Source: Phycicoccus flavus
Lineage (GTDB): Bacteria > Actinomycetota > Actinomycetes > Actinomycetales > Dermatophilaceae
Direction of reading: 5' to 3'
Assembly: GCF_004025965.2 (NCBI RefSeq)
Contig: NZ_SAYU02000001.1
Location: forward strand, 1 to 64,000
Length of the DNA stretch: 64,000 nt
This document shows positions 1 through 64,000 of the stretch, piece by piece. Within the stretch, counting starts at the first letter, position 1. Every line of letters begins with the position of its first letter. Below the pieces are notes generated by a model. That model worked only from the letters and a program-made list of their open reading frames with translations. It did not search any database and was not told the DNA's origin. Made by a program: the position numbers and the translations under genes.

Positions 1-367
1 GGCGTCGTAGGAGCCGTCGGGGTCCTTGCGGACGGTGTCGATGGTGGCGGTGGGGTCCTGGGCCTCGACGGCGGCGACGACCTTCTCGGCCTCGGTGCCG
101 GTGACGGCGGTGTGCTGGTCCGCCCCGCCCGGACCGCCGTGACCACCCGGGCCGCCGGGGCCGCCGGTGTGCTCGGTGACGGTCTTGAGGTCGGCGCTGA
201 CGTCGTACATGACCGGGCTGCCGTCCTTGGTGCCGAGGGCGTCGTAGGAGCCGTCGGGGTCCTTGCGGACGGTGTCGATGGTGGCGGTGGGGTCCTGGGC
301 CTCGACGGCGGCGACGACCTTCTCGGCCTCGGCGCCGGTGACGGCGGTGTGCTGGTCCGCCCCGCCC
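1..367. repeat. 237-bp (79-codon) tandem repeat inside the PepSY-like gene
   Basis: Bases 1-130 recur at 238-367 with a single difference seen (GGTGCCG versus GGCGCCG, Thr versus Ala). The period of 237 bases is exactly 79 codons, so whole domains are duplicated in frame. Identity at silent positions suggests recent duplication or gene conversion. More copies may lie left of the window. Confidence 0.85.
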
Positions 368-537
368 GGGCCGCCCGGACCGCGGTCGCCGGCGGACCCG
401 GACGCGCTCGCGGACGAGGAGGGGGAGGGGGTGGCGGACGAGTCGTCCGCCGCGGCGGCGATGGCCGCGCCGGTCACGGCGAAGGCTCCGACGGCCGCGA
501 GGGAGGCGGCGGCCACGCCGAGGGTCTTGCGTCGCAT
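1..537 (-). CDS. Secreted protein with tandem PepSY-like domains, 3' end outside the window
   Basis: The gene runs off the left edge; 179 N-terminal residues are visible. The ATG (535-537) has an AAGGAG ribosome site 7 bases upstream. Residues 1-30 form a signal peptide (MRRKTLG then an Ala-rich core), followed by a Ser/Pro/Ala linker and Gly-Pro-Gly-Gly spacers. Two copies of a PepSY-like unit follow, each starting TAVTG(A/T)EAEKVVAAV and containing DTVRKDPDGSYDALG; the first spans about residues 62-115, the second starts near 141 and is cut. PepSY domains usually act outside the membrane as protease-inhibitor or binding modules. It is divergent from the hydrolase gene at 711. The domain call is by eye; the ligand is unknown. 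Confidence 0.75.
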   Translation of the reverse strand, partial: MRRKTLGVAAASLAAVGAFAVTGAAIAAAADDSSATPSPSSSASASGSAGDRGPGGPGGADQHTAVTGAEAEKVVAAVEAQDPTATIDTVRKDPDGSYDALGTKDGSPVMYDVSADLKTVTEHTGGPGGPGGHGGPGGADQHTAVTGTEAEKVVAAVEAQDPTATIDTVRKDPDGSYDA

Positions 538-604
538 GATGACACTCCTTGGGTTCGTCCGAACGGCCGGAGGGCCGCTCGTCGCCCCACGGTCCGGGGC
601 GTGC

Positions 605-633
605 CTGTCACGGACCTGTGGCCGACGTAGCGT
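605..633 (+). promoter_or_regulatory. Probable promoter of the alpha/beta hydrolase
   Basis: CTGTCA (605-610), a 17-base spacer and TAGCGT (628-633) resemble actinobacterial housekeeping -35/-10 elements. They lie about 78 bases upstream of the ATG at 711, in the divergent gap shared with the PepSY-like gene. Confidence 0.45.
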
Positions 634-710
634 GGGCCTGAGCGGCTCGCGCCCCCTGTGGACCGCGCGCCGTCCCCGACGACGAGGGACCCCCGCGACA
701 GGAGCGAGCC

Positions 711-1619
711 ATGACCGGACAGCCCGAGCCCGAGGTGCGGACCGCCCGCTGCGGCGACGTCGACATCGCCTACGACACCCTCGGCTCGCCGCAGGACCCG
801 ACCGTGCTCCTCGTCAACGGGCTGGGGACGCAGCTGACCGGCTGGCACCCCGACCTCTGCGCGGCCGTCGCCGCCGAGGGCTTCCACGTCGTCCGGTTCG
901 ACAACCGCGACGTCGGGCTCTCGACCCACCTGCACGAGGCCGGCAGGCCCGACCTCTCACCGCTGGCGCAGGGCGGGACGGTGACGGACGCGCCGTACAC
1001 GCTCGCCGACATGGCCGCCGACACCGCGGGCCTCGTCGACGCCCTCGGGGTCGAGCGGGTGCACCTGGTCGGGGTCTCGCTCGGCGGCATGGTCGCCCAG
1101 GAGACCGCCCTCGCCCATCCCGAGCGGGTGGCCAGCCTGACCTCGGTCATGTCCACCCCGGGCGGGGGCGTCGGGCGGGGCACACCGGAGGCGCTCGCCG
1201 TCCTCACCCTGCCGCCGGTCCCGGACGAGGCGGCGGCCGGCGAGCGCGGGGTGGCCGTCGCACGGGTCATCGGCTCGCCGGCCTACCCCGCCGACGAGGC
1301 GGAGGTCGCGCAGCGCTCCCGTGCGGCGTACCGCCGGGCGAACGACCCGGTCGGGGTCGCCCGGCAGTACGCCGCCGTCCTCGCGTCCGGCGACCGCACC
1401 GAGCGGCTGCGCGGCCTCGCGGTGCCCACCCTCGTGGTCCACGGCGAGGCCGACCCGCTGATCCGGGTCGAGGCCGGCCGGGCCACGGCCGACGCCGTGC
1501 CCGGGGCGCGCCTCGTCACTCTCCCCGGCATGGGCCACGACCTGCCCCGCGAGCTGTGGCCCCGGCTCGTCGCCGAGATCGCGGCCCACGCCCGCGCGGC
1601 GCAGGAGCGGACCGGCTGA
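711..1619 (+). CDS. Alpha/beta hydrolase
   Basis: A 302-residue cytoplasmic alpha/beta-hydrolase-fold protein with no signal peptide. The nucleophile elbow is GVSLGG with Ser123; the acid is probably Asp248 in HGEADPL and the base His276 in GMGHDLP. An oxyanion-hole style NGLG motif lies near residue 37. The ATG at 711 follows AGGAGCG with good spacing. The family covers esterases, lactonases and dehalogenases, and nothing nearby fixes the substrate. It is a single-gene unit, followed by a 275-base gap before the glycosyltransferase operon. Confidence 0.85.
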   Translation: MTGQPEPEVRTARCGDVDIAYDTLGSPQDPTVLLVNGLGTQLTGWHPDLCAAVAAEGFHVVRFDNRDVGLSTHLHEAGRPDLSPLAQGGTVTDAPYTLADMAADTAGLVDALGVERVHLVGVSLGGMVAQETALAHPERVASLTSVMSTPGGGVGRGTPEALAVLTLPPVPDEAAAGERGVAVARVIGSPAYPADEAEVAQRSRAAYRRANDPVGVARQYAAVLASGDRTERLRGLAVPTLVVHGEADPLIRVEAGRATADAVPGARLVTLPGMGHDLPRELWPRLVAEIAAHARAAQERTG

Positions 1620-1752
1620 GCCCGGCCCCGGCCCCGCCCCACAGCCGCGGGGGCGGACGGCGACGACGCGGCCGCCGACGCCCGGCGAGGTGGGGGGCAT
1701 GACCGGGCCCCCGAGGGGGTACAGGGAGGGCCACACCACGGCAGGAGCGACG

Positions 1753-1824
1753 ATGACCAGCACGACCCTCGGGGGCGGCAGCGGACCCATGTCCGCGGCA
1801 GGGCCCACGACCGGCCCTCGGTGA
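1753..1824 (+). CDS. Possible 23-residue leader or small peptide
   Basis: A short reading frame (start MTSTTLGGG, end TTGPR, stop TGA at 1822-1824) sits 70 bases upstream of the glycosyltransferase operon and has a good ribosome site, GCAGGAGCGACG then ATG. It is Thr/Gly-rich with no recognisable family. It could be a leader peptide for the operon, a small unannotated protein, or chance. The rest of 1620-1894 shows only a weak GC hairpin (1693-1712), a possible hydrolase terminator. Confidence 0.3.
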   Translation: MTSTTLGGGSGPMSAAGPTTGPR

Positions 1825-1894
1825 CGGCAGGACCGCCGGCCACCCGTTCCCCGCGCACGACCCACCCGGTCGTCCCCGTCGCCGGGGAGGCCGC

Positions 1895-2974
1895 GTGCAC
1901 GTCGTGATCCTCGCCGCGTCCCGGCACCCGGTCGCCGAGCCCTTCGCCGGCGGCCTGGAGTCGCTGACCTGGCACCTCGTGCGTGGCCTGCGCGAGCACC
2001 GGGTCGACGTCACCGTCTTCGCCGGCGAGGGCACCGACCCCGGCCTCGGGGCCCGGATCCTGCGGACCAGCCCGCTGCGGCTCAGCGACGCCGCGCGGGC
2101 CGACGTGAGCATGGTCCCCGAGCCCTGGCTGCGCGAGCACCACGCCTACCTCCAGGTGATGCTCGAGCTCCAGCGCCGCGAGGACGTCGACGTGGTCCAC
2201 AACAACAGCCTCCACCACCTGCCCGTCGCCATGGCCGGGTCGGTCCCCGCCGCCGTCGTCACGACGCTGCACACCCCGCCGACGCCCTGGCTGGAGCCCG
2301 CCATCGCCATCGCCGAGGCCTCGCCCGGCCGGTCCTCACGGCACGTCGCCGTCAGCGAGCACACCGCCGAGACCTGGCGGCACGTCGCGCCCGTGCAGGT
2401 CGTGCGCAACGGCATCGACGTCGAGCGCTGGACCCCGGGACTCGGGGGTCCGGACCTCGCCTGGGGCGGACGGCTCGTCCCCGAGAAGGCGCCGCACGTC
2501 GCCATCGCCATGGCGCGGGCCGCCGGGCGGCGCCTGCGCCTCGCCGGACCGGTCGGCGACCCGGTGTACTTCGACCGGTTCGTCCGGCCCCAGCTCGGTG
2601 ACGACGTCGAGTACGTCGGCCACCTCGACACCGCCGGCCTGGCCGCGCTGTTCGGCTCCAGCGCCACGACCCTCGTGACGCCGGAGTGGGACGAGCCGTA
2701 CGGGCTCGTCGCCGCGGAGTCCCTCGCCTGCGGGACCCCCGTCGTCGCCCTGGCCCGCGGCGGCCTGCCCGAGGTGATCGACGCCACCTCCGGCGTGCTC
2801 CTCGACCCGCACGCCCCCGACCTGCTGGACCGCGCGGCCGACGCCGTCGCCGCCGCCCGGCGCCTCGACCGCCGCGCGTGCCGCGAGCGGGCGGTGCGCG
2901 AGTGCTCGGTGACCCGGATGGTGCGCGAGTACCTCGACCACTACGAGACCCTGAGCGCGGGGCTCGTCGCGTGA
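1895..2974 (+). CDS. Glycosyltransferase family 4 (GT-B)
   Basis: A 359-residue GT-B retaining glycosyltransferase, first gene of a six-gene operon. The GTG start at 1895 follows GGGAGG. The N-terminal Rossmann lobe begins with HVVILAASRHPVAEPFAGGLE, typical for acceptor-side glycine loops, and the donor site carries the EX7E pair Glu267/Glu275 in EPYGLVAAES. It is presumed to move a sugar from a nucleotide-sugar to a lipid or glycan acceptor on the cytoplasmic face of the membrane; donor and acceptor are unknown. Its stop overlaps the next start (GTGA). Confidence 0.85.
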   Translation: MHVVILAASRHPVAEPFAGGLESLTWHLVRGLREHRVDVTVFAGEGTDPGLGARILRTSPLRLSDAARADVSMVPEPWLREHHAYLQVMLELQRREDVDVVHNNSLHHLPVAMAGSVPAAVVTTLHTPPTPWLEPAIAIAEASPGRSSRHVAVSEHTAETWRHVAPVQVVRNGIDVERWTPGLGGPDLAWGGRLVPEKAPHVAIAMARAAGRRLRLAGPVGDPVYFDRFVRPQLGDDVEYVGHLDTAGLAALFGSSATTLVTPEWDEPYGLVAAESLACGTPVVALARGGLPEVIDATSGVLLDPHAPDLLDRAADAVAAARRLDRRACRERAVRECSVTRMVREYLDHYETLSAGLVA

Positions 2975-4017
2975 TCGGGTGGTACGTCCACCACCAGGGG
3001 CGCGGGCACGCGACCCGGGCCGCCGCCGTCGCCGCGCACCTGCGCCACCCCGTGACCGGCCTCGGGTCCGGTCCGCCGCCCGAGGGCTGGACGGGGCACT
3101 GGGTCGACCTCGAGCCCGACGACCTCGACCCCGCCCCGGCCGACGCCACCGCCCGCGGGGTGCTGCACCACGTCCCCCGGCGCGACGCCGGCCTCGCCGC
3201 CCGCTCGGCCCGGGTCGCCGCGTGGGCCGCCGCCGAACGGCCGGCCCTGCTCGTCGTCGACGTCTCGGTCGAGGTGACGCTGCTCGCGCGCCTGTGCGGC
3301 GTGCCCGTCGTCGTCGCCGTCCTGCCCGGCGACCGGTCCGACCCGGTGCACGCCCTGGCCCACGACGTCGCCGAGGCCCTGCTCGCCCCCTGGCCCGCCG
3401 GCACCCACGAGGTCGCCTGGCCGTCCGAATGGGCCGGCAAGGTCTGGACCGTCGGGGCGATGAGCCGCTTCGACGGCCGTCCCGTCCGCCCGCCCGCGCG
3501 CCGCGACGCCCCGCGCGTCCTCCTGCTCTGGGGCGCCGGCGGCCGGTCGACCACGGACGGGCAGGTGGCCGCCGCGCGGGCCGCGACCCCCGGCTGGGAG
3601 TGGACCGAGTGCAGCGACACCGGCCCCGAGGAGCTGTGGGAGTCCCTGCTCGACGCCGACGTCGTCGTCACCCACGGCGGGCAGAACGCCGTCGCCGAGG
3701 TCGCGGCCGCCCGGCGTCCGGCGGTCGTCGTCGCCCAGCCGCGGCCCTTCGACGAGCAGGCGTGGACCGCCCGGTGCGTCGACGCCCTGGGCCTCGCCGT
3801 CGGCCTGGCGGAGTGGCCGGACGCCGACGCCTGGCCGGCGCTGCTGGAGCGCGCCCGGACCCTCGGCGGTGCCGGCTGGGAGCGGTGGAGCCCCGGCGAC
3901 GCCGCGGCCGACGCGGCCCGGCGGCTCGACGCCATCGCCGACGACCTGGCCGACGAGCCGACCGACCACCCCACCGGGCGGACGGCCGCCCCGCGGCCCG
4001 ACCGGGTGCCGTTGTGA
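2971..4017 (+). CDS. MurG-like GT-B glycosyltransferase
   Basis: A 348-residue protein starting at GTG 2971, chosen because it overlaps the previous stop by four bases (GTGA); longer upstream readings overlap the GT4 gene. The N-terminus has HHQGRGHATR (residues 7-16), a glycine-rich acceptor loop as in MurG/GT28 and MGDG-synthase relatives. The C-terminal half has THGGQNAVAE around His235, the nucleotide-sugar site motif of that fold. It probably transfers a hexose or amino sugar in the same pathway as its neighbours. Confidence 0.75.
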   Translation: MIGWYVHHQGRGHATRAAAVAAHLRHPVTGLGSGPPPEGWTGHWVDLEPDDLDPAPADATARGVLHHVPRRDAGLAARSARVAAWAAAERPALLVVDVSVEVTLLARLCGVPVVVAVLPGDRSDPVHALAHDVAEALLAPWPAGTHEVAWPSEWAGKVWTVGAMSRFDGRPVRPPARRDAPRVLLLWGAGGRSTTDGQVAAARAATPGWEWTECSDTGPEELWESLLDADVVVTHGGQNAVAEVAAARRPAVVVAQPRPFDEQAWTARCVDALGLAVGLAEWPDADAWPALLERARTLGGAGWERWSPGDAAADAARRLDAIADDLADEPTDHPTGRTAAPRPDRVPL

Positions 4018-4901
4018 CCCCCCGGGTCGCCGTCGTGACGCCGGTGCACGGGCGGCACCGGCACCTCACCGGGCAGCGCTGGGGCCTGGCCCGCCAGACC
4101 CACGCCCCCGACGCGCACGTCGTCGTCGCCATGGGCGACCCCGACGTGACGGGCGTCCTCGCCGAGGCGCCGGACGGCCCGCCCGCCCACGTCGTCGACG
4201 TCGACCTCGTCGACGGCCGGCTGCCGCTGGCCGCCGCGCGCAACGCCGGCGTCCGTGAGGCCGCGCACCGGGGCGCCGAGGTCGTCGTCCTCCTCGACGT
4301 CGACTGCGTCCCGGCCCCCGACCTCGTCGCTGACTACCTCGCCGCGCTGGCGTCCGCCGCGGCGGAGGGTGACCCGCCGGTCTTCGCCTGCGGGGTGGTG
4401 CGCTACCTCGACGCCGCGACGACCGCGGCCGGCCCGGTCTGGGTCGACGACTCGGCGCTGGAGGCGGGCTCGACCCCGCACGCCGCCCGGCCCGCGCCGC
4501 CCGCCGGTGCGGTCGAGCGCGGCGGCGACGCCCGGCTGTTCTGGTCGCTGTCGTTCGCGGCGACGGTTACCGACTTCGAGCGGGTCGGCGGCTTCGACGA
4601 GGGCTACGTCGGCTACGGCGCCGAGGACACCGACGTCGGCCAGCGGCTCGAGGCGGCCGGTGGCAGCATCCTCTGGCTCGGCGGCGCCACCGCCTACCAC
4701 CAGCACCACGGCGACGGCGGCCTGCCCGTGCAGCACGTCCACGACATCGTCGCCAACGGCGGCCGCTTCGCCCGGCGCTGGGGCTGGTGGCCGATGGGCG
4801 GCTGGCTCGACGGGTTCGAGGACCTCGGGCTGGTCCGGCGCGACGGCGCGGGCGGCTGGGTCGCCACCGGCCCGGCCCGGCGGACGGCGGGGTCGCGGTG
4901 A
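4014..4901 (+). CDS. Glycosyltransferase family 2 with galactosyltransferase-type C-terminus
   Basis: A 295-residue GT-A enzyme starting at GTG 4014, overlapping the previous stop by four bases. The N-terminus VAVVTPVHGR is the GT2 nucleotide-binding strand. The metal-binding DXD is Asp95-Val-Asp97 in LLDVDCVP. GGFDEGYVGYGAEDTDVG (Glu204-Asp205) matches the C-terminal domain of galactosyltransferase-like GT7/GT2 proteins and supplies the catalytic acidic pair. No membrane segments are seen. It is an inverting transferase, third in the operon. Confidence 0.85.
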   Translation: MTPRVAVVTPVHGRHRHLTGQRWGLARQTHAPDAHVVVAMGDPDVTGVLAEAPDGPPAHVVDVDLVDGRLPLAAARNAGVREAAHRGAEVVVLLDVDCVPAPDLVADYLAALASAAAEGDPPVFACGVVRYLDAATTAAGPVWVDDSALEAGSTPHAARPAPPAGAVERGGDARLFWSLSFAATVTDFERVGGFDEGYVGYGAEDTDVGQRLEAAGGSILWLGGATAYHQHHGDGGLPVQHVHDIVANGGRFARRWGWWPMGGWLDGFEDLGLVRRDGAGGWVATGPARRTAGSR

Positions 4902-5920
4902 GCACCGTGTGGCGGGCCGCCGAGTGGGCCGAGCCGGACCCGCCCGCCGTCCCGGCGGGCCTGGGCCCCGCGCTCGACCTGGGCCGCCGGCTGGCGCCCG
5001 TCGCCCGGGACCTGCCCGCGGACCCGTGGCGCTACCTCGCGACGCTGGCCACGCTGGGGGCGGGCGACCTCGGCACCGCCCGGACGGTCGAGCCGCACCT
5101 GGACGCCGTCGCCGTCCTCGAGCAGGCCGGGCGCCCCGACCTGACGCCCCTCGGCGTCGACGAGGACAGCACATTCGGCGTCTACGCCGCCCGCGCCCCC
5201 GGCGCCGTCCTGCGGGCCACGCGCTCGAGCGGCACCGACGACACCGGCTGGCGGGTCTCCGGGCGCAAGGCCTGGTGCTCGCTGGCGCCGAGCCTCAGCC
5301 ACGCCCTCGTCACCGTCGACGAGGGCGAACGGCCCGGGCTGTACGCAGTGCCGCTGCGCCACGGCGGCGTCGCGCACGAGGCGGGGGACTGGGTCGCCCG
5401 CGGCCTGACCGCCGTCACCACCGGCGCGGTCGTCCTGGACGACGTGCCCGCCGTCCCGGTGGGGGAGCCCGGCTGGTACCTCGCGCGGCCCGGCTTCGCC
5501 TGGGGCGGCATCGGCGTCGCCGCGGTCTGGTTCGGCGGGGCCGCCGCGCTCGGCGGCCGGCTCGTGGACGCCGCCGGCCGCCGCCCCCCGGACCAGGTCG
5601 CGCTCCTCCACCTCGGCACCGCCGACCGCGGGCTGCACACCGCCCTGCTCGCCCTCCGGGACGCCGCCCGCGCCATCGGGGACGGGTCGGCCGACGGCCC
5701 GGCGGGGTCCCTGCTCGCCGCCCGGGTGCGGGCCGTCGTCGCGGGCGTCGCCGAGGAGGTGCTCACCGTCGTCGGGCACGGCCTCGGCCCCGCGCCGCTC
5801 ACCCACGACGACGAGCACGCCGGCCGGGTCGCCGACCTCACCGTCTACCTCCGCCAGCACCACGCCGAGCGCGACCTCGCCGCCCTCGGGTCGCTCGTGC
5901 TGGGGGACGACGACCGATGA
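4898..5920 (+). CDS. Acyl-CoA-dehydrogenase-like flavoprotein
   Basis: A 340-residue protein starting at GTG 4898 (GTGA overlap). The middle region, SGRKAWCSLAPSLSHALVTV then GLYAVPLR and TGAVVLDDVPA, fits the beta domain of acyl-CoA dehydrogenases, with a helical C-terminal domain. It is shorter than the usual 380-400 residues, and I could not identify the catalytic glutamate or a clear FAD-phosphate motif, so it may oxidise a non-CoA substrate or hydroxylate. In a glycan operon it could desaturate an acyl group or act on an amino sugar. Confidence 0.65.
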   Translation: MSTVWRAAEWAEPDPPAVPAGLGPALDLGRRLAPVARDLPADPWRYLATLATLGAGDLGTARTVEPHLDAVAVLEQAGRPDLTPLGVDEDSTFGVYAARAPGAVLRATRSSGTDDTGWRVSGRKAWCSLAPSLSHALVTVDEGERPGLYAVPLRHGGVAHEAGDWVARGLTAVTTGAVVLDDVPAVPVGEPGWYLARPGFAWGGIGVAAVWFGGAAALGGRLVDAAGRRPPDQVALLHLGTADRGLHTALLALRDAARAIGDGSADGPAGSLLAARVRAVVAGVAEEVLTVVGHGLGPAPLTHDDEHAGRVADLTVYLRQHHAERDLAALGSLVLGDDDR

Positions 5921-7302
5921 CGGCCCGCGTCCAGCCGCTCTTCCACCACAGCGACCCCGGCACCCCGGAGCCGGCCTGGCTGCTGGACCCGCGCTGGGCG
6001 GACGTCCCGCTCGTCGACGTCCCCGGGCTCGCGGACCGCTACGACGACGTGCTCGTCCTCGCCGCCCACCCCGACGACGAGTCGCTGGCCGTCGGCGGTC
6101 TCGTCGCCGCGGCGGCCCGGGCCGGCCTGCCCGTCCGGGTCCTCGTCGCGACCCGCGGCGAGGGCTCGCACCCGCACGCGACGGCCTGGACCCCGAGGCT
6201 GCTGGCCCAGGTCCGCCGGGCCGAGGCCACGCTGGCCGTCGGCCGGCTCGCCCCCGGGGCGCCGGTCGACCAGTTGGAGCTGCCGGACGGCGGGCTCGAG
6301 GCGGCCGAGGACGTCCTCGTGGCCGAGGTGGCCGGCCGCCGCGGCCCGCGCACCCTCGTCCTCGCCCCGTGGACCGGCGACGGCCACCCCGACCACGACG
6401 CCCTCGGCCGGGCGGCCGCCCGGGCGGTCGGCGACGGGTCGGGCCTCGCGCACTACCCGCTCTGGCTGTGGCACTGGGGCTCGCCGGACGAGCTGGACTG
6501 GTCCCGGGCCCACGTCGTCGAGCTCACGCCGGCCGACCTCGACGCCAAGGCCGGCGCCCTGGAGGCCTACCCCTCGCAGACCCGCCCGCTCGGCCCCGGC
6601 TCCGGGGACGAGGCCGTCCTCACCCCGCCCGTGCTGCGCCGGGCCGCCCGCGTCGTCGAGCTGCTCCTGGCCGCCGACGGCGTGCTGCCCGTGCGGCCCG
6701 CCCGCGCCGACGACACCGTGGCCGAGCCGTTCGACGCCATGTACGACGACGGCCCCGACCCGTGGGGCTTCCGCGGCTCGTTCTACGAGTCCCGCAAGCG
6801 CGACCTCACCGCGGCGCTGCTCGGCCGGGAGCGCTACCGCCGGGTCCTCGAGATCGGCTGCGCGGACGGCCTGCTCACCCGCCGGCTGGCCGGCCGCGCC
6901 GACGAGGTCGTCGCCGTCGACGTCAGCGCCCGGGCCCTGGAGCAGGCCCGCCGGGACGCGCCGGCCCACGTCGCCTGGGTCCGGGGCCGGGCGCCCGGGG
7001 CCGTGCCCGACGGCCCGTTCGACCTCGTCGTGGTGTCCGAGGTCGGCTACTTCCTCACCCCGGTGGAGCTGCTCGCGACCCTGCGCCGGGTGCACGCCGC
7101 CCTGGCGCCGGAGGGCGAGGTCGTGCTCGTCCACTGGCGGCACTCCACGGACGAGGTGCCGCTCGACGGGCCCACCGTGCACGCCCAGGCCGGCGCCGTC
7201 CTCGCCGACCTCGGCCACCGGGTGCGGCACGCCGACGCCGACGTGCTCGCCGACGTCTGGGGCGGGCCGGGGTCGGTGGCGGCCGCCGAGGGGCGCCGGT
7301 GA
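5917..7302 (+). CDS. Fused PIG-L N-deacetylase and NodS-like SAM methyltransferase
   Basis: A 461-residue two-domain enzyme with an ATGA overlap. Residues about 40-265 are a PIG-L/LmbE zinc deacetylase: AHPDDE at 50-55 (His51, Asp53, Asp54) and HPDH at 157-160 give the zinc ligands and base. Residues about 275-455 are a class I methyltransferase with LEIGCADG (311-318) as SAM loop and, just before it, PDPWGFRGSFYE (Asp281-Pro-Trp283), resembling the DPWxFxxSxYE signature of NodS, which N-methylates the amine of deacetylated chitin oligosaccharides. The fusion predicts removal of an N-acetyl group followed by methylation on one sugar. Substrate is inferred only. Confidence 0.8.
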   Translation: MTARVQPLFHHSDPGTPEPAWLLDPRWADVPLVDVPGLADRYDDVLVLAAHPDDESLAVGGLVAAAARAGLPVRVLVATRGEGSHPHATAWTPRLLAQVRRAEATLAVGRLAPGAPVDQLELPDGGLEAAEDVLVAEVAGRRGPRTLVLAPWTGDGHPDHDALGRAAARAVGDGSGLAHYPLWLWHWGSPDELDWSRAHVVELTPADLDAKAGALEAYPSQTRPLGPGSGDEAVLTPPVLRRAARVVELLLAADGVLPVRPARADDTVAEPFDAMYDDGPDPWGFRGSFYESRKRDLTAALLGRERYRRVLEIGCADGLLTRRLAGRADEVVAVDVSARALEQARRDAPAHVAWVRGRAPGAVPDGPFDLVVVSEVGYFLTPVELLATLRRVHAALAPEGEVVLVHWRHSTDEVPLDGPTVHAQAGAVLADLGHRVRHADADVLADVWGGPGSVAAAEGRR

Positions 7303-8036
7303 GCGCCGTCCGCCACGTCCTCGTCGTCGTGCCCGCGCGCGACGAGGAGCAGGTGCTCGGGCCGTGCCTGCGCAGCCTCGAGGTCGCCGCCGCGCGGCTG
7401 CGCCGGGCCCGGCCGGACGTCGCGGTCGACGTCGTCGTCGTCCTCGACGGGTGCGTCGACGGCTCGGCGGCCGTGACCGCGCGGTACCCGGTGACCGCGT
7501 TCCCCGTCCTCGCCGGGACGGTGGGGGCCGCGCGCCGGCTGGGGGTCCGCGGCGGTCTCGCCCTGCGCCCGGCCGACATCCCCAACGAGGCCGTCTGGAT
7601 CGCGAGCACGGACGCCGACTGCGAGGTCCCGCCGCACTGGCTGACCGAGCAGGTCGCGCTGGCCGAGGGCGGCGCCGACCTCGTGGTCGGCACCGTCGTC
7701 CCGGCCGGTGACCTCGACCCCGTCCGGCTCGCGGAGTGGCACTCCCGGCACGACCTGCGCGACGGCCACCCCTACGTGCACGGTGCCAACCTCGGGGTCC
7801 GGCTCACGGCCTACGCGGCGGCCGGGGGCTTCCGGCGGCTCGTCCGCCACGAGGACGTCGGGCTCGTGAGGCGCGTCCGGGCGCTCGGTCACCCGTGGGT
7901 CGCCACCGACCGGACCCGGGTGCGGACCTCGCCGCGGCTCCAGGGGCGGGTCGAGGGCGGGTTCGCCGGCTACCTCGCCGCCCTGCCCGGGACCGACCCC
8001 GCGCCCGCCCGGCGGGCCCGGACCCGCCGCCGCTGA
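7299..8036 (+). CDS. Glycosyltransferase family 2
   Basis: A 245-residue GT-A enzyme starting at GTG 7299 (GTGA overlap), last gene of the operon. HVLVVVPARDEEQ opens the nucleotide-binding fold, and the DXD is Asp105-Ala-Asp107 in STDADCE. YVHGANLGVR and HEDVGLVRR supply the usual acceptor and catalytic motifs of GT2 proteins of the glucosyl-3-phosphoglycerate-synthase-like type. It lacks transmembrane helices. Only 16 bases separate its stop from the convergent GntR gene. Confidence 0.8.
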   Translation: MSAVRHVLVVVPARDEEQVLGPCLRSLEVAAARLRRARPDVAVDVVVVLDGCVDGSAAVTARYPVTAFPVLAGTVGAARRLGVRGGLALRPADIPNEAVWIASTDADCEVPPHWLTEQVALAEGGADLVVGTVVPAGDLDPVRLAEWHSRHDLRDGHPYVHGANLGVRLTAYAAAGGFRRLVRHEDVGLVRRVRALGHPWVATDRTRVRTSPRLQGRVEGGFAGYLAALPGTDPAPARRARTRRR

Positions 8037-8052
8037 CCTCGCACCGCCGCGG

Positions 8053-8781
8053 TCACCCCGACCCTGACGCCGGGTCCGTGGACGTCGGCGACGACCCGTC
8101 GACGACGCCCTCCATCGCGTCGCCGACCCACGCCTCGGTCCCCGCCACGTGGAGCAGCGCCCGGGTGCGGGCGGCCTCGGGGTCACGGTCGCGCAGCGCG
8201 AGCCAGATGCCCCGGTGCTCGGCGACCGTCCGCTCGACGGCGCCGGCCTCGGTGAGCCCACGCCAGACCCTCGCCCGCTGGGTCGGGGCGCTGAGGCCGT
8301 CGAGCACCGAGGCGAGCACGGGGTTTCCCGAAGCGGCCGCGATCCGGCGGTGGAAGGCGAGGTCCGCGGCGACGAGCTCCTCGGCACCGGTGTCCGGACC
8401 GACCGCCCGCAGGTCCCGTTCCAGGGCCGCGAGGTCGTCGTCGCCGATCCGGGCCGCCGCCAGCGCCGTCGCCGCGGGCTCGAGCATCCGGCGTACCTGC
8501 ACCAGATGGCGGACCGTGTCGTCACGGTGGAGGTCGACGATGAACTCCATCGCGCCCATGAGGAGCGCCGCGTCGAGGCTCGTCACGTAGGTGCCGTCCC
8601 CGCGTCGGACGTCGAGGACCCCCACGAGGGACAGCGCCCGGACCGCCTCGCGCAGGGAGTTGCGCGAGAGCCCCAGACGGTCGGCCAGGTCGGCCTCGCG
8701 GGGCAGCCGGTCGCCGGGGCGCAGGTCACCCTGGACGATCATCGCCTTGATGCGCAGGATCGCGTCGTCGGTCACGGCCAT
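8053..8781 (-). CDS. GntR-family (FadR subfamily) regulator, probably of the fucose genes
   Basis: A 242-residue repressor. A winged helix is at the N-terminus (LPREADLADRLGLSRNSLREAVR), then an all-helical FCD ligand domain with conserved Arg/His positions (LVAADLAFHRRIAAASGNPVL). I chose ATG 8781 because GGGAG lies 6 bases upstream; an upstream ATG at 8850 has no such site. It is last in the operon fucD-AKR-lactonase-GntR, 40 bases after the lactonase gene. It likely binds the inverted sites at 11935-12004 and responds to a sugar acid such as L-fuconate or its keto derivative. Confidence 0.85.
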   Translation of the reverse strand: MAVTDDAILRIKAMIVQGDLRPGDRLPREADLADRLGLSRNSLREAVRALSLVGVLDVRRGDGTYVTSLDAALLMGAMEFIVDLHRDDTVRHLVQVRRMLEPAATALAAARIGDDDLAALERDLRAVGPDTGAEELVAADLAFHRRIAAASGNPVLASVLDGLSAPTQRARVWRGLTEAGAVERTVAEHRGIWLALRDRDPEAARTRALLHVAGTEAWVGDAMEGVVDGSSPTSTDPASGSG

Positions 8782-8821
8782 GGCTTTCTCCCTCGGAGAG
8801 GTGGGGCGGCGGAGAAGGGTG

Positions 8822-9676
8822 TCACCGGTCCTGGACCGCCGGTCCCACACGGTAGGTCCGGGCGGCGGTGCGCCACCGCAGATCTTCCTGCTCGGACGGG
8901 GAGAGCCGGGCGACGAGCCCGTCGAGGACGTCCGCCGTCCCCGCGTACCCCGGCCCGGCGACCGTCACCGGCCAGTCGCTCCCGAGCATGAGGCGCTCGG
9001 GGCCGAAGAGCTCCAGCGCCACGTCGAGGACCGGCAGCAGGGCCTGTTCGCTCCACGCGAGCCCGGGTACGTACAGCCCCGAGACCTTGGCCACCGTGGT
9101 GCCCGTCCGGGCGACCGCGGCCAGCTGGCGCCGCCAGGCCGCCATGGCCTCGGGTCCGCCCGCGCGGGGCGGCTTCCCGAGGTGGTCGACGACCAGGCGC
9201 AGACCGTCGGTCCGCTGCGCGGCCCGGGCCGCGCCCGGCAGGAGCCGCGGGAATCCGTCGGGCACGTCGACCGCGAGGTCACGCCGGGCGAGGACGCGCA
9301 GCGTCTCCCGGACCGCCGCCCGGTCGAGCAGGTCCTCACGCGGGTCGTCGTGCAGGAGCTGGCGGGCCCCGCGCACCCGCGGGTCGGCGAGCGGCCCGTC
9401 CAGGGCCCCGTCCGCGAGGTCCGGACGCTCCAGGTCGACCCAGGCCACGACGCCCGCCACCCAGGAGTGGGTCCGCGCGGTCGCGAGCAGCCGCTCGTTC
9501 TCGCGTCCGTCGTCCGCGGCCTGGACGAGGAGGGCGAGGTCCACGCCGGCGGCCCGCAGCAGGGGCTCGGCGTCCGCCGCGGAGAAGGGAGCGTGCAGCG
9601 GCCCGTGCTCTGGACGCAGCCAGGGGTAGATGCCCTCGGCCGGGTCCCAGAGGTGGAGGTGGGCGTCGATCCTCAT
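8822..9676 (-). CDS. Amidohydrolase family protein, probable L-fuconolactonase
   Basis: A 284-residue TIM-barrel amidohydrolase (amidohydrolase 2 family). [12 protein letters not shown] gives the metal-binding HxH (His6, His8), VDHLGKPP a further histidine, and GSDWPV the conserved aspartate. Length and motifs match bacterial sugar-lactone hydrolases of the fucono-/rhamnono-lactonase group. Its ATG overlaps the stop of the aldo/keto reductase gene (ATGA), and with FucD next door the natural role is opening L-fucono-lactone to L-fuconate. A related 6-deoxysugar lactone is possible. Confidence 0.8.
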   Translation of the reverse strand: MRIDAHLHLWDPAEGIYPWLRPEHGPLHAPFSAADAEPLLRAAGVDLALLVQAADDGRENERLLATARTHSWVAGVVAWVDLERPDLADGALDGPLADPRVRGARQLLHDDPREDLLDRAAVRETLRVLARRDLAVDVPDGFPRLLPGAARAAQRTDGLRLVVDHLGKPPRAGGPEAMAAWRRQLAAVARTGTTVAKVSGLYVPGLAWSEQALLPVLDVALELFGPERLMLGSDWPVTVAGPGYAGTADVLDGLVARLSPSEQEDLRWRTAARTYRVGPAVQDR

Positions 9677-10626
9677 CGCGCCGGCCCGGGGTCCGGCTCG
9701 AGCTCCTCGAGTGCGGCCCAGAGGGCGGGGTCGATCGGGGCCGTCGCCCGGGCCACGCTCTGGCGGACCTGCTCCGGTGACCTCGCGCCGAGCACGACGG
9801 ACGCGACCCCGGGGCCCTGCGCCGCGAAGCGGAGGGCGGCCGTGGGCAGGTCGGTACCGTACCGGTGGCAGACCTCCGCCACCCGGCGGGCCCGCCGCAC
9901 GACGTCGGGACCGGCGGTCCGGTAGCCGTAGGTCCCGGCGACCTCGTCCGAGGCCAGCAGGCCGCTCGCGTACACGGACGCGACCGCCACCCGCACCCCG
10001 GCGCGGGAGCACCGGACCAGCTCACCTCGCGCGCTCCGGTCGAGCACCGTGTAGCGCCCCGCGACCATGACCTCGCCGACGCGGTCGTCCGCCGCTGCCG
10101 CGGCCATCTGGGCGACGGACTTGGTCCCGACGCCCAGCACGCCGACGGTCCCGGCCGCGTGCAGCGGAGCGAGCGCCGACAGCCCGGAGTGCAGCGCCCC
10201 GGGCGGGTCGGGCGACTCGTCCGGGTCGTGCAGGTACACCGCGTCCAGCCGGTCGGTCCCGAGCCGCTCCAGCGACTGCTCGACCGAGGCACGCACGCCC
10301 GCGTCCGAGAAGTCCCACCGGCGGGTGAGGGTGGAGGTGACGGCGAAGATGTCCGTGTCGGGGACCGCCCGCCCGTCGGGGCGCGGCACCAGCAGCCGGC
10401 CGACCTTCGTCGACACCCGGGCCCTCTCGCGCCCGACCGTGCCGAGGAACGCGCCGAGCCGCTGCTCCGCCAGCCCCAGGCCGTAGTGCGGCGCGGTGTC
10501 GAAGGAGCGGATGCCGCACTCCCAGGCGGCGTCGAGGACGGCCCGGGCCTGCGCGTCGGGCATCACCCGGAACAGGTTGCCCATCTCGGCGGTCCCCAGG
10601 GTGATGGACCCGACCTCGAGGGTCAC
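9673..10626 (-). CDS. Aldo/keto reductase, probable L-fucose 1-dehydrogenase
   Basis: A 317-residue AKR of the D-threo-aldose/L-fucose dehydrogenase and pyridoxal dehydrogenase type. The catalytic tetrad includes Asp43 and Tyr48 in FDTAPHYG, and Lys74 in STKVGR, with a histidine in YLHDPDE. The C-terminal [14 protein letters not shown] is the NAD(P) adenosine-binding segment. GTG 10626 overlaps the fucD stop by four bases. In this operon it should oxidise L-fucose (or D-arabinose/L-galactose-like sugars) at C1 to the lactone. Confidence 0.8.
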
Positions 10627-11906
10627 CGCGGTGTCCCCACCTCGTACGCCGCGATCGACGGCGCGAGCATCTCGGTGCCCGCCCCCGGACCGGACGGCGC
10701 GAGGTACCGGCCGCCGCGGACGACGACCGGCTCGGCGAAGTGCTCGTGGAGGTGGTCCACGTACTCGATCATCCGCCCCTCCAGCGTGCCGCTGACGGCG
10801 ACGACGTCGAACATCGACAGGTGCTGGACCGCCTCGCACAGGCCGACGCCCCCGGCGTGCGGGCAGACCCGGACGCCGAACCGCGCGGCGAGGAGGAGCA
10901 TGGCGATGTTCTCGTTGACGCCGGCCACCCGGGTGGCGTCGATCTGGAGAACCTGGACAGCGTCCGCCTGGAGGAACTGCTTGGCCATGACCCGCCCGCC
11001 CATGTGCTCGCCGCTGGCGACCGGGATCGGCGCGACCTCCCGGGCGATACGGGCGTGGCCGAGGACGTCGTCGGGGCTGGTCGGCTCCTCGACCCACGCC
11101 AGCGTGGGGTCCTCCAGGGCCCGGACCCACTCGACGGCCTCGTCGACGCCCCACCGCTGGTTGGCGTCGACGGCGATGGCCACCCCGTCCCCGACGGCCC
11201 GCCGGGCGATGGCCAGGCGCCGACGGTCGTCCGCGAGGTCGCTGCCGACCTTGAGCTTGATCTGCCGGAACCCCTCCGCGGCCGCCTCCGCCGCCAGCCG
11301 CTCGAGCTTGGCGTCGTCGTAGCCGAGCCAGCCCGGGGTCGTCGTGTAGGCCGGGTACCCCTCGCGCAGCAGCGTCGCCGTGCGCTCCTCGCGACCGGGG
11401 AGCGCCGTCCGGAGGATGTCGAGGGCGTCCTGCGGGGTGAGGGCGTCGGTCAGGTAGCGGAAGTCGACCAGGTCGACGAGCTCTTCCGGCGACAACGACG
11501 AGAGCAGAAGCCACAGCGGCAACCCCGCACGTTTGGCCCGCAGGTCCCACAGGGCGGTCACGACCGCCCCGATCGCCATGTGCATCACCCCCTTCTCGGG
11601 TCCCAGCCAGCGCAGCTGGGAGTCGTGGACCAGCCGCCGCCAGGTCTCCCCCAGGTCGCCGAGCACGGACTCGACCTCCCGTCCCACGAGCATCCCCTCG
11701 AGGAGGCGGACGGCTGCCACCTGCACGTCGTTGCCGCGGCCGATCGTGAAGACGAAGCCGTGGCCGTCGGGCCCGTCGTCGTCGGTGACGATGCGCAGGT
11801 AGGCGGCCGAGTAGTCCGGGTCCGGGTTCATCGCGTCCGAGCCGTCGAGCAGGGTGGAGGTGGGGAACCGCACGTCGTGGGTGCGGAAGGCGGTGATCGT
11901 GCTCAT
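10623..11906 (-). CDS. fucD: L-fuconate dehydratase
   Basis: A 427-residue enolase-superfamily dehydratase. The KxK motif is Lys217-Leu-Lys219 in RQIKLKVG; magnesium ligands are Asp247 (VDANQ), Glu273 or Glu274 (WVEEP) and Glu300 (SGEH); His350 (CPHAGGVG) is the partner acid/base. This layout and the N-terminal [25 protein letters not shown] match L-fuconate dehydratases. It converts L-fuconate to 2-keto-3-deoxy-L-fuconate. It is the first gene of the leftward operon, with GGA four bases upstream of ATG 11906. Confidence 0.93.
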
Positions 11907-11929
11907 GGGCTCCGTCCAGGGCGGTCGGT

Positions 11930-12004
11930 CCGATCAGACATCGGATCTCTCGTCGGTCGAGTCTAGACTCTGCCGCAACAGAACCAACAGAGACCCGATG
12001 TCTG
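11930..12004. promoter_or_regulatory. Divergent fucose control region: paired operators around overlapping -10 elements
   Basis: CAGACATCGGATCTCT (11935-11950) and AGAGACCCGATGTCTG (11989-12004) are inverted copies matching at 15 of 16 positions. Each contains an AGAC-N5-(G/A)TCT half-symmetry, as expected for a GntR dimer site, and the left one also reads CCGAT-CAGAC-ATCGG. Between them GAGTCTAGACTC (11959-11970) is a perfect palindrome that reads TAGACT on both strands, a possible face-to-face -10 pair. TTGGTT (11987-11982) could be the leftward -35. Binding and start sites are inferred. Confidence 0.7.
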
Positions 12005-12014
12005 GGAGGACCGG

Positions 12015-12890
12015 ATGAGACTGGCACGACGCGGAGACCCGGGGCAGGAGATCCCGGTCGTCGAGCGACCGGGCGGCTGGGCGGACGCGCGCGGGCTGAC
12101 GCGCGACTTCGACGGCCCGTTCTTCGAGTCCGGAGGTCTCGACCGGGTGCGCGCGGATCTCGAGGACCTGCCCCTCCTCGAGATCCCGCCGGACACCCGG
12201 TGGGGCGCCCCGGTGGCCAGGCCTCCGGCGGTGGTCTGCATCGGGATGAACTACGCGGCGCACGCCGCCGAGTCCGGAGCCGCGCCGCCGGAGCGCCCGG
12301 TCGTCTTCCTCAAGCACCCGAACACGGTCGTCGGCCCCGGCGACGACGTCGTCCTGCCCCCGGGGAGCACGCGCACCGACTGGGAGGTCGAGCTCGGTGT
12401 CGTCGTCGGACGCCGGTGCAGCTCGCTCTCCTCGCCCGAGGAGGCGCTCACCCACGTGGCCGGGTACTGCACGGTCAACGACGTCTCCGAGCGCGAGCTC
12501 CAGCTCGAGCTCTCCGGGGGCCAGTGGAGCAAGGGCAAGTGCTGCCCCACGTTCACCCCGACCGGGCCCTTCCTCGTCACCCCGGACGACGTGCCCGCGG
12601 ACCCCCGCCTGCGCAGCTGGGTCAACGGTGAGCCACGCCAGGACTCCGCGACGGGAGACATGGTCTTCTCCGTCGGTGAGCTGCTGCACGACCTCAGCCG
12701 GTACCTGACGCTCGAGCCGGGGGACCTCGTGCTCACCGGCACCCCCGAGGGGGTCGCGCTCTCCGGTCGGTTCCCGTACCTGCGGGTCGGCGACGTGGTC
12801 GAGGTGGAGGTCGAGGGACTCGGCCGGGCCCGGCAGGCACTCGTGGCGCGGGCCCCCGCGTCGGCGGTGCGGGAGGAGGAGGCGCGATGA
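12015..12890 (+). CDS. Fumarylacetoacetate-hydrolase-fold enzyme, probable 2,4-diketo-3-deoxy-L-fuconate hydrolase
   Basis: A 291-residue FAH-family hydrolase. Family motifs are VVCIGMNYAAHAAE, TDWEVELGVVVGR (metal-binding glutamates), GYCTVNDVSERE, GKCCPTFTPTGPFL and LTGTPEGV. The ATG is preceded by GGGAGGACCGG. In the non-phosphorylative fucose route it would cleave 2,4-diketo-3-deoxy-L-fuconate to pyruvate and L-lactate. It opens the rightward arm of the divergent locus and overlaps the next gene by ATGA. Some relatives are instead hydratases or lyases. Confidence 0.82.
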   Translation: MRLARRGDPGQEIPVVERPGGWADARGLTRDFDGPFFESGGLDRVRADLEDLPLLEIPPDTRWGAPVARPPAVVCIGMNYAAHAAESGAAPPERPVVFLKHPNTVVGPGDDVVLPPGSTRTDWEVELGVVVGRRCSSLSSPEEALTHVAGYCTVNDVSERELQLELSGGQWSKGKCCPTFTPTGPFLVTPDDVPADPRLRSWVNGEPRQDSATGDMVFSVGELLHDLSRYLTLEPGDLVLTGTPEGVALSGRFPYLRVGDVVEVEVEGLGRARQALVARAPASAVREEEAR

Positions 12891-13648
12891 GCCGGTTCGA
12901 CGGGCTCGTCGCGGTCGTGACCGGGGGTGCCTCCGGCATCGGTGCGGCCGTCGTCCACGTGCTGCGCGCCGAGGGCTGCGAGGTCGCCGTTCTCGACCGC
13001 GACGTGTCGGGGGTCGACGGCGGGCCGGGCGTGCTGCCGGTCACGTGCGACGTCACGGACGAGGAGTCGGTGGTGCGCGGCGTCGAGACCGCCGTCGTGG
13101 CGTACGGCGGCGTGGACGTCGTCGTCAACTGCGCCGGCGTCGGCGCCGCCGGGACCGTGGCCGACAACGCCGACGACGAGTGGCGCCGTGTCTGGGAGGT
13201 CAACGTGCTCGGCACGGCCCGGGTCACCCGGACCTGTCTGCCGTACCTGCGCCGCTCCCGGGCCGCGTCCGTGGTGAACGTCGGCTCCGTCGCCGGGACC
13301 CAGGGACTGCCCCAGCGGGCGCTCTACAGTGCGACCAAGGGAGCGGTGCACGCCCTGACCCGGGCGATGGCCGCCGACCACCTGCGCGAGGGCATCCGCG
13401 TCAACACCGTCGCGCCGGGCACGGCCGACACCCCCTGGGTGGGACGGCTGCTGGCGGCCGCCGACGACCCCGCTGCCGAGCGCGCGGCGCTCGAGGCGCG
13501 CCAGCCGCACGGTCGGCTCGTCTCGGCCGACGAGGTGGCCCAGGCCGTCGCCTACCTCGCCTCGCCGGGCGCGGGGTCGACCACCGGCGTCACCCTGGCC
13601 GTCGACGGGGGCATGGACCACGTGGTGCTCCGGCCACCGGCGTCCTGA
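12887..13648 (+). CDS. SDR dehydrogenase, probable 2-keto-3-deoxy-L-fuconate dehydrogenase
   Basis: A 253-residue classical short-chain dehydrogenase. TGGASGIG (12-19) binds NAD(P); NCAG lies near residue 81; Ser134, Tyr147 and Lys151 (YSATK) form the catalytic set. The C-terminus VTLAVDGGMD is typical. Overlap with the hydrolase gene (ATGA) and the missing pathway step both suggest oxidation of 2-keto-3-deoxy-L-fuconate at C4. A second fucose dehydrogenase role cannot be excluded. Confidence 0.82.
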   Translation: MSRFDGLVAVVTGGASGIGAAVVHVLRAEGCEVAVLDRDVSGVDGGPGVLPVTCDVTDEESVVRGVETAVVAYGGVDVVVNCAGVGAAGTVADNADDEWRRVWEVNVLGTARVTRTCLPYLRRSRAASVVNVGSVAGTQGLPQRALYSATKGAVHALTRAMAADHLREGIRVNTVAPGTADTPWVGRLLAAADDPAAERAALEARQPHGRLVSADEVAQAVAYLASPGAGSTTGVTLAVDGGMDHVVLRPPAS

Positions 13649-13695
13649 GCGACGCGGGCCGTGCGTCCCCGCCCGGGGAGCGCCGCGGACGCACG

Positions 13696-13735
13696 GAGGG
13701 CGTCGCCGCCGGACGGACCCGGCGGCGACGCCCTC
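13696..13735. terminator. Bidirectional terminator hairpin
   Basis: Arms 13696-13712 and 13719-13735 are perfectly complementary over 17 bases (GAGGGCGTCGCCGCCGG) with a six-base loop. It sits between the convergent SDR and glycosidase genes. No U-tract follows, as is common in high-GC actinobacteria. Confidence 0.75.
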
Positions 13736-13744
13736 ACGGTCGCC

Positions 13745-15253
13745 TCAGGAGACGGGGACCAGCGTCCAGAGCTGCTCGGTGAGGCCCCGGTCCGGCCACT
13801 GGACGACAGCGGCGCCGTCGGAGGTCGAGCCCTGGCTCACCGTGAGCAGCTTGCCGCTCTGGCGGTTGACCAGCTTGTAGCTGCTGCCCGAGGGCACCAG
13901 CTGCCAGTCCTGGTCGTCGCCGTTGTTCTCGACCCATTGGATCGCGGGTGCGCCGTCGGCCGTCGACCCGGCCTCGATGCTCACCGCGCGACCGCTGTTC
14001 CGGTTGAGGATCGCGCGGTACCCGCCGCCGACGTCGGAGACGTGCCACTGCTGGTTCGCCGCGCCGGTGTTCGTCCACTGGATGACCGAGCCACCGTCCT
14101 GGAGGCTCGCCTGGCTCGCGTCGAGCACCTTGGCGCTCTTGACGTTGACGAGCGTGTAGTACGGGCCGGTCGAGTACCCGAGGTCCACGTCACCGGCCCG
14201 CACGACGTTCGTCGTGCTGCTCCAGAAGCCGTCGACGGACAGGACGAGCATCCGCCCGGTCCCCCGCACGTACTGCATCATCCGGCTGTACCCCACCGGC
14301 ATGTTCGTGCCCACCTTCGTCCAGGGCCCGGTGCCGTTGCCGGTGTTGATGCGGATGTCACCGGAGTCGTAGGAGTTGTAGGCCAGCCGGCCGTTGGGGA
14401 GGGTCGTGATGACCGGGCTGCCGCCGTAGTCGATGGTCGTCCCCACCTTCTTGGGGCTCCAGGACTCCGGGTCGGCGGAGATCTTGAAGTTGTTGGGGAC
14501 GCCGGGTGCGCCGACCACCTCGAAGGTCATGATGTACTGCCCGTTCGCCATCCTCGTGACGACCGGCATACCCGGGCGCAGACGCGAGTCGGCCAGCGCC
14601 ACGTCCTCGACCACCGGACCCCAGGACACGCCGTCGGTCGACACCTGGTGGACGAGCTTCTGGTTGTGGCGGGCCTTGTCGCGCTCGTCGCTGTAGTAGC
14701 AGATGAGCTTGCCGCCCGCGACGAGGAGGTAGGGCTCCCAGACGGGAGTGCCGTTCTCGGCCCCACCGACGGCGACCTCGCTGAGGAAGGACCAGGTGAC
14801 GCCCTCGTCGGTGCTCTTGTAGATCTCGACGGCCGTCCTGGACCGGTCCGGCGGCGCCGAGATCCCCGCCAGCAGGAGGGTGCCGGCCGGCATCCCGCCG
14901 ATGGGCTGCGGCAGCACGTAGAAGAACGGGTTGGTCCAGTTGCCCCATCCGCGGTGGGTGTCCGGCACCTCGGACGTCCGCGACCAGCTGCGGCCGTCGT
15001 CGGTGCTGGACCAGATGGGCCACACCTGACCGTTGTAGTCCTGGCTGTCGTCCTCGAAGCTCGCGACGATCTTGCCGCTCGGCAGCTGCGCCGACTTCAC
15101 GTAGGTCACGCACGACACCCGCCGGCAGTCGCCGGGGTTCGGGGCGTAGAGGACGTTCGGCCCGAAGGCCTGCGCGGCCAGGAGCGGGCCGGCGGCGACG
15201 AGCAGGGCGGCGGTGACGACCGCGAGGACTCCGCGGCGGGGGGACCATCTCAT
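13745..15253 (-). CDS. Secreted sialidase-fold exo-glycosidase (GH93-like) with ricin-type lectin domain
   Basis: A 502-residue secreted enzyme: signal peptide 1-29 (MRWSPRRG, hydrophobic core, ending AAQA). Residues about 33-360 form a six-bladed sialidase-like propeller with Asp-boxes STDDGRSW (83-90) and STDEGVTW (147-154) and the marker YYSDERD (186-192). Residues about 364-502 are a ricin-B beta-trefoil (QQW at 401-403 and further QxW-like repeats) for carbohydrate binding. The YYSDxRD-xxxQKLVHQ pattern recalls GH93 exo-arabinanases, but GH33-like activity is not ruled out. Third gene of a three-paralogue operon. Confidence 0.72.
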   Translation of the reverse strand: MRWSPRRGVLAVVTAALLVAAGPLLAAQAFGPNVLYAPNPGDCRRVSCVTYVKSAQLPSGKIVASFEDDSQDYNGQVWPIWSSTDDGRSWSRTSEVPDTHRGWGNWTNPFFYVLPQPIGGMPAGTLLLAGISAPPDRSRTAVEIYKSTDEGVTWSFLSEVAVGGAENGTPVWEPYLLVAGGKLICYYSDERDKARHNQKLVHQVSTDGVSWGPVVEDVALADSRLRPGMPVVTRMANGQYIMTFEVVGAPGVPNNFKISADPESWSPKKVGTTIDYGGSPVITTLPNGRLAYNSYDSGDIRINTGNGTGPWTKVGTNMPVGYSRMMQYVRGTGRMLVLSVDGFWSSTTNVVRAGDVDLGYSTGPYYTLVNVKSAKVLDASQASLQDGGSVIQWTNTGAANQQWHVSDVGGGYRAILNRNSGRAVSIEAGSTADGAPAIQWVENNGDDQDWQLVPSGSSYKLVNRQSGKLLTVSQGSTSDGAAVVQWPDRGLTEQLWTLVPVS

Positions 15254-15295
15254 GATGACTCCGATCTGTCGGGTTCGGGGGTCGGGACGGCTCGG

Positions 15296-17134
15296 TCAGG
15301 GAGTGACGTCCAGACGCCACTCCTGGGAGCCGTCGTTCGTCGCGGGCTGGAGCGACAGGCCGGTGCTCTTGCGGGTCGCCGTCAGGTAGAGGTTCGGGTC
15401 GCCGGTGGAGCGGAGCTTCACGTAGCCGGTGCCGAGGTCGACCACCGTCCACTGGCCGGTGACGGTGTCGTCGACCCAGGAGCCGATCGACGCCCCGCCG
15501 TAGGCGTTGCCGCCCCAGATCGACGCCGCGCGACCGCCGGACCGGTTGAGCAGGGTGGTCCCGCCGCCCGGCTTCGTCGTGAGGTGCCACTGCTGCGTGG
15601 CGGCCGGGGCGGACCCGGCTCCCTCGACGCGCACGTCGGGCCGGTCACCGGCGCCGATGTTCGCGTCCGTGACGTTGCCGCCGGTCCCGACGACCTGGTT
15701 GTGGCGCCGGTTCGTGATGCGGTAGTACGTGCCGGCCGACCGACCGAGGTCGACGTCCGCGTGCCGGATGACCGGCTGGGTGGACGCACCGCCCCAGGTG
15801 GCCTGGAGGACCTCGACGCGACCGGTGGCCGTGACGTACTGGAGGTTGCGGCTGTAGCCGGAACCGAGCGTCGTCTGGTACTCGGTCCACGCCCCGGTGC
15901 TGCTGCCGTCGTTCATCCACACGCTGCCACTGTTCGAGGCGTTGTAGATCAGTCGTCCGTCGGGCAGGGACTGGAGCACGGGCGAGCCACCGCCGCCCAT
16001 CGCGCCGGACCCGCGCGTCGTCGCGAAGCCCGAGTTGGGCTCACCGTTGGGGTCGCCGTCGGCGAAGAAGCGCGTGGGGTCCGCGGCGACCTTGTGGCGG
16101 GTCGAGGAGCCGCCGCCGAAGTACTCGAAGGTCATCATCCACCGGCCGTCGGTGGTCGGCGCGACGGTCGTCATGCCGGGCCGGCCGCCCCCGATGCGCG
16201 GCGCGCCGTTGTCGGTGAACGGGTCACCCGCGACGTCGACGACGGGCGCGCTCCACGACGGGCTCGTCCCGTCCCAGGTGCGGTGCACGAGGATCTGGGC
16301 CCCGCTGTCGTGGCCGGTGTCGTTGTCGGCCGCCAGGGTGGGGACGCCGGTGGTGGTGTCGTAGCCGCTGTAGTCGTTCTCGTCGGAGTAGTAGGCGACG
16401 AGCTTGCCGCCGTGGACGAGCAGATGCGGCTCCCACAAGGGGTCGATCTGCCCGCTGACGTTGGCCCGGGAGATTGCCGACCCGATGTTCCCCGCACTGC
16501 CGCCCTGCCAGCCGCCGACCGCGACCATGTTGACGAAGGACCAGGACGCCCCGGAGTCGTTGCTCCTGAACAGGGCGATGCTCACGTTGCGGCGGTCGCC
16601 GTCGTTGGTCGGCTCCCAGCTCGGGTTCTGCGCCTTCTGCTCCCGGTAGTACTCGTCCTCGCCGGAGACGACGCTGGCCAGCACCAGGGTTCCCTTGGTG
16701 AGGCTGCCGACGGTCTCGGGCATGACGTAGAGGTACGGGTTGGTCCAGTTGCTCGAGAACTTCGCGACCGCCGGGTCGGAGCTGAGCTGCGAGGGTGGGC
16801 GGACCTGGGACAGCGGCTGCCAGCTGTCACCGTGGTCGTCGCTCTTCCACACCGGCATCGTCTGTCCGACGGCGCCCCCCGCGGTGTCGGGGGAGGGGTA
16901 GCCCACGACGGTCGACTTCTCGAACGCCGCCACCAGCCGCCCGGAGGGCAGCTCGGTGGTCTTCGGGTAGATGACGCAGTTCCCGCGGCCCTTGAGGCAC
17001 GCCTCGGCGCCGTCCAGCTGGTAGAGGACCTTCGGGGTGGGGACGTAGGCCCAGGCGGCGACGACGGTGCCGCCGGCGAGGGTCGCGGCCAGGGCGGCGG
17101 CCCCGGCGGCTCGGGTCAGGCAGGTTCGGCGCAT
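15296..17134 (-). CDS. Secreted sialidase-fold exo-glycosidase, second paralogue
   Basis: A 612-residue secreted protein starting at ATG 17134 behind AAGGAG. It has a twin-Arg-free signal peptide (MRRTCLTRAAG, core, ending AWA), a propeller with SDDHGDSW and SNDSGASW Asp-boxes, WEPHLLVHGGKLVAYYSDEND, and a beta-trefoil-like C-terminus (about residues 455-612) resembling ricin repeats. It is about 110 residues longer than the first paralogue, with insertions in the propeller. Forty-two bases separate it from the downstream paralogue, so both are likely co-transcribed. Substrate is unproven. Confidence 0.7.
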   Translation of the reverse strand: MRRTCLTRAAGAAALAATLAGGTVVAAWAYVPTPKVLYQLDGAEACLKGRGNCVIYPKTTELPSGRLVAAFEKSTVVGYPSPDTAGGAVGQTMPVWKSDDHGDSWQPLSQVRPPSQLSSDPAVAKFSSNWTNPYLYVMPETVGSLTKGTLVLASVVSGEDEYYREQKAQNPSWEPTNDGDRRNVSIALFRSNDSGASWSFVNMVAVGGWQGGSAGNIGSAISRANVSGQIDPLWEPHLLVHGGKLVAYYSDENDYSGYDTTTGVPTLAADNDTGHDSGAQILVHRTWDGTSPSWSAPVVDVAGDPFTDNGAPRIGGGRPGMTTVAPTTDGRWMMTFEYFGGGSSTRHKVAADPTRFFADGDPNGEPNSGFATTRGSGAMGGGGSPVLQSLPDGRLIYNASNSGSVWMNDGSSTGAWTEYQTTLGSGYSRNLQYVTATGRVEVLQATWGGASTQPVIRHADVDLGRSAGTYYRITNRRHNQVVGTGGNVTDANIGAGDRPDVRVEGAGSAPAATQQWHLTTKPGGGTTLLNRSGGRAASIWGGNAYGGASIGSWVDDTVTGQWTVVDLGTGYVKLRSTGDPNLYLTATRKSTGLSLQPATNDGSQEWRLDVTP

Positions 17135-17176
17135 CGTGCTGTTCTCCTTCGAACGGTGGTGCTGCCAAGGGATGGT

Positions 17177-17215
17177 CCGGCTCCCGGCCGGCAGGGGTGG
17201 GCGGCCGGGAGCCGG
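17177..17215 (-). terminator. Intercistronic hairpin
   Basis: CCGGCTCCCGGCCG (17177-17190) pairs perfectly with 17202-17215 around an 11-base loop. It lies between the stop of the first operon gene (17224) and the start of the second (17134), so it may attenuate transcription or stabilise the upstream message rather than end the operon. Confidence 0.5.
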
Positions 17216-17223
17216 TGGTCGGG

Positions 17224-19125
17224 TCAGCGGCCGGAGGCACCCGGCCGAGGTGCGACCCCGTTGCCGAGCAGCCACTCCTGGGAGCCGTCGGTGCGCTCCT
17301 TCTCCAGCGTCAGGAACCGGTGGTCGGCGTCGGCCGTGACGTAGAGGCTCGGGTCGCCGGCGGAGCGGAGCTGGACGTAGCCGCCGTCGGTGCGCACGAC
17401 GGTCCACAGGCCCTTCTCGACGTTGTCGGCCCAGGACGCGATCCGCACGCCCTCGCTGGGGGTGTCGCCCCAGATGGCGGCGGCGCGGCCGCCCGCCCTG
17501 TTGAGGAGTGTGACGTTGCCGTCGTCCTTCGTGACCACCGACCAGTACTGCGTGTCGGGGACGTCCGTGGCGCCCGGCTTCTCGAGGCGGACGTCGGGCG
17601 TCCACGCGTTGCCGAACTGGGCGTCGGTCCAGTTCCCGCCGGTGCCGATGACCTGGCCGGTGGCGCGGTTGGTGACCTGGGTGTACCTGGCCGTGGAGTG
17701 GCCGACGTCGACGTGCCCGAAGCGGACGACGGAGTTGGCGTCGGCCCCGCCCCACCCGGCCTGCAGGAGCAGCAGGCGGCCACTCTTGCGCTCGTAGGTG
17801 ATGTTCCGGCTGTAGCCGCCCGGGACGTCGGTGTGCATCTGGGTCCAGGGGTCGTCCATGTCACCGGTGGGGTTGAGCCACAGGTCGGGGTCGCCGCCGG
17901 CGTTGTAGACGATCCGGCCGTCGGGCAGCCGGACGAGGACGGGGTTGCCGCCCCAGGCGAGGCCCCGGGAGCCCGCGGCGTGCTTCAGCGGTTCCTGGAC
18001 GGCGTCGTCGATGTCGCTGACCGGCAGGCCGTCGGGGTCGCCGTCGCGGAAGAACTCCAGCGGGCTGTCGGCGAGCTTGAACCGGTTGTTCGCCTGCCAC
18101 CAGGGCAGACCCCAGTACTCGAAGGTCATCATCCAGCGGCCGTCGGCCGTCTGGACGACGTTGGTCATGCCGGGACGTCCGCCGCCGATGTACTGCTGCC
18201 CGCCCTGCTCGAAGGAGGACCCGGAGACGTCGAGCACCGGTGCGCTCCACCGCCCGGTGCCGTCCCACGTGCGGTGGGCGAGGATCTGGGTGTTCGGGTC
18301 CGCCGCGGTGTCGTTGACCGGGGAGGGCGTCGGTCGTCCGGTGGCCCGGTCGTAGCCGCTGTACTCGTTCTCGTCGGAGTAGTAGGCGACGAGACGGCCG
18401 CGGTAGACCATGAGATAGGGCTCCCAGACCGGGTCCAGCTGGCGGTGGGTGTTCGCGGTGGCGACGTTGCGCCCGGGCGCGCCGGCGCTGCCGCCCTGCC
18501 ATCCGCCCTCGGTGACGATGTTCACGAAGCGCCAGTGGTTGCCGTTGTCGATGCTCGCGTAGAGCGCGATGGCGACGTCCTTGCGGTCACCGTCGTTGTC
18601 CGGCGTCCACGTGGGGTCGGCCTTCTTCCGCTCGAGGTAGTACTCGTCGTCGCCGGAGACGACCGAGGCCATGAGGAGCGTGTTCTTCTTGAGGTCGCCC
18701 ACGGTCTCGGGCATGACGTAGAAGTACGGGTTGGTCCAGTTGCTCGTGTACTTGGCGACCGCGGGGTCGTCGGACATCTCGGCCGGGGGCTTGACGTCGG
18801 TGAGGTGCTTCCACGAGTCCCCGGTGTCGTCGCTGACGTAGATCGGGATGGTCTGGCCGACGGCCGACCCGGAGGCCTGGACGGTGGAGAGCTCGAAGCC
18901 CGCGACGAGGCGGCCGTTCGGCAGCTGCGCGGCCTTGGGGTACACGGCACAGTTGCCCCGGCCCTTGAGGCAGGGGGTGTCGCTCGGGAGGGTGTACATG
19001 ACGCCGGGGGTCGGGGTGTAGGCCCGGGCGGGGGCCAGCGGGCCCGCGAGCCCGAGGGCCAGCAGTCCGGTGGTCGTGGCGACGAGCGCACGGGTGACGC
19101 GGCGTGGGGGACTGGTCGGCGACAT
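17224..19125 (-). CDS. Secreted sialidase-fold exo-glycosidase, third paralogue
   Basis: A 633-residue secreted protein. I start at ATG 19125 because GAGGAG lies 6 bases upstream; an ATG at 19188 would add 21 residues that are not signal-like. Signal peptide about 1-33 (ends APARA). The mature part begins YTPTPGVMYTLPSDTPCLKGRGNC, nearly the same as the second paralogue, with SDDTGDSW, GRLVAYYSDENEYSGYD and a C-terminal beta-trefoil-like region. First gene of the operon; its promoter overlaps a LacI-type operator at 19171-19190. Confidence 0.72.
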   Translation of the reverse strand: MSPTSPPRRVTRALVATTTGLLALGLAGPLAPARAYTPTPGVMYTLPSDTPCLKGRGNCAVYPKAAQLPNGRLVAGFELSTVQASGSAVGQTIPIYVSDDTGDSWKHLTDVKPPAEMSDDPAVAKYTSNWTNPYFYVMPETVGDLKKNTLLMASVVSGDDEYYLERKKADPTWTPDNDGDRKDVAIALYASIDNGNHWRFVNIVTEGGWQGGSAGAPGRNVATANTHRQLDPVWEPYLMVYRGRLVAYYSDENEYSGYDRATGRPTPSPVNDTAADPNTQILAHRTWDGTGRWSAPVLDVSGSSFEQGGQQYIGGGRPGMTNVVQTADGRWMMTFEYWGLPWWQANNRFKLADSPLEFFRDGDPDGLPVSDIDDAVQEPLKHAAGSRGLAWGGNPVLVRLPDGRIVYNAGGDPDLWLNPTGDMDDPWTQMHTDVPGGYSRNITYERKSGRLLLLQAGWGGADANSVVRFGHVDVGHSTARYTQVTNRATGQVIGTGGNWTDAQFGNAWTPDVRLEKPGATDVPDTQYWSVVTKDDGNVTLLNRAGGRAAAIWGDTPSEGVRIASWADNVEKGLWTVVRTDGGYVQLRSAGDPSLYVTADADHRFLTLEKERTDGSQEWLLGNGVAPRPGASGR

Positions 19126-19170
19126 TGCCGGCTCCTCGGGGTGCGGCCGGACATCGTGTCCGACGGGATG

Positions 19171-19217
19171 TGTTGTGATCGATAACAACAGTGCGCGGCG
19201 GAGCGGTGCCGCGTCAA
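19171..19217 (-). promoter_or_regulatory. Promoter and LacI-type operator of the GH93-like operon
   Basis: TGTTGTGATCGATAACAACA (19171-19190) is a near-perfect palindrome (9 of 10 pairs) of the LacI-family kind. It overlaps a possible leftward -10, CACTGT (19193-19188), with TTGACG (19217-19212) as -35 and an 18-base spacer. The 325-base gap 19126-19450 contains this site, the second site at 19346-19357, and otherwise nothing I recognise. Confidence 0.7.
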
Positions 19218-19343
19218 GGGGGGCGAGAGATCCTTGCTGTCCCTTTACCGTCCCATCAGCGGTTCTTGACGATCCGGCCCGGCGTGCGGGTGCCGGTCGG
19301 CCCTGCGGTCACGGACGCCCGCACGTGCCCATGCGGACCCAAC

Positions 19344-19360
19344 TCTGATATCGATCACAA
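19344..19360. promoter_or_regulatory. Second LacI-type operator, near the lacI-like gene
   Basis: TGATATCGATCA (19346-19357) within TCTGATATCGATCACAA shares the ATCGAT core and flanks with the sites at 19171 and 20513. It lies about 90 bases upstream of the LacI gene and could mediate autoregulation or looping. Confidence 0.5.
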
Positions 19361-19450
19361 GACAGGACGGCGCGTGATGGACGTCGGGTGATGCCCGGGT
19401 CGGGCCACGGGGGCGCAGGCCCCCGCACGGTGGTAGGGCAGGCTACGTCC

Positions 19451-20464
19451 ATGCGCCGACGGACCCCTTCGATCCACGACGTCGCGAAGGTGGCCGGGGT
19501 GTCGGCGCAGACCGTCTCGCGCGTCCTCAACGAGCACCCCAACGTCAGTGACCGGACCCGGTCCCTCGTCACCTCGGCGATGACCGAGCTGGGGTACCGC
19601 CCCAACCACGCGGCGCGCTCGCTGCGCGGTGGGTCGCGGCTCATCGGCGTCCTGTCCTCGCGCACCTCCTTCTTCGGCCCGTCGGCGGCGTTGTACGGGG
19701 TCGAGGCCGCAGCGGCCGACGCCGGCTACGAGGTCGTCGTCGTCAACCTCGCCAGCACGTCGCCGGGCGCCGTTCGTGCTGCGTGCGAGCGGCTCCTGTC
19801 GCTCGGGGTCGCAGGGGTCGTCGCCGTCCTGCCGCTGGAGGCCGACGGCGAGTTGCTCTCGCCGCTCCTCGACGCGGTTCCCACGGTGCTCCTCCAGGGG
19901 TCCCGCGCCCCGTCGCCGCTGCCGCTCGTCGGCGTCGACAACGAGGGCGGCGCCCGCCAGGCCACCCGTCACCTGTTGGACCTCGGTCACGAGACGGTCT
20001 GGCACGTCGCCGGACCGAGGGACTGGCCCGACGCCGTCGCGCGCGAGGACGGATGGCGGTCCGCGCTGGAGGCCGCCGGTGTCGAGGCGCCGCCGACGCT
20101 CCACGGCACGTGGGACGGGGCGTCCGGGTACGAGGCCGGACGGATCCTGGCCCGGATGGAGGAGCTCACGGCGGTGTTCGCCGCCAACGACCAGATGGCC
20201 CTCGGCGTCCTCCTGGCCCTCGCGGAGAGCGGCCGCGACGTCCCGGGCGAGGTGAGCGTCGTGGGATTCGACGACATCCCGGAGGCGGCGTTCTTCCGGC
20301 CGCCGCTGACGACCGTCCGTCAGGACCTCACCGAGGTCGGGCGGCGGTGCCTCGAGACGGTGCTGACGCGGATCACCGACGCCGACGCCGCACTCCCGGC
20401 CGCCACCGTCGTGACGGCGGACCTCGTCGTCCGCGCCAGCAGCGGCCCACGGCGTGACGGCTGA
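19451..20464 (+). CDS. LacI-family regulator
   Basis: A 337-residue repressor. The N-terminal helix-turn-helix and hinge read SIHDVAKVAGVSAQTVSRVLN then YRPNHAARSLR; the periplasmic-binding-like core has LPLVGVDNEGGA, AANDQMALGV and VVGFDDIPEAAFFRPPLTTV. I chose ATG 19451; CAGGCT six bases before it could be the -10 of a leaderless message. It divides the GH93-like operon from the ABC importer operon and is the best candidate to bind TGTTATCGATA(A/C)CA sites in both promoters. Confidence 0.88.
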   Translation: MRRRTPSIHDVAKVAGVSAQTVSRVLNEHPNVSDRTRSLVTSAMTELGYRPNHAARSLRGGSRLIGVLSSRTSFFGPSAALYGVEAAAADAGYEVVVVNLASTSPGAVRAACERLLSLGVAGVVAVLPLEADGELLSPLLDAVPTVLLQGSRAPSPLPLVGVDNEGGARQATRHLLDLGHETVWHVAGPRDWPDAVAREDGWRSALEAAGVEAPPTLHGTWDGASGYEAGRILARMEELTAVFAANDQMALGVLLALAESGRDVPGEVSVVGFDDIPEAAFFRPPLTTVRQDLTEVGRRCLETVLTRITDADAALPAATVVTADLVVRASSGPRRDG

Positions 20465-20512
20465 CGGGCACACCCGCGGCGGCCGCGGCAGGCGCACCGC
20501 GGGCTGCCGTGA

Positions 20513-20618
20513 TGTTATCGATACCAAAATCTGTGTCGATTTTTTGGGAAGGGCTTGACAAGCACCGTCCCCGGCGACGTACGGTTCCCGATGTTATCGA
20601 TCACGTCATCGTTAACAT
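20513..20618 (+). promoter_or_regulatory. Promoter with LacI-type operators for the oligosaccharide importer operon
   Basis: TTGACA (20555-20560) and TACGGT (20580-20585, 19-base spacer) form a promoter. TGTTATCGATACCA (20513-20526) lies upstream and ATGTTATCGATCA (20591-20603) directly downstream, followed by ATCGTTAACAT (20608-20618), which with the preceding ATGTTA makes a wider inverted repeat. Operators on both sides of a promoter are typical of looping repression by LacI proteins. Confidence 0.75.
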
Positions 20619-20697
20619 CCACTCGGAGCCCCACCCTCCGACTCTCGGAGCATCACCCACAGCAGGAAGCCGCACCGTTGCGGCGGAGAGGCGTTCA

Positions 20698-22062
20698 ATG
20701 AAGAACACACGTGCCCAGCGCGTCCTGACCCTGGGGCTGAGCATCGCCCTGGCGGGGACCGTGGCGGCGTGCGGCAGCAGCGACAGCGGCACCAGCGACG
20801 AGGGCTCGGGCAGCACCGCCTCCGGTCCTGCGGGCTGGCGCCCCAACGACAGCCGTCCCGAGAACGAGATCCACGTCCTGGTCCTCGGTGACGCCGCGGC
20901 GTCCGCCGAGAAGGCCGCGGCCGACCGGTTCAACAAGACCTCGGACGTCAAGGTCGTCATCGACACCGGCGCCACCGCCGGAGCCGAGTACAACACCACC
21001 GTCCGCACCCAGATCGGCACGCCGAACGCGCCGGACATCTTCATGAGCTGGGGCGCGGCCGGCATCGCGCCGCTGCTCAAGGCGAAGGCCCTCCTGCCCC
21101 TGGACGACTTCATCAAGGAGGACCCCAAGCTCAAGAGCATGTTCGTCCCCTCGGTGTTCGACGAGGAGGTCGTCGACGGGAAGTCCTACGGCATCCCGAT
21201 GCGCGGGGTCGCCCCCGAGTTCATGTACTACAACAAGAAGGTCCTCGACAAGGCCGGCCTCAAGCCGGCGACGACCTGGGACGAGCTCATGAGCCAGGTC
21301 CAGACCCTCAAGGGCCAGAACGTCATCCCGATCGGGCTGGCGGGTGCGGACAAGTGGCCGCAGCAGATCTGGTTCCAGTACGTCTACGCCCGCGAGATCG
21401 GCAACGACCAGGTCGCCAAGGGCCTGGCCGGGGACGCCTCGGTCTGGGAGTCCGACGGCTCGAAGAAGGCGCTCGCCGACATCAGGAGCCTCATCGACGC
21501 CGGGGCCTTCGGCCAGAACTTCGCGTCGGTCAGCTACGGCGGCGACGGCTCGGCGGCGCTGCTGCGCTCCGGGAAGTCGGCCTACGAGCTCATGGGCTCG
21601 TGGCACTACGCCACCGTCGGTGACGCCAAGGACCTCGGCTGGACCACGTTCCCCACCATCTCCGGCGGGGCCGGCCAGGAGGGCGAGATCGTCGGCAACC
21701 TCAGCAACTACTACAACGTGTCGGCCGACACTCGCTACCCGGACACCGTGCGTGACTTCCTCAAGGAGCTCTACAGCCCGGACTTCCAGAAGGCGGAGCT
21801 CGCGCTCGGCAACCTCCCGCCGACCACCGACGCCGCGCAGTTCGTCAACTCCAGCAAGAAGCTCGACGCCTCGACCAAGGACCACCTGACGTTCGTCAGT
21901 GGCCTGGTCAACGACGCCCCCACCTTCCAGCTGTCCTGGGACCAGACCGTCCCGGCCTCGCAGCAGGTGGCCTCGCAGGACGCCGCGGCCGACTTCTTCA
22001 ACGGCGCCATCGACGCCGACGGGTTCATCAAGAAGATGGTCCAGATCACCTCGTCGAAGTAA
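20698..22062 (+). CDS. Sugar ABC transporter substrate-binding lipoprotein
   Basis: A 454-residue extracellular lipoprotein (solute-binding family 1, CUT1 type). The signal ends in a lipobox, VAAC, with Cys25 lipidated, then a Ser/Gly linker. TWDELMSQVQTLK, YYNKKVLDKAGL and MGSWHYA match oligosaccharide-binding proteins. ATG 20698 follows GGAGAG by 7 bases. It heads the operon importer-LacI-GH42-GH95-GH3. The cytoplasmic ATPase is absent, so a shared MsiK-like ATPase elsewhere must power it. Confidence 0.9.
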   Translation: MKNTRAQRVLTLGLSIALAGTVAACGSSDSGTSDEGSGSTASGPAGWRPNDSRPENEIHVLVLGDAAASAEKAAADRFNKTSDVKVVIDTGATAGAEYNTTVRTQIGTPNAPDIFMSWGAAGIAPLLKAKALLPLDDFIKEDPKLKSMFVPSVFDEEVVDGKSYGIPMRGVAPEFMYYNKKVLDKAGLKPATTWDELMSQVQTLKGQNVIPIGLAGADKWPQQIWFQYVYAREIGNDQVAKGLAGDASVWESDGSKKALADIRSLIDAGAFGQNFASVSYGGDGSAALLRSGKSAYELMGSWHYATVGDAKDLGWTTFPTISGGAGQEGEIVGNLSNYYNVSADTRYPDTVRDFLKELYSPDFQKAELALGNLPPTTDAAQFVNSSKKLDASTKDHLTFVSGLVNDAPTFQLSWDQTVPASQQVASQDAAADFFNGAIDADGFIKKMVQITSSK

Positions 22063-22096
22063 CCGTCGCTCGACACGCACCACCGAAAGGTCCCCC

Positions 22097-23044
22097 ATGC
22101 ACCGCCTCCGCACCACGGAGCGGGCCGGGACGAAGCGGGGCGGCCGGCCCTCGGCCGGCCGCCCCAACTTCGTCTGGTCGCTTCCCGCACTCCTGTTCTT
22201 CGCCTTCTTCTCCGTCGTGCCCCTGGCGGTGGCCATCTACCTCTCGTTCACCTCCTACCAGGGCATCCCCCTGCTCCCGCCGGAGTGGATCGGCCTGCAG
22301 AACTGGGACCGTCTCCTCACGGACGAGGGACTGCACAAGGCGATCTACGTCACCGTCGCGCTCATCGTCCTGGCGGTGGTCACCCAGGTCCCCATCTCTC
22401 TCCTCATCGGCGTCTGGGCGGCCGGCCCCCAGCGCAACCGCGCGGTCGTCGCCGCGCTCTACTTCATCCCCCTGCTCATGTCGACGGCTGCCATCACCGT
22501 GCTGTTCGCCTCGCTCGTCGACCCGAACTTCGGCATCCCGGCCACCCTGCGGGAGATCTTCAACCTGCCGGTCGACAACGTCTTCAGCAACCTGCTCGGC
22601 AACTCCACGACGGCGCTGGGCGTCATCGCCTTCATCTACCTCTGGGGCTCCTCGCCGCTGCACACCCTGATCTACCAGGCCGGGGCCCGGAACATCCCCG
22701 AGGTGCTCTACCAGGCGGCCGCCATCGACGGCGCCGGCCGGGTGCGCCAGTTCGTGAGCATCACCGTCCCCATGCTGCGCAACACGATGGTCACCTCGAC
22801 GCTCATCATGGTCGTCGGCACCTTCACCTCGTTCGACATCATCCTGCTGCTCACCCGGGGCGGACCCAGCGGCGGCACCTCGAACCTGCCGTACTACATG
22901 TACGACCAGGGCATCGCCGCGCTCGACTTCGGCTACGGCAGCGCCGTCGCCACCATCCTCATCGTCATCGCCACCGCCACCTCGGCGGTCATGGTCAAGG
23001 CCACCGGCTACGACAAGATGGCCGGAACGCAGGAGGGCATCTGA
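22097..23044 (+). CDS. Sugar ABC transporter permease (MalF type)
   Basis: A 315-residue inner-membrane protein with about six helices; the first spans FVWSLPALLFFAFFSVVPLA. The ATPase-contact EAA loop reads EVLYQAAAIDGAGRVRQF. ATG 22097 is preceded by GAAAGG. Pairs with the next gene, whose start overlaps its stop (TGATG). Confidence 0.92.
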   Translation: MHRLRTTERAGTKRGGRPSAGRPNFVWSLPALLFFAFFSVVPLAVAIYLSFTSYQGIPLLPPEWIGLQNWDRLLTDEGLHKAIYVTVALIVLAVVTQVPISLLIGVWAAGPQRNRAVVAALYFIPLLMSTAAITVLFASLVDPNFGIPATLREIFNLPVDNVFSNLLGNSTTALGVIAFIYLWGSSPLHTLIYQAGARNIPEVLYQAAAIDGAGRVRQFVSITVPMLRNTMVTSTLIMVVGTFTSFDIILLLTRGGPSGGTSNLPYYMYDQGIAALDFGYGSAVATILIVIATATSAVMVKATGYDKMAGTQEGI

Positions 23045-23862
23045 TGCGTCAGCGACCGAACTACCTCGCCGGCGCCTTCGCCGGGCTCTGGCTGCTCATC
23101 ATCCTGCTGCCCATCTACATCATGGTGCGGGCGGCCTTCGAGAGCCGGGCGACGTACTCCGAGAACGGCCCGCTCGGCCTGCCGACCGAGTTCACGCTCG
23201 AGAACTTCCGGTACGCGTTCGACAACGGCTTCGGCCGGTACATGCTCAACACCGGAATCGTCACGCTCGGCACCGTCCTCATCGTCGTCGTCCTCGTGCC
23301 CCCGCTGGCCTTCGCCCTGGTCCGCGGCCAGAGCCGCTGGACCCGGGTCAGCTTCCAGTCGATGCTCTTCGGCCTCGCCATCCCGGCGCAGGTGGTCGTG
23401 ATCCCGCTGAACTTCCTCATCACCAAGGTCGGTCTGTACGACACGCTCATCGGCGTCATCCTGCCGACCGCGGCGTTCACCATCCCGCTGACGACGTTGG
23501 TCCTGTCCTCGTCGATGCGCGAGATCGGCAACGAGCTCTACGAGGCGATGGCCCTCGACGGCGCCGGCCCGGTGCGCTCCTTCCTGCGTCTCGTGCTGCC
23601 CCTGTCCAAGGGGGGCATCGCGACCATCGTCATCTTCGCGGCGCTGCAGGCGTGGAACAACTACCTCCTGCCGCTCACCCTGACCCGCTCGGACGACCTG
23701 CGCGTGGCCACCCTCGGCCTGGGCATCTTCCGGCAGGAGTACAGCCTCAACATCCCCGGCATCATGGCCGCCATCCTCCTCACCGTCATCCCGATCCTCC
23801 TGCTCTACATCTTCGCCCGCCGGGCCCTGGTCCGCGGCCTCATGGGAGTGGGTGGCAAGTGA
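23044..23862 (+). CDS. Sugar ABC transporter permease (MalG type)
   Basis: A 272-residue inner-membrane protein with six predicted helices and the EAA loop ELYEAMALDGAGPVRSFLRLVLP. The C-terminus ARRALVRGLMGVGGK fits the MalG class. It overlaps the upstream permease by one base and the downstream LacI gene by GTGA, so all are translated from one message. Confidence 0.92.
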   Translation: MRQRPNYLAGAFAGLWLLIILLPIYIMVRAAFESRATYSENGPLGLPTEFTLENFRYAFDNGFGRYMLNTGIVTLGTVLIVVVLVPPLAFALVRGQSRWTRVSFQSMLFGLAIPAQVVVIPLNFLITKVGLYDTLIGVILPTAAFTIPLTTLVLSSSMREIGNELYEAMALDGAGPVRSFLRLVLPLSKGGIATIVIFAALQAWNNYLLPLTLTRSDDLRVATLGLGIFRQEYSLNIPGIMAAILLTVIPILLLYIFARRALVRGLMGVGGK

Positions 23863-24875
23863 CGACCGTCCCCCACGCTCCGGTCGAGCGCGAGAAGCCG
23901 GCCACCGTGCACGACGTGGCCGCCCTGGCCGGTGTGTCCGCGCAGACCGTCTCCCGGCTCCTCAAGGGCTTCGACGGCATCCGCCCGGAGACCCGACTCC
24001 GGGTCGAGACGGCGATCCGGGAGCTCGGGTACCGCCCGAACCGCGCCGCGCAGCTGCTGCGGACGCGCAAGTCCTACCGGCTCGGGGCCCTCGTGCACGA
24101 GATGTTCGCCTACGGCCCGGCCCGGCTGCTGCAGGGTGCGACGACGGCGGCCCGCCAGGCGGGGTACTCGCTGAGCATCGTCGGGGTCGACGGCGAGAGC
24201 GCGGCGTCGGTCGAGGCCGCCTTCGACACCTTCCAGGAGGAGCAGGTGGCGGGGATCATCGCCGTCACCCTCACCGACGACGTCCGGGCGGTCGTGCAGC
24301 ACCGGTCCTCGGAGATCCCCGTCATCGTCGACCCCGCCGAGGCCGCCCTCGACGGCACGAGCCACGTCGAGCACGACGCGGCGCTCGCCGCGGGCCACCT
24401 GCTCGACCTCGGCCACCGCCGGTTCGGGCTGCTGTCCGGTCCGCTCGGCTGGCTGCCGGCCCGCCAGCGCCGCGACGGCTTCCTCGCCGCGGTGCACAGG
24501 GCCGGCGCGTCGGTCGAGGCGGTCACCGAGGGGGACTGGAGCCCGGAGTCGGGCGAGGTGGCGGCCCGGCGGTTCGCGGAGGCGGGCGTGACCGCCGTCT
24601 TCGCGGCGAACGACGCGATGGCCATCGGCTGCATGCACGGCTTCCGGCAGCTGGGCTGCCGGGTGCCGGAGGACGTCAGCGTCGTCGGCTTCGACGCGAT
24701 CCCGGAGTCCGCGTACGTCGCGCCGGGGCTCACGACGATCCTGCCCGCCTACGAGGACGAGGGGAGGGCCGCCGTGGCCACGCTCATCGCCCTCATCGAC
24801 GGGGCGCCCCCGCCGGTGCTGCCCGACCGCGCGGCCCGGCTCGTCCACCGGGGGTCGACCGCCCCCCTGCCGTGA
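23859..24875 (+). CDS. LacI-family regulator inside the importer operon
   Basis: A 338-residue repressor beginning VTTVPHAPVEREK and then the helix-turn-helix ATVHDVAALAGVSAQTVSRLLKGF. The core has HRRFGLLSGPLGWLPARQRRDGF and VVGFDAIPESAYVAPGLTTI. The GTG overlaps the permease stop, so it is made with the transporter. Its recognition helix (VSAQTVSR) is identical to that of the LacI at 19451, so both may bind the same operators, one as constitutive and one as induced regulator. Confidence 0.88.
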   Translation: MTTVPHAPVEREKPATVHDVAALAGVSAQTVSRLLKGFDGIRPETRLRVETAIRELGYRPNRAAQLLRTRKSYRLGALVHEMFAYGPARLLQGATTAARQAGYSLSIVGVDGESAASVEAAFDTFQEEQVAGIIAVTLTDDVRAVVQHRSSEIPVIVDPAEAALDGTSHVEHDAALAAGHLLDLGHRRFGLLSGPLGWLPARQRRDGFLAAVHRAGASVEAVTEGDWSPESGEVAARRFAEAGVTAVFAANDAMAIGCMHGFRQLGCRVPEDVSVVGFDAIPESAYVAPGLTTILPAYEDEGRAAVATLIALIDGAPPPVLPDRAARLVHRGSTAPLP

Positions 24876-24925
24876 GCCGTGAGCGCCGCACCGACACCGC
24901 CGTCCGCCGAGCCTGGAGATCTCCC

Positions 24926-27061
24926 GTGAACCGCCCATCGCACCTCGACCGCCACCACCGCATCCTGTTCGGGGCCGCCTTCTACGACGAGTACCGCCGC
25001 ACCGGAAGCCTCGCCCAGGACCTCGACCTCATGGTCGGGGCCGGGTTCACCGTCATCCGGGTCGGGGAGTCGGTGTGGTCCACCTGGGAGCCCTCGCCCG
25101 GCGAGTTCTCGCTGGACTGGCTGGCCCCGGTGCTCGACGGCGCCTACGAGCGCGGCCTGAGCGTCGTCCTCGGGACGCCGACGTACGCCGTGCCGGCCTG
25201 GCTGAGCACGATGCACCCCGAGATCGCCGCCGACCTCGCCACCGGGACCCCGCACCCGTGGGGCTCGCGCCAAGAGGTCGACATCACCCACCCGACCTTC
25301 CGCTGGTACGCCGAGCGGGTCGTCCGCGAGGTCGTCGCCCGCTACGCGGGGCACCCGGCGGTGATCGGGTTCCAGGTCGACAACGAGCCCGGACTGCACC
25401 TCCTGCACAACGAGCACCTCTTCGAGCGCTTCCGCGACCACCTGCTCGCGACCTACGGGGACGTCGAGACGCTCAACGAGCGATGGGGCCTCACCTACTG
25501 GTCGCACCGCCTGCGCGACCTGGACGAGCTGTGGCGCCCGGACGGCAACCACTCGCCGCAGTACCAGCTGGAGTGGCGGCGCTTCCAGCACCTGCTCGTC
25601 GACGAGTTCATCGCCTGGCAGGCCGACATCGTGCGCGAGTACGCCGGCGAGGACCAGTTCGTCACGACCTGCATCTCCTACGAGCGGCCGGCGGTCGACG
25701 ACCGGTCCCTCACCGAGGCCCTCGACGTCACCGCGGGCAACCCGTACTACAAGATGCAGGACGCCCTGGACATCACCCGGGAGGTGCGCCGCGAGGAGAT
25801 GTGGTGGTCCTCCGGCGTGTGGGGCCTCTACGAGCAGGCCGACCGGATGTGGTCCTCGAAGCAGGACCGCTTCCTCGTCACCGAGACCAACGCCCAGTCG
25901 ATCGGGCAGTCGCACTGGCAGAACCACATCCCCTACCCGGGGCAGATCGAGCTCGCCGGCCTCGCCCTCGTGGCCCGGGGCGCCGCGATGATCGAGTACT
26001 GGCAGTGGCAGACGCTGCACGTCGGCATCGAGACCTACTGGGGCGGGGTCCTGCCGCACAGCGGACGCCCCGGACGCATCTACCGCGAGGTCTCGCGGCT
26101 CGGGCACCGGCTGCGCGAGCTGTCCCCGCAGCTCGAGGGGTTCGTCCCAGACGCCGACGTCACGCTGGTGTACTCCACCGACACCAAGCGCAGCTTCGAC
26201 TTCTACCCACCCCTGGCCGACGCCGACGGTGGACCGGACCGCGACTCCTACCTGCGGATCTTCGACGCGTTCTACCGCGGCGCCTTCGAGGCGGGGGCGC
26301 AGGCGCGGGTCCTCCACGTCGAGCAGCTCACCGCGCTGACCCCGGCGGACGCCGTCCGGCAGCACCCGGTCCTCGTCGTCCCGTCGCTCTACGTCGCCTC
26401 CGACGCGCAGCTGGACGCGCTCGTCGCGTACGCCGAGGCGGGCGGGCACCTCGTCGTCGGCATCCGGACCGGGTACGGCGACGAGCTCGCCCGGGCGCGG
26501 CCCGAGGTCGCACCCGCCAGGATCGGGCCGGCCGCGGGCGTCATGTACGACGAGTACACGACCCTGGACAGCCCGGCGGCGGTCACGAGCAGCACGGTCC
26601 CGCTCGGGGACGGGGCCGCCGGTGACGCGTGGGCCGACGGCCTGCACGTCGAGGGGGCGGAGGTGCTCGTGTGCTACACCGACGGCATCTACGCCGGGGG
26701 TCCCGCCGTCACCACCCGAGAGGTCGGGCTCGGCCGGATGACGTACGTCGGGACCGTCCCGAACCGGACGCTGGCCGCCGACCTCCTGCGCTGGGCCGTG
26801 CCCCGGACCGCCACGGCCGACTGGACCCGCGACCCGGCGGTGACCGTCACCTCCGGGCGTAGCACCCACGGGCGGCTGTGGTTCGTGTCGAACTGGAGCC
26901 GGGACGAGGCCGAGGTGCTCGTGCCGGTCGGGGTGGGCGACGGTGACGGCTCCCTCACGCCGGGTTCCCGGATCCGGCTGGCCCCGTGGTCGGTGCGGGT
27001 GCTTCTCGCGCAGGCCACCCCGGCGCAGGAGGTCCCCCGGGATCATGCCGTCAGTCGGTGA
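24926..27061 (+). CDS. GH42 beta-galactosidase
   Basis: A 711-residue cytoplasmic glycoside hydrolase. The TIM barrel starts FGAAFYDEYRR; the acid/base is Glu154 in QVDNEPG and the nucleophile Glu320 in VTETNAQS. A trimerisation/Rossmann domain (about 390-590, HPVLVVPSLYVAS) and a C-terminal beta domain follow. GTG 24926 has GGAG 8 bases upstream. It should remove terminal beta-galactose, or alpha-L-arabinopyranose in some members, from imported oligosaccharides. It overlaps the GH95 gene by 17 bases. Confidence 0.9.
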   Translation: MNRPSHLDRHHRILFGAAFYDEYRRTGSLAQDLDLMVGAGFTVIRVGESVWSTWEPSPGEFSLDWLAPVLDGAYERGLSVVLGTPTYAVPAWLSTMHPEIAADLATGTPHPWGSRQEVDITHPTFRWYAERVVREVVARYAGHPAVIGFQVDNEPGLHLLHNEHLFERFRDHLLATYGDVETLNERWGLTYWSHRLRDLDELWRPDGNHSPQYQLEWRRFQHLLVDEFIAWQADIVREYAGEDQFVTTCISYERPAVDDRSLTEALDVTAGNPYYKMQDALDITREVRREEMWWSSGVWGLYEQADRMWSSKQDRFLVTETNAQSIGQSHWQNHIPYPGQIELAGLALVARGAAMIEYWQWQTLHVGIETYWGGVLPHSGRPGRIYREVSRLGHRLRELSPQLEGFVPDADVTLVYSTDTKRSFDFYPPLADADGGPDRDSYLRIFDAFYRGAFEAGAQARVLHVEQLTALTPADAVRQHPVLVVPSLYVASDAQLDALVAYAEAGGHLVVGIRTGYGDELARARPEVAPARIGPAAGVMYDEYTTLDSPAAVTSSTVPLGDGAAGDAWADGLHVEGAEVLVCYTDGIYAGGPAVTTREVGLGRMTYVGTVPNRTLAADLLRWAVPRTATADWTRDPAVTVTSGRSTHGRLWFVSNWSRDEAEVLVPVGVGDGDGSLTPGSRIRLAPWSVRVLLAQATPAQEVPRDHAVSR

Positions 27062-29387
27062 CGTCCCCCCGGACCCCGCCCCCCCGGCGGTCCTGCGCTT
27101 CGACCGGCCGGCACGGACCTGGCTGGAGTGCCTGCCCCTGGGCAACGGGTCGGTCGGTGCCATGCTCGACGGCGGGGTGCCCGAGGGACGCCTGCGGCTG
27201 AACCACGAGCACGGCTGGTCCGGCTCCCCCGGGAGCGAGCGGCAGGCGTCGGTCCCGGCCGACATCGCCGCCGCGGCCCTCGCCCGGGCCCGGAGGGCGC
27301 TCGCGGACGGGCGGCCCGCCGACGCCGAGGGGCATCTGGCTCGGATGCAGGGCCGCTACTCGCAGGCCTTCCTCCCCATGGGCGAATGCGTGCTGCGGTG
27401 CGCGGCGGCCCCGGACGGGGGCTACGAGCGCAGCCTCGACCTGGCCACCGGGGTGCACGAGGTGCGTGCCGGTGAGGTGCGCCAGCGGGTCGTGGCCTCG
27501 GCGCCGCTCGGCGTCCTCGCCGTCGAGACGACCTGTCCCGTCGAGGTGGCCCTGGACACCCCGCTCGCCGTCGTGGACCGCCGAGAGTCCGGCGACGAGC
27601 GCGTCCTGCTCGTGCGGTGGCCCTCGGACGTGCCGCCGGTCCACGAGCAGGACTACCCGGCGGCGACCTGGGACCCGACGCCGGGCGCCGCGCTGGAGGG
27701 CGTGGTGCTCGCCCGCACCCGCCCCGCCCCGGACGGAGGGTCGCTCGTGGTCCTCGCCCTCGAGACCACCTTCCCGGGCCTGGGCCGGACCGGCGGCGGC
27801 AGGGTCGAGGACGCCGTGGAGCGCGCCCGGGCGCGGGTCGCGCATGCCTGCGTGCTCCCGGTGGACGAGGTCTTCGCGCAGGCGGCGCAGGACCACGGCC
27901 GGCTCTTCGGCCGGAGCCGGGTCGAGACCGCCTCGCCGGTCGAGCCCGACCGCGACCTCGGGCGCCGCCTCGAGGCGGCGTTCTCGTCCGGGACCCATCC
28001 GTGGGCGGCCGACCCGGGCCTGGCCGGGCTCCTCTACGACGTCGGCCGCTACCTGCTCGTCGCCTCCGCCCGCGAGGGAGGCCTGCCCCCGACCCTCCAG
28101 GGGATCTGGAACGCGCAGATGCGCCCGCCCTGGAGCAGCAACTACACGCTGAACATCAACGCCCAGATGAACCACTGGGCCTGCCACCCGACGTCGCTGT
28201 CGGAGACCGCGGAGCCCCTCCTCGCGCTCGTCGAGGCCCTCGCGGTGGCCGGTCGCGAGACGGCCCGGAGGCTGTACGACGCGCCGGGCTGGTGCGTCCA
28301 CCACAACACCGACCAGTGGCTCTTCAGCAGCCCGGTCGGGGAGGGCCACGGACAGGCGCGCTGGTCCTCCTGGCCGATGGCCGCGCCGTGGCTCGTCGTG
28401 CAGCTCTGGTCGGCCGTCGAGTTCGGCGCGGGCCACCCGCAGCGGCTCTGGCCGCTAGCTCGGGGCGCCGCCGAGTTCCTCCTCGCCTGGCACCACGAGG
28501 TCGGGGACGGCCGCTGGGTCACCGCACCGGCCACCTCGCCCGAGAACGTCTACCGCGGCCCGGACGGCGCGGTGGTCGCGGTCGACGAGACGACGGCCCT
28601 GGACCAGCAGCTCGTCCACGCCCTCTTCCGGGTCGTCGCCGACCTCGCCGAGCGCCTCGGCCTCCAGGACGACGACGTCGCCGTGCGGAGCCGGGCGCGG
28701 ACGGTCACGCTGTCTCCACAACCGGCCGTGGCCGCCGACGGGACGCTGCAGGAGTGGGCCGGCGAGCGGGAGGAGGTCGAGCCCGGGCACCGGCACGTCA
28801 GCCACCTCTGGGGTGTCTACCCCGGGTGGGGCGGCTGGGACGAGGCAGGTCTGGCGGCGGCGGTCGCGACGCTCGAGCGACGCGGCGACGACTCCTCCGG
28901 GTGGTCGCTGGTGTGGAAGATGTGCCTCTGGGCGCGGCTGGGCCGTGGGGACAAGGTGTCCGACCTGGCCCGGCTGCTCTTCCGTCACGTCCCCACCGAC
29001 CAGGGTCCCGAGGCGGGCGGGCTGTACCCGAACCTCTTCGCCGCGCACCCGCCGTTCCAGATCGACGCCAACCTCGGCTTCCCCGCCGCCCTCGCCGAGG
29101 CGCTCGTCCAGAGCCACGACGACATCCACCTGCTCCCCGCGCTCCCGTCCGAGCTCGCCGACGGCCGCGCGTCCGGCCTCACCGCGAGACCCGGGGTCCG
29201 GGTCGACCTGGAGTGGCGGGGCGGCCGCCTGGTGCAGGTGCGCCTGCGGGCCGAGCGCCCCACCCGGGTGAGGGTTCGCTACGACGGAGCGGCCCGGACC
29301 CTCGACCTCGGGAGCGAGGGGGCCGTCCTGCGGGCCGAGGACTTCGACGTCGACGGGCGTCCGGCGAGCCGGAGGAGCAGCCCGTGA
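27045..29387 (+). CDS. GH95 alpha-L-fucosidase (or alpha-L-galactosidase)
   Basis: A 780-residue intracellular enzyme of the GH95 (alpha/alpha)6-barrel family. Key residues align with those known from bifidobacterial 1,2-alpha-L-fucosidase: Asn370 and Asn372 in NYTLNINAQMNHW, general acid Glu500 in TSPENVY, and Asp674 in FQIDANLGF. The N-terminal beta-domain begins LECLPLGNGSVGAMLDGG. No signal peptide. ATG 27045 lies inside the GH42 end; AGGAGG is about 12 bases upstream. It would release L-fucose, the substrate of the locus at 8053-13648, or L-galactose. Confidence 0.88.
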   Translation: MPSVGDVPPDPAPPAVLRFDRPARTWLECLPLGNGSVGAMLDGGVPEGRLRLNHEHGWSGSPGSERQASVPADIAAAALARARRALADGRPADAEGHLARMQGRYSQAFLPMGECVLRCAAAPDGGYERSLDLATGVHEVRAGEVRQRVVASAPLGVLAVETTCPVEVALDTPLAVVDRRESGDERVLLVRWPSDVPPVHEQDYPAATWDPTPGAALEGVVLARTRPAPDGGSLVVLALETTFPGLGRTGGGRVEDAVERARARVAHACVLPVDEVFAQAAQDHGRLFGRSRVETASPVEPDRDLGRRLEAAFSSGTHPWAADPGLAGLLYDVGRYLLVASAREGGLPPTLQGIWNAQMRPPWSSNYTLNINAQMNHWACHPTSLSETAEPLLALVEALAVAGRETARRLYDAPGWCVHHNTDQWLFSSPVGEGHGQARWSSWPMAAPWLVVQLWSAVEFGAGHPQRLWPLARGAAEFLLAWHHEVGDGRWVTAPATSPENVYRGPDGAVVAVDETTALDQQLVHALFRVVADLAERLGLQDDDVAVRSRARTVTLSPQPAVAADGTLQEWAGEREEVEPGHRHVSHLWGVYPGWGGWDEAGLAAAVATLERRGDDSSGWSLVWKMCLWARLGRGDKVSDLARLLFRHVPTDQGPEAGGLYPNLFAAHPPFQIDANLGFPAALAEALVQSHDDIHLLPALPSELADGRASGLTARPGVRVDLEWRGGRLVQVRLRAERPTRVRVRYDGAARTLDLGSEGAVLRAEDFDVDGRPASRRSSP

Positions 29388-32047
29388 GCACCGTCCCCTC
29401 CACCACCGACGCGACCCGGCCCTTCCGGGACCCGAGCCGCCCGGTGCCCGAGCGGGTCGAGGACCTGCTCGGTGCCCTCACCCTCGAGGAGAAGGTCGCC
29501 CAGCTCGGCAGCGCGTGGGAGGACGTCGAGCCCGCCGGGCCGGAGGTCGCCCCCGGCACCTCCCTGCTCGGGGTGGTCGGACCGCTGGAGCAGACCGCCG
29601 CGCACGGCCTCGGGCAGCTCACCCGGCCCTACGGCACCGTCCCCCGGACCGCACTCGAGCACGCGCAGGTGTACGCGGACCGTCAGCGCCGGGTGGTGGC
29701 CCTGAGCCGGCTCGGCATCCCGGCCATGGCCCACGACGAGTGCCTCACCGGGTTCACCGCCTTCGGGGCGACGATGTACCCGACGCCGCTCGGCCTGGCC
29801 GCGACCTTCGACCCCGCGCTCGTGCGGCGGGTCGGCGAGGCCATCGGCCAGGACCTCGCGGCGGCCGGGGTGCACCTCGGGCTGGCGCCGGTGCTGGACG
29901 TGGTCCGCGACCACCGCTGGGGTCGTTGCGAGGAGACCTTCGGCGAGGACCCCTTCCTCGTCGGTGAGATGGCCGAGGCGTACGTCACCGGGCTCCAGAG
30001 CCACGGGGTCGGCGCGACACTCAAGCACTTCGCCGGGTACTCCGCGTCCGCCGCCGGGCGTAACCACGCGCCCGTGCACGTCGGTCACCGCGAGCTGCTC
30101 GACGTCTTCCTCCCCCCCTTCGAGCGGTGTGTGCGGGCCGGCGTGGAGTCGGTGATGAACTCCTACGCCGACCTCGACGGCGTCGCCCCCGCGGCCAGCG
30201 AGTGGCTGCTCACGACGATGCTGCGCGAGCGCTGGGACTTCGAGGGCACCGTCGTGTCCGACTACTGGTCCATCCCCTTCCTCGTCTCCTCGCACCGGGT
30301 GGCGCTGGACGACGCCGACGCCGGCGTGCTCGCGCTCACGGCGGGGATGGACGTCGAGCTTCCCGACCAGCGCGGCTTCGGCCCGGCCCTCGTGGAGTCC
30401 GTCCGCACCGGAGCGGTGGCCGAGGACCTCGTGGACCGGGCGGTCCGCCGGGTGCTCGCGCAGAAGGCCGCGCACGGCCTGCTCGACCCCGACTGGGACC
30501 CGCGTCCGCCGGGCCTTCGCGACGGCACCCTCGACCTGGACCGCCCGGCGTCGCGGGCCCTGGCGCGCGAGGTCGCCGAGGCGAGCGCGGTCCTCCTGCG
30601 CGACGGCGCCGCGCTGCCGCTGCCGAGCACCGGACGCCTCGCCGTGCTCGGCCCGTGCGCCGACGACCCGCACACCCATCTCGGCTGCTACTCCTTCCCC
30701 AACCACGTGCTGTCCGACCGGCCGGAGCTCGGGCTCGGGGTCGACGTGCCGACGCACCGGGCCGCGCTGGCCTCCGCCCTGCCGGACGTCGAGGTCACCT
30801 CCGCGGCGGGTTGCCCGGTGCGTGAGCCGGACACCTCCGGGATCGCCGCCGCCGTCGAGGCTGCGCGCGCGGCCGACACCGTCGTCCTCGTCGTCGGTGA
30901 CCGGCCCGGCATGTTCGGGCTCGGCACCTCGGGGGAGGGCTGCGACGTCGAGGACCTACGACTCCCCGGCTCGCAGCAGGAGCTCGTCGAGGCGGTGCTC
31001 GCGGTCGGGCGTCCGACCGTCGTCGTCGTGAGCAGCGGCAGGCCCTACGCCCTGGGGTTCGTCGACGAGCGGGCCGCGCTGGTCCAGCTCTTCCTCCCGG
31101 GCGAGGAGGGCGGCCCGGCGCTGGCCGGCCTGCTCACCGGTGCTGTCCCCTTCACAGGGCGCCTCCCGGTGCAGGTGCCCCGGACGCCGAACGGCCAGCC
31201 GCACACCTACCTGCACGCGCCGCTCGGCGGTCGGCAGACGGCCCTGTCCAACCTCGACCCCACGCCGCTCTTCCCGTTCGGGCACGGGCTGAGCGGGACC
31301 TCGTTCGAGGTCGGCGGGCTGCGGGCCTCGCGCGAGGTCGTGCGCACCGACGGGTCGTTCGAGCTCGCCGTGGACGTGCGCAACACCGGGGACCGGGCTG
31401 GCAGCGAGGTCGTCCAGGTCTACGCCACGGACCCGGTCGCCCAGGTGACCCGGCCGGTGCGCAGCCTGCTCGCCTTCGCGAAGGTGTCGCTGGAGCCCGG
31501 AGAGGCGGCCACGGTGACCTTCGAGGTCCACACCGACCGCTTCGCGTTCGCCGGCCTGGCCGAGGAGCTCGTCGTCGAGCCCGGGCGGATCGACCTCGCG
31601 GCGGGCTCCTCGAGCGAGGACCTGCCGTGCACCGTGTCCGTGACCCTCACCGGGCCGGTGCGCACGCTGCGCCGCCGGGAGGTCGTCGACGTGCCCTGGA
31701 CGCTCAGGCCGGCCGCGAGCCGATCGCCGGACGCCGCCCCGGCCCTCGACGTGACCGGGGCGCGGCGGTCAGCCGGCGACGATCCGGTCGGCGACGGCCA
31801 GCGCCCGGTCGATGGGGATGGCGAAGCCGATACCGATCGACCCCGACCCGCTGCTCAGCGTGGCGATGGCGGTGTTCACCCCGACGACCCGACCGGCCAT
31901 GTCGACCAGCGGTCCGCCGGAGTTGCCGGGGTTGATCGGGGCGTCGGTCTGGATGACCTCCTGGGCCGCGCCGCCGCCGAGCCGTGCCTCGCGCTCGACG
32001 GCGCTGACCAGCCCGCCGGTGACGGTCCCGGTGAGGCCGAGGGGTGA
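29384..32047 (+). CDS. GH3 beta-glycosidase with run-on C-terminus antisense to a protease gene
   Basis: The reading frame is 887 residues. The N-terminal GH3 barrel holds the nucleophile Asp293 in GTVVSDYW and KHFAGYS; the second domain has VGDRPGMFGLGTSGEGCD; a fibronectin-III-like C-terminal domain ends near residue 775 (VPWTLRPAAS). The last ~100 residues are Asp/Gly/Arg-rich and are just the antisense of the protease 3' end (279-base overlap), so an earlier stop seems to have been lost. GTG 29384 overlaps the GH95 stop and follows GGAGGAG. Likely a beta-xylosidase or beta-glucosidase. Confidence 0.88.
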   Translation: MSTVPSTTDATRPFRDPSRPVPERVEDLLGALTLEEKVAQLGSAWEDVEPAGPEVAPGTSLLGVVGPLEQTAAHGLGQLTRPYGTVPRTALEHAQVYADRQRRVVALSRLGIPAMAHDECLTGFTAFGATMYPTPLGLAATFDPALVRRVGEAIGQDLAAAGVHLGLAPVLDVVRDHRWGRCEETFGEDPFLVGEMAEAYVTGLQSHGVGATLKHFAGYSASAAGRNHAPVHVGHRELLDVFLPPFERCVRAGVESVMNSYADLDGVAPAASEWLLTTMLRERWDFEGTVVSDYWSIPFLVSSHRVALDDADAGVLALTAGMDVELPDQRGFGPALVESVRTGAVAEDLVDRAVRRVLAQKAAHGLLDPDWDPRPPGLRDGTLDLDRPASRALAREVAEASAVLLRDGAALPLPSTGRLAVLGPCADDPHTHLGCYSFPNHVLSDRPELGLGVDVPTHRAALASALPDVEVTSAAGCPVREPDTSGIAAAVEAARAADTVVLVVGDRPGMFGLGTSGEGCDVEDLRLPGSQQELVEAVLAVGRPTVVVVSSGRPYALGFVDERAALVQLFLPGEEGGPALAGLLTGAVPFTGRLPVQVPRTPNGQPHTYLHAPLGGRQTALSNLDPTPLFPFGHGLSGTSFEVGGLRASREVVRTDGSFELAVDVRNTGDRAGSEVVQVYATDPVAQVTRPVRSLLAFAKVSLEPGEAATVTFEVHTDRFAFAGLAEELVVEPGRIDLAAGSSSEDLPCTVSVTLTGPVRTLRRREVVDVPWTLRPAASRSPDAAPALDVTGARRSAGDDPVGDGQRPVDGDGEADTDRPRPAAQRGDGGVHPDDPTGHVDQRSAGVAGVDRGVGLDDLLGRAAAEPCLALDGADQPAGDGPGEAEG

Positions 32048-32830
32048 GCCGACGGCGATGACCCCCTGGCCGATGGCGAGGTCCGCTGAGGACCCGAGGT
32101 CCGCCGCCGGCGCGCCGCCCCGGCTGCTCATCCGCAGGACCGAGACGTCGTTCTCGTCGTCGCTGCCGACCACCGTGGCGGCGACGCTGCGTCCGCCGGA
32201 GAGCTGCACCCGCACCTGGGACGCGTCGCCCACGACGTGGGCGTTGGTCATCACGTGGCCGCGGTCGTCGAGGATGAAGCCGCTGCCCGAGGAGCGGCCG
32301 GCGCGCACCTGCACGACGCTCGGGAGGGCCCGGGTGGCGGCCGCCTGGGCGCTGCCGGCCGGGGCTGCGGCCACCCCGGGGGCGGCCGCACCGGGCCGGT
32401 CCCCGCGCTCGGCGGTCCACACCGCCGCGCCGGCGCCGGCCGCGCCGCCCGCGAGGACACCGACGAGGGCGGCGGCCGCGAGCCGGGACCCTGGCCGACC
32501 GCGTCGCCGCCCGTCGTCCTGCGGTGGCCGCGGCGTCGCCTCGCCCCCCGGGAACGGTCGCCCGGTACCCGGCAGACCGGCCGTGCCGAGGATGGTGGCG
32601 GCGTCGGGCAGCATCGTCGGGCCGAGGAGGGTCGGGTCGTGGACCGCGGCCGGGGCGGGCACCGGCGCGGGGTCGGACCGCTCCGGTCGCCCGGGACCGC
32701 GCCCACCGGCCCGGATCGCGGGGTCCGGCCGGCGGAAGTCGGGGCCGGCGGGCTGGCCGAGCCCGCGGACGGGCGACGGGGCCGCGGGGCGTCCGGGGGC
32801 GGGCTCGGGGCGGGTGGGGTGCTCGGACAT
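31769..32830 (-). CDS. Membrane-anchored trypsin-like S1C protease (HtrA-like, no PDZ)
   Basis: A 353-residue protein: a disordered Pro/Gly/Arg-rich cytoplasmic N-terminus (1-112), one membrane helix (about 116-138), then an extracellular serine protease domain with His198 (TNAHVV), Asp228 (ENDVSVL) and Ser304 (NPGNSGGP). It ends right after the protease fold; the usual PDZ domain is absent. The ATG follows GAGGAGGGA. It lies 24 bases after the VWA gene and is probably the last gene of that operon. Its 3' end overlaps the GH3 run-on. Confidence 0.9.
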   Translation of the reverse strand: MSEHPTRPEPAPGRPAAPSPVRGLGQPAGPDFRRPDPAIRAGGRGPGRPERSDPAPVPAPAAVHDPTLLGPTMLPDAATILGTAGLPGTGRPFPGGEATPRPPQDDGRRRGRPGSRLAAAALVGVLAGGAAGAGAAVWTAERGDRPGAAAPGVAAAPAGSAQAAATRALPSVVQVRAGRSSGSGFILDDRGHVMTNAHVVGDASQVRVQLSGGRSVAATVVGSDDENDVSVLRMSSRGGAPAADLGSSADLAIGQGVIAVGSPLGLTGTVTGGLVSAVEREARLGGGAAQEVIQTDAPINPGNSGGPLVDMAGRVVGVNTAIATLSSGSGSIGIGFAIPIDRALAVADRIVAG

Positions 32831-32854
32831 GGGTCCCTCCTCGGGGAACGGGCG

Positions 32855-33832
32855 TCAGGGGAGCCGGGCGAACCAGCGGATGGACATGACCCCGGTGACG
32901 GTGAGCAGCAGGGCCGCGAGGGCGGCGAGGTAGGGCGTGAGCTCGCGGTCCTCGGTGCGCCAGCCGATGGAGGAGCCGATGTCCTCGTAGACGGCGGCCA
33001 GCTCGTCCCCGCTCGCGGCGGTGTAGGCCTGCCCCCCGGAGCCGTCGGCCAGCCCGGTGAGGGCGTCCTCGTCGACGGGGACCGGCACCGTCCGGCTGCC
33101 CGAGGTGATGACGCCGCCCGGCGTGCCGTAGGCGATCGTCGAGACCGGGACCCCGGCCGCCTCGGCCGCGGCCGCCGCCTCCTCGGGGGTTCGGCCCCGG
33201 GTGTTCGTGCCGTCGGAGAGCAGGACGACGCGACCGGGTACCGGCTCGGCCTGCGCCGCTGTCTCGTCGGCCGGGTCGGTGGGCTCCGGACGGGTGGTGC
33301 GCTCGATGACGTCCAGCGAGGTGACGACGGCGTCCCCGATGGCCGTGGCGCTGCCGAGGGTGAGGTCCTGGAGGCGGGCGGCCACCGCGTCGTGGTCGGT
33401 GGTGGGCTCGACGAGCACCGTCGCCGTCCCCGAGAAGACGACGACCCCGACGTTGAAGGAGTCCGGGAGGTTCTCGACGAACGTCTCGGCCGCGGCGCGG
33501 GCCGCGTCCAGCCGGTTGGGGGCGACGTCCTCGGCCTCCATCGAGCGGGAGGTGTCGAGGGCGACGACGACGGTCGCGCGCTCGTGCGGCACCCGGATGC
33601 TCGCCTCGGGCCGGGCGGCGGCGAGGGCGAGCAGGGCCAGGGCCAGCGAGAACGCGACGGCGGGCGCGTGGCGGCGCCAGCCGGGCCGGGCGGGCGCGAC
33701 GGCGTCGAGCAGGGGGAGGGAGGCGAAGCGCACCGCGTACCGGCGGCGGCGGCGCTGGGCCAGCAGGTAGGCGCCGACGAGCGCGGCGACGGGCAGCAGC
33801 AGCAGGAGCCACCACGGGGACAGGAAGGTCAT
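32855..33832 (-). CDS. VWA-domain membrane protein (BatA-like)
   Basis: A 325-residue protein with membrane helices at about 5-25, 55-73 and 300-320, and a von Willebrand A domain between. The metal-site motif is Asp93-x-Ser95-x-Ser97 in ALDTSRSM, followed by VGVVVFSG and LLSDGTN. ATG 33832 follows AAGGAGG and overlaps the DUF58 stop (ATGA). In MoxR systems such proteins bind partners whose folding or metal loading is assisted by the AAA ATPase. Confidence 0.9.
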   Translation of the reverse strand: MTFLSPWWLLLLLPVAALVGAYLLAQRRRRRYAVRFASLPLLDAVAPARPGWRRHAPAVAFSLALALLALAAARPEASIRVPHERATVVVALDTSRSMEAEDVAPNRLDAARAAAETFVENLPDSFNVGVVVFSGTATVLVEPTTDHDAVAARLQDLTLGSATAIGDAVVTSLDVIERTTRPEPTDPADETAAQAEPVPGRVVLLSDGTNTRGRTPEEAAAAAEAAGVPVSTIAYGTPGGVITSGSRTVPVPVDEDALTGLADGSGGQAYTAASGDELAAVYEDIGSSIGWRTEDRELTPYLAALAALLLTVTGVMSIRWFARLP

Positions 33833-34776
33833 CGGGTCCTCCTTCGGGGGACGGGTCGGTGGCCCCGGCGCCGGCCGAGGACGAAGCGGGCGAGGTCGCG
33901 CACCCAGTCGCCGTCGGTGCGCAGCCGCACGTGGCCGGCCCGGCAGGACCGGACCGCGTCGGCGACGGCCGCCCGGTGGCTCGCCGCGAGCGCGGCGTAG
34001 CGCTCGCGCAGGTCGGCCGACACCCACACCTCGCGGGCGCGGCCGGACTCGGGGTCGGTGAGGGTGAGCAGCCCGAGGTCGGGCAGGTCGAGCTCGCGGG
34101 GGTCGACCACCTCGACGACGACGACGTCGTGCCGGGCGGCGAGCCGCCGCAGGGCCGGCTCCCACGGGAACGGCCGGGCGTGGGTGCCGTCGGGCTCGAC
34201 GAGGTCGCTCACGACGACCCGGACCCCGGGCCGCCGGGCGCGCCGCTCCAGGGCGCCGATCGCCTCGGCGAGCGACGGCCCGCCGGCGCCCTCGCGCGGG
34301 ACGTCCGCGGCCGACCGGGCCACCCGGTGGGCCCCGGCGCGGCTGGACCGCGGCGCCTCCCAGCGCAGGCCGTCCGGGCGCAGCCGCGCGACCCCGAGCC
34401 GGTTGCCCGGGCCGTCGGTGAGCAGCGCCACGGCGGCGCCGGCCGAGGCCGCGAGCGTGCTCTTCTCGACCGTGGCGGTGCCGAAGGCCATGCTCGGGGT
34501 CTCGTCGAGCAGCAGCCAGGTCTCCAGCTCGTGCTCGGCCACCGGGCGCCAGACGTGCGGCTCGAGGCTGCGGGCGGTGACGTTCCAGTCGATGCGGCGG
34601 ACGTCGTCCTCGCCCGGCCGGTAGCGGACGACCTCCTCGGGGTCGGTGCCGGGACCGAGGCGGACGCCCGCGTGGTCGCCGTGCAGCAGGCCCTCGAGCC
34701 GGCGCCGCACGACGAGGTCGAGCGCGGCGAACGCCCGGGCGGGGTCGCGCGCCGCGGCGGGGTCGGCGCCGGTCAC
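33829..34776 (-). CDS. DUF58 domain protein
   Basis: A 315-residue protein with the DUF58 signature VRYRPGEDDVRRIDWNVTAR at residues 50-69 and a degenerate VWA fold (LLLDETPSM, VVVSDLVEP). No membrane helix is evident. GTG 34776 overlaps the MoxR stop by four bases and its own stop overlaps the VWA start. DUF58 genes nearly always accompany moxR and VWA genes; biochemical role unknown. Confidence 0.9.
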   Translation of the reverse strand: MTGADPAAARDPARAFAALDLVVRRRLEGLLHGDHAGVRLGPGTDPEEVVRYRPGEDDVRRIDWNVTARSLEPHVWRPVAEHELETWLLLDETPSMAFGTATVEKSTLAASAGAAVALLTDGPGNRLGVARLRPDGLRWEAPRSSRAGAHRVARSAADVPREGAGGPSLAEAIGALERRARRPGVRVVVSDLVEPDGTHARPFPWEPALRRLAARHDVVVVEVVDPRELDLPDLGLLTLTDPESGRAREVWVSADLRERYAALAASHRAAVADAVRSCRAGHVRLRTDGDWVRDLARFVLGRRRGHRPVPRRRTR

Positions 34777-35876
34777 CGCCGGCCCGCCCCCTCCGGGACC
34801 TCGGTGGTGTCGTCCGGCGCCTGGGAGGGGGCGACGCGGGGCGGCTCGACGGCTGCGAGCACCGCCCGCACGACGTCCCGGGGGTCGATGCCGTCGGCCA
34901 CGGCGTCGAAGCCGAGCACCAGGCGGTGGGCCATGACGTCGAGCGCGACGTCCGCGACGTCGCCGGGCAGGACGTAGTCGCGTCCCCGCAGCAGCGCCAG
35001 GGCCCGGGCGGCGGCGACGAGGCCGAGGGTCGCCCGCGGGCTGGCGCCGAGCTCGACGACGCCGTCGAGCCCGCCGAGACCGTAGCGGTGCGGCTCACGC
35101 GTCGCCATGACGAGGGAGACCGCGTACTGCGCGACGGCGTGGTGGACGAAGACGTCGTCGGCGGCCGCCTGCAGCGTCTCGACGTCGGCGAGGGACAGGA
35201 TCCGCTCGGGCTCCGGCGGGGCGACGCTCATCCGCTGGAGGATGGTCAGCTCCTCGGCCTCGCTCGGGTGCGGCACGTGGACCTGGAGCAGGAAGCGGTC
35301 CCGCTGGGCCTCGGGCAGCTGGTAGACGCCCTCGGACTCGATGGGGTTCTGGGTCGCGAGGACGAGGAAGGGCCGAGGCAGCGGGTAGGTGCGGCCGGCG
35401 ATGCTCACCTGGCGCTCGGCCATGGCCTCCAGCAGCGCCGACTGCACCTTGGCCGGGGCGCGGTTGATCTCGTCGGCGAGGACGAGGTTGGCGAACACCG
35501 GCCCGAGCTCGACGTCGAAGGACTCCGCGCTCGGCCGCCACACCCGGGTGCCGACGATGTCGCCCGGCATGAGGTCGGGGGTGAACTGGAGCCGGGCGAA
35601 CGAGCCGCCGACGGTCCGCGCCAGGGTCCGGACGGCGAGCGTCTTCGCGACACCCGGCACGCCCTCGAGGAGGACGTGGCCCCGGGCGACGAGCCCGACG
35701 ACCATCCGCTCGACCATGTGGTCCTGGCCGACGACGACCCGCTTGACCTCGAACAGTGCGCGCTCGAGCAGGGCCCGGTCGGCGGCCGGCGAGGGGCGGT
35801 GGTGGGCGCCCTGGGGTGCGTCCGCGCCGGGGGTCGGGCCCGTCCGCTCGTCGGGGTCGTGGTGCGGCTCGAGCAT
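34773..35876 (-). CDS. MoxR-family AAA ATPase
   Basis: A 367-residue AAA+ protein. Walker A is GVPGVAKT (72-79), Walker B LVLADEINR (Asp135-Glu136), sensor region LATQNPIE, and the C-terminal lid contains GASPRATLGLVAAARALA. ATG 35876 is chosen because AGGAGG lies 5 bases upstream; an in-frame start at 35918 lacks one. First gene of moxR-DUF58-VWA-protease, divergent from the response regulator across 137 bases. MoxR proteins act as chaperones for maturation of complexes. Confidence 0.92.
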   Translation of the reverse strand: MLEPHHDPDERTGPTPGADAPQGAHHRPSPAADRALLERALFEVKRVVVGQDHMVERMVVGLVARGHVLLEGVPGVAKTLAVRTLARTVGGSFARLQFTPDLMPGDIVGTRVWRPSAESFDVELGPVFANLVLADEINRAPAKVQSALLEAMAERQVSIAGRTYPLPRPFLVLATQNPIESEGVYQLPEAQRDRFLLQVHVPHPSEAEELTILQRMSVAPPEPERILSLADVETLQAAADDVFVHHAVAQYAVSLVMATREPHRYGLGGLDGVVELGASPRATLGLVAAARALALLRGRDYVLPGDVADVALDVMAHRLVLGFDAVADGIDPRDVVRAVLAAVEPPRVAPSQAPDDTTEVPEGAGRR

Positions 35877-36001
35877 GGCTGCCTCCTGGGGTCCGGGACG
35901 GGTGGTGACGTCGTCCACGACATCAGGGGGCGCCGAAAACGGCAGGAAGCCGGATCGAAAATCGGGCGAAAGCGCGTTGGGCGCGGCGTGCGGACCCCGC
36001 C

Positions 36002-36013
36002 TACGGTGGGCCC
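36002..36013 (+). promoter_or_regulatory. Leaderless-type -10 element for the two-component genes
   Basis: TACGGT (36002-36007) ends six bases before GTG 36014, so transcription should begin at or next to the start codon. TTGGGC (35977-35982) is a possible -35 with a 19-base spacer. No ribosome site is present. Confidence 0.6.
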
Positions 36014-36715
36014 GTGCGGGTGCTGGTGGTCGAGGACGAGGACGGGCTCGCCGGTGCCCTGCGCACGGGGCTGGTCCGCGAGGGCTACGCCGTCGACGTC
36101 GCCGGGACCTGCGCCGGCGCCCGTGAGCGGCTCGCGCTCACCGAGTACGACATCGTCCTGCTCGACCTCAACCTGCCGGACGGCTCCGGCTACGACCTCG
36201 CCCGTGAGGTGCGGGCCGGGCAGGTCGAGGGGGCGCGGGTGCCGGACACCCGCATCCTCATGCTCACCGCCCGGACGGCGCTGCGCGACCGGGTCCGCGG
36301 ACTCGACGAGGGCGCCGACGACTACCTCGTCAAGCCCTTCGCGCTCCAGGAGCTCACCGCCCGGATGCGCGCGTTGCTGCGCCGGGACGTGCGGGCCGAG
36401 TCCTCGGTGCTCACCGTCGGGGAGGTGACGCTGGACTCCTCGCGCCACCTCGTGCGGCGCGGCGGGCGCGAGCTGTCGCTGACCCTCAAGGAGTTCGCCG
36501 TCCTGCGCTACCTCATGTCGCGCCCGGACCACCTCGTCTCCGCCGAGGAGCTGCTCGAGCACGTGTGGGACGAGAACGCCGACCCCTTCACCCAGACCGT
36601 CCGGGTCACCGTCGGCACGCTGCGCCGGAAGCTCACCGCCGAGGGCGAGGCGCCGGTCGTCGAGACGGTCATCGGCCGCGGCTACCGGCTGCGGGCGGGC
36701 GGGGAGGCGTCGTGA
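36014..36715 (+). CDS. OmpR/PhoB-type response regulator
   Basis: A 233-residue regulator: receiver domain 1-120 with acidic pocket VEDED (Glu7-Asp10), phospho-acceptor Asp51 (LLDLNLP) and Lys107 (VKPF); winged-helix DNA-binding domain about 130-230 ending VIGRGYRL. GTG 36014 is probably leaderless. Overlaps the kinase gene by GTGA. Target genes are unknown; the divergent moxR operon is a candidate. Confidence 0.93.
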   Translation: MRVLVVEDEDGLAGALRTGLVREGYAVDVAGTCAGARERLALTEYDIVLLDLNLPDGSGYDLAREVRAGQVEGARVPDTRILMLTARTALRDRVRGLDEGADDYLVKPFALQELTARMRALLRRDVRAESSVLTVGEVTLDSSRHLVRRGGRELSLTLKEFAVLRYLMSRPDHLVSAEELLEHVWDENADPFTQTVRVTVGTLRRKLTAEGEAPVVETVIGRGYRLRAGGEAS

Positions 36716-37974
36716 AGGCGAGTGTGGCCGGCGTGCTCCCGTCGTGGCTGCGCACCATCCGGGCCCGGCTGGCGCTCACGTACTCCGCGGTGCTGTTCGG
36801 CGTGACCGCCCTGCTGCTCGGGGGCATCTACCTGGCGCTCGCGGGCTCGGTGGAGTCACGGCCGCTGGACCCGGTGACGGTGAAGAAGTTCGAGAAGGGC
36901 CCCGGCGGGACGGTGAAGTACCGGCCGGGCGAGGACTTCCAGGCCGCCGACATCGAGGACGTCCAGGCCTTCGTGAACTTCTCGACCCTGGAGACGCTGC
37001 GGACCTACTCGTGGCTGGCCCTCGCCGGGCTCTTCGTCCTCAGCCTGGCCGTCGGCTGGTGGGTGGCCGGCCGGGCGCTGCGGCCCGTCGGTGCCATCAC
37101 GACGACGGCCCGCGACATCTCCGCCACCGACCTCTCGCGCCGCATCCCCACCGACGGCCCGCCCGACGAGCTGCGCACCCTCGGCGAGACCATCAACGGC
37201 ATGCTCGAACGGATCGAGCGCGCCTTCACCGCCCAGCGCGACCTCGTCGACGACGTCTCGCACGAGCTGCGCAACCCGGTGGCCGTCATCGAGGCCAACG
37301 TCGACGCCGTGCTGTCGCGCGAGGACGTCACCGCCGAGGAGCGCGCGCACGCCGCGGTCGTCGTCCACCGGGCCACCTCGCGGATGACCGGGCTGCTCGA
37401 GGACCTGCTGGCGACGGCGCGCTCACGGTCCGGCGCGTTCGCCGACGAGGTCGTCGACCTGCCGCGGCTCGCCGCCGAGGCGGTCGACGAGTACCGCATC
37501 CTCTCGGCCGACCGCGGGCTCGTCCTCTCGCTGGCTCTGCCGCCCGGGCCGACCGTCATCGGCGACCGGGAGGCCCTCGCGCGCGGCCTCGGCAACCTCC
37601 TGTCCAACGCGGTGCGCCTGTCGCCCGGTGGCGGCGAGATCGTCGTGGCCTCCGGGTCGGTGCGGGGCTGGGCCTGGGTCGCGGTGCGCGACGAGGGGCC
37701 CGGGATCGCCGAGGAGGACCGCGACCGGGTGTTCCAGCGCTTCGCCCGGACCGCCGGCCCCGACGCAGCGCCCACCGAGGGGCACGGCCTGGGGCTGACC
37801 ATCGCCCGCCAGGTGGTCGAGGCGCACCAGGGCCGGATCGCGGTGCACAGCAGCCCGGGCGCCGGGGCGACGTTCGTCGTGTGGCTGCCCGACCGCGCCT
37901 CGACCCGCCCCGAGCAGCGCGCCCCCGCCGCCCCCGACGACGACCCCCTCGGCCCCACGAACTTTCTCGCCTGA
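36712..37974 (+). CDS. Sensor histidine kinase
   Basis: A 420-residue membrane kinase: helix about 20-43, an extracytoplasmic loop of ~55 residues, helix about 101-120, HAMP domain, dimerisation domain with phospho-acceptor His184 in DDVSHELRNP, and a HATPase domain with NLLSNAVRLSPGG, DEGPGI and GHGLGL. The short sensor loop gives no ligand clue. GTG 36712 overlaps the regulator stop. Its last four codons and stop lie in the first copy of a 62-base tandem repeat. Confidence 0.93.
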   Translation: MKASVAGVLPSWLRTIRARLALTYSAVLFGVTALLLGGIYLALAGSVESRPLDPVTVKKFEKGPGGTVKYRPGEDFQAADIEDVQAFVNFSTLETLRTYSWLALAGLFVLSLAVGWWVAGRALRPVGAITTTARDISATDLSRRIPTDGPPDELRTLGETINGMLERIERAFTAQRDLVDDVSHELRNPVAVIEANVDAVLSREDVTAEERAHAAVVVHRATSRMTGLLEDLLATARSRSGAFADEVVDLPRLAAEAVDEYRILSADRGLVLSLALPPGPTVIGDREALARGLGNLLSNAVRLSPGGGEIVVASGSVRGWAWVAVRDEGPGIAEEDRDRVFQRFARTAGPDAAPTEGHGLGLTIARQVVEAHQGRIAVHSSPGAGATFVVWLPDRASTRPEQRAPAAPDDDPLGPTNFLA

Positions 37975-38147
37975 TCCCGGAACCTTGGGGTTCGCCGGGG
38001 TTCGGTTCCTGCGCGGACCCGAGCTTTCTCGCCTGATCCCGGAACCTTGGGGTTCGCCGGGGTTCGGTTGGTGCGCGGACCCGAGCTTTCTCGCCTGATC
38101 CCCGGACCTTCGGGTTCGCCGGGATTCGGAAGGTGCGCGAACCCGAA
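37962..38147. repeat. Three tandem 62-bp repeats starting in the kinase 3' end
   Basis: Units begin at 37962, 38024 and 38086, each with CTTTCTCGCCTGATCC. Units 1 and 2 differ at only two positions; unit 3 is more diverged. Each unit carries the kinase's terminal TTT CTC GCC TGA, so the gene end has been duplicated downstream. Each unit also holds a small GAACC/GGGGTTC inverted repeat. Confidence 0.9.
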
Positions 38148-38150
38148 GGT
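38106..38150. terminator. Hairpin in the third repeat unit, probable terminator
   Basis: ACCTTCGGGTTCGC (38106-38119) is perfectly complementary to 38137-38150 around a 17-base loop. It lies 130 bases after the kinase stop and just before the xylanase promoter, so it probably ends the two-component transcript. Confidence 0.6.
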
Positions 38151-38180
38151 TCCGGTGCGATCCCCGACCGTGGCCACCGG

Positions 38181-38241
38181 TTGCCACCGACGCCCGCCCC
38201 CGCTACGGTCTCGCCCATCCGTCCCGATAACGATATCGGGA
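38181..38241 (+). promoter_or_regulatory. Xylanase promoter with perfect LacI-type operator
   Basis: TTGCCA (38181-38186), a 17-base spacer and TACGGT (38204-38209) form a strong promoter. Twelve bases downstream TCCCGATAACGATATCGGGA (38222-38241) is a palindrome with perfect 8-base arms and a 4-base centre. The LacI gene at 39544 is the likely repressor. Confidence 0.8.
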
Positions 38242-38263
38242 CCCGCGCAAAGGAGCGCCCACC

Positions 38264-39469
38264 ATGTCGCGAACCCGTACCCGCGCCGCCTCGGCCCTCG
38301 GCGGGCTGGCCCTCGCCGCGGTCACCGCCCTCGTGGCCACCTCGTCCCCGGCGGTCGCCCGGAGACCGCCCTCGGACCCGTCGACGCAGACCCTCGCCAC
38401 CCTCGCGGACCGCCACCACCTGGCGGTCGGCACGGCGATCGACGTCGGCGCGCTGTCCGACCCGACCTACCGCTCCATCGCCTCCACCGAGTTCTCGACG
38501 GTGACCCCCGAGAACGTCATGAAGTGGGAGGCGCTGGAGCCCACCCGGGGCCGGTACGACTGGAGCGCCGCCGACCGCTTCATGCGCTTCGCCGAGGCCA
38601 ACGACCAGCAGGTCCGCGGCCACGTCCTCGTCTGGAGCAACCAGCTGCCCGGCTGGCTCACCGAGGGCGTGGCCGACGGCTCGATCGACAGGACCGAGCT
38701 GCGCGCCCTGCTGCGCAAGCACGTGACGGACGTCGTCACGCGCTACAAGGGCCGGATCTGGCAGTGGGACGTCGTCAACGAGGCCGTCGAGGACGGGTTC
38801 GACCCCGGGCCCGACGGCGTCGTCGGCTACAAGGGCTTCTGGTACGACAACCTCGGGCCCGGCTACGTCGCCGACGCCTTCCGCTGGGCCCGCGCCGCCG
38901 ACCCCAAGGCGCTGCTGTTCTACAACGACTACAACATCGACGCCTTCGCCGACGGGGGCTCGCTGGACAAGACGCAGTTCGTCTACGACATGGTCCGCGA
39001 CCTCAAGGCCCGCGGCGTCCCGGTCGACGGCGTCGGCAGCCAGGCGCACCTGTCCACCCGGTACCCCAACTACTCCTCCTTCCAGATCGCCGACGCGCTG
39101 AACCGGTTCGCCGGGCTCGGCGTCGCCACCGCCCTCACCGAGGTCGACGTGCGCAACCTCCTGCCCGAGGAGCGCACCGGCGACACGATCAACCCCCTGC
39201 TCCAGGCCCAGGCGTTCAACTACGGCGCGCTCATGCAGGGCTGCCTGGCCAGCCGGAAGTGCATCTCCTACACCGTCTGGGGCTTCGACGACGGGCACAG
39301 CTGGACCAACGACTGGGACTTCGGCGGCGGCGTCGGCACGGAGGCCCTGGCCGCCATCTACGACGAGGACTACCGGCCGAAGCCGGCGTACGCCCAGCTG
39401 CAGGCCGACCTCGCCTACGCCGGACCGCCGATGGTCCTGCCCCGGATCCCGCAGAAGCCGGCGCGCTGA
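38264..39469 (+). CDS. Secreted GH10 endo-beta-1,4-xylanase
   Basis: A 401-residue secreted enzyme: signal peptide about 1-33 (ends AVARR region), then one GH10 barrel with no carbohydrate-binding module. Acid/base Glu173 is in WDVVNEAV and nucleophile Glu293 in ALTEVDV; KWEALEP and HVLVWSNQLPGW line the substrate cleft. ATG 38264 follows AAAGGAG. It cuts xylan outside the cell to xylo-oligosaccharides that the importer at 47067-50277 could take up. Confidence 0.95.
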   Translation: MSRTRTRAASALGGLALAAVTALVATSSPAVARRPPSDPSTQTLATLADRHHLAVGTAIDVGALSDPTYRSIASTEFSTVTPENVMKWEALEPTRGRYDWSAADRFMRFAEANDQQVRGHVLVWSNQLPGWLTEGVADGSIDRTELRALLRKHVTDVVTRYKGRIWQWDVVNEAVEDGFDPGPDGVVGYKGFWYDNLGPGYVADAFRWARAADPKALLFYNDYNIDAFADGGSLDKTQFVYDMVRDLKARGVPVDGVGSQAHLSTRYPNYSSFQIADALNRFAGLGVATALTEVDVRNLLPEERTGDTINPLLQAQAFNYGALMQGCLASRKCISYTVWGFDDGHSWTNDWDFGGGVGTEALAAIYDEDYRPKPAYAQLQADLAYAGPPMVLPRIPQKPAR

Positions 39470-39480
39470 CCGGCGGGGGA

Positions 39481-39518
39481 CGGGAGGGCTCCGGGACCGG
39501 GAACCCGGGGTCCTCCCG
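39481..39518 (+). terminator. Xylanase terminator hairpin
   Basis: CGGGAGGGCTCCGGG (39481-39495) pairs with CCCGGGGTCCTCCCG (39504-39518) with two mismatches around an 8-base loop, 12 bases after the xylanase stop and ahead of the LacI promoter. Confidence 0.6.
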
Positions 39519-39543
39519 CCCGCGCCACGGCTACGCTCGGCGC

Positions 39544-40560
39544 ATGGACGGACCGGGCCGGGTGCGGATGGCGGACGTCGCTCGGGCCGCGGGGGTGTCG
39601 GTGCCCACGGTCTCGAAGGTCGTCGGCGGTCGCGACGGCGTCGCCCCCGCCACCCTCGCCCGGGTCCAGGCCGCCATCGACGAGCTCGGCTACCAGGCGA
39701 GCCTCGGGGCGCAGGGCCTGCGCGGCCGGCGCAGCAACGCGGTCGGGGTGCTGCTTGCGGAGTTCACGAGCTTCACCAACGAGCTCCTCATGGGGGTGTC
39801 CGACGCCCTCGGCGAGACCGGCTACGAGCTGCTCGCCTACTCCGGCGGCGCGAACGGCGGCGCGGTCGGCTGGGAGCGGCGCTCGCTGAGCCGCATCGGC
39901 GGCACCCTCGTCGACGCCGCCATCCTCGTCACGCCGACCGTCGTCTCCACCGACACCCAGATCCCCGTCGTCGTCGTCGACCCGCACTTCGGGCCGACCG
40001 ACATCCCCACCGTCGAGGGCGACAACGTCGCCGGCGCCGTCGCCGCGACCGAGCACCTCCTCGGGCTCGGGCACCGCCGCATCGCCCATCTCGCCGGCCG
40101 CGAGGACCTCGAGTCCAGCCGCCGCCGCGAGCAGGGGTTCCGCACCGCGATGGCGGGCGCGGGGCTGGCGGTCGACCCCGCCTCGGTGCGCGTCGGCGGC
40201 TACCGGCGCGAGACCTCGACGGCGCCGGCGCTCGAGCTGCTCGACCGCCCCGACCGGCCGACCGCCGTCTTCGCCGCCAACGACGAGTCCGCGGTCGCCG
40301 TCCTCGAGGTCGCCCACCGGCTCGGGCTGCGCGTCCCCGAGGACCTCTCCGTCGTCGGCTTCGACAACCTGCCCGAGTCCGCGCTGGCCGACCCGCCCCT
40401 CACCACCGTCGCCCAGCCGCTGCGCGAGATGGGGTCCGCGGCGCTCACGATGGTCGTCGACCTGCTCCGCGGCGAGGAGCCCCCGACCCGCCGTCTCACC
40501 CTGCCGACGCGCCTGGTCCACCGCTCCTCGACCGCCCCGCCCGCGCGCACCGCCCACTGA
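39544..40560 (+). CDS. LacI-family regulator, probable xylanase repressor
   Basis: A 338-residue repressor with VRMADVARAAGVSVPTVSKVVGG as helix-turn-helix and the usual core (FAANDESAVAVLEVA, VVGFDNLPESALADPPLTTV). ATG 39544 lies six bases after TACGCT (39532-39537), implying a leaderless message. It follows the xylanase and probably binds the operator at 38222-38241; effector likely a xylo-oligosaccharide. Confidence 0.88.
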   Translation: MDGPGRVRMADVARAAGVSVPTVSKVVGGRDGVAPATLARVQAAIDELGYQASLGAQGLRGRRSNAVGVLLAEFTSFTNELLMGVSDALGETGYELLAYSGGANGGAVGWERRSLSRIGGTLVDAAILVTPTVVSTDTQIPVVVVDPHFGPTDIPTVEGDNVAGAVAATEHLLGLGHRRIAHLAGREDLESSRRREQGFRTAMAGAGLAVDPASVRVGGYRRETSTAPALELLDRPDRPTAVFAANDESAVAVLEVAHRLGLRVPEDLSVVGFDNLPESALADPPLTTVAQPLREMGSAALTMVVDLLRGEEPPTRRLTLPTRLVHRSSTAPPARTAH

Positions 40561-40620
40561 CCCGACGCCTCCCGACGTCCGCCGGAGGTCGTCGACGGGC
40601 GCGTCCGGCCGCCCGTCCGG

Positions 40621-41907
40621 CTACCCGTCCGCGGCGACGCCCCCCGGCACGTCGACGTCGGTCACGCGGGCGAGCCAGGCGTCCGGGCGGGCGAGGAGCT
40701 CGTCGAGCTCGGCCATCGCGGCGCCGGTCGCCGCGGGGGAGGACACCGAGCCGTCGTGGGCGCACACGGTCGGGCGCACCCGGTGGGCCGACAGGACGCG
40801 CTGCTCGAGCGCGGCCTCCAGCGGCTCGCGCAGCAGGTCCGCGATCTGCCCGAGGTGCCCGCCGAGGACGATGGCCGGGGTGTCGATGAGCGTCACCGCG
40901 CTGGACAGCGCCACGCCGAGGGCCCACGCGGCGTGCTCGACGGCCTCGGCGGCCCGGCTGTCGCCCTCCGCCACCCGCTGCCGCACGAGCCGCCCGACGT
41001 CGGCCGCGGCGACCCCCGCCCGGGCGGCGAGCTCCTCCCGGCCGACGTACCGCTCGAGGCACCCCGTGGACCCGCACCGGCACGACGGGCCCCGCGGGTC
41101 GACGCACACGTGGCCGATCTCGCCCGCCCAGCCGTGCCGACCGCTCAGCGGCCGTCCGTCGACGACGACGGCCCCACCGATGCCGACCTCGCCGGAGACG
41201 TAGAGGAAGTCGCGCAGCGGCCCGGGGCGTCCCGGCGCGAGGTCGGCGACGGTGCGGGCGGCGAGGTCGGCCTCGTTCCCGAGCCGCAGGGCGAGCCCGC
41301 CGAGGGCGCCCGGGGTGAGGACGTCGGCCGGGCGGACGTCGGTCCACCCGAGGTTGGGCGCGACGAGCAGGACGTCGGACCCCGTCGTCACGACGCCGGG
41401 CAGGGCGAGCCGGGCACCGGCCAGCGGGAGCCCCTCGCTCACCTCGGCCCGGACCCGGTCGGCGAGCCCGAGGAGCTCGCCGAGGACGGCGTCCGGGGAC
41501 TCCCCGCGCAGGTCCCGCTCGACCGAGGCCTGGGCGAGCACCGACCCGCCGAGGTCGAGCACCCGGGCGGTCATGCCGGCGACGTTGACGAGCATCCCCA
41601 GCGCGGCCACCCGCCCCGCGGACAGCGGGATGCCGGGCCGTCCGCGCCGGGCCGGGAGGTCCGGCGCCCCCTCGGCGAGCACCCCGCCCGCCACGAGCTC
41701 GTCGACGAGCCGGGAGACCGTCGAGCGGGTGAGCGAGGTTCCCTCCGCGACGCGGGCGCGGGAGGGCGGCGACGGTGCGGCGAGCACCGCGCGGGTCACG
41801 GTCGCGAGGTTCGTCGCCCGGAGGGCCGCCTGCGAGATCCCCACCCCCGCAGCCGGACCCGCCACCGGGGACGCGGCGAGGGACCTCGCGGAACGCGATG
41901 CGGGCAC
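40621..41907 (-). CDS. ROK-family transcriptional regulator (XylR-like)
   Basis: A 428-residue protein: N-terminal winged helix (SLTRSTVSRLVDELVAGGVL) fused to a ROK sugar-kinase fold. The zinc site is His266 with Cys276, Cys278 and Cys283 (CRCGSTGCLE). GTG 41907 is preceded, after six bases, by TATGGT (41919-41914), a leaderless arrangement. Divergent from xylA by 68 bases with overlapping promoters, so xylose-responsive control of xylA is likely. The sugar-kinase ATP motif is degenerate, as in regulators. Confidence 0.9.
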   Translation of the reverse strand: MPASRSARSLAASPVAGPAAGVGISQAALRATNLATVTRAVLAAPSPPSRARVAEGTSLTRSTVSRLVDELVAGGVLAEGAPDLPARRGRPGIPLSAGRVAALGMLVNVAGMTARVLDLGGSVLAQASVERDLRGESPDAVLGELLGLADRVRAEVSEGLPLAGARLALPGVVTTGSDVLLVAPNLGWTDVRPADVLTPGALGGLALRLGNEADLAARTVADLAPGRPGPLRDFLYVSGEVGIGGAVVVDGRPLSGRHGWAGEIGHVCVDPRGPSCRCGSTGCLERYVGREELAARAGVAAADVGRLVRQRVAEGDSRAAEAVEHAAWALGVALSSAVTLIDTPAIVLGGHLGQIADLLREPLEAALEQRVLSAHRVRPTVCAHDGSVSSPAATGAAMAELDELLARPDAWLARVTDVDVPGGVAADG

Positions 41908-41910
41908 GGG

Positions 41911-41939
41911 TTGACCATACCCCGGAGGTTCCGTAAAGT
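41911..41939 (+). promoter_or_regulatory. xylA promoter overlapping the ROK promoter
   Basis: TTGACC (41911-41916), a 17-base spacer and TAAAGT (41934-41939) point to xylA. Its -35 overlaps the leftward -10 TATGGT (41919-41914) of the ROK gene, so the two genes cannot easily be transcribed at once. Downstream GTTCTACAAC (41938-41947) may be part of an operator; no clear palindrome is seen. Confidence 0.7.
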
Positions 41940-41975
41940 TCTACAACACAACAAATACGTGGAAGTGAGGACAGC

Positions 41976-43154
41976 GTGGTTCGTCAGCCCACCCCCGAGG
42001 ACAGGTTCAGCTTCGGTCTCTGGACCGTCGGCTGGACCGGCACCGACCCCTTCGGCGGCCCCTCCCGCCCGGCCCTGGAGCCGTGGGAGTACGCCGACCG
42101 GCTCGCCGAGCTCGGCGCGTGGGGGATCACCTTCCACGACAACGACGTCTACCCCTTCGACGCCGACGAGGCGACGAAGCAGCAGCGCGTCGACCGCCTC
42201 AAGCAGACCTGTGACTCCGCCGGCCTGACCATCGAGATGGTCACGACGAACACCTTCAGCCACCCGGTCTTCAAGGACGGCGGGCTCACCGCCAACGACC
42301 GCGGCGTGCGCCGCTTCGGCCTGCGCAAGGTCATGCGCGCGGTCGACCTCGCCGCCGAGCTGGGCGCGACGACGTTCGTCATGTGGGGTGGCCGCGAGGG
42401 CAGCGAGTACGACGGTTCCAAGGACCTGTACTCGGCCTTCGAGCGGTACAAGGAGGGGCTGGACACCGTCGCCGGCTACATCAAGGACAAGGGCTACGAC
42501 CTGCGGATCGGCCTGGAGCCGAAGCCCAACGAGCCCCGGGGCGACATCTTCCTGCCCACCGTCGGTCACGCCCTCGCCCTCATCGCCGAGCTCGACCACG
42601 GCGACATCGTCGGGCTCAACCCCGAGACCGGGCACGAGCAGATGGCCAACCTCAACTACACCCACCAGCTGGCGCAGGCGCTCTTCAGCGGCAAGCTGTT
42701 CCACATCGACCTCAACGGCCAGCGCGGGCTGAAGTACGACCAGGACCTCGTCTTCGGGCACGGCGACCTCATGTCGGCGTTCTTCACCGTCGACCTCCTG
42801 GAGAACGGCTTCATCGGCAACCCCGACGCCCCTCGCTACACCGGTCCGCGCCACTACGACTACAAGCCCTCGCGCACCGAGCACCTCGACGGGGTGTGGG
42901 AGTCGGCCAAGGCCTGCATGCAGACCTACCTGCTGCTCGCCGAGAAGGCCCGTGCCTTCCGCGCCGACCCGCGCGTCACCGAGGCGGCCGAGTACGCCGG
43001 CGTCATGAGCCTGGCCCAGCCGACCCTCGACCCGGGCGAGTCGGTGGAGGACTTCCTCGCCACCGACGACGGCTTCGACCCCGAGAAGGCCGCCGAGCGC
43101 GACTACGGGTTCGTCAAGCTCAACCAGCTGGCCGTCGAGCACCTCGTCGGCTGA
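41976..43154 (+). CDS. xylA: Xylose isomerase
   Basis: A 392-residue class I xylose isomerase. Active-site His54 and Asp57 (FHDND), and metal-site Glu181 and Lys183 ([10 protein letters not shown]) fall at the same numbers as in Streptomyces enzymes; FHIDLNGQ and [11 protein letters not shown] supply further metal ligands. GTG 41976 follows GTGAGG. Converts D-xylose to D-xylulose. No xylulokinase is adjacent; the FGGY kinase at 62146 is more ribulokinase-like. Confidence 0.97.
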
Positions 43155-43169
43155 GCACCGCGTCCCCTC

Positions 43170-43202
43170 GGACCGGCCCGGACGCACCGTCCGGGCCGGT
43201 CC
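43170..43202. terminator. Bidirectional terminator between xylA and lacI
   Basis: GGACCGGCCCGGACG (43170-43184) is perfectly complementary to 43188-43202 with a three-base loop, between the convergent xylA and LacI genes. Confidence 0.75.
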
Positions 43203-43257
43203 GTCGTGCGGGGCAGGACCCAAAGGGACGGCGCGGCGGCGCAGGACCGCCGCCGGG

Positions 43258-44280
43258 TCAGCGCGCGGGGGGCGCCGTCGAGGCGCGGACGACGAGCCGG
43301 GTCGCGAGGGCGACGTGCGGCGCGTCGACGGTGCCGCCCTCGGCCAGGCGCAGGACGGTGCGCAGCGCCACCCGCCCCATCTCCCCGAGCGGCTGACGGA
43401 TCGTCGTCAGCGGCGGTGACCCGGTCATCGCCGACGGGGTGTCGTCGAAGCCCATGACGGAGACGTCCTGCGGCACCCGCAGCCCGACCTGGCGCGCGGC
43501 CTCGATGACGCCGAGGGCCACCTCGTCGGCGCCGCAGAAGACCGCCGTCGGGTGGTCCGGCCGGTCGAGCAGCTGCAGGCCGCCCTGGAGCCCGGTGTCG
43601 TAGTCGAAGACCTGCCCGGCGGTGACGAGGCCGGGGTCCAGCCCCAGGCCGTGCTGCTCCAGGGCCGCGCGGAGCCCGCCGACGCGGGCGGCGTTGCAGG
43701 CCGCGCGCAGCGCCCCGCCGACGTAGCCGATCCGGGTGTGCCCGAGGGCGATGAGGTGGGCGCCGGCGCTCAGCCCGCCGGTGAAGTTCGTCGAGCCGAT
43801 GCTCGGCGCGTGGCTGGCCTGCGGGTCGATGGGGTCGATGAGGACGAGCGGCAGGTCGGCGTCGCCGAAGGCCCGGACCTGCTGGCGGGTCATCTCCCCG
43901 GCGATGGAGATGAGCCCGCTGCGGCCCGCGGCCACGAGCTCGCGGGCCCACGTCCCCGGCGAGGTCCCGGAGCCGGCGCCGGACTGGCGGGTGCTCAGGG
44001 TCACCGACACCTCCTCCTCGGCCGCGGCGTCGGCGACCCCCTGCAGCACCTCGCTCGTGAACGGCGAGTGCAGGTGGTCGACGAGCAGCTCGACCGAGCG
44101 GGTGGCCTCGGGCCGCCGCCGCTGCTGGGCGGTGTACTCGTGCGCCTCGATGACCTCCTGCACCCGGGCGCGCGTCGTGGCCGCGACGTCGCTGCGCCCG
44201 TTCAGCACCTTGCTCACCGTCGCGACGGACACGCCGGCGGAGTCGGCGATCGTCGCGAGCGTGGTGCGGGTGGCGGGCAC
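43258..44280 (-). CDS. LacI-family regulator, BxlR-like
   Basis: A 340-residue repressor with TLATIADSAGVSVATVSKVLNGR as helix-turn-helix and core motifs FCGADEVALGV and VMGFDDTPSAMTGSPPLTTI. GTG 44280 lies six bases after TAGGGT (44292-44287); the TAG of that hexamer is also the stop of the upstream GH3 gene. Together with the GH3 gene and the divergent importer this is the arrangement of xylobiose (bxl) loci in streptomycetes, so it probably binds CGAAA-N-TTTCG sites. Confidence 0.88.
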   Translation of the reverse strand: MPATRTTLATIADSAGVSVATVSKVLNGRSDVAATTRARVQEVIEAHEYTAQQRRRPEATRSVELLVDHLHSPFTSEVLQGVADAAAEEEVSVTLSTRQSGAGSGTSPGTWARELVAAGRSGLISIAGEMTRQQVRAFGDADLPLVLIDPIDPQASHAPSIGSTNFTGGLSAGAHLIALGHTRIGYVGGALRAACNAARVGGLRAALEQHGLGLDPGLVTAGQVFDYDTGLQGGLQLLDRPDHPTAVFCGADEVALGVIEAARQVGLRVPQDVSVMGFDDTPSAMTGSPPLTTIRQPLGEMGRVALRTVLRLAEGGTVDAPHVALATRLVVRASTAPPAR

Positions 44281-44289
44281 GGGAAGACC

Positions 44290-46728
44290 CTAGGGGCGGG
44301 CCGGTTCGCGGGTCAGGCGGACCGGGACGGTGAGACGGCGCTCGCCCCCGAGCACCCGGGGCTCGCCGGTGACCTCGAGGGCGGCCCGGCACGGGGTGTC
44401 CCCGGCGGAGCTGCCGGCCGTGAGCTCGAACAGCCCCGGCTCGACGACGCGCTCGAGGTCGCGGCCGACGAGCGCCAGCCGGTCGGTGTGCAGGTCGAAG
44501 GTGACGGTGGCCGAGGCTCCGGGCTCCAGCGGCACGCGGGTGAACCCGAGCAGCCGGCGCACCGGGACGACGACGGACGAGACGACGTCACGCCCGTACA
44601 GCTGGACGACCTCCTCGCCGGCGCGGTCCCCCGTGTTCGTGACCCGCACCGAGACCTCGACCGCGCCGTCGCTGCCGACCTCGTCCGCGGACAGGGTGAG
44701 GTCGGCCACCTCGAAGGTCGTGTAGCTGCGGCCGTGGCCGAAGGGGAAGAGTGCCGAGGCGTCGAGGCTGCTCACGCCGCTGCTATCGGGGGAGCCCAGC
44801 GGCGGCTGGAGGTAGGTGCGCGGCTGCCCGCCGGGGCCGTACGGGATCTGCACCGGCAGGTGGCCGCTCGGCTGCACCCGGCCGGACAACACGCCGGCGA
44901 CCGCCGGCCCGCCCTCCTCGCCCGGCATGAACGCCTGGACGAGCCCGGCGGCCCGGTCGGCCCAGGCGCCGAGGGCGTACGGCCGTCCGGACACGACGAC
45001 GACCACCGTCGGCGTCCCCGTCGCGACCACGGCGTCGAGCAGCGCGGGCTGCACGCCCGGGAGGCGGAGGTCCTCGGCATCGCAGCCCTCGCCGGAGGTG
45101 CCGATGCCGAACAGCCCGGCCCGGTCGCCGACGAACACGACCGCGAGGTCGGCGCCGGCCGCGGCCTCCGCGGCGGCGCCGATGCCCGAGGCGTCCTCGC
45201 CCTCGACGGCGCAGCCGCGCTCGTAGGCGATCTCGGTGTCGGGCAGCTCGGCGCGTAGCGCGTCGACCATCGTCGTGACCTCGAGCCCCAGGCCGCGGCC
45301 GGGGTAGCGGGGCAGCACGTGGTTGGGGAAGGCGTAGCAGCCCATGTGGGTGCGGGGGTCGTCGGCGCAGGGGCCGAGGACGGCGACCCGGGCGGGGGCT
45401 GTCCGGCCCGGGCCGGCGAGCGGCAGCGCGCTGCCGGGGTCGAGGAGGACGACCGACCGCTCGGCCATCCGGGCGGCGATGTCGCGGTTGCCGGGGGAGT
45501 CGAGGTCGAGGTCGCCGGACCCTGCCACCGAGCCCTCGGGCGTCCAGTCCGGGTCCAGGAGACCGAGCTCGACCTTGTGGCGCAGATGGCGCCGTGCGGC
45601 CCGGTCGACGAGCGCCTCGTCCAGCGCGCCGGCCTCGACGAGGTCGGCGAGGTGGGCGCCGAAGCCCGAGGTGTCGGGCAGCTCGACGTCGATGCCCGCG
45701 GTGAGGGCGGCGACCCCGGCGGCGTCGACGTCCCCGGCGACGCGGTGCATCGACGCGAGGAAGGGCACCGCCCAGTAGTCGGAGACGACCGTGCCCTCGA
45801 AGCCCCACTCCTCCCGCAGCACCTCGGTGAGCAGCCACGGGTCGGCGCCGGCCGGGACGCCGTCGACGTCGCTGTAGGAGTTCATCACCGACTTCACGCC
45901 GGCCTCGCGCACCGCGGTCTCGAACGGCGGGAGGATGACGTCGACGAGCTCGCGGCGGCCCATCGACACCGGGCCGTGGTTGCGCGCGGCCCGCGAGGCC
46001 GAGTACCCCGCGAAGTGCTTGAGGGTGGCGACGACCCCCGCCGACTGCAGCCCGCGCACGTACGCCGACCCCAGCGTGGCGACGACGTACGGGTCCTCGC
46101 CCATCGTCTCCTCGACCCGCCCCCAGCGCGGGTCGCGGACGACGTCGAGCACCGGCGAGAGTCCCTGGTGCACCCCGACCGCGGCCATGTCGCGGCCGAT
46201 GGCGGCGGCCATCTCCTCGACGAGGTCGGGGTCGAAGGTGGCGGCCCAGGCGATGGCCGCGGGGTAGACGGTGGCGCCGAAGGTCGTGAACCCGGTGAGG
46301 CACTCCTCGTGGACCAGTGCGGGCACGCCGAGGCGGCTGTCCCGGAGGACGACGTGGTGCTGGCGCACGACCTCGGCGACGCCCTCGGCGACGGTCAGCG
46401 GGTAGCTGCCGAACACCCGGGTCAGCTGGCCGAGTCCGTCGCGGCTGGCCTCCTCGAGCGAGACGCTGCCGGCGGCCGCGAAGACGTCCTGCATGGGGGC
46501 GACGACGAACGTCTCGCCGGCGTCCTCGTCCCCGCCCGCCTCCTGCTCCGGGTCGGCGCTCATGTCGTTGCCGACCCACCGGCTGCCGAGCTGGGCGACC
46601 TTCTCGCGCAGGGTCATCGCCGCCAGGAGGGCGTCGGTGCGCTCGTCGACCGACCGGCTCGGGTCGCGCCACACCGGCAGGTCGGTGGCGGACGTGGACG
46701 GGTCGACGGCGGGGGACGCCGAGCTCAT
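44290..46728 (-). CDS. GH3 beta-xylosidase
   Basis: An 812-residue cytoplasmic enzyme: barrel with nucleophile Asp317 in GTVVSDYW and LKHFAGYS, second domain with VGDRAGLFGIGTSGEGCDAEDLRLPG, and a fibronectin-III-like end. ATG 46728 is supported by GGAG 5 bases upstream; earlier in-frame starts run through the promoter region. Paralogue of the GH3 at 29384, but ends normally. Divergent from the xylo-oligosaccharide importer, it should hydrolyse imported xylobiose and longer chains. Confidence 0.9.
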   Translation of the reverse strand: MSSASPAVDPSTSATDLPVWRDPSRSVDERTDALLAAMTLREKVAQLGSRWVGNDMSADPEQEAGGDEDAGETFVVAPMQDVFAAAGSVSLEEASRDGLGQLTRVFGSYPLTVAEGVAEVVRQHHVVLRDSRLGVPALVHEECLTGFTTFGATVYPAAIAWAATFDPDLVEEMAAAIGRDMAAVGVHQGLSPVLDVVRDPRWGRVEETMGEDPYVVATLGSAYVRGLQSAGVVATLKHFAGYSASRAARNHGPVSMGRRELVDVILPPFETAVREAGVKSVMNSYSDVDGVPAGADPWLLTEVLREEWGFEGTVVSDYWAVPFLASMHRVAGDVDAAGVAALTAGIDVELPDTSGFGAHLADLVEAGALDEALVDRAARRHLRHKVELGLLDPDWTPEGSVAGSGDLDLDSPGNRDIAARMAERSVVLLDPGSALPLAGPGRTAPARVAVLGPCADDPRTHMGCYAFPNHVLPRYPGRGLGLEVTTMVDALRAELPDTEIAYERGCAVEGEDASGIGAAAEAAAGADLAVVFVGDRAGLFGIGTSGEGCDAEDLRLPGVQPALLDAVVATGTPTVVVVVSGRPYALGAWADRAAGLVQAFMPGEEGGPAVAGVLSGRVQPSGHLPVQIPYGPGGQPRTYLQPPLGSPDSSGVSSLDASALFPFGHGRSYTTFEVADLTLSADEVGSDGAVEVSVRVTNTGDRAGEEVVQLYGRDVVSSVVVPVRRLLGFTRVPLEPGASATVTFDLHTDRLALVGRDLERVVEPGLFELTAGSSAGDTPCRAALEVTGEPRVLGGERRLTVPVRLTREPARP

Positions 46729-46739
46729 ACGGGCTCCGT

Positions 46740-46831
46740 TCGAAAGTTTCGACAGATCCGGCGCGAGGCGACCGTCGGTCGTCGTCGTCCGGCTCAGCGA
46801 GAGTCTGGCGCGTGAGGGTGGGCCGATGCAA
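46740..46831 (-). promoter_or_regulatory. GH3 promoter and CGAAA-N-TTTCG operator
   Basis: TTGCAT (46831-46826), an 18-base spacer and CAGACT (46807-46802) may drive the GH3 gene. TCGAAAGTTTCGA (46740-46752), a perfect 13-base palindrome, lies just ahead of its ribosome site. The 338-base gap 46729-47066 contains this and the rightward control region; nothing else is recognised. Confidence 0.65.
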
Positions 46832-46901
46832 GCGCGTTCACCGGACAAGACGCGCGGCGAGGCCATCTCGACATCGTTACCGAACTGCTCGGCGGCGCCT
46901 G

Positions 46902-46963
46902 TTGACAGCACCGCGTCCGGGCTCCTAGCGTGACCGTGCGCCCGAAACTTATCGCAAATTTCG
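46902..46963 (+). promoter_or_regulatory. Importer promoter with imperfect CGAAA operator
   Basis: TTGACA (46902-46907), an 18-base spacer and TAGCGT (46926-46931) form the promoter. CGAAACTT (46943-46950) and AAATTTCG (46956-46963) lie directly downstream as spaced inverted half-sites related to the palindrome at 46740. Confidence 0.7.
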
Positions 46964-47066
46964 ACGCGCACCGCGCCGCCGCGGACGGTGGCGCGGTCCG
47001 GCGGGACCCCCCGCCGTCCCCGTCCAGCGGCGACGACGCCGCACCGGCCTCTCGGGAGAGATCAGC

Positions 47067-48440
47067 GTGGATCCTCAGTCTCAGCACCGTCCGACCGCCA
47101 CCCGTCGCGCCATCCTCGGGATGGCCGCCGGCCTGCCGCTCATCGGCGGGCTCGCCGCCTGTGGCTCGTCGGGCCCCGGCACCTCCGCGTCCGGGAGCGC
47201 GAGCGGAGGCAGCGGCGGCGGCAACGGCACCGGCGCCAGCTTCTGGACCCTCAGCGGCAAGCCGCAGGAGGACATCCGCCAGCAGGCCGTCGACGCCTTC
47301 AACAAGGCCAACCCCGACACCCCGATCAAGATCACGCTGTTCCAGAACGACGCCTACAAGCAGAAGGTCAAGACCGCCCTCGGGGCCGGCCAGGCGCCGA
47401 CCATCCTGTGGGGCTGGGGCGGCGGCGGCCTCAAGAGCTGGGTCGACGCCGGGCAGGTCGACGACCTCACCGACTTCTTCGCCGAGAACTCCGCGCTCAA
47501 GGACAAGATCTTCCCGTCCTCGTTCGGAGCGGCCACCGTCGACGACAAGGTCTACGCCCTGCCGTGCGAGACGGTCACCCCGATCGTGCTGTTCTACAAC
47601 AAGAAGGTGCTCGAGAAGGTCGGCGTGCAGCCGCCGCAGTCGTGGCAGGAGATCCTCGACATCGTCCCCAAGATCAACGCCGCGGGGGTCGCGCCGTTCT
47701 CGCTCGGCGGGCAGTCCCGCTGGACGAACATGATGTGGCTCGAGTTCCTCTACGACCGCATCGGCGGTCCCGAGGTCTTCCAGGCCGTGTTCGACGGCGA
47801 GAAGGACGCGTGGAGCAACCCGGACTCGATCCAGGCGCTCACCGAGATGCAGAAGCTCATCAAGATGAACGGCTTCGTCAAGGGCTTCGCCTCCATCACC
47901 GCCGACTCCAACGCCGACCAGGCGCTGCTCTACACCGGCAAGGCCGCGATGATGCTGCACGGCGCGTGGACCTACGGCGGGATGAAGAACGACGGCGGCG
48001 ACTTCGTCTCCGGCGGCAACCTCGGCTACATGAACTTCCCGGCCTACGACGGCGGCAAGGGTGACCCGAGCGACTCGGTCGGCAACCCCGCGCAGTACCT
48101 GTCCATCTCGTCCAAGGCGTCCGAGGAGGAGAAGGCGAGCGCCAAGAAGTTCCTCGCCGAGAGCCAGTTCACCGACGAGATCCTCCAGGCCTGGATCGAC
48201 TCGGGCAACATCCCCGTCGCCCAGGGCTCGGACTCCCTCATCGGCAGCGGCGAGGACGCCGACTGGCTGAAGTTCCAGTACGACACCGCCGCCAACGCCA
48301 AGAGCTTCGCGCAGTCCTGGGACCAGGCGCTGCCGCCCACCCAGGCCGAGGTGCTGCTCGACAACATCGCCAAGCTCTTCCAGCTGTCGATCAGCCCGCA
48401 GCAGTTCGCCTCGAACCTCAACGCGGTCATCGGCAAGTGA
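47067..48440 (+). CDS. Xylo-oligosaccharide-type ABC substrate-binding lipoprotein
   Basis: A 457-residue lipoprotein. The signal starts TATRRAILGMAAG (a twin-Arg-like start) and ends in lipobox LAAC with Cys32, then a Gly/Ser linker. NKANPDTPIKITLF, LFYNKKVLEKVGVQPPQSWQE and MLHGAWTYGG match BxlE-like sugar binders. GTG 47067 follows GGGAGAG. Heads a three-gene importer operon without its own ATPase gene. Substrate inferred from the GH3/LacI context. Confidence 0.9.
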   Translation: MDPQSQHRPTATRRAILGMAAGLPLIGGLAACGSSGPGTSASGSASGGSGGGNGTGASFWTLSGKPQEDIRQQAVDAFNKANPDTPIKITLFQNDAYKQKVKTALGAGQAPTILWGWGGGGLKSWVDAGQVDDLTDFFAENSALKDKIFPSSFGAATVDDKVYALPCETVTPIVLFYNKKVLEKVGVQPPQSWQEILDIVPKINAAGVAPFSLGGQSRWTNMMWLEFLYDRIGGPEVFQAVFDGEKDAWSNPDSIQALTEMQKLIKMNGFVKGFASITADSNADQALLYTGKAAMMLHGAWTYGGMKNDGGDFVSGGNLGYMNFPAYDGGKGDPSDSVGNPAQYLSISSKASEEEKASAKKFLAESQFTDEILQAWIDSGNIPVAQGSDSLIGSGEDADWLKFQYDTAANAKSFAQSWDQALPPTQAEVLLDNIAKLFQLSISPQQFASNLNAVIGK

Positions 48441-49363
48441 CCGCCGGCGCTCCCGTCGTCCCGTCCGCCGCGTCGCGCACCCCGCGGCGCGGCGGGGGGA
48501 CGGGGGGCCTGTGGTGGCTCGTCCTGCCGGCCCTCGCCTTCTTCGTCACCTTCGGCGTCGTCCCACTGCTCGGCGTCTTCGGGCTCTCCTTCGCCAGCTG
48601 GAACGGCATCGGCGCGATCACCTTCGGGGGCCTGGACGCCTGGCGGACCGTGCTCGCCGACCCCGGCCTCCTGCACTCGATCTTCGTGACCTTCGAGATC
48701 ATGGTCATCTCGTGGGCGGTGCAGACCCCGGCCTCGATCCTCCTCGGCACCTTCCTCGCCGGCTTCCAGCGCTACCGCGGCGTCCTCGCCGTCCTCTACG
48801 TCCTGCCGCTCCTGCTGTCCTCCGCGGCCCTGGCCGTGACGTGGAAGGCCCTGTTGGACCCCAACTTCGGGCTGGGCGCCGGGCTCGGCATCCCCCTGCT
48901 CAGCCAGAACTGGCTCGGGGAGGGCGGACTGGCCGTCGCGGTCGTCATCTTCATCGTGTCCTGGCAGTTCGTGCCGTTCCACGCCCTCATCTACCAGGGC
49001 GGTGTCCGGCAGATCCCGCGCTCGCTCTACGAGGCCGCCGAGATCGACGGCGCCGGGCGGGTGCGGCAGTTCTTCTCCATCACGCTGCCGCAGCTGAAGT
49101 ACACGATCATCACGAGCTCGACGCTCATGGTCGTCGGGTCGCTGACCTTCTTCGACCTCATCTTCGTCCTCACCGCCGGCGGTCCCGGCGACGCGACGCG
49201 GGTGCTCGCCGTCGAGATGTACCAGACCGGCTTCCTCGGCAACCAGATGGGACCGGCCAGCGCCATCGCCGTCATCATCGTGCTGAGCGGCCTGGTCATC
49301 GCCCAGCTCCTGCGCCGGCTCGGGGGCCGTGACGCCTCCGCCAGCCAGCTGGAAGGGATGTGA
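48437..49363 (+). CDS. Sugar ABC transporter permease (MalF type)
   Basis: A 308-residue membrane protein with about six helices, first at LWWLVLPALAFFVTFGVVPL, and EAA loop SLYEAAEIDGAGRVRQFF. GTG 48437 overlaps the binding-protein stop (GTGA). Second component of the presumed xylo-oligosaccharide importer. Confidence 0.92.
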   Translation: MTAGAPVVPSAASRTPRRGGGTGGLWWLVLPALAFFVTFGVVPLLGVFGLSFASWNGIGAITFGGLDAWRTVLADPGLLHSIFVTFEIMVISWAVQTPASILLGTFLAGFQRYRGVLAVLYVLPLLLSSAALAVTWKALLDPNFGLGAGLGIPLLSQNWLGEGGLAVAVVIFIVSWQFVPFHALIYQGGVRQIPRSLYEAAEIDGAGRVRQFFSITLPQLKYTIITSSTLMVVGSLTFFDLIFVLTAGGPGDATRVLAVEMYQTGFLGNQMGPASAIAVIIVLSGLVIAQLLRRLGGRDASASQLEGM

Positions 49364-50277
49364 CCGGCATGGCGACGACGACGCCCAGCGCCACCGAGCA
49401 GGCGACGCCCCGCCGCGACGCCCCGCCCCCGCGCGAGCACCGGCCCTCCCGGTTCTCGCTCGGCCGCTACAACCTGGCCGGCGGGCTCGCCGGCTGGGTG
49501 TGGGTGGCCATCGTGCTCGTGCCGATCTACTGGATCGTCATCACGAGCTTCAAGTCGCAGAGCACGTACTTCCTCACCAACCCGATGCTGCCGTCGACCG
49601 AGCCGACCCTGGAGTCCTACAAGCTCGTCATCGAGAGCGACTTCGCGCGCTACTTCGTCAACAGCCTCGTCGTCACGGTGGGCGCTGTGGCGCCGGCGGT
49701 GCTCATGTCGTTCATGGCGTCCTACGCCATCGTCCGCGGCGGCAACAGCGTCTTCCTGCGGCTGTCGAACTCGCTGTTCCTGCTCGGCCTGGCCATCCCG
49801 CTCCAGGCGGTCATCATCCCCGTCTACCTCATCATCATCCGGATGCGGATGTACGACTCCCTCGGCGGGATGATCCTGCCGAGCATCGCCTTCGCCATCC
49901 CACTGTCGGTCCTCGTGCTCAGCAACTTCATCCGGGACGTCCCGAAGGAGCTCTTCGAGTCGATGCGGCTCGACGGTGCCTCGGAGTGGACGACGATGTG
50001 GCGCCTGGCCTTCCCGCTCACCAAGCCGGCGCTGATGACGGTGACGATCTACAACGCGCTGCTCACCTGGAACAACTTCCTGCTGCCGCTCATCCTCACC
50101 CAGGACCCGAGCAAGCGGACGCTGCCGCTGGCGGTGTGGAGCTTCCAGGGGCAGTACGGCGTCAACGTGCCGGCGGTCCTCGCGTCCGTCGTCCTCACGA
50201 CGCTGCCGATCGTCGTCTTCTACGCCATCGGCCGCCGCCAGCTGCTCGCCGGACTCACCGCCGGCTTCGGCAAGTAG
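49360..50277 (+). CDS. Sugar ABC transporter permease (MalG type)
   Basis: A membrane protein of 305 residues if started at GTG 49360 (GTGA overlap) or 302 from ATG 49369; the GGAAGGG at 49351 is spaced better for the ATG. EAA loop ELFESMRLDGASEWTTMWRLAFP. Ends GLTAGFGK like MalG proteins. A terminator follows seven bases after the stop. Confidence 0.92.
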   Translation: MTGMATTTPSATEQATPRRDAPPPREHRPSRFSLGRYNLAGGLAGWVWVAIVLVPIYWIVITSFKSQSTYFLTNPMLPSTEPTLESYKLVIESDFARYFVNSLVVTVGAVAPAVLMSFMASYAIVRGGNSVFLRLSNSLFLLGLAIPLQAVIIPVYLIIIRMRMYDSLGGMILPSIAFAIPLSVLVLSNFIRDVPKELFESMRLDGASEWTTMWRLAFPLTKPALMTVTIYNALLTWNNFLLPLILTQDPSKRTLPLAVWSFQGQYGVNVPAVLASVVLTTLPIVVFYAIGRRQLLAGLTAGFGK

Positions 50278-50283
50278 CCCGTC

Positions 50284-50319
50284 CGACGCCCCCGCCGGTT
50301 CTCACCGGCGGGGGCGTCG
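50284..50319. terminator. Bidirectional terminator embedding a stop codon
   Basis: CGACGCCCCCGCCGG (50284-50298) is perfectly complementary to 50305-50319 around a six-base loop TTCTCA. The loop holds the stop codon of the leftward cupin gene (50302-50304), so its last codons form one arm. It ends both the importer and the osmolyte transcripts. Confidence 0.85.
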
Positions 50320-50955
50320 TGCGCTGAAGCGCATCCCCGGCGTCGTCAGCCGCTCGACCGGGCCGAGCCAGGCGTACGCGAGGAGGCACGGCTCGAAGGG
50401 TCCGGTCGTGATCCGGTGCTCGTGCGCGGGGACGTTGAGGATGAGCGACCCGGGCGCGTAGACGGCGGTGTCGTTCTCGCTCCACGCGCCGGAGATGGCG
50501 ACGTAGGACTCCTCGATGTCGCGGTGGTGGTGCTGCGGGTAGATCGTGTCGGGCGCGAAGAGGACGAGACCGAGGATGAGCTCGTCGGTGACGACCGGCC
50601 CGCGCGGCCCGACGATCTCGCAGTAGCCGTACTTGCCGGTGAGCCCGCGCGGGACCTTCTCGTACCCGTACTCCCAGGTGAGCAGCCCGGCGACCCGGCC
50701 CAACGCGTCGGCGAGGCCACCGAGCACGCCCCGCGAGCCGGCGTCCAGGGCCCGGCCCAGGTGGTCGGTGACCGGGAGGGACGCCGGCGCGCGGTCGGAC
50801 ACCTCGGGGTCGGCCTCGACGACGTCGGCGATGCCCTCCCGGACCCGCCGCAGGTGGCCGCGGATCGGCCTGCTGCCCCCCGAGGACCCGTGCCGGTAGA
50901 TCCGGTCGTACTCGCGCACGAGGTAGAGCAGGTCCGGTCGGTCGCGCAGCCGCAT
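50302..50955 (-). CDS. DMSP-lyase-family cupin (DddL-like)
   Basis: A 217-residue protein whose C-terminal half is a cupin. LVLFAPDTIYPQHHHRDIEESY (key residues His142, His144, Glu148, Tyr151) and PAHEHRITT (His178/His180) match the metal site and lid of DddL/DddQ dimethylsulfoniopropionate lyases. The start ATG 50955 was chosen for homologous length; no strong ribosome site is seen. It is 77 bases after hpbD on the same strand, so probably the last gene of the osmolyte operon. Lyase activity is inferred; many family members act on unknown substrates. Confidence 0.7.
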   Translation of the reverse strand: MRLRDRPDLLYLVREYDRIYRHGSSGGSRPIRGHLRRVREGIADVVEADPEVSDRAPASLPVTDHLGRALDAGSRGVLGGLADALGRVAGLLTWEYGYEKVPRGLTGKYGYCEIVGPRGPVVTDELILGLVLFAPDTIYPQHHHRDIEESYVAISGAWSENDTAVYAPGSLILNVPAHEHRITTGPFEPCLLAYAWLGPVERLTTPGMRFSARRPRR

Positions 50956-51032
50956 GCCTGTGAGTATGGCGCTGCCCGGCCGCCCCCCGGCCCGCCGTGG
51001 CCACCCGGTCGTGGGTCCCGTCGGGGGCCGGC

Positions 51033-52139
51033 TCAGCCGACCTCGAGCACCGGCGCCCCGAGCCGTGCGGTGTCCGGCACCACCCCGAGGCCGGGCCCGG
51101 ACGGCAGCCGCAGGTGCCCGTCCTGCACCTCGAGCCCGTGCTCGGGGTCGTCGTGCTCGGCGATGTACGGCTGCGCGACCCACACGCCCTCGAGCAGCCG
51201 CGGGGAGACGGTGGCGGCGACGTGGACGCACGCGGCGGCGACGACGTCCCCGCCCCACGCGTCGTCGCAGGTGTGCGGCACGGACGCGGCCTCGCAGACG
51301 TCCCGGAACGCCGCCATCGCCTGCAGCCCGCCGATCCGCGTCACCTTCATCCCGAAGCCGTCGACCTCGCGGCGGCCGACGAGCCCGACGACGGTCGCGA
51401 GGTCGGTGCCGCTCTCGTCGACGAACACCGGGTGGGCGACGCGCCCCCGCAGGGAGCGGATCTCGTCGAGGGTGTCGCACGGCTGCTCCAGGACGAAGGG
51501 CACGTCCGCGCAGCTCCGGCTGAGGGTCACCGCGTCCGCGGTCGTCAGCGACCGGTTGCCGTCGACCGCGAGACGGACGCGTCCGCCGACCGCCTCCCAG
51601 ACCTTGCGGACGACCTCGATGTCGACCGCGACGTCGCGCCCGCCGATCTTCACCTGCAGGCGCGGGTAGCCCCGCGCGACCCGGTCGGCGGCGACGGCCG
51701 CCACGTCGTCGGGCTCGCCCACCCCGGTCGCGTAGTACGACGGCACCCGCTCGGTGGCGGGTCCGCCGAGGAGGTCGGCCACCCGCACCCCGTGGTGCTT
51801 GCCGAGCAGGTCGTGGGCGGCGATGTCGAGCGCCGCCTTGGCGTACCGGTGACCGGCGAGCGTCGCGTCCATCCGGCGGCGCAGCAGCAGGGGGTGGCCC
51901 GGGTCCGCCCCGAGGAGCCCCGGTGCGAGCTCCGCCAGGGCGGCCCGGGCGCCGGCCGCGTGGTGCGGTTGGTAGGTGGGACCGACGGGGCAGGTCTCGC
52001 CCCAGCCGACGAGGCCGTCGTCGGTGGTGACCTCGACGAGCGTGCTGTCGAGGCAGGACACGGTGCTGCCGGCGATGACGTAGGAGCCGCCGACCACGGG
52101 CCGCAGGCGGGACCAGACCCGGACGGAGGCGATCCTCAT
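51033..52139 (-). CDS. hpbD: 4-hydroxyproline betaine / proline betaine 2-epimerase
   Basis: A 368-residue enolase-superfamily epimerase (MLE subgroup). Catalytic Lys164 (LQVKIGG) and Lys265 ([11 protein letters not shown]) face each other; magnesium ligands are Asp193 (VDGN), Glu218 (LEQP) and Asp241 (DESG). The stretches [32 protein letters not shown] and CDDAWGGD closely match what I remember of Pelagibaca HpbD. It epimerises C2 of betaines of proline. The adjoining demethylase genes give the same operon logic. Confidence 0.85.
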
Positions 52140-52181
52140 CCGCGTCCGGCCCCCGGACCGGGCCCGCGGCCGTCGTCGCGC

Positions 52182-53273
52182 TCAGGCATCGAGGACGAGG
52201 TCCTCGCGCGGGGTCGAGCAGCAGGGGAGGATCTTGCCGTCGGCGACCTCGCGCGGGCGGATGCCGCCCTGGTGGTCCATGTCGACGCTGCCGCCGACGA
52301 GCGTGGTCTTGCACGTCCCGCACATGCCCTCGGCGCAGGACGAGGGCCAGACCACGCCGGCGGTCGCCAGCGCCTCGAGGACGGTCGTGCCGTCGGGGCA
52401 GTCCAGGACCCGCCCGCTGCGCGCGAGCTCGACCCGGAACGTGCGTCCGGCCGCGGGGGCCGGCGACGCCGGGGCGCCCGCTGCCGTCGGGGCCGTCCCG
52501 GTGTCGACGCCGGTCGTGGCCGGGGGCCCCAGGACGTAGGACTCCTCGTGGCAGCGGTCCGGGTCGGCGCCGAGGCCGTCGAGCATCCCGCGGACCGCCT
52601 CGCGGTACCCGGCGGGCCCGCAGACGAAGACCTCGCGCTCGGCGACGTCGGGGACGGCCGCGCGCAGGACGTCGGCGGTGAGGCGGCCGCGCGGCCCGGT
52701 CCAGGTGCCGGTGGGGTCGCTGCCGCAGACGAGGGTGAGGGCGAACGCCGGGTCGGTCGCGGCCAGCGCCTCGAGCTCCTCGCGGAAGGCGAGGTCGGCG
52801 GGGGTGCGGGCGCTGTGGACGAAGGCGACGTCGGCGGACCCGTGCAGCGTGCGGGCCATCGACACCACGGGGGTGATCCCGCTGCCGGCGGACAGCAGCA
52901 GGACGCGGCCGGCCGGGTGGTGCGCGGTCGAGAACGTGCCGAGGGGCCCGGTGGCGCGGACGGTGTCCCCGGGCCGGACGTGGTCGTGCAGGTGGTTCGA
53001 CAGCGGTCCGCCGGGGACGCGCTTGACGGTGACCGTCACCTCCTCCGGACGGTGCGGCGAGGACGAGATCGAATAGCAGCGCGAGACCGGGACGCCGCCG
53101 ACGTCGGCGGTGAGAGTGAGGTACTGGCCGGGGTCGAACCGCAGCCCGCCGCCGGGTGCGCGCAGCACGAGGCTGCGGACGTCGTGGGTCTCGTCGCGGG
53201 CGGCGACGCAGACCAGGTCGCCGTCGACGCCGTCCAGGAGCGGCGGCGCGACGCGCTCGACGGTGGCGGTCAC
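52182..53273 (-). CDS. Reductase component of a Rieske demethylase (FAD/NAD, plant-type 2Fe-2S)
   Basis: A 363-residue electron-transfer protein: FAD domain with CYSISSSP, NAD domain with LLSAGSGITPVVSM and VFVCGPAGY, then a C-terminal 2Fe-2S ferredoxin domain (CAEGMCGTC with a fourth cysteine in ILPCCS). GTG 53273 overlaps the Rieske gene stop (GTGA). It passes electrons from NADH to the adjacent oxygenase, corresponding to HpbC-type reductases. Confidence 0.88.
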   Translation of the reverse strand: MTATVERVAPPLLDGVDGDLVCVAARDETHDVRSLVLRAPGGGLRFDPGQYLTLTADVGGVPVSRCYSISSSPHRPEEVTVTVKRVPGGPLSNHLHDHVRPGDTVRATGPLGTFSTAHHPAGRVLLLSAGSGITPVVSMARTLHGSADVAFVHSARTPADLAFREELEALAATDPAFALTLVCGSDPTGTWTGPRGRLTADVLRAAVPDVAEREVFVCGPAGYREAVRGMLDGLGADPDRCHEESYVLGPPATTGVDTGTAPTAAGAPASPAPAAGRTFRVELARSGRVLDCPDGTTVLEALATAGVVWPSSCAEGMCGTCKTTLVGGSVDMDHQGGIRPREVADGKILPCCSTPREDLVLDA

Positions 53274-54541
53274 GGGGCCAGGTGCTCCTGCATCCGGGCC
53301 ACGTACCAGGCGGTGAAGGTCTCGACCTGCCGCTCGCTCGGGGCGTAGGGGCCGGGGACGTAGCCGGGGTCGGTGACGCCGGCCTGGGCCCGGGCGACGA
53401 GGGCCGAGTCCTGCTCGTTGGTCACCCGCCAGACGAGGGTGAGCGCGTCCACGTCGTAGTCCTCGCCCTCCACCGCGTCCTCGTGGACGAGCCACGTCGT
53501 GCGGACCAGGGTGCGCGTCGGGCCGAGCGGCAGCACCGAGAAGGTCACGACGTGGTCGGACAGCGCGTGGTACCAGCCGTTGGGCTGGGTGTGCACCGAG
53601 GCCCGGCCGAGCCGGGGGACGTCGAGGTCACCGAGCAGCCGCCGGACCGCGAGCGAGCCGTCCGTCGTGTAGGACTCCCCGGCGCCGTCGAGCGCCTCGC
53701 GCTGCACCCGGAAGGCGGTGCGGCGCTCCGCCTCCAGCGCCTCGACCTCCGCGTAGGGCAGGCCGCGCTCGTCGCAGGTGCGCTCCAGCGCGGCCTCGGC
53801 GGCGAGGTAGCGCTCGTGGGCCACCCGCAGCCGCGGCGGCACCCGGTCCGGGGCGATGCCCCACGTGGGGAAGAAGGTGCACGTGAGCTCCGGGTGCGAC
53901 CCCTCGCAGTGGTAGCACTCCCGGTTGTTCTCCATGACGAGCTTCCAGTTCGCCTCCTCGACGAGGTCCACCTGCGCGGCGACCTTCGTCCGGTGCAGCG
54001 CGTGCGGCAGGAGGTAGGGCGAGACCGTGGCGACGAGGTCGTCGACGTCGTCCGGCGGGTCGGCCGCCAGGCAGACGAACACGAGCCCGGCGACGAGGCG
54101 GACGTGCACCTGCCTGAGGCTCCAGCAGCCCTTGTCGAAGTCGGGCGCCTGGTCCCCGGCGTGCAGGAGGCTGCCGTCGACCGCGTAGGTCCAGCGGTGG
54201 TAGCCGCAGACGAGGTTGCCGACGGAGCCCTCGCGCTCGGTGAGCACCCGTGCCCCGCGGTGACGGCAGACGTTGCGCAGGCCGCGCACCACCCCGTCGT
54301 CGTCGCGCAGGACGATGACCGAGGACGGCCCGACGTCGACGGTCACGAAGTCGCCCGGCTCGCGGACCTCGGCCTCGTGGGCGACGAACAGCCAGGTGCG
54401 CGACCACACCGCCGAGAGGTCGGCCTCGTAGACCGCCTCGCTCGTGTAGAAGGGCGCCTCGAGCGTGTGTCCGGGGACGCGGCGCGCGACGAGGTCGCGC
54501 ACCTCGTCGGTCGGGGCGGCGGGTCCGGCGGTCGTCGTCAT
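53270..54541 (-). CDS. Rieske non-haem iron oxygenase, probable betaine N-demethylase
   Basis: A 423-residue alpha subunit. The Rieske cluster is bound by Cys92/His94 (CRHRG) and Cys112/His115 (CGYH); the mononuclear iron by His211 and His216 (ECYHCEGSHPEL) with a distal acid. This architecture matches glycine-betaine, stachydrine and HpbB demethylases, which remove an N-methyl as formaldehyde. ATG 54541 follows AGGAGG. Downstream reductase overlaps it; upstream is the flavoprotein demethylase. Confidence 0.88.
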   Translation of the reverse strand: MTTTAGPAAPTDEVRDLVARRVPGHTLEAPFYTSEAVYEADLSAVWSRTWLFVAHEAEVREPGDFVTVDVGPSSVIVLRDDDGVVRGLRNVCRHRGARVLTEREGSVGNLVCGYHRWTYAVDGSLLHAGDQAPDFDKGCWSLRQVHVRLVAGLVFVCLAADPPDDVDDLVATVSPYLLPHALHRTKVAAQVDLVEEANWKLVMENNRECYHCEGSHPELTCTFFPTWGIAPDRVPPRLRVAHERYLAAEAALERTCDERGLPYAEVEALEAERRTAFRVQREALDGAGESYTTDGSLAVRRLLGDLDVPRLGRASVHTQPNGWYHALSDHVVTFSVLPLGPTRTLVRTTWLVHEDAVEGEDYDVDALTLVWRVTNEQDSALVARAQAGVTDPGYVPGPYAPSERQVETFTAWYVARMQEHLAP

Positions 54542-54579
54542 CGGTCCTCCTGTCGGTGGTGCGGTCGGCGGGGGTGCGG

Positions 54580-56613
54580 TCAGACCGCGAGGCAGAGACG
54601 CAGCGCGTCGTACACGGCGGCGTGGATGTTCCGGCTGGCGACGGCGTCGCCCACCCGGAAGAGGAGGAACCGTCCGTCGGCGGGCTCCGGCTGGGGCCGG
54701 ACGGCGAGCAGCGCCGGGTGGTCGACCGCGCCGCCGTTGCCCGAGTGCGGGACGAGCCCGTGGTACAGCTCGTCGTTGGGGAGCGTGCCGTGCTCGACGA
54801 CGACGTGGTCGACGACCCGCTCGACCTCGGCGCCGCTGTACTCGTGGCGCAGCAGGGCCCGAAGCCCTCCTGCGGGGTCACGGGTCACGGAGACCAGCCG
54901 GGAGGCCAGGGTCACGGTGACGCCGTGCTCGTCGAAGGCCCGCAGGTAGGCCGGCGAGTTCATCCCGCCGACGAGCGGGCCGACGGTGCGCTCGGGGGTG
55001 ACGAGCTCGACGGCGGCGCCCCGGGCGGCGAGCAGCTCGGCGGCGTCCAGCCCCGGCTCGGCGCCGTTGTCGTCGTAGACGAGCACCCGGCCGACCGGGC
55101 GCACGTCGCCGGCCATGACGTCCCAGGTGTCGCTGACCAGCGCGGCGCCTTCGGCGAGGAAGTCCCGGTTCGGCAGGCCGCCCGTGGCGACGACGACGAC
55201 GTCCGGCTCCTCGGCGAGCACCGTGTCGACGTCGGCGTAGGCGCCGAAGCGGAACTCGACGCCGGAGTGCTTGGCCTCGGCGAGCCGCCAGTCGACGACG
55301 CCGAGCAGGTCCCGCCGCCGGGCCGGGGTGGCGGCCAGCCGGACCTGCCCGCCGGGGACGTCCGCGGCCTCGAGGACGACGACCCGGTGACCGCGCTCGC
55401 CGAGCACGCGGGCGGCCTCCAGCCCCGCCGGTCCGGCGCCGACGACGACCGCCGTCCGCGCGGTCGCGGCCCGGGGGACGACGTGGGTGAGGGTCAGCTC
55501 GCGGCCGGTCGCGGGGTTGTGGATGCACTTGGCGTCGCCGGACTCGTAGATCGCGTCGAGGCAGTAGCTGGCCCCGACGCACGGCCGGATCCGGTCCTCC
55601 TCGCCGCGGGCGACCTTGGCGACGAGGTGCGGGTCGGCCATCTGCGCCCGGGTCATGCCGACGAGGTCGAGCAGGCCGTCGCGCAGCGCGTGCCGGGCGG
55701 TGGCGACGTCGGCGATCCGGGCCGCGTGCATGACCGGGACGCCGACCTCGCGCCGGATGCCACCGACGAAGTCGAGGAACGGCGCCGACGGCGTGCCCAT
55801 CGACGGGATGACCTTCGCCAGGGTGGCGTCGCTCTCGATCGTCCCCTTGACGACGGACAGCACGTCGACGCCGTCCTCGACGAAGGCGGCGACGGCGGCC
55901 AGCGCCTCCTCGCGGCCGAGCCCGCCCGCCCGGTCCTCGTCCAGCGACATCCGGATGCCGAGGACGGGGCCCGGCCCCAGCGCCTCGCGGACCGCCCGCA
56001 CGACCCGGCGGGGGAAGGCGAGCCGGCGGGTGAGGTCGCCGCCGAGGTCGTCGGTGCGGTGGTTCGTCGCGGGGGAGAGGAAGCCGTCGAGCAGGTGGCC
56101 GTAGGACTCGAGCTCGATGCCGTCGAGGCCGGCCTCGACGCAGCGCCGGGTGGCGGCGACGTAGTCGGCGACGATCCGGTCGAGGTCCCAGGGCTCGGCC
56201 TCCTTGGGGAAGGCCCGGTGCGCGGGCTCGCGCAGCGGCGAGGAGTAGACGACGGGGAGCCAGTCGCCGGTGTAGCTGCTCGTCCGGCGGCCGAGGTGGG
56301 TGACCTGGCACATGACGGCGGCGCCGGCGTCGTGGACGTCGTCGACGAGGGCGCGCAGCCACGGGACGGCCTCGTCGTCGTGGAGGAGGATGTTGCCGAA
56401 GGCCGGCGGGCTGTCCGGCGAGACGACGGCCGAGCCGCCGACCATGGTCAGGCCGACCCCGCCGCGGGCCTTCTCGACGTGGTAGGCGCGGTAGCGGTCC
56501 CGCGGCATGCCCGCCTCGGTGTACGCAGGCTCGTGGGAGGTGCTGACCACCCGGTTGCGCAGCGTGAGGCCCCTCAGCTCGTACGGCTCGAGCAGCGGGT
56601 CGAGGGCGCGCAT
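54580..56613 (-). CDS. NADH:flavin oxidoreductase, probable N-methylproline demethylase (HpbA-like)
   Basis: A 677-residue protein of the dimethylamine/trimethylamine-dehydrogenase class: N-terminal FMN barrel (LRNRVVSTSHEPAYTEAG), a 4Fe-4S motif beginning CVGASYCLDAIY with a further Cys, then a FAD/NAD domain (VVVGAGPAGLEAARVLGERGH). ATG 56613 is taken because LEPYELRGLTLRN then starts the family alignment. In stachydrine/hpb loci such enzymes remove the last methyl from N-methylproline. First gene of the operon, divergent from a LysR gene. Confidence 0.85.
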   Translation of the reverse strand: MRALDPLLEPYELRGLTLRNRVVSTSHEPAYTEAGMPRDRYRAYHVEKARGGVGLTMVGGSAVVSPDSPPAFGNILLHDDEAVPWLRALVDDVHDAGAAVMCQVTHLGRRTSSYTGDWLPVVYSSPLREPAHRAFPKEAEPWDLDRIVADYVAATRRCVEAGLDGIELESYGHLLDGFLSPATNHRTDDLGGDLTRRLAFPRRVVRAVREALGPGPVLGIRMSLDEDRAGGLGREEALAAVAAFVEDGVDVLSVVKGTIESDATLAKVIPSMGTPSAPFLDFVGGIRREVGVPVMHAARIADVATARHALRDGLLDLVGMTRAQMADPHLVAKVARGEEDRIRPCVGASYCLDAIYESGDAKCIHNPATGRELTLTHVVPRAATARTAVVVGAGPAGLEAARVLGERGHRVVVLEAADVPGGQVRLAATPARRRDLLGVVDWRLAEAKHSGVEFRFGAYADVDTVLAEEPDVVVVATGGLPNRDFLAEGAALVSDTWDVMAGDVRPVGRVLVYDDNGAEPGLDAAELLAARGAAVELVTPERTVGPLVGGMNSPAYLRAFDEHGVTVTLASRLVSVTRDPAGGLRALLRHEYSGAEVERVVDHVVVEHGTLPNDELYHGLVPHSGNGGAVDHPALLAVRPQPEPADGRFLLFRVGDAVASRNIHAAVYDALRLCLAV

Positions 56614-56660
56614 GCCCCGAGTGTGGGGCCGTGAGCCGCGGCGGCACCAGCGCCGGAATG

Positions 56661-56676
56661 TGCACTGGTTCGTGCA
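56661..56676. promoter_or_regulatory. LysR-type inverted repeat between hpb operon and regulator
   Basis: TGCAC-TGGTTC-GTGCA (56661-56676) extends imperfectly to AATG/CCATT flanks. It lies in the 73-base divergent gap and is a natural binding site for the LysR protein. CACCAT (56675-56680) six bases before the LysR ATG may be a leaderless -10. Confidence 0.6.
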
Positions 56677-56686
56677 CCATTGCTGC

Positions 56687-57595
56687 ATGATCGACCGGCG
56701 CCTGCACGTGCTGCGGATGGTCGCGCAGTGCGGCACGGTCACCGGGGCCGCCGAGGCGCTCGACTACACCCCGTCGGCGGTCTCGCAGCAGCTGCGCGGG
56801 CTGGCCCGCGACCTCGGGGTCGAGCTGCTCGTGCAGGACGGCCGACGGGTGCGGCTGACCCCGGCGGCCCGGGTGCTGCTCGAACGGTCCGAGGAGCTGC
56901 TGACCCGCTGGGAGGAGATCCGGGCCGAGGTGTCCGCGGCCGCGGAGGGCGGGGGCGGGCTGCTGCGGCTGTGCGGGTTCTCCACGGCCGCCGCCGCGCT
57001 GCTGCCCCCCGCGGCCGCGGCGCTGCGGGACCGGATGCCGGGCTGCACGGTGCGGATCATCGAGGCCGAGCCGGACGAGTGCTTCGCGCTGCTGCTCGCC
57101 GACCAGGCCGACGTCGCCGTCGTCGTCGCCACCCCCGGCCTGCCCGCGACGAGCGAACCGCGCTTCGCGCTGCACCACCTGCTCGACGACCCGCTGGACG
57201 TGCTGCTGCCGTCCGGCCACGCCCTGGCGGCGGAGCCTGCGGTCCCGCTGCGCGACCTCGGCGACGAGGCGTGGATCATGGACCGGCCCGGGCGCCCGTA
57301 CAGCCAGCTGCTGCAGACCGCTTGCGCGGCAGCGGGGTTCACGCCCTCGGTCGCCCACCACGCGGCGGAGTGGGACACCGGTGCGGCCCTCGTCGGTGCC
57401 GGGCTCGGGATCGCGCTCGTGCCCCGGCTGGCGCACATCCCGGACGGCTACGCCGTGGTCCGGGTGCCGCTCTCCGGCGACCCGGTGCCCTCACGGCGCA
57501 TCCTCACCGGCGTCCGGCGCGGCAGCGACGGCCAGCCCGCGGTCGCCGCCGCCCTCGCCGTCCTCCAGGACCTCGCAGCCGGCGACCGGGACTGA
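56687..57595 (+). CDS. LysR-family regulator of the betaine operon
   Basis: A 302-residue regulator: N-terminal winged helix (RRLHVLRMVAQCGTVTGAAEAL, PSAVSQQLRGLARDLG) and a periplasmic-binding-like effector domain (DVAVVVATPGLP, VGAGLGIALVPRL). ATG 56687 has no ribosome site. Divergent position from the hpb-like genes suggests control by proline betaine or hydroxyproline betaine, as for HpbR. Confidence 0.88.
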   Translation: MIDRRLHVLRMVAQCGTVTGAAEALDYTPSAVSQQLRGLARDLGVELLVQDGRRVRLTPAARVLLERSEELLTRWEEIRAEVSAAAEGGGGLLRLCGFSTAAAALLPPAAAALRDRMPGCTVRIIEAEPDECFALLLADQADVAVVVATPGLPATSEPRFALHHLLDDPLDVLLPSGHALAAEPAVPLRDLGDEAWIMDRPGRPYSQLLQTACAAAGFTPSVAHHAAEWDTGAALVGAGLGIALVPRLAHIPDGYAVVRVPLSGDPVPSRRILTGVRRGSDGQPAVAAALAVLQDLAAGDRD

Positions 57596-57653
57596 CAGCG
57601 GAATCGGTCCTCGCGCCCAGCGGAGGTCCAGTCACCGGGGGGAGCATGCAGGG

Positions 57654-58478
57654 ATGTGCCGATGGCTGGCGTACGCGGGCGATCCGGTCCCGCTGGCCTC
57701 GCTCGTCGCGGACCCGGAGAACTCGCTCATCCACCAGAGCCGGAGGTCCCGGCTCGGCGCCGACGAGGTCAACGCCGACGGGTTCGGCGTCGGCTGGTAC
57801 ACCGAGGGCGACCCGCGGCCGGCGCGCTTCCGCAGCATCCGACCGGCCTGGGGCGACCCGAACCTGCCGGACCTCGCGCGGGCCGTCCGCTCACCGCTGT
57901 TCGTCGCCCACGTCCGGGCCGCCACCGGCAGCCCGGTGGAGCCGACGAACTGCCACCCCTTCGCCGACGGACGCTGGCTCTGGGCGCACAACGGCGAGGT
58001 CCGCGGCATCGACCGCCTCCGCCGCGACCTGGCGCTGGCGCTCGACCCCCGGCGCTACCCGCACCTGCGCGGGAGCACCGACTCCGAGCTCCTCTTCTTG
58101 CTCGCCCTGACCTTCGGGCTGGAAGAGGACCCGGTCCGCGCCGTCGCCCGCACCGTGGGACTGGTCGAGGCGGTCGGCGCGGACCAGGGGGTGGAGCACC
58201 CGGTGATGATGACCGTGGCCGTCACCGACGGAGCCACCCTGTGGGCGTTCCGGTACTCCAGCGAGCACGACACCCGCACGCTCTTCCACACCGCCGACGA
58301 CGACGCGGTGCGCGGCCTGCACGCCGACCCGGACGCCGCCCCGGCGGGTGCGCGCGTCGTCGTCTCCGAGCCGCTCAGCGACCTGCCCGGCGAGTGGGTG
58401 GAGTACCCGGAGTCCTCGGTGGGCGTCGTCGGCGCGGGACACGACGAGATCCGCGACTTCGCCCCCGAGGCACCCTGA
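57654..58478 (+). CDS. Class II glutamine amidotransferase
   Basis: A 274-residue Ntn-hydrolase with catalytic Cys2 (MCRWLAYAG) exposed after Met removal, and NADGFGVGWY, AHVRAATGSPVEPTNCHPF and WAHNGEVRG forming the glutaminase pocket, as in EgtC/YafJ proteins. GGGGAG lies about 9 bases before ATG 57654. No ergothioneine genes are near, so the amidated or hydrolysed substrate (a gamma-glutamyl compound) is unknown. Convergent with the cupin gene with only 21 bases between. Confidence 0.88.
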   Translation: MCRWLAYAGDPVPLASLVADPENSLIHQSRRSRLGADEVNADGFGVGWYTEGDPRPARFRSIRPAWGDPNLPDLARAVRSPLFVAHVRAATGSPVEPTNCHPFADGRWLWAHNGEVRGIDRLRRDLALALDPRRYPHLRGSTDSELLFLLALTFGLEEDPVRAVARTVGLVEAVGADQGVEHPVMMTVAVTDGATLWAFRYSSEHDTRTLFHTADDDAVRGLHADPDAAPAGARVVVSEPLSDLPGEWVEYPESSVGVVGAGHDEIRDFAPEAP

Positions 58479-58499
58479 CCCACGGCGAGGCACGCGGCC

Positions 58500-58904
58500 T
58501 CAGCGCAGCGAGGCCCAGGGCTCGGTGTCGGCGACCTCGTCGGCGGCGTAGCCGGACTCCCCGACGCTCGGGGTGAGGACGACCGACAGGTGCGCGGGAC
58601 CGTCGGCGTCGGCGGCGACGAACGAGGCGTGGACGGTGTCCTTCGGCACGTGCACGCTCTCGCCGGGGCCGAGGGTGGTGCGCTCCTGCTCCACCCACTG
58701 CTCGATGGTCCCGGAGAGCACGGTGATGACCTCCTCCTGGTCGGGGTGCCGGTGGAAGGCGTGCCCCTGGCCGGGCGTGATCGTCACGTCGAGCACGGTG
58801 AGCCCGGAGCCCGGTGCGGTGGCGGGGGTGACGACCCAGCCGAGCTCGCCCCAGTCCAGGGTGTCGCGGGTGATGTCGGCGGAGCGGACGAAGGACCCGG
58901 TCAT
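58500..58904 (-). CDS. Small cupin protein
   Basis: A 134-residue single-domain cupin: [21 protein letters not shown] is the metal motif (HxH, Glu) and [15 protein letters not shown] the second. ATG 58904 follows AGGAG and overlaps the upstream stop (ATGA). Third gene of the Tm-1-like operon; perhaps an isomerase or sensor for the small acid handled by that operon. Confidence 0.85.
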
Positions 58905-59812
58905 CGGTTCTCCTGCGGGGTGTCGGGTGTGTGGGGGGTGTCGGGGCCGCCGGAGCCGTCGGACCCGGCGGCGGCGAAGGTGATGGAGGTGAAGCGCTCG
59001 GTCTGCTCCTTCAGCGCCCGCTCGGTGGGCAGGCGCTCCATGCTCGAGGCGCCGTAGAACCCGTCGAGCCCGGTGCACGAGCGCAGCATGAGCTCGGCGT
59101 CCTCGGGGGAGGAGACCGGGCCGCCGTGGACGAGAGCGATGACGTCGGGGCGTACCTCGCGGGCGGCGGCGACCCACTCGTCGACCTCGGGGACGCAGTC
59201 CTCCAGGGTGCGGGCGGTCCGTGCCCCGATGCCGCCGCCGGTCGTGAGGCCGAGGTGGCAGACGACGATGTCGGCGCCGGCCTCGGTCATGGCGCGGGCG
59301 TCCTCCGGCGAGAACACGTACGGCGTCGTCAGCAGGTCGGCGTCGTGGGCGACGGACACGAGCTCGACCTCCTTGTCGAAGCCCATGCCCGTCTCCTCCA
59401 GGTTGGCCCGGAACGTGCCGTCGATGAGCCCGACGGTCGGGAAGTTCTGGATGCCCGCGAACCCCAGGTCGCGCAGGCGGCCGAGGAACCGCTCGGTGTC
59501 CATGAACGGGTCGGTGCCGTTGACGCCGGCGAGCACGGGGGTGTCGCGGACGACCGCGAGCACCTCGTCGGCCAGCTCGACGACGACGTCGTTGGCGTTG
59601 CCGTAGGCCAGCAGCCCGGCCAGCGAGCCGTGCCCGGCCATCCGGTAGCGGCCGGAGTTGTAGACGACGATGAGGTCGATGCCGCCGGCCTCCTCCCACT
59701 TCGCGGAGATGCCGGTGCCGGCGCCGCCGCCGATGATCGGCACGCCCGCGTCGATCTTGGCCCGGAACCGGGCGAGCAGCTCGGCGCGGGTGAACCGGCG
59801 GCGGATCGTCAC
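58901..59812 (-). CDS. Phosphoenolpyruvate-hydrolase-family TIM barrel
   Basis: A 303-residue TIM-barrel protein: [32 protein letters not shown] at residues 24-55, [21 protein letters not shown] and CHLGLTTGG are hallmarks of the family often called PEP hydrolase or TIM-barrel signal transduction protein, related to PEP-mutase folds. GTG 59812 overlaps the Tm-1-like stop (GTGA). In plant Tm-1 proteins this domain is fused behind a UPF0261 domain, matching the gene order here. Reaction unproven. Confidence 0.82.
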
Positions 59813-61023
59813 GGGGTCTCCTTCGCGGTCAGCTCGCGGTGGGCGGCGAGGACCGCCTGCGCGAACTCGGGGTCGTTGACGTGGTGGGGTAGCCGGACCA
59901 GGACGTGGTCGTCGGTAGTCTCGAACCCCGCCTCCAGCGCGTCGAAGAGGGCGGCGTCGGCCTCGGGGTCGTGGAAGGGCTGACCGGGCGCGTCGAGCAT
60001 CGACACCCCGCCCTCGGGGACGAGGAAGCGGACCGGCCCGGCGGCGGCGTTGAGCTTGCGGGCGATCCAGGCGCCCATCTCGGCGTTCTCCTCGGCCGTC
60101 GTGCGCATGAGCGTCACCTGGGCGTTGTGCTCGTGGAACAGCCGGTCGGCGTACCTCTCCGGGACGGTGTCGCGGGCGCCGAAGTTCACCATGTCCAGCG
60201 CGCCGCAGCTGCCGACGTACGGCACCGGGTGGTCGGCGAGGACGTCGAGACGGGTCTCGCCGGCGCTGAACACCCCGCCCATGAGGTGGTCGGCGACCTC
60301 GGTCGTCGTGAGGTCGACCACGGAGCCGACGAGCCCGGAGGCGACGAGCTTCTCCAGCGACCGGCCGCCGGTACCGGTGGCGTGGAAGACCAGCGGCTCG
60401 ACGTCGTCCCCGAGCAGCTCGACGACCTGGGTGACCGCGGGCGTCGTCACCCCGAACATCGTGAGGCCGACGGCGGGGCGGTCCTCGTCGCCGGAGGGCA
60501 CCGACGTCGCGACCATGCCGGCGACGGCGTGCGCGGCGTTGCCGAGGACGACGCGGGAGATGCGGTTGATGCCGGCGACGTCCGTGACGGAGTACGTCAT
60601 CGCGATGTCCGAGGGGCCGACGTACGGCGCGACGTCGCCGCTGGCCACCGTCGAGACCATGACCTTGGGGACGCCGACGGGCAGGGCCCGCAGGGCCGGG
60701 GTGACGAGGGCGGTGCCGCCCGAGCCACCGATGCCGATCACCCCGCCGAGGTCGTCGACGCCGGTGAGGAAGTGCTCGAGCGCGACCGCCATGGCGGAGA
60801 CGGCGGCGCCGCGCTCGCCGACGAAGACGGCGTCGGCGCCGTCCGGGTGGTGCCCGGCGACCTCGGCGGCCGTGACGTCGCCGCCGCCCGCCGCGTCGGG
60901 GTCGGACGTGCCGACGTCGACGACGACCGCCTCCACCCCCGCGGCCTGCACCCGGTCCCGCACGTAGGCGAGCTCCCTGCCCTTGGTGTCGGCGGTCCCG
61001 ACGACGTACACGCGGCCGGCCAT
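59809..61023 (-). CDS. Tm-1-like ATP-binding protein (UPF0261)
   Basis: A 404-residue protein of the UPF0261/Tm-1-like family: [16 protein letters not shown] near the N-terminus, [36 protein letters not shown] and [11 protein letters not shown] are diagnostic glycine-rich and nucleotide-binding stretches. ATG 61023 follows GAGG. First gene of Tm-1-like/PEP-hydrolase-like/cupin, divergent from an NAD epimerase. Tomato Tm-1 binds viral replicase, but the bacterial role is not known; a ligase or kinase of small acids is a guess. Confidence 0.85.
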
Positions 61024-61141
61024 GGCGCACCTCTTCGTCTCGTCCGTGGCGGTGTCCTCCGACCGTAGCAACGCGCGCACCGGCCGCAGGGGGTGCGCAC
61101 CCGGGCGTCGACGGCGGCCCTCCGGGGCGCAGGATGGGGGG

Positions 61142-62071
61142 ATGACCGACACCCCCGCGACCACCGCCGCCGACGGCCCCGGCGGTCCCTCCGCCTCCGC
61201 CCCGCCCGCCGCGAGCCGCGTCGCCGTCACCGGCGCCCACGGCAAGCTCGGCCGTGCCGTCGTCGCCCACCTGCGCGAGACCGGCCTCGACGTCCTCGCC
61301 CTCGACCGGTGGGGCGGCGACCCCCGCGAGGTCGAGGGGGAGTTCCTCGCCATCGACCTCACCGACTACGGGCAGGTGATCGAGGCCCTCTCCGGCAGCG
61401 TCGACGAGCACGAGGCCGTCGACGCCGTCGTCCACCTCGCGGCCATCCCCGCGCCCGGCATGACGACGAACGCCGCCACGTACGCGAACAACTCGGCCGC
61501 GACGTACAACGTCTTCGCCGCGAGCCGCGCGCTCGGGATCCGGCGGGTCGTCTGGGCCTCCAGCGAGACCGTCCTCGGCCTGCCCTTCGACACCCCGCCG
61601 CCGTACGCCCCGGTCGACGAGGAGTACCCGCCCCGGCCGGAGTCGACGTACTCGCTGAACAAGACCCTCGAGGAGGAGCTGGCCCGGCAGTTCTGCCGCT
61701 GGCAGCCGGGGCTCGTCTGCGTCGGGCTGCGCTTCAGCAACGTCATGGACGTCGAGGACTATGCGCAGTTCCCCTCTTTCGACGCCGACCCGCAGCTGCG
61801 GCGGTGGAACCTCTGGGGCTACATCGACGCCCGCGACGGCGCCCAGGCGGTCGAGCGCGGGCTGCGGCACGACGTGCCCGGCGCCGACGTGTTCGTCATC
61901 GCCAACCACGACACCGTGATGTCACGCTCGTCGGCGGAGCTCATGGCGCAGGTGTACCCGGACGTGCCGGTGACCAAGGAGCTCGGCGAGCACGAGACGC
62001 TGCTCGGCATCGACAAGGCCCGGCGGGTCCTCGGCTACGACCCGCAGCACTCCTGGCGCGACCACGTCTGA
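61142..62071 (+). CDS. NAD-dependent epimerase/dehydratase family protein
   Basis: A 309-residue extended [23 protein letters not shown] binds [13 protein letters not shown] and YSLNK (catalytic Tyr/Lys) follow. Similar enzymes act as uronate or sugar-acid dehydrogenases and as epimerases. CAGGAT (61130-61135) six bases before ATG 61142 allows a leaderless transcript. Placed between the Tm-1-like operon and the kinase; substrate unknown. Confidence 0.82.
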
Positions 62072-62083
62072 CGACCTCCCCGA

Positions 62084-62127
62084 ACGTGTGTGAACACGCC
62101 GCGGATCCGCGGCGTGTTCACACACGT
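62084..62127. terminator. 44-bp perfect palindrome, bidirectional terminator
   Basis: Bases 62084-62127 are an uninterrupted palindrome (22-base arms starting ACGTGTGTGAACACG, centre GGATCC), between the convergent epimerase and kinase genes. The zero-base loop makes it exceptional among the hairpins here. Confidence 0.85.
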
Positions 62128-62145
62128 CCGGAGGTGGGGCCGGGG

Positions 62146-63747
62146 TCAGCCGGCGTCGACCGCGGCGCGCTGGACGGCGAGCCCGGCCTCGAAGCGCTCG
62201 AGGTAGGCGGCGAACCCGTCGACGTCGTCCTGCTCGGGCTCCACGACCGTGCTCTCGGCGTCGGCGAACACCGTGTCCAGGTACTCGCCCAGCGACGTCT
62301 CGTCCGCGTGGGCGAGGTAGCCGGCGAGCACCGCGATGCCCCAGGCCCCGCCCTCGCCGGCGGACTCGCCGACGGCGACCTTCGTCCGCAGCGCCCCCGC
62401 CAGCAGCCGCTGCGCGACGCCCTCGGTGCGCAGCAGCCCGCCGTGCGCGACGACGACGTCGAGGGCGACGTCCTCGGCGTCGAGCACCCGCATCCCCAGG
62501 GCCAGCGTGGCGAAGGCGCCGTAGAGCTCGGCGCGCACGAAGTTGGCCAGGGTGAGCCGGCTGTCCGGCGTGCGCAGGACGAGCGGCCGTCCCTCGTCGA
62601 GACCGGTGACGGGCTCGCCGGACAGGTAGTTGTAGGCGAGCAGGCCGCCGGCGTCGGCGTCGGCCTCCAGCGCCTCGTGGAGCAGGACGCGGAAGACCTC
62701 GTCGGCGTCGGCCTCGTGCCCGAGGGCGGAGGCGAACCGGCCGAAGACGCCGGCCCAGGTGTCGAGCTCGCTGGCGCCGTTGTTGCAGTGGACCATCGCC
62801 ACCGGGTCGCCGGCGGGCGTGGTGACGATGTCGATCTCCTCGTGCACCGCGTCCAGCTCCTGCTCCAGGACGGCCATGAGGAAGATGCTCGTGCCGACGC
62901 TGACGTTGCCGGTGCGTGGCGCGACGGCGTTCGTCGCGACCATGCCGGTGCCGGCGTCGCCCTCGGGCGGGCACACCGGCGCCCCGGCCCTTAGGGTGCC
63001 GGTGGGGTCGAGCAGCGCCGCGCCGTCGGCGGTCAGGCGCCCGGCCTCGCGGCCCGCGGGCAGGACGCGGGGGAGGAGCGAGGACAGGTCCGACCCCGAC
63101 CGCCGCTCGGCCACGAGGGCGTCGACGCGGGCCAGCCGGTCGGCGTCGTAGGTGCCGGTGGCGGGGTCGATAGGGAACATGCCGGAGGCGTCGCCGACGC
63201 CGAGGACGTGCTCGCCGGTGAGCGCGCGGTGCACGAGGCCGGCCAGCGTCGTGAGCCCGGCGACCTGCGGCAGGTGCGGCTCGTCGTCGAGCACCGCCTG
63301 GTAGAAGTGCGCCACCGACCAGCGGAGGGGCACGTTGAAGCCCAGCGCCTCGGTGAGCTCCGCGGCGGCGGTGCCCGTCGAGGTGTTGCGCCAGGTCCGG
63401 AAGGGCACGAGCAGCTCGCCGGTGTTGTCCAGGGCGAGGTAGCCGTGCATCATCGCCGAGACCCCGAGGCCGGCGAGCGAGGTCGGGGTGACGCCGTGCC
63501 GCTCCTCGCAGTCGGCGGCCATCGCCGCGTAGCACTCGCGCAGACCGGTCCACACGTCGTCCTCGGAGTAGGTCCAGGTGCGGTCCTCGTACCGGTTCTC
63601 CCAGTCGTGCCCGCCGCCGGCGAGCGGCCGGCCGGCGTCGTCGACGAGGACCGCCTTGATCCGGGTGGACCCCAGCTCGATGCCGAGCACGGCCCGGCCG
63701 TCGGCGATGACGTCCCGCGCGGGGGACCGGTCGTCGGTGGTCGACAT
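62146..63747 (-). CDS. FGGY carbohydrate kinase, ribulokinase-like
   Basis: A 533-residue two-domain sugar kinase. GIELGSTRIKAVLVD near residue 22 is the phosphate-1 loop; SVGTSIFLMAVLE and VVAHGGLLRTEGVAQRLLAGAL (about 455-475) complete the ATP site. ATG 63747 has GAGGAG 7 bases upstream; an ATG at 63774 lacks one. AraR-type operators in front suggest L-ribulose phosphorylation in L-arabinose use, though xylulose or another ketose is possible. Confidence 0.85.
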   Translation of the reverse strand: MSTTDDRSPARDVIADGRAVLGIELGSTRIKAVLVDDAGRPLAGGGHDWENRYEDRTWTYSEDDVWTGLRECYAAMAADCEERHGVTPTSLAGLGVSAMMHGYLALDNTGELLVPFRTWRNTSTGTAAAELTEALGFNVPLRWSVAHFYQAVLDDEPHLPQVAGLTTLAGLVHRALTGEHVLGVGDASGMFPIDPATGTYDADRLARVDALVAERRSGSDLSSLLPRVLPAGREAGRLTADGAALLDPTGTLRAGAPVCPPEGDAGTGMVATNAVAPRTGNVSVGTSIFLMAVLEQELDAVHEEIDIVTTPAGDPVAMVHCNNGASELDTWAGVFGRFASALGHEADADEVFRVLLHEALEADADAGGLLAYNYLSGEPVTGLDEGRPLVLRTPDSRLTLANFVRAELYGAFATLALGMRVLDAEDVALDVVVAHGGLLRTEGVAQRLLAGALRTKVAVGESAGEGGAWGIAVLAGYLAHADETSLGEYLDTVFADAESTVVEPEQDDVDGFAAYLERFEAGLAVQRAAVDAG

Positions 63748-63790
63748 GGGCGTGCTCCTCGGGGGACGGGACATCGGTGGCCAACCATGA

Positions 63791-63804
63791 TGTTAGCGCT
63801 CACA
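63791..63804. promoter_or_regulatory. AraR-type operator near the kinase start
   Basis: TGTTAGCGCTCACA (63791-63804) fits the TGTnAGCGnTnACA consensus I recall for the LacI-type AraR of corynebacteria. It lies 44 bases upstream of the kinase ATG. Confidence 0.7.
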
Positions 63805-63912
63805 AAGGGGCGGCACCAGCCGCCGCCGCGCGGTCGGGGTGCTCGCGCGACCACTCGAGCCCGAAGCTCGGGCGCTGCGTCGAGGGGCAGGCGGCGAGGG
63901 GCCCGGGGGCGA

Positions 63913-63960
63913 TTGACACCGCCCGGGGCGGGCCCCTACCGTGTGATGTGAGCGTTAACA
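63913..63960 (+). promoter_or_regulatory. Promoter and AraR-type operator for a gene beyond the window
   Basis: TTGACA (63913-63918), an 18-base spacer and TACCGT (63937-63942) face right. TGTGAGCGTTAACA (63947-63960) follows directly and matches the same consensus as the site at 63791. The rest of 63748-64000 contains nothing else I recognise. Confidence 0.75.
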
Positions 63961-64000
63961 AGACGGCCCGGTCGGACGGGCCCCGGACGAGCGAGGGCGC

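Follow-up and report, generated by a model that had tools for sequence, protein, structure and literature searches.

A horizontally moving deacetylase-methyltransferase gene set that may build a stress-associated glycoconjugate with an N-methylated amino sugar

INTRODUCTION

What would a bacterium build with six overlapping genes for four glycosyltransferases, a protein resembling acyl-CoA dehydrogenases (ACADs) and a PIG-L deacetylase fused to a methyltransferase? The question is raised by an operon at positions 1895-8036 of the window, by which we mean the whole analysed stretch of 64,000 nucleotides of Phycicoccus flavus contig NZ_SAYU02000001.1. The original prediction treated the six genes as one pathway for an actinobacterial glycolipid or glycan with an N-methylated, possibly acyl-modified amino sugar. 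To our knowledge, no product, substrate or mutant phenotype has been assigned to this gene set, and no described product was found among the open-licence papers listed in our literature searches.

RESULTS

Six genes with four-base overlaps

As listed in Table 1, the six genes lie on one strand, and the overlap of exactly four bases noted earlier was found at all five junctions; third-position G+C is 0.976-0.996 across genes A-F. The domain assignments made earlier agree with Pfam, B and D being less well supported than the others: A matched GT4 (59.3 bits) and GT1 (55.9 bits), B only the GT28 C-terminal domain (24.4 bits), C Glyco_transf_7C (39.8 bits), F GT2 (39.1 bits), and D Acyl-CoA_dh_M at 22.3 bits, under the cut-off of 33.3. 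The fusion in E was likewise borne out, since the motifs AHPDDE, HPDH and DPWGFRGSFYE all occur in this one protein, with PIG-L matching residues 46-170 (76.7 bits against a cut-off of 28.2) and Methyltransf_25 (54.5 bits) and NodS (52.3 bits) matching residues 280-406. Four-base overlaps by themselves indicate co-translation rather than a shared pathway, and we therefore tested the single-pathway claim through co-conservation.

Table 1. Genes of the operon, with positions in the window
Gene	Position	Strand	Start, length	Assignment	Module
A	1895-2974	+	GTG, 359 aa	GT4-family glycosyltransferase	Add-on
B	2971-4017	+	GTG, 348 aa	MurG/GT28-like glycosyltransferase	Add-on
C	4014-4901	+	GTG, 295 aa	GT2/galactosyltransferase-related glycosyltransferase	Add-on
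D	4898-5920	+	GTG, 340 aa	ACAD-fold protein; Gln320 replaces the ACAD catalytic Glu	Core
E	5917-7302	+	ATG, 461 aa	PIG-L deacetylase (~46-170) :: NodS-like methyltransferase (~280-406)	Core
F	7299-8036	+	GTG, 245 aa	Short GT2 glycosyltransferase	Core

D-E-F is a core and A-B-C an add-on

Among 297 genomes of the order, D was found in 85, E in 87 and both in 84, and in 83 of these 84 the two genes lay no more than 1 kb apart. The exception, G014, carries D and E on separate contigs. E occurred without D in three order genomes, through matches to its methyltransferase part, and D without E in one; across a sample of the phylum, D was present in 50 of 396 genomes. Scanning named genomes with a D profile gave at least 579 that encode relatives, and at the best 80 of these loci tblastn detected E in 78 and F in 74, as against 9 loci for A and 7 each for B and C.

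The placement of A-B-C also varies. At the closest named loci among the matches listed, four from Phycicoccus and one from Nostocoides (L040-L044), D is 68-73% identical; A-B-C lies upstream of D-E-F at the Phycicoccus locus L040 and the Nostocoides locus L041, and is absent from the examined stretch of the Phycicoccus loci L042-L044. It lies downstream in Knoellia (L045) and Marihabitans (L048), and on the opposite strand a few kb away in Microbacteriaceae (L064) and Nocardioides (L101), while two Mycobacterium loci have the order D-E-F-A. B was present in 60 of the 297 order genomes, 46 with and 14 without E, giving an odds ratio for co-occurrence of 15.7 that is not corrected for phylogeny. 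It is distant from E in 32 of the 46 genomes carrying both and within 10 kb of it in 14, every one of them in the family of the window.

The operon thus consists of two modules, a D-E-F core and an add-on of three glycosyltransferases, A-B-C, that is mostly unlinked or missing elsewhere. A single indivisible six-gene pathway is ruled out, because most genomes with D-E-F have A-B-C missing or unlinked, and the idea of one fixed six-gene unit falls with it, the modules being separable both in the 80 named loci and in the 297 order genomes. What survives of the one-pathway claim is the co-conservation of D-E-F, but A-B-C stands beside the core in only a minority of genomes. From genome to genome and from phylum to phylum the neighbouring genes remained linked, contrary to the outcome that would have refuted the original prediction, although A-B-C was mostly separate.

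The gene set is found in several phyla and on plasmids

The gene set had been taken as actinobacterial only, but Proteobacteria and Deinococcota have it as well. From the match lists we hand-picked 19 annotated plasmid records that contain a methyltransferase of the cassette type; 10 further records, namely five NodS, L241, L244, L245, L258 and L259, served other purposes. The genes for D, PIG-L and the methyltransferase form a single run in 15 of the 19 hand-picked records (exceptions L035, L036, L037 and L039). On a Novosphingobium plasmid (L243) one run holds, in this order, matches to the window proteins A (47% identity over the matched part, E-value 1e-86), F (a GT2-like protein; 33%, 1e-9), B (35%, 5e-34), D (29%, 2e-9), the PIG-L part (45%, 1e-5), the methyltransferase (38%, 1e-25) and C (39%, 1e-35). 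A second plasmid (L242) has the same arrangement with a weak F match (25%, 2e-4), and a Sphingobium plasmid (L234) has a similar run in which the annotation splits B in two, F is weak (24%, 1.5e-4) and D was found by profile (79.9 bits) and not with the window D sequence as a single query. All three plasmids are typed as conjugative, and in the Sphingobium and Novosphingobium plasmid operons the homologues of A show 47% and those of C 39-44% identity.

Other carriers show further arrangements. In Comamonas the gene set sits between otsA and otsB. In two Deinococcus records D forms the C-terminal part of a longer protein, and the N-terminal part resembles a glycosidase by eye; that of L039 (Deinococcus) gave no Pfam match. 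A Rhodococcus plasmid (L245) carries A (51%), B (42%) and C (49%) consecutively behind a GT1 gene, with no match to D, E or F, and a Methylobacterium plasmid (L244) encodes a D relative (105 bits), while neither a PIG-L nor a methyltransferase gene is annotated in the 17-kb stretch. We take the gene set to be moving horizontally, its core, three to four genes in size, being mobile and present in several phyla.

E joins a PIG-L deacetylase to a relative of NodS

In the PIG-L part, the residues H51, D53, D54, H157 and H160 of the zinc-site motifs, which we take to be the zinc ligands, were invariant in 18 sequences, and a profile of this part searched against the PDB returned TT1542, diacetylchitobiose deacetylase and MshB as its top names. 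For the methyltransferase part, the best PDB match was 4isc (218 bits), a methyltransferase with no given name, followed by NodS at 110 bits and phosphoethanolamine N-methyltransferases at 72 bits, with O-methyltransferases likewise among the matches. The similarity to NodS therefore exceeds that to other named methyltransferases, as the original prediction required. A profile of the cassette methyltransferases also scored five NodS proteins at 106.7-111.8 bits, as against 30.9-52.6 bits for ten other methyltransferases.

Membership of the NodS family proper, in contrast, did not hold up: E scored 58.3 bits against a cut-off of 300 in the NCBIfam NodS equivalog model, and in a tree of 46 rows the five NodS formed a clade of their own (100/99) with no cassette methyltransferase inside. 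In this tree a branch supported at 74/93 separated NodS and the cassette methyltransferases from the ten others, while an AU test of NodS nested within against sister to the cassette group gave p 0.466; the average identity between cassette enzymes and NodS is 24-25%. Hence the methyltransferase of E is, by sequence comparison, nearer NodS than other named methyltransferases, yet it is not NodS, and N-methylation by E is a prediction from this similarity.

D has an ACAD fold without the catalytic glutamate

The AlphaFold model of D (pLDDT 94.8) aligned to ACAD-fold structures in VIA-align with Z scores of 29-31 over 308-329 residues (50 rows shown), placing D in the ACAD fold. Ordinary ACADs came first in this ranking, but the rows were almost tied near Z 30, so that fold ranking cannot decide the enzyme class of D. 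The Pfam ACAD middle domain was matched by 61 of 66 D members.

The glutamate of ACADs is the catalytic base, and its loss stops dehydrogenation. In the column of this residue all 84 aligned D sequences have Gln, including the window protein (Gln320). The motif DLxx(Y/F)xRQ occurs in 80 of the 84, and the alternative helix-G position holds Gly in 82 and Asp in 2. The alignment takes in 65 of the 74 gene-called named D sequences (no D-family gene was called at 6 of the best 80 loci); the nine omitted sequences, several being short, have the RQ motif as well. Of ten ACAD controls from the same genome, eight were counted, L262 and L264 being left out as shortened loci in the wrong reading frame; six of the eight have Glu in the catalytic column and the others Ala and Asp, the control with Ala having a Glu at the helix-G position. 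In the catalytic column, Thr is found in a plasmid protein annotated as acdA. Two aligned proteins of SfnB, which we take to be an ACAD-fold flavin monooxygenase, lack the catalytic Glu as D does, but carry His where D has Gln. In view of the uniform Gln we reject the reading of D as an ordinary acyl-CoA dehydrogenase; D is probably an ACAD-fold enzyme of another kind.

Consequently, the acyl modification anticipated for the product now appears unlikely, since the usual catalytic Glu of D is Gln and no acyltransferase was recognised by Pfam among the six genes. The same findings weigh on the idea of a surface glycolipid or exported glycan whose amino sugar is N-methylated and acyl-modified, D supplying or modifying the acyl group. 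This would suit the four glycosyltransferases of the operon, the glf gene that adjoins two Deinococcus versions, a suggestion in PMC5340874 that the Acinetobacter baumannii region may concern a cell-surface structure, and the sequence-profile search of D against the PDB, headed by the dehydrogenase-type proteins ColB1 (36.3 bits) and the caffeyl-CoA reductase CarC (32.5 bits), with monooxygenases following. Given also that Pfam recognised no flippase or polymerase among genes A-F and that the gene set extends outside actinobacteria, we consider it rather unlikely.

Monooxygenases suggest another role for D. SfnB, DszC, KijD3 and DnmZ, class D flavin monooxygenases and nitrososynthases, have the ACAD fold in common with D; the top Foldseek rows for D mix nitrososynthases, monooxygenases and ACADs, with KijD3 and DnmZ among the first eight. 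With NCBIfam at E<=0.01 over 21 D members, SfnB was the commonest match (12) and DszC occurred once; the window protein reached no family cut-off, scoring 12.9 bits with SfnB (E 0.037; cut-off 430.9). These matches would fit a specialised metabolite whose sugar is N-oxygenated by D in the manner of KijD3 and DnmZ; the almost tied VIA-align rows led by ordinary ACADs, the dehydrogenase-type proteins at the head of the sequence-profile matches, five NCBIfam matches to CoA or carrier-protein enzymes, and a core in which Pfam finds no sugar-nucleotide, resistance or export genes make it improbable.

The core lies near stress genes in part of the genomes

We compared 20 D windows with 59 fixed-place control windows from the same 20 genomes, using a panel of stress-gene families that were neighbours of the plasmid copies or were picked after viewing D loci. 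The counts below are not corrected for relatedness or for the number of families, and the 80 best named loci and the 20 D windows may share genomes. At least one panel gene was present in 8 of 20 D windows, 3 of 59 controls and 37 of 80 named loci; when the Zn alcohol dehydrogenase was left out the numbers were 8, 1 and 28, and with the plasmid-derived part of the panel alone 6, 0 and 7. KatE-type catalase was found in 5 of 20 D windows (uncorrected p 0.0007) and 6 of 80 named loci (uncorrected p 0.033) and Dps in 15 of 80 named loci (uncorrected p 0.00014) and 2 of 20 D windows (uncorrected p 0.062), both being absent from the 59 controls. Hsp20 occurred in 8 of 80 named loci, none of the D windows and one control.

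The queries for OtsA and DUF421 gave one match each, the former, in the 20-window set, being the only trehalose-gene match, and those for OtsB, TreZ, spore-photoproduct lyase, PRC, ferritin and CsbD gave none in the three sets. No panel gene was present in 12 of the 20 D windows, and none of six scanned genes neighbouring the operon in our window was recognised as a stress gene. A strict SigB/F promoter preceded D in 0 of 56 cases, against 1 of 671, and none of the assumed stress-sigma-type patterns was enriched there. On the plasmids, 8 of the 19 records contain catalase or one of the trehalose-synthesis genes otsA, otsB and treZ, a count over flanks of 6-8 kb without controls. Overall, stress genes, chiefly catalase and Dps, are enriched near the core relative to controls, a setting seen in a portion of the genomes.

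DISCUSSION

On balance, we read the operon as a conserved, horizontally moving pathway, associated with stress, whose end product would be a glycoconjugate with a de-N-acetylated and N-methylated amino sugar; the substrate, methylated atom, reaction of D, product and role are what we infer in the following scheme. In the most likely order of steps, F would first attach an N-acetylhexosamine, from which the PIG-L half of E would then take the acetyl group, and the NodS-like half would methylate the freed amine within the same polypeptide. D might subject the product to an additional redox reaction, our best guess being an oxygenation, and A, B and C, where a lineage possesses them, may lengthen or cap the chain. 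As D-E-F is near abiotic-stress genes in a sizeable share of genomes, the product probably helps cells to survive oxidative, osmotic or drying stress. The recurrent stress-gene setting and the plasmid copies are additions to the earlier reading of the operon.

This scheme has precedents. In rhizobial nodBCS a glycosyltransferase, an N-deacetylase and a SAM methyltransferase work jointly on an amino sugar of the Nod factor. The operon shares this trio, and NodS is the nearest named relative of its methyltransferase, but it has PIG-L in place of the NodB type and a short GT2 in place of NodC, lacks NodA and has an additional ACAD-fold protein. In mycothiol and bacillithiol synthesis, MshA-MshB and BshA-BshB likewise couple a glycosyltransferase step to a PIG-L deacetylase, whereas the operon has a methyltransferase and an ACAD-fold protein in addition. 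A small soluble amino-sugar compound of this type, made by a glycosyltransferase, a PIG-L deacetylase and further modification and acting as a redox buffer, would suit the catalase neighbours and the NCBIfam matches of E to BshB1 (52.4 bits) and weakly to MshB (23.8 bits), and an N-methylated bacillithiol exists, though with the methyl on the cysteine according to PMC12719100; since these thiol-pathway models score far under their equivalog cut-offs and neither Pfam nor NCBIfam finds a cysteine ligase of the MshC/BshC kind among genes A-F, we hold it decidedly improbable. Equally doubtful is an extension of the preferred glycoconjugate scheme, in which D-E-F would be a general, plasmid-carried stress pathway of several phyla making an N-methylated and N-oxygenated amino-sugar protectant, D a new ACAD-fold class marked by Gln320, and rhizobial NodS a descendant of this older pathway.

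A gene set common to Micrococcales, sphingomonads, Acinetobacter and Deinococcus, often on plasmids and in many cases close to stress genes, for which we found no described product, points to an overlooked molecule, for which D-E-F offers exact candidates for knock-out and metabolomics. Its methyltransferases are non-rhizobial relatives of NodS, and our results suggest that D-type proteins labelled acyl-CoA dehydrogenase should not be taken as such.

In A. baumannii, the ACICU_02432-02435 operon has the same annotated functions, glycosyltransferase, methyltransferase, LmbE (PIG-L type) and ACAD-related protein, but its deacetylase and methyltransferase are separate genes, unlike the fused E (PMC5660220). 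The same paper reports that expression of these genes drops 31- to 62-fold in two colistin-dependent mutants; otsA, otsB and a catalase gene are likewise among the 33 down-regulated genes. This single data set shows co-regulation, not function. ACICU_02436, which follows ACICU_02435 in locus number, encodes a DUF2171 protein (PMC6330354), and a DUF2171 protein also neighbours the plasmid copy in L032.

Relatives of the operon genes and their surroundings

Two relatives of D, the ACAD-like protein of the operon, were found under gammaproteobacterial names, one in Stenotrophomonas (L091, 54% identical to the window protein) and one in a Nitrococcus MAG (L103, 47% identical), and both loci are possibly contaminant actinobacterial contigs. 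In two Deinococcus loci, an ACAD-like protein is fused C-terminal to another domain, which looks glycosidase-like when judged by eye; a Pfam scan of the L039 fusion, the sole one scanned, gave no match in this domain.

On a Comamonas antarctica plasmid, a set of D, PIG-L, methyltransferase (MT) and glycosyltransferase genes is flanked by otsA and otsB, and neighbouring genes in this arrangement overlap or abut. Methylobacterium plasmid pB carries a D relative in which the RQ motif is present, with no annotated PIG-L or MT gene nearby. In the examined stretch of Rhodococcus plasmid pRhX5, a GT1 gene and homologues of the add-on glycosyltransferases A, B and C stand consecutively, and D, E and F have no match there.

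In the window itself, the genes downstream of the operon look like a sugar-acid catabolic group, which is separate from the six-gene operon.

Coordinates of related loci and of other genes in the window
Feature	Position	Strand	Remark
Deinococcus fusion	L039:2172-4511		
Deinococcus fusion	L235:2881-5229		
Comamonas plasmid set	L120:6544-11540		
Methylobacterium pB D relative	L244:7887-9053		
Rhodococcus pRhX5 genes	L245:5943-10021		
GntR/FCD regulator, amidohydrolase, aldo/keto reductase and enolase-superfamily genes	window 8053-11906	-	downstream of operon
Secreted-looking protein, near-identical internal repeats	window 1-537	-	continues past window edge
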